A stretch of DNA of 21,584 nucleotides from a virus, in IMG/VR virus record IMGVR_UViG_3300045107_000856, positions 1 to 21,584 of that record; one strand, written 5' to 3'. The number at the start of each line of letters is the position of its first letter. Positions within the stretch are counted from its first letter, which is position 1. This document shows positions 1 through 21,584 of this stretch, piece after piece. A program made the translations under genes and the position numbers. The notes beneath the pieces are model-generated. The model saw only the letters and a list, made by a program, of their open reading frames with translations. It ran no database searches and was not told the DNA's origin.

Positions 1-285
1 CTACTCCTCACTATCGACAACGCCCTCCGGCGCGGAGTCCTTCTTTTGCGCCCGACGCCCCCGCGTCGGCTTCTGGGCAGCCTCCACCACCGCCGGCGGC
101 ACAAACGCCGCCACCTCGGCCGCCTCACCCACCCGCACATAGAACGGCATCGCCACCACCGAGTGGACCACGTGACGCGGCAGATCCGCCAGATCCTCAG
201 CCGTCAGATCCCGCAGCGGCACCCCGTCCAGCACCGCCCCCTCCTGGTTTTGCTCCGCCACATATTCGAAAAGAATCGCACTCAT
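1..285 (-). CDS. Small phage protein of unknown function, last gene of the late operon in this window
   Basis: This is a 94-residue protein with no family I recognise. The start is the ATG at 285 because GGAGG lies 8 nt upstream; an in-frame ATG at 312 has no comparable site. The N-terminal half is acidic and mixed hydrophobic. The C-terminus is a basic, lysine- and arginine-rich stretch (KPTRGRRAQKKD) followed by an acidic tail, which looks disordered. It directly follows the tail-terminator-like gene, where many siphophages encode a tail-tube protein or a small tail accessory. It is too short for a tube protein, so a tail-assembly accessory role is only a positional guess. Confidence 0.65.
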   Translation of the reverse strand: MSAILFEYVAEQNQEGAVLDGVPLRDLTAEDLADLPRHVVHSVVAMPFYVRVGEAAEVAAFVPPAVVEAAQKPTRGRRAQKKDSAPEGVVDSEE

Positions 286-324
286 GGGGAAGCCCTCCAC
301 TGGCCGGGCCATTGGCCCGCCCTG

Positions 325-783
325 CTAGATGCCGCTCCGATACGGCCCTTTGGTCAAAACGTCCGAGAAAAAATCAATACAGCGATATTTCGTATTTGAG
401 ATCACCACGAAACCCGTCGACCCGTCCCCGATCCGCGCCACCCCCTTCTCCAGCAGCCCCCCCAGCGTCGGGTCCGCGTCCACCGCCGCCGGCACCGCCT
501 GGATCAGCGGCTCCAACGCCGCCTCGCTCTCGGCGTTGTCCTGCCATTGCAGCACCACCCGATGCAGGATGCGGTACCGCATCGCCGTCACCTGCCCCGA
601 CGTATCCCGCTGGAAGCTGTCCAAGAGGGTATACAACGTCGGCGTCACTTGGATCACCCGAGGCTCGTACCGCAGCAAATTGACCGGGTTCCCGTTCTCG
701 TCCAGCTTGGCCAGGCCCGGCACCCCCGCGAAAAGGCGGTGCAGCTCCGTAATAACTTGCCTAAGCGTCGGCGTAGCACTCAT
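325..783 (-). CDS. Tail terminator / tail completion-like protein
   Basis: The product has 152 residues, the usual size of siphophage tail terminator or gpU-type proteins, which cap the tail tube and join it to the head-tail interface. Inside it are the alternating strands expected of that fold (residues about 37-50 and 66-80) and a hydrophobic C-terminal part. I recognise no diagnostic motif, so the call rests on length, predicted fold and position after an HK97-gp10-like gene. Its ATG overlaps the TGA of the preceding gene as ATGA (780-783), which implies translational coupling. Its own Shine-Dalgarno site is weak, in keeping with that. It could instead be a minor tail protein. Confidence 0.5.
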   Translation of the reverse strand: MSATPTLRQVITELHRLFAGVPGLAKLDENGNPVNLLRYEPRVIQVTPTLYTLLDSFQRDTSGQVTAMRYRILHRVVLQWQDNAESEAALEPLIQAVPAAVDADPTLGGLLEKGVARIGDGSTGFVVISNTKYRCIDFFSDVLTKGPYRSGI

Positions 784-1109
784 GAGCTTGCTACCTGAAT
801 GGCGAACAGGTCGAACAGCGCGTCCAGCTTGCTCGCCGAATTGTTGAGACCGTTCGTTAGATAGGGGTTCCGGCGGTGGACGATCGGCGCATAGATCAAA
901 TTCGACCCCACCACCCCCTCGCGGGCAGAGCTCACCCGGCCCGTCACCGAGCGGCGCAGGTGGCCCGTCCGCACCGGCGTCACCTTTTTCGCCTCACTCT
1001 CCACCGTCAGGACCACCCGATCCATAAGCGCCCGACTCTGGCGTTCGATCACCGCCGGGTTAAGAATGCCCGCCATCAGGTCGAACGTGGAGAAATACGA
1101 CACGCTCAA
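780..1109 (-). CDS. HK97 gp10-like head-tail joining protein
   Basis: The product of about 109 residues carries the family signature: a helix with alternating alanines, then KKVTPVRTGHLRRSV, then a segment reading YAPIVHRRNP. This matches the 'A..AP..TG.LR.S... Y....E.G' layout of HK97 gp10-family neck proteins. The start is uncertain. I prefer TTG at 1109, seven nucleotides after GAGG and overlapping the TGA of the upstream gene as TTGA. GTG at 1103 and ATG at 1076 (98 residues) are alternatives with poorer spacing. The open frame runs back to 1364, but that part is a shadow of the connector gene. The product would act at the head-tail connection, next to the connector and tail-terminator genes. 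Confidence 0.65.
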   Translation of the reverse strand: MSVSYFSTFDLMAGILNPAVIERQSRALMDRVVLTVESEAKKVTPVRTGHLRRSVTGRVSSAREGVVGSNLIYAPIVHRRNPYLTNGLNNSASKLDALFDLFAIQVASS

Positions 1110-1708
1110 TGGATTGCCTCGATATACTGCCGGCGCGTCAGCGTGATCACCCGGCGCTGGTCCGCGTTCAATCCACCGACGTACTTGATAAAGCCCCCAC
1201 CCGTCGAGTTGTTGAGAGTATCCACCCCCGCCGAGGTTTGGAATGATCCTTGGTCCCGAGAACGCCACACATTGACCGCCAACTCGCAGAGCAGGTGAAC
1301 GATCGCCTCCGGCGGCGGGCCATAGCCCCACTTTGCCGTCACCGCGTACCGCAGGGCGCCCCACCCCCCAGGCCGGTACAAATACTGCCGATCCTGTTCC
1401 TCGTAATCCACATCCGCCGTCAGCCCAACCGTCCCCACCCGCAGGCCCGACAGTGGATAGATCGACGTGATCGAGCCGGCCAGGTACGGCGGCAGCTTCA
1501 GATACACCGACGGTTCGCTTTGCACCCGCTTGGACGACACCGCCACGTCGTCCCAGCTCGTCCCGACGTCGAAGAACGTAAAACCCAGCGCCGCCACCAC
1601 AATTGACTCAGCCGCCGCCAGAATGCTCGACAGCTGGGTACTATACGGCTCGCCCGCCGGCACTTGATCGAGGTAGTGGCGTAGCCGCGCCACCGTTGTC
1701 ATAGCCAT
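1106..1708 (-). CDS. Head-tail connector (gp6-like adaptor) protein
   Basis: This 200-residue protein has features of the phage head-tail connector or adaptor family (HK97 gp6 / SPP1 gp15 type). There is an N-terminal helix pair (LRHYLDQ, ILAAAESIVVAALG), then beta strands with YLKLPPYLAGSITSIYPL, then a helical C-terminus beginning PPPEAIVHLLCELAVNVWRS. The order matches connectors: 'L..YL', 'L..P......I..I', 'P..i..a...la...W'. The start at 1708 is chosen because GAGGA lies 7 nt upstream. The frame continues to 1768 as an improbable His-run encoded by a GTG-rich hairpin. The protein would form the ring below the portal. Confidence 0.65.
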   Translation of the reverse strand: MAMTTVARLRHYLDQVPAGEPYSTQLSSILAAAESIVVAALGFTFFDVGTSWDDVAVSSKRVQSEPSVYLKLPPYLAGSITSIYPLSGLRVGTVGLTADVDYEEQDRQYLYRPGGWGALRYAVTAKWGYGPPPEAIVHLLCELAVNVWRSRDQGSFQTSAGVDTLNNSTGGGFIKYVGGLNADQRRVITLTRRQYIEAIH

Positions 1709-1726
1709 GTCGTTGTCCTCACCGTG

Positions 1727-1763
1727 GTGGTGGTGGTGGCCTCGCTCACAAACCACCACCACC
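1727..1763 (-). promoter_or_regulatory. GGTGG-rich hairpin between structural genes
   Basis: GGTGGTGGTGG at 1729-1739 and CCACCACCACC at 1753-1763 form a perfect 11-bp inverted repeat around a 13-nt loop. In the minus-strand mRNA it would fold between the stop of the upstream gene and the ribosome-binding site of the connector gene. No T-run follows, so it is not a standard intrinsic terminator. The same arms form the stem of the real terminator at 15135-15162. A role as an mRNA processing or stability hairpin is an inference. Confidence 0.5.
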
Positions 1764-1780
1764 CGCACAGCCAGCCGATC

Positions 1781-2215
1781 CTACGCCGTGCCGGCCGCCG
1801 GCGAGACGTGCAGCTCGCCCAAGACTCCCGTCCCGTGGGTCGGATTCTTCTCGCGCAGCTCGTAGAACTCGTACCACGCAGCCGCCACGACCGCGTTAGC
1901 CGTGCCACGGTCCACCACCACCCGGTTGTAGCGGTTCTTGGGCCGGTAGATGTCGATATAGAACAGCTTGTCGTCGTCCGTGTCTGCGATCGTCTGAGCC
2001 GTCCCTTCGAGGTCTGACCAGCTCGACCCGTCGTTCGAGCCCTGGGCCTTGATCGACGTGATGGCCGTGCCGGTGATCGCCCCCATCTGTACGAACATGC
2101 CGACGCCCTTGGCGTTCTGGCAGTCCGCCGTCGTGCCGTTGATATCCGTCGTTCCAGCCGCGCCATTGGTGGGCGTAATGGCGATTTGAAACTGATGTTG
2201 CTTTGAGAGATTCAT
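1781..2215 (-). CDS. Phage structural beta-sandwich protein, possible capsid decoration
   Basis: The 144-residue product begins with a short helix (NLSKQHQFQIAI). It continues as a beta-rich domain with QGSNDGSSWSDLEG, DDDKLFYIDIYRPKNRY and RVVVDR, and ends GVLGELHVSPAAGTA. The 'GSNDG.SW..L.G' loop followed by 'Y...' and 'R.V' strands resembles discoidin-like or jelly-roll structural proteins found directly after major capsid genes. Lying between the capsid and connector genes, it may be a decoration or head-fibre-type protein, but I know no characterised member. AGAGGA lies 10 nt before the ATG and is embedded in a short palindrome (2227-2240). Confidence 0.55.
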   Translation of the reverse strand: MNLSKQHQFQIAITPTNGAAGTTDINGTTADCQNAKGVGMFVQMGAITGTAITSIKAQGSNDGSSWSDLEGTAQTIADTDDDKLFYIDIYRPKNRYNRVVVDRGTANAVVAAAWYEFYELREKNPTHGTGVLGELHVSPAAGTA

Positions 2216-2226
2216 TGGCTTGCTAT

Positions 2227-2266
2227 CCTCTGAACAGAGGTCGGCCCGCTATGACTGACCGACCTC
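2227..2266 (-). promoter_or_regulatory. Two overlapping, mutually exclusive hairpins upstream of the beta-sandwich gene
   Basis: CCTCTG-AA-CAGAGG at 2227-2240 is a perfect small palindrome that includes the ribosome-binding site (AGAGGA on the minus strand) of the 1781-2215 gene. GAGGTCGG at 2237-2244 pairs perfectly with CCGACCTC at 2259-2266 around a 14-nt loop. The two hairpins share bases 2237-2240, so they cannot both form. Forming the larger one first would free the ribosome-binding site. Control of relative expression after the capsid gene is inferred. Confidence 0.45.
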
Positions 2267-2292
2267 CGATAAGCACGAGAAACCGGAGAAAG

Positions 2293-3558
2293 CTATGCCA
2301 GGCGTAGACGGGCGAACGCCTCCTCATGCACCGGCATCCCGTCCACCTCCATCCGGCCGATGTAGCCCACCTGATTCGTCCGGCTGTACAGCTCCATCAG
2401 CACCTGGATCTCCAGGCTCAACGCCTCAGCGATCCAGTAGTACGAGAAGTCGCCAATCACCGCCACGTACTGGCCCGTCGACACCGTATTTGGCGCAAAC
2501 TCCGACGACAAGAACGGGATGTCCACGATCGTCGGCGGCAACGACCCCGTCAGGCCGCCACCTGGCCCCAGACCCGGCGACCAGATGTAATTGTTGTCGT
2601 TGTCCTTCAGCTTCCGCACCAGCTTCAGCACGTCCCGGTGAAGGATCATTCGAGCTTTCGGCCAGTACGCCGGCTTCAGCTTGAATTTCAGATCGATGAA
2701 GTCGTCCCCCTCCACTGCGGTCGCGCTCGCCGCCGTCACGTCCCGGCCCGTCGAGACTCCATTGGTCGACGCGGTAAACACGCCGAGCGGCTGATTCGCC
2801 CCCGAGCCAGTCAAGAAACCTTTTTCCTCGGTGACGGCGAAGCGGTACGCCAGCCGGTCCCGCACCAGGTTCTCCACGTTGATCGTCGCGTGACGGAGCA
2901 GCTTGCGGGAGATCTTGATCTCCTTCGACAGCGGATTGGGCTTGAGCTCGCGCTTGTTGAACGGCTCGACCGTATCCTCCGCTCCCACCGTCAGTTCGCT
3001 CGTCCACTCCGCGTCCGACAGATCGCTGTCCATCACCGGAATACCGAGCGACTCCGCCTTTTCCAGCTTGTAGATCGTCGCCAGGCCACGGATCAGCACC
3101 GCGTCGTCAATCGCTTTGATCAGCTCGTTCACCACCTGCTGCGGCGCCGTGAGATAGCCGCCAGCCGGATCCACGTCCGCCCGCAGCGACTTCGCTTCAT
3201 CCGCATTCAGACGGTTCGGCCCTTGGCGCAGCGCCCGCGACCACGCCTTCATATACAGCGCGTTGTCGTCGCCGCCCTGCTCCCGGCCCTCGCCCGGCTT
3301 GCCCTTCATGCCCTTCGGGGCGTCAAGGTCGTTCTGGGGCTGGTTCAGCCCGTCCACCTGGCGCTCGCGGGCCGCCGCACCTTCGAGGCGCTTGGCGTTC
3401 GCGATGTGCTTGTCGAACGCCGCGAACCACTGGTCCACCTCGTTCGACTTTTCCTGCGGCATTTCCTTGTCGCCATACTCGTCGAGCAGGGCCTTGGCCT
3501 GGCCGTAGTACTCCGTGGCCTTGTTGTACTCGTCCTGAATACGCGCTTGCAGAGCCAT
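2293..3558 (-). CDS. Major capsid protein, HK97 fold
   Basis: This is the capsid shell subunit, 421 residues. Residues 1 to about 105 are a charged coiled-coil and linker segment, matching the HK97 delta/scaffolding domain that the prohead protease removes. The mature part starts near residue 105. It contains the family landmarks DPAGGYLTAPQQV (130-142), an E-loop region with WTSELTVGAEDTVEPF (185-200), KISRKLLRHA (215-224) and FLTGSGANQPLGV (248-260). The start at 3558 has GGGGGA 9 nt upstream, and only 3 nt separate the gene from the stop of the protease gene. A hairpin follows downstream (2237-2266). Codon use matches the rest of the operon. Confidence 0.95.
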   Translation of the reverse strand: MALQARIQDEYNKATEYYGQAKALLDEYGDKEMPQEKSNEVDQWFAAFDKHIANAKRLEGAAARERQVDGLNQPQNDLDAPKGMKGKPGEGREQGGDDNALYMKAWSRALRQGPNRLNADEAKSLRADVDPAGGYLTAPQQVVNELIKAIDDAVLIRGLATIYKLEKAESLGIPVMDSDLSDAEWTSELTVGAEDTVEPFNKRELKPNPLSKEIKISRKLLRHATINVENLVRDRLAYRFAVTEEKGFLTGSGANQPLGVFTASTNGVSTGRDVTAASATAVEGDDFIDLKFKLKPAYWPKARMILHRDVLKLVRKLKDNDNNYIWSPGLGPGGGLTGSLPPTIVDIPFLSSEFAPNTVSTGQYVAVIGDFSYYWIAEALSLEIQVLMELYSRTNQVGYIGRMEVDGMPVHEEAFARLRLA

Positions 3559-3561
3559 GAT

Positions 3562-4395
3562 CTAGATTCCCCCGTTCCTTTGGGCTAGCGCCCGCTTCCG
3601 CAATTCCAGTTGCAAGCGGTACCCGACAGTGAGTGCGGGGTTTGCCGCGGCTCGGCTGCTGGTATCCGGTTCCCCCTTTGCCCCATTGCCCTCGTCCTCG
3701 CTCGGCAGGTCGGCGAGCTTGACGTTGTCCGCCCCCAGCTCGACCGCCAGCTTGGCGATCGTATTGATGCGATCCTGATCGGCCCCCGAATTGCGCCGGC
3801 TCTCTTTGGGCAGTTCGATCAGGTCGTCGAGGTGATACCCAAGTTGCTTGAGCAGCACGTCCAGCGGCAGCCGGAGCGCCTTGGACGCCACCGTCGCGCT
3901 ATTCGCACCCCAAAGTACATCACTCGTTTCATGCAGCCGCACCTCGCGCAGGTTGCGTTGCTGCTCCCATGAATACTTCGCCCCCACCAGCTCTTGAAAG
4001 TCGTATTTGACCGCGTCGTACGCGAACGACATTTGCAGCGGCGCCCCTGCCTTGATCGCCGTCAGCACCTCGTTAGCCCGTGGGGTGTCCAGATACTCGC
4101 GGACCACCTCCGCCCCGCCCAGCGCCTCCGGCGCCGCCGCCAGCACCTCCGGCGGCAGCTCGTCCCGGCCCACCTCGCGCAGGCTTTTCACCACCGCGAT
4201 CGGCGGGCTGTTGAAATCGTGCTGCCACAGGTGGAGGACTTTGCCCGCCCGCTCTTGGAACGTCTTCGCAAACGCCCCCGGCCAAATAACATCCGCGTAG
4301 TCGTCCAGGTTCCCCAGAATGGAGAACAGGCCCACCACCTCGCGGTCGGACACCTTTTTGACGTGGAACGTTCCCGTTTTCAGCTCGCGCGGCAT
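3562..4395 (-). CDS. HK97-family prohead protease
   Basis: The 277-residue serine protease would cut the N-terminal delta domain from the capsid protein during head maturation. The family pattern is clear: GLFSILGNLDDYADVIWPGAF (about 22-42), the His in LWQHD (His59), the nucleophile context LQMSFAY (Ser123) and the strand LREVRLHETSDVLWGAN (149-165). The last 90 or so residues are a low-complexity acidic and alanine-rich tail, common for the protease self-cleavage region. The start at 4395 has only a GGGG-type site. A strong intrinsic terminator lies immediately upstream, so this gene may need readthrough or its own promoter. It sits 3 nt from the capsid gene, its substrate. Confidence 0.92.
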   Translation of the reverse strand: MPRELKTGTFHVKKVSDREVVGLFSILGNLDDYADVIWPGAFAKTFQERAGKVLHLWQHDFNSPPIAVVKSLREVGRDELPPEVLAAAPEALGGAEVVREYLDTPRANEVLTAIKAGAPLQMSFAYDAVKYDFQELVGAKYSWEQQRNLREVRLHETSDVLWGANSATVASKALRLPLDVLLKQLGYHLDDLIELPKESRRNSGADQDRINTIAKLAVELGADNVKLADLPSEDEGNGAKGEPDTSSRAAANPALTVGYRLQLELRKRALAQRNGGI

Positions 4396-4412
4396 GGCTC
4401 AACCCCACAAAG

Positions 4413-4464
4413 AAAAGCGGCATCAAAACGGGCCGCTACAGCAGTAGCCCGTCTTGATGCCGCT
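4413..4464 (-). terminator. Intrinsic terminator between the portal cluster and the protease-capsid cluster
   Basis: AGCGGCATCAAAACGGGC at 4416-4433 pairs with GCCCGTCTTGATGCCGCT at 4447-4464. This is an 18-bp stem with one G-T wobble and a 13-nt loop. On the minus strand it is followed by TTTTCTTTG. The 3' half sits about 20 nt upstream of the protease ATG. Read from the plus strand there is no T-run, so it is directional. It should reduce transcription from the portal and lysis genes into the head genes. Confidence 0.75.
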
Positions 4465-4499
4465 CGGTGTACAACCGGGTAGCCGGTATTCGGTTAGGA

Positions 4500-4532
4500 G
4501 CGCAGCCCGCCAGCCCCGCCGGTGGGCTGCGC
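4500..4532 (-). repeat. 9-bp inverted repeat just after a membrane-protein gene
   Basis: GCGCAGCCC at 4500-4508 and GGGCTGCGC at 4524-4532 form a perfect stem with a 15-nt loop, ending 1 nt from the stop codon of the 4534-4809 gene. No T-run follows on either strand. It lies in tandem with the terminator at 4413-4464, so it may add to termination or protect the upstream mRNA end. Confidence 0.5.
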
Positions 4533-4533
4533 C

Positions 4534-4809
4534 CTAGGCACTACTCGGCCAATGGGTCAGGCGCCACAGCACCAGCCCCGTCGCCGAGCCATCAATCAGT
4601 AAGCCAAACGTGATCAGCACCGCCCGGAGCAGCCGCTGGTCGGCCGCGAAGTCGTCGCCGCTCCGCGCCCCTGGCGTGATCACCGTCGCCAGCACCACCC
4701 ACGCCCCCAGCAGGAGCAGCGAGAACGCCACCGGCGCGATCAGCACCCGGCCCACAAACCGGCCTTGCGCCGCCTCAACCTCCGGCGTTCTCACGTTCTG
4801 CTGTGACAT
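4534..4809 (-). CDS. Small two-helix membrane protein
   Basis: This 91-residue protein has two clear transmembrane segments. One begins VLIAPVAFSLLLLGAWVV (about 22-44) and one VLITFGLLIDGSATGLVLW (about 66-86). A hydrophilic N-terminus (SQQNVRTPEVEAAQGRF) precedes them, and a short polar loop with RSGDDFAADQR separates them. The ATG at 4809 is chosen because GAAGG lies 6 nt before it; the frame extends to 4869 without a good site. It overlaps the 3' end of the preceding small gene by 35 nt, so the two are probably co-translated. A second holin or a head-associated membrane factor is possible, but nothing specific is visible. Confidence 0.6.
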   Translation of the reverse strand: MSQQNVRTPEVEAAQGRFVGRVLIAPVAFSLLLLGAWVVLATVITPGARSGDDFAADQRLLRAVLITFGLLIDGSATGLVLWRLTHWPSSA

Positions 4810-4978
4810 GGTCCGACCTTCGTTTATGCCGGGGGACGATGCTCCGCTCCATTTTGAGCAAGTCCTCAATCGCCCCCAGCCGGATAATAAGCGCCTGCCG
4901 CTCCGACATCAGCCAGCGCCGCAGCTCGTCACTAATACTACCATTTTCTTGCACGTTTTGTAAAGGGGATTGCGGCAT
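4775..4978 (-). CDS. Small coiled-coil protein following the portal gene
   Basis: This 67-residue protein has one amphipathic helix of about 30 residues (ELRRWLMSERQALIIRLGAIEDLLKME pattern) between a polar N-terminus and a basic C-terminus (RHKRRSDH). GAGG lies 7 nt before the ATG at 4978 and directly follows the TAG of the portal gene, so translation is coupled to the portal. It overlaps the next gene by 35 nt. The position between portal and protease is typical of small head-assembly or scaffold accessories, but I recognise no family. Confidence 0.6.
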   Translation of the reverse strand: MPQSPLQNVQENGSISDELRRWLMSERQALIIRLGAIEDLLKMERSIVPRHKRRSDHVTAERENAGG

Positions 4979-4991
4979 GCTGCAACCTCGA

Positions 4992-7097
4992 CTACTTCAC
5001 CACGGGAGCAAGTGAGCACCGGCAGTTGGGGTGACGGGGCGGGTGCGCCGTCCCATCCGAGAACACTTTGTCCAGTTTCCGCGTTTCGCCGTTCAGCCCC
5101 TTACAGTCCGGGCAGGTCTGATCGTCGATCGTCGTCAGCCATTCCACTTGGTCCACCACCCCGCTTTTGGCATAGGCTAGCAATGATCCCATGCTGTAGG
5201 CGGTGGCTGTCTCAGTGCGAGCGATCATCCGCGCCCGCGACTTCGACACGATCCCCCCATGCTCCACCAGCTCTTTGGCAAGCCGATCGATGCTCCACCC
5301 CTCATCCGCCGCCCGGCTCACAAGGCTTTGGATAGCGTTGCGGGTGGTGTCCGTAATCCGCTTCACCAGGTCCGCCAGCTCGCCCAGCACGCTTTGGACC
5401 TCGTCGTTCGCCACATCGAAACCGATGTCCACGTCCAGCGCCAGCTCCGCGTCCTTGAACGCCTCTTGCAGCACCTTCGGGTAGATTTTGCGCATGATCC
5501 GCTGCACCCCCGGCCCAAGGTCCAAGCCGAGCTGTTCCACCACCGACGGGTCGACCTCGCCCGACTTTCCCCCGTTTCGCACCCCCTCCGCCGCCTTGCG
5601 GTATTCCGCCCGCAGGTACGTCGCCAGCGCCCGCTCCGCCGATCCCTCCAAACCGTCGAGGCTTTCCTTTTGCTCGACCGTCGAGGCAATCGCCCGCGGC
5701 TGCGCCTTGACAATCCGCGCCGCCCCGCTCGGCAGCTCAACCAGCGACCCGTCCCCCAGCAGAAGGAACGTTTTGGGCGAGCTCGCCTCGCTCGCCGTGC
5801 TGTCCTCTAGCTGGGCAGGATCGCCATTCGCTGGCTTGCCAAACGCCCCACCACCACCCGACGAAGCCGACGCCGAGAAATACGCCTCGCCGCCGGCGAC
5901 ATCCGCGAAACCGATCAGGCGCCGCGCTTCGTTCTTCTGCAGGAGCCCAGCTTTGTACGCATTGACCGCCCGGTTGTAACGCTGCGTCGCGTCTTCTTGG
6001 AGCGAGGCCACCCGCGACAGATCAAACCGCACCTCCACCCCACCCAGCCCCCCGAAATCCGGCAGCAAGCTCGCCGTCAGCTTCGACGCGAACATCCGCC
6101 ACAGCGGCGCCAACGTATCCTGGGTGAAGGCTTTCCGCGCCTCGCCATAGTTCGAGAACGTCGAGCGATCCAGGCCCACATTCAGCCCCGCCAGGATCGG
6201 CGGCACCCGCATCACCGCCGCGATGCGGCTCTCCGACACCTTAGCCAGCGCATCGAACCCAAGTTCTTGCAGCCCCAGGCCCAGCCGCTGGACCGTCGTG
6301 CCACCCTCCAAGATCGCAATTTCGCCACGCGCCGAGCCGCCGTATCGCTCTCGCCACTGTTCCCGCATCCGCTTGATCTCTTCTTCGTCCAGCGGCCGAT
6401 CCGCCGGCACCGTCAACACCGTGCGGGGGATGGCGTCATTTTTGAGCAGCGCGTAGATATACGCGATCGCCTCGACATCGCTGTCCACCTCCGACGCCGC
6501 TGCCATGATCGGTGGCTGGCTCTGCCACGGCTGCGCGGGATCAACACTCGGCCACTTGAAGTGGATCACGTCCGCCGGATCGACCTCCGGCAGCCGCCCC
6601 GACACATCCCCCCGTCCCGCCGACCCGCTCGCATCGTAGTCGTAGTGGTCCACCCAATCAGGCCCGCCCGGCACCGGGATCAGATGGCCCGCGTGGTACG
6701 GTTTCAGCTTGATCACCCGCTTGCCCGGCCCCCGCACCTTGTGCCAGTACGCATTCCCCCCGATCCCCAGATACACCATGGTCGTCGCCAGCAGCTCCGA
6801 CTCATCCATGCCCGGCATCGGCCGCGCCACCAGGCGCCGCAGCGCGTGGCCCGGCATCGGCTGACCCTCGTCCCCCTCCGCGTCGAACACCCCCAGCGGC
6901 GGCTCCGGGAACGAAAACGCCAACGTGCTCAGACACGCGAAAAAGGCGCTCGACTTCTGATAGCCGTCCCTTGTGAGCGACCGGAAGCCCGGATGTAACA
7001 CCGAGGTCCGCACCCACGCCGGCACAATCGAAAAGTCTTGACTTTTCAGGAGAAACCGCGCCAAGCCATAGCGAACACGGGTTGCAAAGCGAGGCAT
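4992..7097 (-). CDS. Portal protein fused to a MuF-type minor head protein
   Basis: This 701-residue fusion combines two proteins usually encoded separately. Residues about 1-420 are an HK97-type portal. They include the clip and stem segments RVIKLKPYHAGHLIPV, the DPADVIHFKW motif and the region VSESRIAAVMRVPPILAGL...STFSNYGEARKAF, all characteristic of phage portals. Residues about 560-701 are a MuF / head-morphogenesis domain, with SRARMIARTETATAY, EWLTTIDDQTCPDCKGLNG and HPPRHPNCRCSL at the C-terminus; the CPDC and HPNCRC cysteines are the usual metal-binding signature. The portal forms the dodecameric DNA channel, and MuF proteins are packaged minor head proteins. AGGAG lies 9 nt before the ATG, and the gene is 3 nt from the fibre-like gene upstream. 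Confidence 0.92.
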   Translation of the reverse strand: MPRFATRVRYGLARFLLKSQDFSIVPAWVRTSVLHPGFRSLTRDGYQKSSAFFACLSTLAFSFPEPPLGVFDAEGDEGQPMPGHALRRLVARPMPGMDESELLATTMVYLGIGGNAYWHKVRGPGKRVIKLKPYHAGHLIPVPGGPDWVDHYDYDASGSAGRGDVSGRLPEVDPADVIHFKWPSVDPAQPWQSQPPIMAAASEVDSDVEAIAYIYALLKNDAIPRTVLTVPADRPLDEEEIKRMREQWRERYGGSARGEIAILEGGTTVQRLGLGLQELGFDALAKVSESRIAAVMRVPPILAGLNVGLDRSTFSNYGEARKAFTQDTLAPLWRMFASKLTASLLPDFGGLGGVEVRFDLSRVASLQEDATQRYNRAVNAYKAGLLQKNEARRLIGFADVAGGEAYFSASASSGGGGAFGKPANGDPAQLEDSTASEASSPKTFLLLGDGSLVELPSGAARIVKAQPRAIASTVEQKESLDGLEGSAERALATYLRAEYRKAAEGVRNGGKSGEVDPSVVEQLGLDLGPGVQRIMRKIYPKVLQEAFKDAELALDVDIGFDVANDEVQSVLGELADLVKRITDTTRNAIQSLVSRAADEGWSIDRLAKELVEHGGIVSKSRARMIARTETATAYSMGSLLAYAKSGVVDQVEWLTTIDDQTCPDCKGLNGETRKLDKVFSDGTAHPPRHPNCRCSLAPVVK

Positions 7098-7100
7098 GGT

Positions 7101-8840
7101 CTACAGCTCCTGTACCACCACCACCAGGCGCCGAACCAACGTTTGGCCCGCCTCGGTGACGATCGTATTTTTCAGCTTATACCGCCGGCCCAAGTCGCCC
7201 CCCAGCACCCGCACCGTCGTCGAGGTGGCCGTCTTGGTATCCGAATCCACCGTCAGCCCCGCCTCGGCATCCCAGGCCGACGTGTCGATCGCGTCCGTTC
7301 CGAGCACCGCGCTCCACTCCAGCGACAGATCGATCGTCTCGTCTGGGTCTTTGGCAACGTTCGCCACAGCCATAGTCAACGCCTCAAAGTTCCGCCGGGC
7401 CGCCGGCGCCGTATGCTGGCCCACTGCTGCCGGCCGATGGCGTGCCAGCCGCTCCACCACCGCGAACAAATTGGCGATCGACGCCCCCAGCGCGATCACC
7501 GCCGACACCGCCCCGTCGTGGACCGACGACACGCTCGCCACCGACGTCGCCAGCCCTCGCCCCACCGACCCCGTCGCCCCGTCGTGGACCGACGACACAC
7601 TCGCCACGCTGTCCAAGAGCGCCCGAGCCACGTTTGCAACCGCCCCGTCGTTCACGCTCGACAGGCTGGTCGGACTGTCCGCCAGCCCTCGCGCCACCTT
7701 CGACGCCGCACTGTCCGACACCGTCGAGGCCGAGGCCACCGTCGTCGCCAGCGCCCGCAGGAACAGCAAGACCGACACGGCGCTATCGTTCACCGAGGAC
7801 AAGCTCGACCGGCTATCCGACAGCGGCCGGGCCACCCTGGCGATCGCCCCGTCGTTCACTGTCGAGGCCGACGCCGGCGAGGTCGACAACCCACGCGCCA
7901 CCTTCGGCACCGCCGCATCGTTCACGCTCGACAGGCTCGCCCGACTGTCCGACAGCGGCCGGGCCACCTTGGCGATCGCCGCATCATTGACCGAGGACAG
8001 GCTCGCCAGGCTGTCAGAGAGCGCCCGCGCCACCTTCGATCCCGCGCTGTCGTTCACGCTTGAGGCGCTTGCCCGACTGTCCGCCAAACCCCGGGCCACT
8101 TTCGGCGCCGCGCTGTCGCTCACGCTCGACAGGCTTGCTACCGACGTCGTCAGGAGCCGAGTAAACCCAGCGAAGAACCGCGCCCGGCGGCCAGCCCCCC
8201 ACGAGATCGGCGGCGCGTCCTCGTCCGTCAGCGTCCCGCCCTCGGTCCAGCTCCGGCCGTTGCCCGAATAGTCCCGCACCCGCTCCCCAGAGCCGGGCAG
8301 AAGCGGCCACCACCCGTACAGGTTCGCCAGCCGGATCGGCCGCACTGAGAACCGTTCCAGCGCCACCTCGTCAGCCGTCAGTGCCGCCGACCACGCTTTC
8401 ATGTAGGCCACCCGGATGTTGCCCGGATTGGTGTTACCCGTCGTATACGCCGACACCTCCAGGCGCGTCGCCGCCGTGCGGCTGCCCACATTGCGGGTAT
8501 TCGTAATGTCCAGCGCCGCGTCCAAATAAACCTTGTACGACGTGGTCGACTCGCGCACCGACGCCAGATGCGCCCACGCCCCCGCCGTCAGCGCCGACCC
8601 CGCCAACTGCGTCCCGCCCGCCGTGGTCTGGATGCGGGTTTCCAGCGTCACCCCGTCCGACGTCGTCCGAAGCTGATCAACGTCCGTCGTCGCCCCCGCA
8701 TTGGGCGCCCAGATCGTTTGGTTACTGTTCGTATCCACCGCGATCATGACATGGGCCATGATCGTATAGGGCGAGTTGTAATCCAGCAGGTCAGTCGTCC
8801 GAAGAAGACGATCCGCCGAGGCATCGAACCGGACAGCCAT
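7101..8840 (-). CDS. LamG-domain, tandem-repeat phage fibre-like protein
   Basis: The 579-residue protein has three parts. Residues 1 to about 215 form a concanavalin/LamG-like sandwich: YTIMAHVMI, a GAWAHLASVRESTTSYKVYLDA strand pair, IRVAYMKAWSAALTADEV and NLYGWWPLLPGSG. This is the usual carbohydrate- or surface-binding fold of phage appendages. Residues 230-451 are ten tandem copies of a 22-residue unit. Residues about 485-579 are a beta-rich domain (DAIDTSAWDAEAGLTVDS... RYKLKNTIVTEAGQT) of a type seen in phage structural proteins. Receptor binding is likely but inferred. The gene ends 3 nt before the portal gene. Confidence 0.7.
   Translation of the reverse strand: MAVRFDASADRLLRTTDLLDYNSPYTIMAHVMIAVDTNSNQTIWAPNAGATTDVDQLRTTSDGVTLETRIQTTAGGTQLAGSALTAGAWAHLASVRESTTSYKVYLDAALDITNTRNVGSRTAATRLEVSAYTTGNTNPGNIRVAYMKAWSAALTADEVALERFSVRPIRLANLYGWWPLLPGSGERVRDYSGNGRSWTEGGTLTDEDAPPISWGAGRRARFFAGFTRLLTTSVASLSSVSDSAAPKVARGLADSRASASSVNDSAGSKVARALSDSLASLSSVNDAAIAKVARPLSDSRASLSSVNDAAVPKVARGLSTSPASASTVNDGAIARVARPLSDSRSSLSSVNDSAVSVLLFLRALATTVASASTVSDSAASKVARGLADSPTSLSSVNDGAVANVARALLDSVASVSSVHDGATGSVGRGLATSVASVSSVHDGAVSAVIALGASIANLFAVVERLARHRPAAVGQHTAPAARRNFEALTMAVANVAKDPDETIDLSLEWSAVLGTDAIDTSAWDAEAGLTVDSDTKTATSTTVRVLGGDLGRRYKLKNTIVTEAGQTLVRRLVVVVQEL
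7488..8153 (-). repeat. Ten tandem 66-bp coding repeats (22 residues each)
   Basis: Units follow the pattern L-x-D-S-x-A-S-x-S-S-V-N-D-x-A-x-x-K-V-A-R-x. The phase is constant except for one unit with a two-residue insertion (around residues 340-363). Hydrophobic residues at unit positions 1, 8, 11, 15 and 19 give 3-4-4 spacing, and 22 residues equals two hendecads, which suggests a near-straight coiled-coil or stalk. At DNA level the copies are diverged but alignable, so unequal recombination could change the copy number. Confidence 0.85.
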
Positions 8841-8852
8841 GCCGACCTCGCA

Positions 8853-9338
8853 CTAGGCCGCGTCGCGCAGCTCGACCGCCAGCACCAGCAGATCCCCGCT
8901 CGCCGTATCCGACCCGTTCGCCGCATCCCGGTCCAAGCTGATGCGGTACAGGTCGCCCGCCGCGATGCTATCCTTATTCGTCAGCGTGATCGAAATCACG
9001 TCAATATAGCCAGCCGTCCCCGGCACCGCCGTCGCCGCCGAGCTGTTCGCCGTGTCGAACGACGTGGTACTGTCCAGGTCCGTCGCATCCCCGTCCGTCA
9101 CTGCCTCCACCTGCGCCCGCAAGATCACGTTGCCCGACGTGGCCGAGGCCATCACGTAATACACCAACAGCGTCAGCGTCCCCGTCAGCCCCTGGGGCGC
9201 AATATCCGTCCAGTACGCCGCCTCAGAGGCTGCCGCGTCGAACGCCAGCGCCGGCCGCTGGTTGATCTGGGTGAGCTGGGGGAAGCTCGACGAGGGAAAC
9301 TCGGCGCTAAAGGGCGTCCCCACAAACCTTGTCGCCAT
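8853..9338 (-). CDS. Beta-sandwich phage appendage protein
   Basis: This 161-residue, strand-rich protein contains AAYWTDIAPQGLTGTLTLLVYYV, ATSGNVILRAQVEAV, DLDSTTSFDTAN and ISITLTNKDSIAAGDLYRISLDRDA. Similar small jelly-roll-like proteins occur among phage tail-fibre and appendage genes, usually without assigned function. The ATG at 9338 abuts the TAA of the upstream gene (TAAATG), and AGGTGG lies 5 nt upstream. It is in one tightly packed run with the 9339 and 9639 genes and the fibre-like 7101 gene. A structural role in the virion is probable. Confidence 0.55.
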   Translation of the reverse strand: MATRFVGTPFSAEFPSSSFPQLTQINQRPALAFDAAASEAAYWTDIAPQGLTGTLTLLVYYVMASATSGNVILRAQVEAVTDGDATDLDSTTSFDTANSSAATAVPGTAGYIDVISITLTNKDSIAAGDLYRISLDRDAANGSDTASGDLLVLAVELRDAA

Positions 9339-9623
9339 TTAATCCACCTCGCCCATAAACCGGCGGAGCGCCGCGGTATCAAACCGGGCCAGCACCACCA
9401 CCGCCAGGAGCAACGCCTTTTGGTCCGCCGTGGCCGAGGTACGGAACGCCGAGGGCAGCGCCGAGTTATAGCTCGACCCTGCCCCATCCGCCCACGTATC
9501 CGCCGCGTCCACTGCTGCCTGTAGCTCCGCTTTGGTCACTGCCAGCCCTTCCAGTTGCGCCGACAGGTAGCGCATGATCCCCCGCCAGATTTGTTGTCGA
9601 ACCGTCTGCGAAAGGACTGCCAT
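9339..9623 (-). CDS. Conserved small phage protein, helical
   Basis: The 94-residue protein reads as mainly helical: VRQQIWRGIMRYLSAQLEGL, TKAELQAAVDAADTWAD, NSALPSAFRTSATADQKALLLAVVVLARF. The 'R..IMR.LS', 'K..L.AAVDAAD.W' and 'LP..FR..A...QKALL' blocks match a family of small unannotated proteins found beside phage tail-fibre or baseplate genes. I know no function for it. GAGG lies 10 nt before the ATG at 9623, and its stop codon abuts the next gene's start. Confidence 0.6.
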   Translation of the reverse strand: MAVLSQTVRQQIWRGIMRYLSAQLEGLAVTKAELQAAVDAADTWADGAGSSYNSALPSAFRTSATADQKALLLAVVVLARFDTAALRRFMGEVD

Positions 9624-9638
9624 AGCTCCACTACCTCG

Positions 9639-10457
9639 CTATGCTTGGGAAAAGGCGAGCTGGCTAGACGCCCAGCTACACGTGTCCCCGCTCGTCACCG
9701 CCTGGTCGACCAGGCCGTTGTCGTACCAGAGAATATTCCCAGCGCTCGACGCGTCCGCGATAAACATCGCTACCACCGTCCCCCACGACCCCGTCGCCGC
9801 CGGGAAGCTCACCGCGTCCGCATTCGACACCGCCCCGCCCGAGGCCGCGCCCCACGCTGGCGAGCCGCCACCCGACGCATTGATCGCCACCCGCGCATAC
9901 GACCCGCCCGACACTTCCGTCACCGTGCCGCCCGTCGTGGTGTCCGCCAAGACCGCCGTGGCCAGGCCCGCATAGTTCGCCGACACCGTAAACGCTTGGT
10001 TGCGGAACATCCGATCGAGGAAGCCGTTCGCCGCATAGTTCGACAGGCCCGTCGAGGCCGTCAGCTCGACCCAGATTTCGCCCGACGCCACGCTGGGCGT
10101 ATTCCCCGACACCACGCTCTTGGACGCCGAAAACGACCCAGAGGCCAGCACATTGCCAGCCCCATGCGTCGCGCTGTCCACGATCGCCCAATATTGGTAC
10201 GTCCACGATCCCGACGCGGTGGGGAACGTCACCGCCCCGCTTTGGGTCACACGCCGGGAGGCCGCCGCCCCGAAGGCGATCGCCGTCCGGGCATACCCCC
10301 CAGAGTTCGCCACCTCCGACATACTCGCGCCCGTCGCTGCCTCGCCAGGATCGGCCGTGCACAGCGCCAGGTACAAAGTCGCCGCCGGCGTATACGCCGA
10401 CTCGCGGAAAAGGTGCTTGACCAGCGCCTGCTCGGCGTAATTGCTTAGCGACCCCAT
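9639..10457 (-). CDS. Duplicated-domain tail-fibre / minor tail-like protein
   Basis: This 272-residue protein is an internal tandem duplication of one beta-rich phage domain. Copy 1 (about 1-137) opens with LSNYAEQALVKHLF and contains YLALCTADPGEA, GGYARTAIAFGAA, VTFPTASGSW and VVSGNTPSVASG. Copy 2 (about 138-272) opens with LSNYAANGFLDRMF and contains YAGLATAVLAD, GGSYARVAI, VSFPAATGSW and VTSGDTCSWASS. This layout is typical of phage tail-associated proteins of unknown structure. Both copies keep the 'GSW' and 'SGdT' loops. GAGG lies 7 nt before the ATG, which overlaps the end of the holin-like gene by 13 nt. Confidence 0.65.
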   Translation of the reverse strand: MGSLSNYAEQALVKHLFRESAYTPAATLYLALCTADPGEAATGASMSEVANSGGYARTAIAFGAAASRRVTQSGAVTFPTASGSWTYQYWAIVDSATHGAGNVLASGSFSASKSVVSGNTPSVASGEIWVELTASTGLSNYAANGFLDRMFRNQAFTVSANYAGLATAVLADTTTGGTVTEVSGGSYARVAINASGGGSPAWGAASGGAVSNADAVSFPAATGSWGTVVAMFIADASSAGNILWYDNGLVDQAVTSGDTCSWASSQLAFSQA

Positions 10458-10828
10458 CGGACCACCTCAAGGAGCCGCATGGCGGTGGTGGTGGAGATCG
10501 TCACAAACAGGATCGACATCAGGCGCCGGCCAGGCGGTGGCAGGTCCGCCCCTTCCAGGCTCTGCAGAAGCGGCGTTTTGCGGAGCAGCTGGTACACCCC
10601 CTGCTGGAGCAGCAGCGCGGCGGCGAACTCCGTGGCAAGGCTCGACGGTAGCGGCCACATCAGAACACCATCCAGGGCGCGACCAGCGAAGAACACCACC
10701 CCCACCACCACCACCGTCAGCGCCGACACCTGGGTGTCGGACAGGCTCGGCCGGCGGATCAGCGCCACCAGGAGCGGCGACAGCGCCACGAGCAAGGTTG
10801 TCCAGTTCGTCACGTCGATCGGATTCAT
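10445..10828 (-). CDS. Holin-like membrane protein
   Basis: This 127-residue protein has three hydrophobic segments. They lie near residues 8-23 (TTLLVALSPLLVALI), 35-52 (ALTVVVVGVVFFAGRAL) and 102-120 (LMSILFVTISTTTAM). An amphipathic stretch (ATEFAAALLLQQGVYQLLRK) resembles the one in small actinophage-type holins. A holin makes the membrane lesion that lets the endolysin reach peptidoglycan, and the gene lies three genes after the amidase. The start at 10828 is well supported by AAGGGGGA 5 nt upstream. The RlpA-like frame upstream runs through almost all of this gene in another frame. Confidence 0.6.
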   Translation of the reverse strand: MNPIDVTNWTTLLVALSPLLVALIRRPSLSDTQVSALTVVVVGVVFFAGRALDGVLMWPLPSSLATEFAAALLLQQGVYQLLRKTPLLQSLEGADLPPPGRRLMSILFVTISTTTAMRLLEVVRWGR

Positions 10829-11240
10829 GATCGTCCCCCTTGAAATGCACGACCACCACCGGGCAACGTTCCGGCCGATCGTGCATGGCCCGGTCACCAC
10901 ACAGCCGCCGCGCCTCGCTATACCCCAGCTCCGTCACCCGCCCGGTCCGCAGATGCCGCGCTCGGTCGCTCTCGACCCTCCCCCGGCCCGTCGTGTCGAC
11001 GCTCGCCGACACATCCGTCACCCGACACCACAAAAGGGTGTCCGTATTCCGCCCGTAGACATACAGCCACACCCCCACCCCATACACCGGCGACGACACC
11101 ATGCAGTCCGCCGCCGGCAACCCCCGCACCTTTGCCACCCGCTCCATGACCCCCGGAGCATATCGAGGCGCCACCCCGCGCAGCACCGTCGGGCTAGGCT
11201 GTAGCCACATCACCACCAGGAGCAGTAGAAATACTCGCAT
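10467..11240 (-). CDS. Secreted RlpA-like double-psi beta-barrel protein; frame probably disrupted at its 3' end
   Basis: The N-terminus is a signal peptide (MRVFLLLLVVMWLQ, then PSPT). It is followed by YAPGVMERVAKVRGL, CMVSSPVYGVGVWLYVY, WCRVTDVS, RARHLRTGRVTELGYSEARRLCG and RPERCPV. The 'G.W..V......CRVtD.s...d..RHL.tG....LS......cG' order matches RlpA-like double-psi beta-barrels seen near phage lysis genes. Recognisable sequence ends near residue 130, just before the holin start. The open frame then continues for about 120 Ala/Gly/Pro-rich residues across the holin gene, which I take as noncoding shadow. The natural end is probably the TGA at 10825-10827, which forms ATGA with the holin start but is in another frame. 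Confidence 0.5.
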   Translation of the reverse strand: MRVFLLLLVVMWLQPSPTVLRGVAPRYAPGVMERVAKVRGLPAADCMVSSPVYGVGVWLYVYGRNTDTLLWCRVTDVSASVDTTGRGRVESDRARHLRTGRVTELGYSEARRLCGDRAMHDRPERCPVVVVHFKGDDHESDRRDELDNLARGAVAAPGGADPPAEPVRHPGVGADGGGGGGGVLRWSRPGWCSDVAATVEPCHGVRRRAAAPAGGVPAAPQNAASAEPGRGGPATAWPAPDVDPVCDDLHHHRHAAP

Positions 11241-11739
11241 GGCCCTCGGCGACCTGCCCCTCGACCCGCTCCCGGAGGCGGTGGTTTTCGAGGCGCAACT
11301 CGTTATTCTCACGCTCGAGAAATTCGCTTTTCGCCTGGGCTACTTGCAAGCGGTCCAGTGCCGTCGCCCGCTGGTTCGTCAGGTCCGCGATCGTCCGATC
11401 CTGCTCGTCGACCCGCGCCGCCAATTCTTTGTTTTGGCCTTGCAGCGCTTCGATCTGCCGCCTCTTCTGATCGTCCCGCTCTTGGAGCCGCGACAGCTCG
11501 CGGATAACGTCGACGTGCTTTTCTTCGAGTTTGTCTTTGCTCTGGTCCAGCGACTGGACCAACCCCGACAACCGGGCCACCTCTTGGAGCAGGTGGTCCC
11601 GGAACCCCTCTTCCCGGTCCAGCTTGAGCCGGCCCCGGTCGACTTTGTTCTGCGACCGCGCCCGCCAGAGCGCCGCCAACCCACCCAGCCCACCCAGCAC
11701 ACCGACCGCAGTAGTAGCCATCTCGGTCCACTCCGCCAT
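11194..11739 (-). CDS. Membrane-anchored coiled-coil protein of the lysis cassette
   Basis: This 181-residue protein has a single N-terminal membrane helix (about residues 8-25, ATTAVGVLGGLGGLAALW). A long charged coiled coil (about 45-165) follows, with heptads such as EEKHVDVIRELSRLQ, RRQIEALQGQNKEL and ENNELRLENHRLRERVE, then a short low-complexity tail. The layout resembles an inner-membrane spanin or an anchor scaffold for lysis. I see no matching outer-membrane lipoprotein, and the host envelope type is unknown. The ATG abuts the endolysin TAA (TAAATG). The 3' end overlaps the signal peptide of the next gene by 47 nt. Confidence 0.6.
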   Translation of the reverse strand: MAEWTEMATTAVGVLGGLGGLAALWRARSQNKVDRGRLKLDREEGFRDHLLQEVARLSGLVQSLDQSKDKLEEKHVDVIRELSRLQERDDQKRRQIEALQGQNKELAARVDEQDRTIADLTNQRATALDRLQVAQAKSEFLERENNELRLENHRLRERVEGQVAEGHASISTAPGGDVATA

Positions 11740-12540
11740 TTACGCCACCACCACAAACGCTTGATTCAAGCGCTTCAAAAAGTAGATCAGCCCCCGCTCG
11801 AAATACGCCACCGAATACTCGGAGGCCGGGTAATCCTCCGCCCGCACACAGCCGCCCAGCGCGATCGCCTGGGCTTTGTACGCCTGCGGAATAGCCCACC
11901 CCCCCTGCTCTTTGGGTAATGGCACGCCACACGACGCCCACCGCTTCTGCCATGGCAGGTCCGCCCCGAGCAGCTTGTTCGCCGCGCCGGCCAGCGCCGC
12001 CAGGTCCACCCCGTCCCCTGGGCACGCCGATTTGTCCCGAGGATCAATATGGAAGTGGCCGATCAGCGTCCGCCCCACCACGTACGGCACCAGCGACGGA
12101 TAGCGCCGGCCCAGCCACACCAGCGCGTCGACGTTCGCCTGGAACTGGACTTTGGGCCACGGCTTGCCGCTGAGCCCTTCGTTCTCGATTGAAATGGTGA
12201 CCCAATTGGGGTTTTGGTCAGAGGGATCGAGCAACTGCCACGTCGGCGCCACCACCCGATCGTGGGGGCATATCCACCGGCCCAACCCCGCATTCCACGA
12301 CAGGCCGTTCGCCCACGCCGAATCGTCGAAGTCGACCAGCTGGGCGATCTGGCCCTTTTGGCCCACCTCCAAGTGGGACGACGTCCCGTTCGCCGCCATA
12401 TGCTCGATGGACTTCTCGAACCAACCTTGATTGATGTGGATACAGACGGCTTTACGCCCCTTGTTGCCCTGCCAGAAGTTGACAGCGCCGCGCCAATCTG
12501 CGCCAGGGAGCCGCCCAGAAGTCGAGGGTACTACGACCAT
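11740..12540 (-). CDS. Endolysin: N-acetylmuramoyl-L-alanine amidase (Amidase_2)
   Basis: The 266-residue enzyme would cut the amide bond between N-acetylmuramic acid and L-alanine in peptidoglycan during lysis. The zinc-amidase landmarks are present: VCIHINQGW (His35), SAWANGLSWN (about 74-83), VTISIENEG (114-122) and IGHFHIDPRDKSACPGD (160-176), giving a second His and the Cys/Asp ligand group. The C-terminal 60 residues (WASCGVPLPKEQGGWAIP... YFERGLIYFLKRLNQAF) form a separate small domain, perhaps wall binding. It is the first gene of the late operon. GAGG lies 5 nt before the ATG but inside a strong stem. The frame extends to 12660 without further support. Confidence 0.88.
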   Translation of the reverse strand: MVVVPSTSGRLPGADWRGAVNFWQGNKGRKAVCIHINQGWFEKSIEHMAANGTSSHLEVGQKGQIAQLVDFDDSAWANGLSWNAGLGRWICPHDRVVAPTWQLLDPSDQNPNWVTISIENEGLSGKPWPKVQFQANVDALVWLGRRYPSLVPYVVGRTLIGHFHIDPRDKSACPGDGVDLAALAGAANKLLGADLPWQKRWASCGVPLPKEQGGWAIPQAYKAQAIALGGCVRAEDYPASEYSVAYFERGLIYFLKRLNQAFVVVA

Positions 12541-12541
12541 T

Positions 12542-12593
12542 GGTGCCTCGCCACAACAAAGCCTCGCCACAGGTGGTGTTGTGGCGAGGCACC
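12542..12593 (-). promoter_or_regulatory. Three-segment leader hairpin that can sequester the endolysin ribosome-binding site
   Basis: Arm A (12577-12593) and arm C (12542-12558) are a perfect 17-bp inverted repeat. Arm C contains the GAGG site and ends one base before the amidase ATG. Between them, arm B (12561-12571) repeats 11 bases of arm C, so A can pair with B instead. In mRNA order A-B-C, the A-B hairpin (11 bp, 8-nt loop) forms first and leaves C free. The longer A-C stem hides the ribosome-binding site. The structure is read directly from the sequence; its role as a switch or timer is inferred. Confidence 0.7.
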
Positions 12594-12629
12594 GAGCATA
12601 GTGTACCAAAAATGATCCCGCCATGTCAA
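12593..12629 (-). promoter_or_regulatory. Late promoter, minus strand
   Basis: TTGACA (plus positions 12624-12629) is followed after 18 bp by TACACT (12600-12605), preceded by TGG as an extended -10. The expected start is G at 12593, the first base of hairpin arm A. It faces away from early promoter P1, about 70 bp distant. Confidence 0.7.
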
Positions 12630-12632
12630 TTC

Positions 12633-12660
12633 TTGCATCAAAATCACAAAGATCATGCAA
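12633..12660. promoter_or_regulatory. TTGCAT / ATGCAA inverted repeat between divergent promoters, candidate operator
   Basis: TTGCAT at 12633-12638 and ATGCAA at 12655-12660 are perfect inverted half-sites 16 bp apart. They sit between the -35 boxes of the late promoter and P1. The same half-site recurs near other early promoters: as a compact palindrome at 15181-15198, in the form ATGCAG...CTGCAT at 18692-18707, and as a single site at 14079-14084. Confidence 0.5.
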
Positions 12661-12708
12661 AAAACCGCAAGATATTGACTAGGCAGTAGATAGAATATGG
12701 GGTATACT
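12657..12708 (+). promoter_or_regulatory. Early promoter repeat P1
   Basis: This is the first of four 52-bp repeats. The -10 is TATACT (12703-12708), and 17 bp upstream is TAGGCA (12680-12685) as a possible -35. The spacer GTAGATAGAATATGGGG is identical in all four copies. TTGACT overlaps the upstream side, where the other copies have TTGGCT. It drives the 12748, 13045 and 13492 genes. Confidence 0.75.
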
Positions 12709-12747
12709 AACGTCATTCGAGCCGATGACAAAGCCAAGGAGCCACCA

Positions 12748-13002
12748 ATGAGCAAGCCATACCGATACGCAATCGTGACCGTCGCCGGCGTCGAGCATCA
12801 CGTTCGCTACACCTTCGTCGAGGTGATTGGCGCCCCGCAGAGCCGCATCAAGTTCGACGGCGTCGCCACCTGCGGCACCGGCAAGGCCGCCAAGATCGTC
12901 CGCGAGGCGCAGCCCTTCACCGCCGAGCAGCACGCCGCCGCCGACGCCTTCCGAGCCGCCTGGGACGCCCGCCTCGGCAGCGAGTGGGTCAAAGGCTGGT
13001 AG
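12748..13002 (+). CDS. Small early phage protein, unknown
   Basis: This 84-residue protein starts at the ATG at 12748, where AAGGAG lies 6 nt upstream. The longer frame from 12697 begins inside the promoter. The N-terminal half is strand-rich (YRYAIVTVAGVEHHVRYTFVEVI), and the C-terminal half is one long helix (FTAEQHAAADAFRAAWDARL). I recognise no family. It is the first gene after P1, so it is probably made immediately on infection. Confidence 0.7.
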   Translation: MSKPYRYAIVTVAGVEHHVRYTFVEVIGAPQSRIKFDGVATCGTGKAAKIVREAQPFTAEQHAAADAFRAAWDARLGSEWVKGW

Positions 13003-13044
13003 AACCGCCCGAGCCGCCCAGCGGCCAGCAGACAGGAGAGCGCC

Positions 13045-13440
13045 ATGATCACCACCGCCACCACAATCTACACCCCCGCCCCCGTCGACTACGTTGTCGT
13101 CGAGGCCGAGGCCCAGCCTGTGATCATTGGCACCGAGCCGCTACCACGCGGGACCGTCTACCTGCTCCACTTCGACCGCCCGATCAGCCCCAAGCACACC
13201 GCCCAGCACTACATCGGCTGGACGAGCTACCTGCCCGGCCGAGCATTGGCCCACCTCCAAGGCCGGGGCGCTCGGCTCACCCAGGTTGCCCGCGAGCGCG
13301 GCATCGGCTTTGTCATCGCCCGCACCTGGCCAGGCGACCGCTACTTTGAGCGCTATCTCAAGAACCGCAAGAACGCCCCCAAGCTCTGCCCAATCTGTAA
13401 CACCCACCACGACCTCGACCACCTCGACGCCCTGATCTAA
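13045..13440 (+). CDS. GIY-YIG-like nuclease domain protein
   Basis: The 131-residue protein has a core resembling a compact GIY-YIG nuclease. It contains GTVYLLHFDRP followed by AQHYIGWTSYLPGRALAHLQGRGARL, then IGFVIARTWPGDRYFERYLKNRKNAPKLCPIC. The paired 'YLLhF' and 'hYIGWT' strands, a conserved Arg in ARTWPGDR, the Glu in FERYLK and the Asn-bearing segment after it are in GIY-YIG order. A CPIC followed by THHDLDH may bind metal. About 35 residues at the N-terminus are an Ala/Thr/Val-rich leader. AGGAG lies 6 nt before the ATG. A role in host DNA attack or recombination is inferred from the family. Confidence 0.6.
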   Translation: MITTATTIYTPAPVDYVVVEAEAQPVIIGTEPLPRGTVYLLHFDRPISPKHTAQHYIGWTSYLPGRALAHLQGRGARLTQVARERGIGFVIARTWPGDRYFERYLKNRKNAPKLCPICNTHHDLDHLDALI

Positions 13441-13491
13441 TCGCCGTCGGCCCGCACAGCGAGCCGTAGACCCATCAGAAAGGCCACCACC

Positions 13492-13875
13492 ATGAAACCT
13501 GCCGACCTCGCCCGCAAGCCCGTTTTGCAGATGACCCCCGACCGCAGCCATTGGCAGATGACCTACACCCCCCAGATCCAGCTCGAAGCCGGCCCCGACG
13601 CCGACCCCTGGACGTTCTCGCTCTACATCCGCCACGATTGGACCGCCGCCGAGGACGAGTATCAGTATTTCGCCTGTAACCACGCCCAGACGCTGCGCCT
13701 CTTCAAAGGCTCCGACTTCGACGCCCACGCCGCCTACGTCGAGGCCCACGGCGAGCAGGTACCCGACACCGACGCCCCCATGGCCGCCATACCGGGCGCC
13801 GCCGCCGCCTTCGACGCTATGATCGCCCGCTTCACAGCGATCAATCTTTTGGTCGACTGTCAGGTTAATTGGTAG
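13492..13875 (+). CDS. Early phage protein, unknown
   Basis: This 127-residue acidic protein has aromatic-rich strands (HWQMTYTPQIQLEAG, PWTFSLYIRHDW, DEYQYFACNH), then helices, and ends INLLVDCQVNW. No known motif is visible. AAAGG lies 8 nt before the ATG. The stop codon lies only 5 nt before the -10 of the putative small-RNA promoter, so the two units are tightly packed. It is the third and last protein gene under P1. Confidence 0.65.
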   Translation: MKPADLARKPVLQMTPDRSHWQMTYTPQIQLEAGPDADPWTFSLYIRHDWTAAEDEYQYFACNHAQTLRLFKGSDFDAHAAYVEAHGEQVPDTDAPMAAIPGAAAAFDAMIARFTAINLLVDCQVNW

Positions 13876-13894
13876 GGTGGTACAATACTCCGGC
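13876..13894 (+). promoter_or_regulatory. Extended -10 promoter for a small RNA
   Basis: TGG TACAAT (13878-13886) is a TGn-extended -10 with five of six consensus bases. No strong -35 is seen, which is usual for this class. The start is expected near 13893, almost exactly at the 5' end of the tRNA-like acceptor strand (13895). Confidence 0.5.
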
Positions 13895-14064
13895 GGCGTG
13901 TTGACCGAGTGGGTGATGGTTGATTTGCGGTGAGAAAGGCCGCGACGCTGGCTAGACGTTCGCGCAGGAGCCAGCCCACCAGAGCGCGATCGCCACGGGT
14001 TCGAAACCCTTACACGCCCCATAAAGCCAAACGCCCACCGAGCGATCGGTGGGCGTTTCATTTT
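13893..14064 (+). ncRNA. Putative phage small RNA with tRNA-like ends
   Basis: GGCGTGT (13895-13901) pairs perfectly with ACACGCC (14012-14018), followed by CCA. Next to the 5' arm is a serine/leucine-type D-arm (ACC at 13904-13906 with GGT at 13918-13920, loop GAGTGGGTGAT). Next to the 3' arm is a T-arm with loop TTCGAAA and an ACGGG/CCCTT stem (four of five pairs). Between them is no canonical anticodon arm. Instead there are hairpins GCGG/CCGC (13927-13943) and GCTGGCT/AGCCAGC (13947-13975), making the cloverleaf region about 124 nt. It is flanked by its own promoter and terminator. It could be a decayed tRNA, a tRNA mimic or a captured attachment-site remnant. Confidence 0.45.
14029..14064 (+). 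terminator. Intrinsic terminator after the small RNA
   Basis: AAACGCCCACCGA (14029-14041) pairs perfectly with TCGGTGGGCGTTT (14046-14058) around GCGA, followed by CATTTT. It ends both the P1 operon and the small RNA. Confidence 0.88.
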
Positions 14065-14100
14065 GACTGTCATTTTACTGCATGATCTCGCAAGCGAACG

Positions 14101-14152
14101 GCAAAAAGTCGCAACAAATTGGCTAGGCAGTAGATAGAATATGGGGTATAGT
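14101..14152 (+). promoter_or_regulatory. Early promoter repeat P2
   Basis: TAGGCA (14124-14129), the 17-bp conserved spacer and TATAGT (14147-14152) lie within the same 52-bp repeat as P1. It is preceded by a single CTGCATGA half-site (14078-14085). The downstream leader ATCGAAACGAACG recurs after P3 and P4. Confidence 0.75.
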
Positions 14153-14204
14153 TACCTCATCGAAACGAACGGCACCCACCGATAAGACAGAAAGGACCAA
14201 CACC

Positions 14205-15119
14205 ATGACCGCCCAGACCACCACCAACACCCCCGCCGACCGCGCCGACGCCGCCCTCGACACCTTTGTCAAGACCGCCGGCACCGAGTACAACAGCACC
14301 CGCGACCAGCTCGTCGACCTGATCGCCAGCGCCCACCACCTCGCCCGCCAGCTCGGCATCGACTGGAAGGGCCTGATCAACGACGCCAGCACCGTCTACG
14401 CCGCCACCAAGCCCGCCCCCGAGGCCAAGCCCGCCAAGGCGCCCACAGCACCCAAGGCCCCCACGGCGGCCAGCAGCGCCCCGCGTGGCGAGCAGTACAC
14501 GATCGTGACGCCCACTCCCAACGGCGAGATCACCAACACACGCGGCAAGCCCTACACCCACGCCGCGATCGTCCACACCGCCGCCGGCTGGGAGGTCTAC
14601 GCCCTCGTCAGCTCCAAGGAAACCGCCAAGAAGCGGCTCGGCGATGCCCGCCGCGCCGGCCTCGCCTTCGACCAGCACGACGTGGTCGAGACTCGGATCG
14701 TCGGCTGGGCCGCCGACCCGGCGCAGGTCGAGCACGACATCCGCATGGAACGCGCTCAGCAGCCCGAGGTCGAGGTGGTCGAGCTGGACGCCCAGGCAGC
14801 GATCGAGGCCGGCCTCCTAGAGGCCCCCACCGCCGAGCAGCGCCGCGCCGCGATCGCCGCCACCTTCGACGCCGGCGCCCTGCCGCCCACCCTGGCCCAG
14901 CAGCCCGAGGCCGAGATCGTCCGCGAGGCCGAGGCCGACGAGCCGATGCACGTCATGATCGCCGGCAAGGCTACCCGAGGCACTATGGTCCACTACTCCG
15001 ACGACGGCCTGGACACGTTCTGCGGCTGCGGCACCGAGCGCGACTATCGCCAGGTCGAGGACGCCGTCACCTGCCGCTCCTGCCTCAAAGTCGCCGCCGC
15101 CAAGGCTGGCGCCAAGTAG
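14205..15119 (+). CDS. Early phage protein with C-terminal zinc-binding motif
   Basis: This 304-residue protein has several parts. An N-terminal helical domain (about 10-65) carries ADAALDTFVKTAGTEY, QLVDLIASAHHLARQLGI and WKGLIND. An Ala/Pro/Lys linker follows (about 68-92). A central alpha/beta segment contains QYTIVTPT, HAAIVHTAAGWEVYALVSSKETAKKRL and ETRIVGWAAD. An acidic helical region comes next, and the C-terminal finger reads HYSDDGLDTFCGCGTE...VTCRSCLK. The 'H...TfCG....VTC..CL' arrangement is a common small zinc-binding motif in phage proteins of unknown function. It is the only gene under P2 and has its own terminator. AGAAAGGA precedes the ATG. Confidence 0.75.
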   Translation: MTAQTTTNTPADRADAALDTFVKTAGTEYNSTRDQLVDLIASAHHLARQLGIDWKGLINDASTVYAATKPAPEAKPAKAPTAPKAPTAASSAPRGEQYTIVTPTPNGEITNTRGKPYTHAAIVHTAAGWEVYALVSSKETAKKRLGDARRAGLAFDQHDVVETRIVGWAADPAQVEHDIRMERAQQPEVEVVELDAQAAIEAGLLEAPTAEQRRAAIAATFDAGALPPTLAQQPEAEIVREAEADEPMHVMIAGKATRGTMVHYSDDGLDTFCGCGTERDYRQVEDAVTCRSCLKVAAAKAGAK

Positions 15120-15134
15120 CACCGACCGCGCCGG

Positions 15135-15169
15135 GGTGGTGGTGGATTGCTCCACCACCACCTTTTTTT
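15135..15169 (+). terminator. Intrinsic terminator of the P2 cassette
   Basis: GGTGGTGGTGGA (15135-15146) pairs perfectly with TCCACCACCACC (15151-15162) around TTGC and is followed by seven Ts. It is the strongest terminator in the window. Confidence 0.93.
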
Positions 15170-15180
15170 GTTTTCATCGC

Positions 15181-15198
15181 CATGCAATTTTTTGCATG
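15181..15198. promoter_or_regulatory. CATGCAA-TTTT-TTGCATG palindrome upstream of P3, candidate operator
   Basis: This perfect 7-bp inverted repeat with a 4-bp spacer lies about 40 bp upstream of the P3 -35 region. It carries the same half-site as the 12633-12660 element. Confidence 0.5.
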
Positions 15199-15215
15199 TA
15201 ATTGGTTACAAAATG

Positions 15216-15267
15216 GCAGAAAGCCGCAACAAATTGGCTAGGCAGTAGATAGAATATGGGGTATAGT
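15216..15267 (+). promoter_or_regulatory. Early promoter repeat P3
   Basis: TAGGCA (15239-15244), the identical 17-bp spacer and TATAGT (15262-15267) lie in the third 52-bp repeat. The leader CTATCGAACGAACG follows. Confidence 0.75.
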
Positions 15268-15305
15268 AGACCTATCGAACGAACGACACCCGAAAGGACA
15301 CAGCA

Positions 15306-15449
15306 ATGGTTATCGGTCAGATTATCGAAGTGCGGATCAGCGGCCAGTGGTACGACGCCGAAGTCCTCGACATCACAAGCACCGGCCTCTATGTCTACGT
15401 TCTCGACCTCGGCGTCCGCAAGAACGTCACCCACGCCAACGCCCGCTAG
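15306..15449 (+). CDS. Very small early protein, 47 residues
   Basis: This open frame has AAAGGA 7 nt before its ATG and strongly GC-biased third positions. The protein begins MVIGQIIEVRISGQWYDAEV and continues as alternating strands (GLYVYVLDLGVRKNVT). It reads like a minimal SH3- or Tudor-like barrel: 'G..iEV...g.WY.AeVl....tg.YV.V.dlg.rk'. No function is known to me. It is the first gene under P3. Confidence 0.7.
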   Translation: MVIGQIIEVRISGQWYDAEVLDITSTGLYVYVLDLGVRKNVTHANAR

Positions 15450-15512
15450 GAACCGATGGCAGGCCAGGGGCGGCCGAGTGGCCGCCCACCACCCCCAGAA
15501 AGGACGCCACCC

Positions 15513-15973
15513 ATGGCCACCACCACCCAGCCCACCGAGCAGCAAACCGTATTCGACCCCGTCGCCGGCGCCAAGATGCTCCAAGCGATCGACCAGATCC
15601 GCCGCGGCTACGAGGCCGAGGCCCACCGCGCCTACACCCTCGCCCAGGCCGGCCGCGAGTGGACCGTCGCCTATCACAACGCCTGCCACCTGGCCCTCGA
15701 ACTGCTCGACAGTCTGGAGAAAAACCAAAGCGTATACGACCTCTACGAGCAGATCACCGCCCCCGACGTCGTCGTCGAGATTTGCCACGATCGCACCTAT
15801 GACGATTGGATACCCGCCCGCGCCTACGGCTGGCAGGTTTTGGTCGACGGTCAGGTAGCCGGCTACCACTACCACGCCGCCCCACCCCCGACCGCGCCGC
15901 CCGAGCCGCGATCGAGGCCCACGACGCCAAGACCGGCCAGCCCCACAAGTACGCCATTGTGCAGCCCAGCTAG
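15513..15973 (+). pseudogene. Early phage gene with a frame change in a C-run
   Basis: The first 130 or so residues are good coding sequence: MATTTQPTEQQTVFDPVAGAK, YEAEAHRAYTLAQAGREWTVAYHNACHLALELLDSLEK, VVEICHDRTYDDWIPARAYGWQVLVDGQVAGYHYHA. At the run of five Cs near 15891-15895 the frame with coding character changes. The downstream reading DRAARAAIEAHDAKTGQPHK ends at TAG 15971-15973, just before the next gene's AGAAAGGAC site. Staying in the first frame gives a Pro/Thr/Ser-rich tail to TGA 15990-15992. One extra C, or a -1 slip, joins the two parts. An assembly or sequencing indel, a real mutation or programmed slippage are all possible. The function is unknown. Confidence 0.65.
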
Positions 15974-15988
15974 AAAGGACGCCCACCC

Positions 15989-16462
15989 ATGAACTTCGAA
16001 GCCGAGCAGCTCGCCGCCCGCACCGCCGCATCATGGTTCGATATCCCAGCACCCGACGCCGATGCCCTCATGGGCGACAGCACCGGCGCCGCTATTCTCG
16101 CCCTACTCGCCAACGCCGGCGCCAAGGCCGTCCCAGCCGGCCCCCAGGCCACCGCCCGCTACGTGATCAAGACCTACCTACTCCGCCGAGCGATCAGGAT
16201 GGCCAGGGATTGGTGGGCCGCCCCCCACGCCTACGGCGACAGCGGCTATGCCGACACCGTCGTCTATATCGAGACGCCGATCGCCCGCTTTAGCTACCAC
16301 TGCAAGCGCGACGACCCCCAGCTCGCCGACCTCTTGGTCGACCACCCCACCAGCACCCGAGGGTGGAGCGGCGCCCCCTTGCAGCCCGTCGCCGCCCAGC
16401 TCGCCGCCACCTGGCTCGGCTGGCTCCGCAGCCCCCACATCGACATGGGCGCCGTTCTCTAG
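15989..16462 (+). CDS. Early phage protein, unknown
   Basis: This 157-residue, mostly helical protein contains AEQLAARTAASWFDI, TGAAILALLANAGAKAV and YVIKTYLLRRAIRMARDWWAAP. A strand pair follows (DTVVYIETPIARFSYHC), then a closing helix (PVAAQLAATWLGWLRSP). I recognise no family. AAAGGA lies about 8 nt before the ATG. The unshifted frame of the preceding gene would overlap this start as ATGA. It is the last gene under P3. A weak CTCG/CGAG hairpin follows, but no clear terminator, so P3 transcripts may run into the P4 cassette. Confidence 0.7.
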   Translation: MNFEAEQLAARTAASWFDIPAPDADALMGDSTGAAILALLANAGAKAVPAGPQATARYVIKTYLLRRAIRMARDWWAAPHAYGDSGYADTVVYIETPIARFSYHCKRDDPQLADLLVDHPTSTRGWSGAPLQPVAAQLAATWLGWLRSPHIDMGAVL

Positions 16463-16532
16463 GCCCCACCTCGGCGGCGAGGCCCACCACCGTGCCGACT
16501 GCAACTATTTACTCAAAATTGGTTAGAATATT

Positions 16533-16584
16533 GCAAAAAGTCGCAAGACATTGGCTAGGTAGTAGATAGAATATGGGGTATTAT
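16533..16584 (+). promoter_or_regulatory. Early promoter repeat P4
   Basis: TAGGTA (16556-16561), the identical spacer and TATTAT (16579-16584) lie in the fourth 52-bp repeat. The leader CATCGAAACGAACGA follows. It heads a run of seven small genes ending at 18608. Confidence 0.75.
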
Positions 16585-16624
16585 TATCCCATCGAAACGA
16601 ACGACCACCCGAAAGGACGCCGAA

Positions 16625-16813
16625 ATGCAGCAGCTACCGACAATCGCCGACATCGCCCGAATGGCCGACCTCGACGACGAAAGCAGCATGTTCGACGCCC
16701 TCGAAATGATCGCCGCGATGCCCCACAGCGACAACGTCCAGCTCTTGCTCGACTGCTGCGACCGCGACGACCCCAGCCAAATGTACGACGTTCTCGTCGT
16801 CCTCGCCCGCTAG
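16625..16813 (+). CDS. Small acidic early protein
   Basis: This 62-residue acidic protein is largely helical, with TIADIARMADLDDESSMFD, ALEMIAAMPHSDNVQLLLDCC and PSQMYDVLVVLAR. Its size and charge resemble small phage inhibitors that bind host proteins, but there is no specific evidence for that. AAAGGA lies 8 nt before the ATG. It is the first gene under P4. Confidence 0.65.
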   Translation: MQQLPTIADIARMADLDDESSMFDALEMIAAMPHSDNVQLLLDCCDRDDPSQMYDVLVVLAR

Positions 16814-16822
16814 GAGGCACCG

Positions 16823-16993
16823 ATGGACCGCATTGCCAAGCTAACGATCGTCGCCACCCGGCCCGGCCAGTTCAAGGCCACCAGCGTCACCGTCGAGGCC
16901 ACCAGGGGCCGCGAAACCTGCCGGCAGCTCCGCGCCGACGGCTGGATGATCGCCACCACCTTCGCCACCTTTGTCACCCAGGAGGCCCAATGA
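16823..16993 (+). CDS. Small early protein, 56 residues
   Basis: AGGAGG lies 6 nt before the ATG, overlapping the previous gene's stop. The protein is a compact beta-alpha-beta unit: MDRIAKLTIVATRPGQFK, a VTVEATRGRETCRQLRADG helix, then WMIATTFATFV. No family is recognised. The stop overlaps the next ATG as ATGA (16990-16993), so the two are co-translated. Third positions are strongly GC, supporting coding. Confidence 0.65.
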   Translation: MDRIAKLTIVATRPGQFKATSVTVEATRGRETCRQLRADGWMIATTFATFVTQEAQ

Positions 16994-17193
16994 AACGCGC
17001 CGACGCCTTGAACGCCATACGGTTCGCCGGCTACCACGACGACAGCCGCACCGCCGTCCGCATCTACGTCGAGAACCGCATCAGCCGCGCCGCCTACGTC
17101 GGCGCATGGGCCGAGGGCCAGATCGCCAAGCAAAATGGCAAGCCATGCGGCTGCCCACAGTGCCAGAGGGAGGCCAAACCATGTACACCCTAA
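16990..17193 (+). CDS. Small early protein with a CxCxxC zinc-ribbon-like end
   Basis: This 67-residue protein has two helices (ADALNAIRFAGYHDD, RTAVRIYVENRISRAAYVGAWAEG) and then KPCGCPQCQREAKPC. The CGCPQC plus a further cysteine suggests a small metal-binding knuckle. It starts by ATGA overlap with the previous gene and overlaps the following gene by 13 nt. No function is known to me. Confidence 0.65.
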   Translation: MKRADALNAIRFAGYHDDSRTAVRIYVENRISRAAYVGAWAEGQIAKQNGKPCGCPQCQREAKPCTP

Positions 17194-17345
17194 TTGTCGC
17201 CGTCCCCGACACCAACACCGTTAAGCAGTTCGCCGACATTCCAGCCAAGCACGTCGCCCAGCTCACCCAGGCCATACTCGACGCCTACAAAGCCGACACC
17301 GTGATCGTCGTCGACCAGCAGGCCGCCCAGCCCGCCGCCCACTAA
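17181..17345 (+). CDS. Small early protein, 54 residues
   Basis: GGGAGG lies 7 nt before the ATG at 17181, inside the previous gene's 3' end. The protein reads beta-helix-beta: MYTLIVAVPD, IPAKHVAQLTQAILDAYKA, TVIVVDQ, then an Ala/Gln tail. It has no recognised family. Overlap and a good ribosome-binding site argue for real translation. Confidence 0.6.
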   Translation: MYTLIVAVPDTNTVKQFADIPAKHVAQLTQAILDAYKADTVIVVDQQAAQPAAH

Positions 17346-17378
17346 TTGACCGACCGTTGAGAGAAAGGACGCCCAACC

Positions 17379-18068
17379 ATGATCCCCACCCAGCAGGAAC
17401 CCGTCGCGATCGACACCACCGCCGACCACGCCCAGCGCACCAAGCTCCGCGAGCGGTTCGACCGCATGGAGTCCCAGCTCGCCGCGCTCGGCTTCAGAGT
17501 CCCCTTTGAAGAATTTGCTCACTGGACGATGGAGCAGTTTATCGAGGTGGTCCGGTTCATCCCCCTCGCCACGCTCAGCCGTGCCGAGCGGCGAGCCGCC
17601 CAGCCCCTCGCCCCCCTCCACCTCCAGCGGTGGTGGTGCAACGTCGGCACCCTGTTCGACGACCCCGACCCCGGCCTCCGCGAGCCCACCCCCGAACCCA
17701 AAGTCGATCGCCGCTTCGACGAGCTGGTGGGCTGGTTCTGTGCCACCCTCGGCACCGATCAGCTTGCCGTCATTGCCGCCCTGGCGCTCGGCACCCTCGA
17801 CATGATCGACCCGCCCCACGACCACGAACCCACCACCCCGATCGAGGACGCCCTGATGGAGCTGTGTACCAAGGTGGAGGAAGCGATCGCCAAGCGCACC
17901 ACCACCGTCGCCGAGCGAGCCACCCGCAGCGCCAACCGGATCGTCGAGGCTATCATCAGCCAGAACCCCGATGCCGATCGGCTTGCCATTTACCGCGTTA
18001 TCCGCGACGAGCTGTGCGACGCCCTAGAAGCCCAGCGCCGCGGCCCAGCCTACCGGAGCGTACAGTGA
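17379..18068 (+). CDS. Early phage protein, unknown, helical
   Basis: This 229-residue, mainly helical and acidic protein has helices at KLRERFDRMESQLAALG, FAHWTMEQFIEVVRFIPL, DELVGWFCATLGTDQLAVIAALALG and IEDALMELCTKVEEAIAK. The C-terminus (RSANRIVEAIISQNPDADRLAIYRVIRDELCDALE) looks like a DNA- or protein-binding helical pair. No family is recognised. AGAAAGGA lies about 9 nt before the ATG. The stop overlaps the following GTG start as GTGA. Confidence 0.7.
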   Translation: MIPTQQEPVAIDTTADHAQRTKLRERFDRMESQLAALGFRVPFEEFAHWTMEQFIEVVRFIPLATLSRAERRAAQPLAPLHLQRWWCNVGTLFDDPDPGLREPTPEPKVDRRFDELVGWFCATLGTDQLAVIAALALGTLDMIDPPHDHEPTTPIEDALMELCTKVEEAIAKRTTTVAERATRSANRIVEAIISQNPDADRLAIYRVIRDELCDALEAQRRGPAYRSVQ

Positions 18069-18292
18069 CACAGCCCGACCAGCAGGAGCAGGACGTTCGC
18101 CGGATTGCCGCTTGGCTTACCGCCAACGTCCCCACGATCACCACGCCAGCCGCCGCCGAGCAAGCCGCTTGGCTTGCCATCTACGGCCACAAAGACCGGA
18201 CCAAGCCGATCGAGCATATGCTCGTGCGCGGGTATGCCTTCGATATCCCAGCGCCCAGCACCCTGCCCGACCCGCCGCCTGTCGGCGAGTAG
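18065..18292 (+). CDS. Small early protein, GTG start
   Basis: This 75-residue protein starts at GTG 18065, overlapping the previous TGA as GTGA, with GGAG 6 nt upstream. It is helical (QDVRRIAAWLTANVP, PAAAEQAAWLAIYGHKDR) with a proline-rich C-terminus. The 'IaaWL' and 'aAWLaIyGhkd' segments look like a small three-helix bundle. No function is recognised. A hairpin without a T-run follows (18305-18330). Confidence 0.6.
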   Translation: MTQPDQQEQDVRRIAAWLTANVPTITTPAAAEQAAWLAIYGHKDRTKPIEHMLVRGYAFDIPAPSTLPDPPPVGE

Positions 18293-18304
18293 CACCGCAG
18301 CCGA

Positions 18305-18330
18305 GGGGGTGGTGGTGGTCTGCCACCCCC
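18305..18330 (+). repeat. 8-bp GC hairpin between early genes
   Basis: GGGGGTGG (18305-18312) pairs with CCACCCCC (18323-18330) around a 10-nt loop. No T-run follows, so it is not a standard terminator. It is related in sequence to the GGTGG hairpins at 1729 and 15135. Confidence 0.5.
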
Positions 18331-18353
18331 AGCACAGAAAGGAAGCACCACCC

Positions 18354-18608
18354 ATGCCCCAGCAAAAACCGTTCAACGGCGACCCGTCCCCCGACGTGGC
18401 CGTCGCCCACCTCCGCAACCGGACCAAGGCGATCACCGACCGCACCGCCGCCGGCAGCTTCTGGACCCCCGCCGACCTTGTCGCCGTCGCGGTGGTGATC
18501 CGCACCCTCGACAAGATCGTCGGCGCCGTCGACGGCCTCGAACGCGTCACCAAGAAAGTACACGAGGAAATAGCCCGCCGCGAGGCCGAGGCCCAGCAGC
18601 AGGAGTAG
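18354..18608 (+). CDS. Small early protein with C-terminal coiled coil
   Basis: This 84-residue protein has a helix-forming N-terminus (DVAVAHLRNRTKAITDRTAAG). A long C-terminal helix (LVAVAVVIRTLDKIVGAVDGLERVTKKVHEEIARREAEAQQQ) has coiled-coil spacing. AGAAAGGA precedes the ATG. It is the last gene of the P4 operon and is followed by a terminator. No family is recognised. Confidence 0.65.
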   Translation: MPQQKPFNGDPSPDVAVAHLRNRTKAITDRTAAGSFWTPADLVAVAVVIRTLDKIVGAVDGLERVTKKVHEEIARREAEAQQQE

Positions 18609-18638
18609 CCCAGCCCCCCCAGCCCCAGCAGATCGTCC

Positions 18639-18668
18639 AGCCCCACCACCCGGTGGGGCTATTCCTTT
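18639..18668 (+). terminator. Intrinsic terminator of the P4 operon
   Basis: AGCCCCACC (18639-18647) pairs perfectly with GGTGGGGCT (18652-18660) around ACCC and is followed by ATTCCTTT. The T-tract is interrupted, so efficiency may be moderate. Confidence 0.75.
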
Positions 18669-18679
18669 GTCGCAGGATC

Positions 18680-18707
18680 TGGTATCATTCCATGCAGGAA
18701 ACTGCAT
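18680..18707 (+). promoter_or_regulatory. Extended -10 promoter with an ATGCAG/CTGCAT palindrome over the start codon
   Basis: TGG TATCAT (18680-18688) is an extended -10. ATGCAG-GAAA-CTGCAT (18692-18707) is a perfect 6-bp palindrome that spans the expected transcription start and enters the ATG at 18706. A protein bound here, or the hairpin in the RNA, could block expression of the first ParB-like gene. Confidence 0.5.
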
Positions 18708-19770
18708 GATGGAGTACTGGACCGTGCAACAAAGCGAACAGCCACCCCAGAACCTCGCCGAGCAGCCGCCCGTCGAGGTCAAAGCCGGCGACGACCTGCT
18801 CGCCCTCCGCTATATCCCCATCAGCCACGCCCGCGCCTGGGATCGCAACCCCAAGCTCCACGACTTGCAGAAGCTGGTCGAGAGCATCGAGACGTACGGG
18901 TTCAAAGACCCGCCCGCCTACGACGTCCAGCTCGACGCCTTTGTCGAGGGCAACGGCCGCACCGAGGCCCTACAGTGGATGGCCCGCCACGGGCGCCAGC
19001 GCCCCCGAGGCATCGCCATTGACGTCCAGACCGGCGAATGGTGCATGCCCGTCCTCTTTGGCGTCGACGCCGCAAGCCGCCTGATGGCCGAGCGCTCAGA
19101 AATTGAAACGCAGTTGTTTGACCTTGCGGAGCTTACGAGGTTTGCGATCGTGAGGAAGTCGACCGGGAATGTAATGACCATGCAATTCACTATGGCAATT
19201 GACGCACAATGTCAATCCGTTACTAATCTCATACCGCAGATCGGGGTAATCGATCCAGCTCTTGATATGGTGGGCATGAAGAGACCCACCACGCTTGCGG
19301 CAATGCTGGCAGGTGTAATTATCTCGCTCGAAAACAGCCTTTCGCCACGTCTTATACTCGCTGCGGCCATACAAAACTTGCCGTTCCGATTGAGAACCCC
19401 TCCAATTCGGGTTTTCGTTCCCCCGCCTCCACATAGGATTGTCCCGCATCGACTCTCGCCATGCCGTATTTTCATGTCGACGCTTAATCCCCTCCATAAG
19501 AGCAGCGCGATAAGACGAACGCTTTGTGCGTTCCGCCGAGCCCTGCCGTTGTCGTTCACGCCATTCCTCCGACCCGGACCGTCGCGCAATCCCTTGTTCC
19601 CACAATGCACGAAACGACGGATCAGCATAGCGTTGCAGCGCTTTTTCGCGCTGTACGGCACGGCTACATGCAATAGAGCAATATTTTGCGTTCTTTCCGC
19701 CAGTAACAACACCGTCGCAACCTTCTCTGGCACATATTCGCATAATCCACCTACTAATATAGCCATTTAA
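18706..19770 (+). pseudogene. 5' fragment of a ParB-like gene, truncated by the HNH insert
   Basis: The native part is residues 1-130 (to 19095). A short Pro/Glu leader precedes a ParB-N-like domain with LRYIPISHARAWDRNPKLHD, LVESIETYGFKDPPAYDV, VEGNGRTEALQWMARHG, RGIAIDVQTGEWCMPVLFGVD and SRLMAER. 'NPKLHD' and 'EGNGRTEAL' correspond to the ParB box and the GxxR box. After 19095 the open frame simply reads the antisense of the HNH gene for about 224 codons, so any full product is a chimera. AGGA lies 6 nt before ATG 18706; ATG 18709 and GTG 18724 are alternatives. The remainder of the original gene resumes at 20141 under the second copy. Confidence 0.75.
19096..19743 (-). CDS. HNH homing endonuclease with NUMOD-like motif
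   Basis: This 215-residue endonuclease has three parts. An N-terminal zinc finger carries CAREGC and YCSIAC. A charged middle holds a NUMOD-type DNA-binding motif (DNPMWRRGNENPNWRG). The C-terminal HNH domain has VFERDNYTCQHC, LHAHHIKSW, NGLTLCVNCHSEL and a basic tail. Freestanding HNH enzymes of this type are mobile homing genes. Codons and third positions are clearly more AT-rich than the flanking phage genes. Its TGA falls at the inferred left edge of the insert. AGGTGG precedes the ATG, and a TGG-TATAAT extended -10 lies on the minus strand at 19778-19786. Confidence 0.9.
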   Translation of the reverse strand: MRICAREGCDGVVTGGKNAKYCSIACSRAVQREKALQRYADPSFRALWEQGIARRSGSEEWRERQRQGSAERTKRSSYRAALMEGIKRRHENTAWRESMRDNPMWRRGNENPNWRGSQSERQVLYGRSEYKTWRKAVFERDNYTCQHCRKRGGSLHAHHIKSWIDYPDLRYEISNGLTLCVNCHSELHGHYIPGRLPHDRKPRKLRKVKQLRFNF

Positions 19771-19819
19771 CTCTAATATTATACCACATCAGCAGTATAA
19801 GACAATAATAGGTGATAAA
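19744..19819. promoter_or_regulatory. AT-rich divergent promoter region inside the insert
   Basis: On the minus strand TGG TATAAT (19778-19786) serves the HNH gene. On the plus strand AGTATAAGACAATAATAGGTGATAAATTG holds a weak TATAAG -10 candidate (19795-19800) and AGGTGA 4 nt before the TTG start at 19820. Confidence 0.5.
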
Positions 19820-20680
19820 TTGAGTGATTTACTGCGGCTTGAATACATACCATTATCTAAAATACGGCAGTGGGATAAAAACCCCAAACTACACGATATT
19901 GGGGCGATTGTCACGTCTATCGAGCGATATGGGTTTATCGACCCGCCAAAGTTCGATCCCACGCTCAATGATGGTGAGGGCGGACTAGTCTATGGAAACG
20001 GGCGCGAAGAGGCCCTCGCGTGGATGGCACGCCACGGTCGGCCAGTACCGCGAGGCATTGCCATTGATCCACAAAATGGTGAATGGTGTGTGCCAATTAT
20101 CTTTGGCGTTGATGCTGAATCACAGATAACTGCAACGATGCTCGCCATCGACCACAACAACCTCGTCCTCGCCGGCGGGAACTTCACCGCCGCCGACTAC
20201 GCCAGAGCCTGGGGGCCGGGCTATGCCGCCATTCTGCAGGACACCCAGCGAGCTGGCCAGCTCCCCGTGTCCGTCGACACCGACGACATTGAAAGCATCT
20301 TGGCCGACGCCGGCGTCACCTCGAACGACAGCAGCCGAGACGCCCAGCTCGACGAAGGAGAGAGCCGGGGCAGCCTCTTGGAATTGGCCCAGATCGCCAG
20401 GGCCGAGCCACGCCATAAGCCCCTACGCGGCCAGGTGTGGCACCTCGGTGACCACCTGCTGATCATTGCCGACGTCTACACCGATTGGGCACTCTGGGCG
20501 CCCCATCTCACAACCGACCGCGATGTATTCCTGCCCTACCCCGGCCCCTTTGTCTGCTTTTCCGAGCTGTCATTGGAGCGCCGGCTCGTCATGGTCCAGC
20601 CCGACTACTACGTCGCCGGCCACATGATCGACGAGTGGGAAAACATTCATGGGGAGGGCAGCATTGTCGAACCTGATTAG
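19820..20680 (+). CDS. Chimeric ParB-like protein (second, intact copy)
   Basis: This 286-residue protein starts at TTG with AGGTGA 4 nt upstream. Residues 1-107 form the imported ParB-N-like domain: LEYIPLSKIRQWDKNPKLHD, VYGNGREEALAWMARHG, RGIAIDPQNGEWCVPIIFGVD. From LAIDHNN (108) onward codon use is native. The C-terminal part (about 200-286) reads LRGQVWHLGDHLLIIADVY...FLPYPGPFVCF...LVMVQPDYYVAGHMID. It resembles the methyltransferase domain often fused to phage ParB-N domains ('W.LG.H.L..gDs'), but PYPG stands where DPPY would be, so it is probably not an active methylase. It overlaps the downstream TGT-like gene. A DpdB-like partner role is inferred. Confidence 0.75.
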   Translation: MSDLLRLEYIPLSKIRQWDKNPKLHDIGAIVTSIERYGFIDPPKFDPTLNDGEGGLVYGNGREEALAWMARHGRPVPRGIAIDPQNGEWCVPIIFGVDAESQITATMLAIDHNNLVLAGGNFTAADYARAWGPGYAAILQDTQRAGQLPVSVDTDDIESILADAGVTSNDSSRDAQLDEGESRGSLLELAQIARAEPRHKPLRGQVWHLGDHLLIIADVYTDWALWAPHLTTDRDVFLPYPGPFVCFSELSLERRLVMVQPDYYVAGHMIDEWENIHGEGSIVEPD

Positions 20681-21584
20681 AACCGGCGGCGGGCGCTACG
20701 ACCCCACCGACAAACCGCTCTACTTTATTAGCTCGAACACCGACCGGCTACGCCAGGCAGGGCCGATGCACGATTCGATCCTTGTCGCAGTCAACGAATT
20801 GCGCGGCGAAAAGGACCGTCAGATCGTCCAAGGCTTTTTCGCCGGCGGCGCAAAGATTCTGCTCGACTCGGGTATCTTCAACCTGGGTATGCAGCACGGC
20901 CGCGCCCACGACCTGGGGTTCTACGAGGTCTTGCAGCTCGCCCCCGAGCAGATCGACGGCTTTGGCAAGCTAGAGGACGCCTACACCCAGCTCGTCACCG
21001 CCTACGCCGATCAGCTCTGGGGCTACGTCGAACTCGACCAAGGCGGGATGCACAACAAGATCCGAATGCGGGCCAAGTTCGAGGCCAAAGGGCTGCGCCC
21101 CATCCCTGTCTACCACCCGTTGGTGGATGACCCGTCATACTTCGACTACCTCGGCCAGCGCTACGATCGGATCTGTATCGCCAACGTCGTCCAAAGCCCG
21201 ATCGAGGTCCGCCGCCGCATTCTCGCCACCGTTTGGGAGAAAAAGCGGCGCTACCCCGAGCTATGGGTCCATGTCCTCGGCTACACCCCCGACCCCCTGC
21301 TCAGCGCCTACCCCTTCGAGAGCGCCGACAGCTCGACCTTTTTGGCCGCCATGCGGTGGGGCCTTGCCCTTGACCGCGCCTTTGGCAAGCCGCTCGACCT
21401 CCGGCGTGGCTTTGTGCCGGGGCTGCTCTCCGAGGGCGTCAGCCAGGATCACCCACGCGGCAACAACAAAGCCACCCGGCTCGCCGGGATGCTCTCCGAC
21501 GCCCAAGAGCGCATATGGTCCCATAGCCTCCACCGGCTCGACGAACTCGGCGCCCCCTATAACCCACCACTACAGGAGGAATAG
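20664..21584 (+). CDS. TGT/DpdA-like transglycosylase family protein, candidate DNA-modifying enzyme
   Basis: This 306-residue protein has motifs of phage homologues of tRNA-guanine transglycosylase and DpdA: ILLDSGIF (65-72), LWGYVELDQGG (118-128), GLRPIPVYHPL (143-153), RICIANVV (169-176), LWVHVLGYTPDPLL (200-213) and FESADSSTFLAAMRWG (218-233). The paired aspartates in LDSG and VELD, and the DSS segment, are in the order expected for this TIM-barrel family. DpdA enzymes exchange guanine for a 7-deazaguanine base in DNA. TTG at 20664 is preferred because GGGGAGGG lies 6 nt upstream; ATG 20649 is an alternative. It overlaps the ParB-like gene by 17 nt and ends at the window edge. Confidence 0.6.
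   Translation: MSNLIRTGGGRYDPTDKPLYFISSNTDRLRQAGPMHDSILVAVNELRGEKDRQIVQGFFAGGAKILLDSGIFNLGMQHGRAHDLGFYEVLQLAPEQIDGFGKLEDAYTQLVTAYADQLWGYVELDQGGMHNKIRMRAKFEAKGLRPIPVYHPLVDDPSYFDYLGQRYDRICIANVVQSPIEVRRRILATVWEKKRRYPELWVHVLGYTPDPLLSAYPFESADSSTFLAAMRWGLALDRAFGKPLDLRRGFVPGLLSEGVSQDHPRGNNKATRLAGMLSDAQERIWSHSLHRLDELGAPYNPPLQEE

Follow-up and report, generated by a model that had tools for sequence, protein, structure and literature searches.

In an uncultivated virus, a GC-rich ParB-like gene has been broken by an AT-richer insert, and two divergent copies of the same gene end now flank an HNH endonuclease gene, the inserted copy being in frame with the rest of the gene. We consider it reasonably probable that the insert is a homing endonuclease element carrying a replacement gene end. 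The window, that is, the whole stretch of DNA analysed, is a linear IMG/VR virus record of 21,584 bp. Its minus strand carries the head and tail module (portal, protease, and capsid), its plus strand carries small GC-rich genes, and the ParB-like and dpdA-like genes overlap at its right end. The role of dpdA is in 7-deazaguanine DNA modification, and the interrupted gene lies directly upstream of it. The features around the break are the following:

18706..19095, plus strand: orphan native 5' fragment with a ParB-like N-domain, 130 codons (phrog_620, E=1e-8)
19096..20140, no strand: insert of 1,045 bp, whose deletion gives a single in-register open frame
19096..19743, minus strand: HNH endonuclease, 215 aa, HNH motif intact (PF01844)
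19778..19805, minus strand: promoter-like site of the HNH gene, TTGTCT-16-TATAAT with extended -10, a consensus match only
19820..20140, plus strand: foreign replacement ParB-like N-terminus, 107 codons, TTG start, AGGTG ribosome-binding site
20126..20143, plus strand: donor-to-native crossover zone (composition change 20135-20141)
20141..20680, plus strand: native C-terminal part (rest of the ParB-like domain and methyltransferase-like tail), read from the foreign N-terminus
20649..21584, plus strand: dpdA-like gene, queuine tRNA-ribosyltransferase family (phrog_887, E=4e-18)

The interrupted gene and its insert

The break point of the ParB-like gene lies at 19095|19096. An earlier note on this DNA had placed the cut at 19095, followed by an AT-richer block of about 1.05 kb with an HNH endonuclease on the opposite strand and a divergent second ParB-like N-terminus fused in frame to the native part at 20141, and all of this has been borne out. 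A base-composition scan sets the left change point at exactly 19095, and a codon-usage scan sets the right one at 20135, the codons from there to 20141 being uninformative. Third-position GC drops from 0.885 in the orphan to 0.505 in the HNH gene and 0.467 in the second N-terminus, and is high again in the C-terminal part (0.821) and in dpdA (0.817); the uniform codon usage across the insert that the note had named as evidence against its reading is therefore absent. Over 103 aa, the two N-termini share 62% identity (E=6e-45), and the corresponding DNA repeat (18943-19070 and 19988-20115, offset 1,045 bp) is 72% identical. By its third-position GC and by the codon change points, the fused copy is the foreign one and the displaced copy the native one, and the N-domain tree described below does not contradict this assignment.

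When the flanks are joined at 19095|20141, one open frame of 309 aa results, and its alignment with the chimera and with the family needs no indels; taking out precisely 1,045 bp gives back a family member of full length with its register fully preserved. Both joins therefore fall on the same target codon boundary, as expected if one break gave both ends. This boundary lies between the codons for ...LMAER and LAIDHNN..., the joined site being GAGCGC|CTCGCC (in longer form ...CTGATGGCCGAGCGC|CTCGCCATCGACCAC...). No convincing repeat links the two joins, since the GCTC found at 19094 and 20140 is just 4 nt long and out of register. The earlier proposal of a homologous join on one side and a non-homologous join on the other agrees with this, as the left join has only that tetranucleotide.

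The orphan 5' fragment and the chimeric full-length gene of the earlier note are both present. The orphan has no early stop, as its frame continues open, antisense to the HNH gene, from 19095 up to 19767 (about 224 codons). A fusion protein could thus be made from 18706-19767, as far as the reading frame indicates. The true orphan start may instead be the GTG at 18724, because a ribosome-binding site is better placed there.

The HNH domain is intact (PF01844, E=5.1e-7, above the cut-off), with conserved Cys pairs and an HH...N motif, and the closest solved chain is 5h0m. The stop codon of the gene forms the first bases of the insert, at its left edge. Promoter-like sites of the HNH gene are no better than chance, their number not being above the shuffle mean. 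With no intron or intein around it, the enzyme would be classed as free-standing. The candidate intein was rejected, as the HNH gene is antisense and the C-terminal part is read from an independent start.

The target family and its relatives

A profile built on dpdA retrieved about 80 viral loci and two actinomycete genomes. A ParB-like protein, of about 245-390 aa in most loci, is encoded upstream of dpdA in all 76 loci with room upstream, at a distance of 250 nt or less in 72 of them. An HNH gene in or directly beside the ParB gene was found in none of the 76 loci, nor was a second ParB N-domain adjoining that gene. The ParB-like gene, present and free of HNH, therefore accompanies dpdA constantly and in uninterrupted form, except in the window. 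Tandem full ParB-like genes without an HNH, which the earlier note had named as evidence against it, are likewise absent, none of the 76 loci having two beside dpdA. The comparison with related phages that the note had suggested has been answered in part: the uninterrupted gene is found at the 76 dpdA loci, but a close intact relative of the interrupted gene is not. As a separate observation, a ParB-like protein with a methyltransferase-like tail, seen in loci L042-L122 and in the window (19820-21584), accompanies this type of DpdA almost without exception.

The N-domain matches ParB, Noc, and Spo0J, and the C-terminal part resembles the end of ParB-methyltransferase fusions (phrog_498, E=1.5e-7). 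The predicted structure of the chimera (mean pLDDT 84, pTM 0.56) has a ParB-type N-domain, with Foldseek matches to Noc/ParB at E of about 5e-4, and no confident match was obtained for its C-terminal part. In this model the join would sit within a helix, at residues 102-115.

In the collections searched, the N-domain relatives closest to the orphan are those of L116-L118, at 44% identity, and no closer intact relative of the interrupted gene was found. Searches with exact peptides of the chimera against viral contigs and genomes gave no close relatives, degenerate N-terminal motifs matched 208 stretches with no relatives among them, and neither the portal gene (for kin phages) nor the whole window (against phages) retrieved any relative. 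A donor with an HNH gene on the minus strand beside a close ParB N-terminus was not found in the viral, genome, phage, and plasmid collections. In the N-domain tree, the orphan, the insert, and L118 form one clade (100/98), within which the orphan and L118 are weakly grouped (92/86) and the insert and orphan are not resolved as sisters. With the orphan nearer to L118, the insert looks like a sister lineage and not like a fresh duplication; the tree is consistent with a sister-lineage donor.

Recurrence beside other HNH genes

The loci of related HNH genes were scanned for homology between their left and right flanks, with sham positions for comparison. Flanking duplications were found at 12 of 98 HNH loci and at 12 of 300 sham positions; with tight flanks, the counts were 9/94 and 16/799 (p=0.0005), and in an enlarged set 12/148 viral HNH loci and 29/944 sham positions (p=0.008). 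Under a gene-end criterion, 9 of 148 HNH loci and 20 of 1262 sham positions were positive (p=0.002). The enrichment is about 3-5 fold, by a mechanical criterion that also catches tandem paralogues and over loci that are not fully independent; the sham matches are largely tandem paralogues or intergenic repeats.

By inspection, nine C-terminal cases were accepted, together with L004. In the nine, an intact target end adjoins the HNH gene, and a divergent second copy of the last 17-26 residues lies beyond it, on the far side of the HNH gene. Their targets, and the N-terminal locus, are the following:

L011 and L012: DNA methyltransferase, phrog_498 (the two may represent one event)
L019, L150, and L216: DNA methyltransferases whose N-part is ParB-like, as judged by eye or from the phrog_498 profile position
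L107, 4879-6856: glutamine amidotransferase-QueC in a dpdA phage, followed by the HNH gene and a displaced second QueC C-terminus
L289: protein weakly similar to major head proteins
L036 and L161: protein of unknown function
L004, 3353-5719: ParB N-fragment fused in frame to a related HNH, directly upstream of a full ParB-methyltransferase

The break in L004 falls within about 5 residues of the ParB position broken in the window, and its ends carry 13-bp direct repeats (CGTTGACACTCCG) at 3367 and 4253. It is a related N-terminal case, whichever of its two copies is the newcomer. Counting the window, 7 of the 11 accepted loci have ParB-like or DNA-methyltransferase targets (the window, L004, L011, L012, L019, L150, and L216) and one has QueC, which suggests that DNA-modification genes are favoured targets. 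In L036 (3118-4291) and L289 (1973-3744), the HNH frame continues in frame into the displaced C-terminal tail, so that the nuclease may have acquired the C-terminus of its victim.

A rule that the 5' end of the HNH gene faces the replaced gene end holds for the window, L011, L012, L019, L036, L107, and L289; it was dropped because L150, L161, L216, and L004 disagree. This variable orientation of the HNH gene relative to the rescued gene counts against the homing reading. Four further loci were rejected as examples of the broken-and-refilled pattern: L230, where the match is antisense, and L168, L175, and L197.

At 14 HNH loci of named phages, flanking similarity was seen only at Haloarcula tailed virus 2 (HATV-2, L210), at the unannotated L206, and marginally at L211 (E=0.006), none of them convincing. 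HATV-2 (gp92-gp95) is the only one of the 14 with even a weak flanking gene duplication, a scarcity that counts against the homing reading. Its HNH gene gp93 is flanked by two genes for SprT-family metalloproteases (40% identity over 63 aa), an arrangement that may represent an ancient form of the pattern in a virus of archaea. Another observation concerns L013 (4393-6302), where two neighbouring adenine-methylase-like genes have a block of 75% identity in common, a case of tandem duplication in another HNH-carrying phage.

Proposed mechanism, alternatives, and precedents

It is well established that breaks can be repaired with homology at one of their ends, and the following course may be proposed for the window. 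Two ends would have arisen when the intact ParB-like gene suffered a double-strand break or a nick between the LMAER and LAIDHNN codons. Of these, the right one would share homology with the ParB-like gene of an AT-richer phage infecting the same cell; it would have invaded that gene and copied leftwards, taking up the ParB N-terminus of the donor and then the adjacent HNH gene. The left end, having found no homology, would have been attached, end to end, immediately beyond the stop codon of the HNH gene. In this way zero native bases need be lost, the target site would be destroyed, the gene would be rescued as a chimera with a foreign start, and the native 5' piece would be left stranded; the C-terminal cases would be the mirror image of this repair. 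The HNH enzyme of the window is the putative maker of the break; the donor phage and the order of the repair steps are those that we infer, and the chimera is presumably expressed and working. Homing from another phage, as the earlier note had put it, gains from the recurrence near other HNH genes, but no donor turned up in the collections searched.

The association of the pattern with HNH genes is not proof of HNH action, because nuclease genes generally sit at phage exchange boundaries (PMC10448857). The HNH could be a passenger in a block that came from another phage by ordinary mosaic recombination, with homology on the right, an illegitimate join on the left, and no cutting here. Phage genomes are mosaic, the frequent boundary position of HNH genes fits, and the GCTC match at the joins is compatible with an illegitimate join; on the other hand, both joins fall on the same target codon boundary and displaced gene ends recur next to related HNH genes, and we regard a mere passenger as rather unlikely. 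An assembly chimera, in which the metagenomic contig fuses two phages, comes to mind with a linear, uncultivated IMG/VR record that has no close relatives. It would, however, take two assembly errors, of which one kept both frame and register and the other arose with no sequence in common, and the GC-rich phage would have to be the same to the left and to the right of the insert. Similar architectures also occur in independent contigs; a chimera of this kind is improbable.

Two old tandem ParB-like genes, the first decayed and the HNH lying between them, are more improbable still. Such pairs have a model in L004 and L067, each with two ParB-like N-domain ORFs, but among the other dpdA-adjacent loci a second one occurs only in L067, on the far side of dpdA. 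Moreover, the end of the orphan coincides with the composition change and is in register with the join, and the second N-terminus is compositionally foreign while its C-terminal part is native. Finally, a group I intron or similar element, if spliced out at 19095|20141, would leave the native frame perfectly restored. Against it, the final 321 bp of the insert (its 3' third) encode a ParB N-terminus that has a separate start, the HNH gene is antisense, and no Rfam match around it was found at gathering, with none meaningful at E<=1; no ribozyme core being found, a self-splicing group I or II intron was rejected as a candidate and deserves hardly any credence.

The preferred reading, a homing element with a replacement gene end, has precedents in fungal mitochondria, where endonuclease ORFs carry foreign C-terminal gene ends that displace the native end, the hybrids being transcribed (PMC3630166). 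Mobile-ORF hybrid genes of this kind are described for Allomyces atp6 (Paquin, 1994, via PMC3630166) and for Glomus atp6, atp9, cox2, and nad3. As in the window, an endonuclease ORF in the gene comes with a foreign divergent gene end that displaces the native one, and what is then read as the gene is the hybrid; those cases, however, are mitochondrial, with LAGLIDADG or GIY-YIG enzymes and C-terminal replacement, whereas the window is from a phage, with an HNH on the opposite strand and N-terminal replacement. Another example is that of Tremella mitochondria, whose elements have N-terminal duplications and for which partial foreign gene replacement has been proposed (PMC7315562). There too, insertion of a mobile element partly replaces a gene and a duplicated gene piece flanks the element, although the Tremella elements are intron-linked and some are spliced, whereas no intron was detected in the window. 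These elements are a better analogue than the inteins invoked in the earlier note, whose likeness is weak.

In phages, endonuclease insertions are known to split genes into separate polypeptides (PMC2988022). The window resembles mobE/nrdA of Aeh1, mobA/gene 60 of T4, and seg43 in having an HNH or GIY-YIG gene inside a phage gene (PMC2988022), but there the gene is split and two polypeptides reassemble, whereas here the replacement end restores one chain. It also resembles exon co-conversion in phage intron and seg/mob homing, in which donor sequence replaces the flanking target during repair (PMC2988022); standard co-conversion, however, has homology on both sides and leaves no displaced fragment, whereas the window has one-sided homology and the fragment stays. 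The phrog_498 ParB-like/DNA methyltransferase and the dpdA-adjacent ParB-like gene of Microbacterium phage Megan share family and operon context with the target, and are uninterrupted. Targeted literature searches, with subscription papers outside their reach, gave no phage example of a gene-end-replacing element, and the broken-and-refilled pattern does not appear in the available part of the work on nuclease genes at exchange boundaries (PMC10448857). Given the fungal precedents and no phage example, the element belongs to a known kind, and its setting and geometry are new, the pattern being known so far mainly from fungal mitochondria. The best reading, by analogy, is that the window element would be the phage counterpart of those hybrid-gene elements. 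Evenly balanced, in our judgement, is the broader claim that widespread phage HNH elements, as counterparts of the mitochondrial ones in bacterial viruses, spread by breaking genes and refilling them with a foreign gene end, N- or C-terminal, with a preference for ParB/DNA-methyltransferase and other DNA-modification genes, leaving a scar fragment and steadily generating chimeric genes.

By carrying a substitute for the gene end that it displaces, such an element would abolish the cost of landing in coding sequence; the replacement would also guard the element against clean loss and directly generate chimeric proteins. The displaced fragment would be a fossil of the cut site and of the repair direction, and, as it marks the cut site, sequence data could reveal where uncharacterised HNH enzymes home. 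Finally, the window contains four intergenic repeats of about 97 nt (12624-12720, 14068-14164, 15183-15279, and 16500-16596; core TTGGCTAGGCAGTAGATAGAATATGGGGTATA), each before plus-strand genes, which by position are probably a repeated phage promoter or operator.
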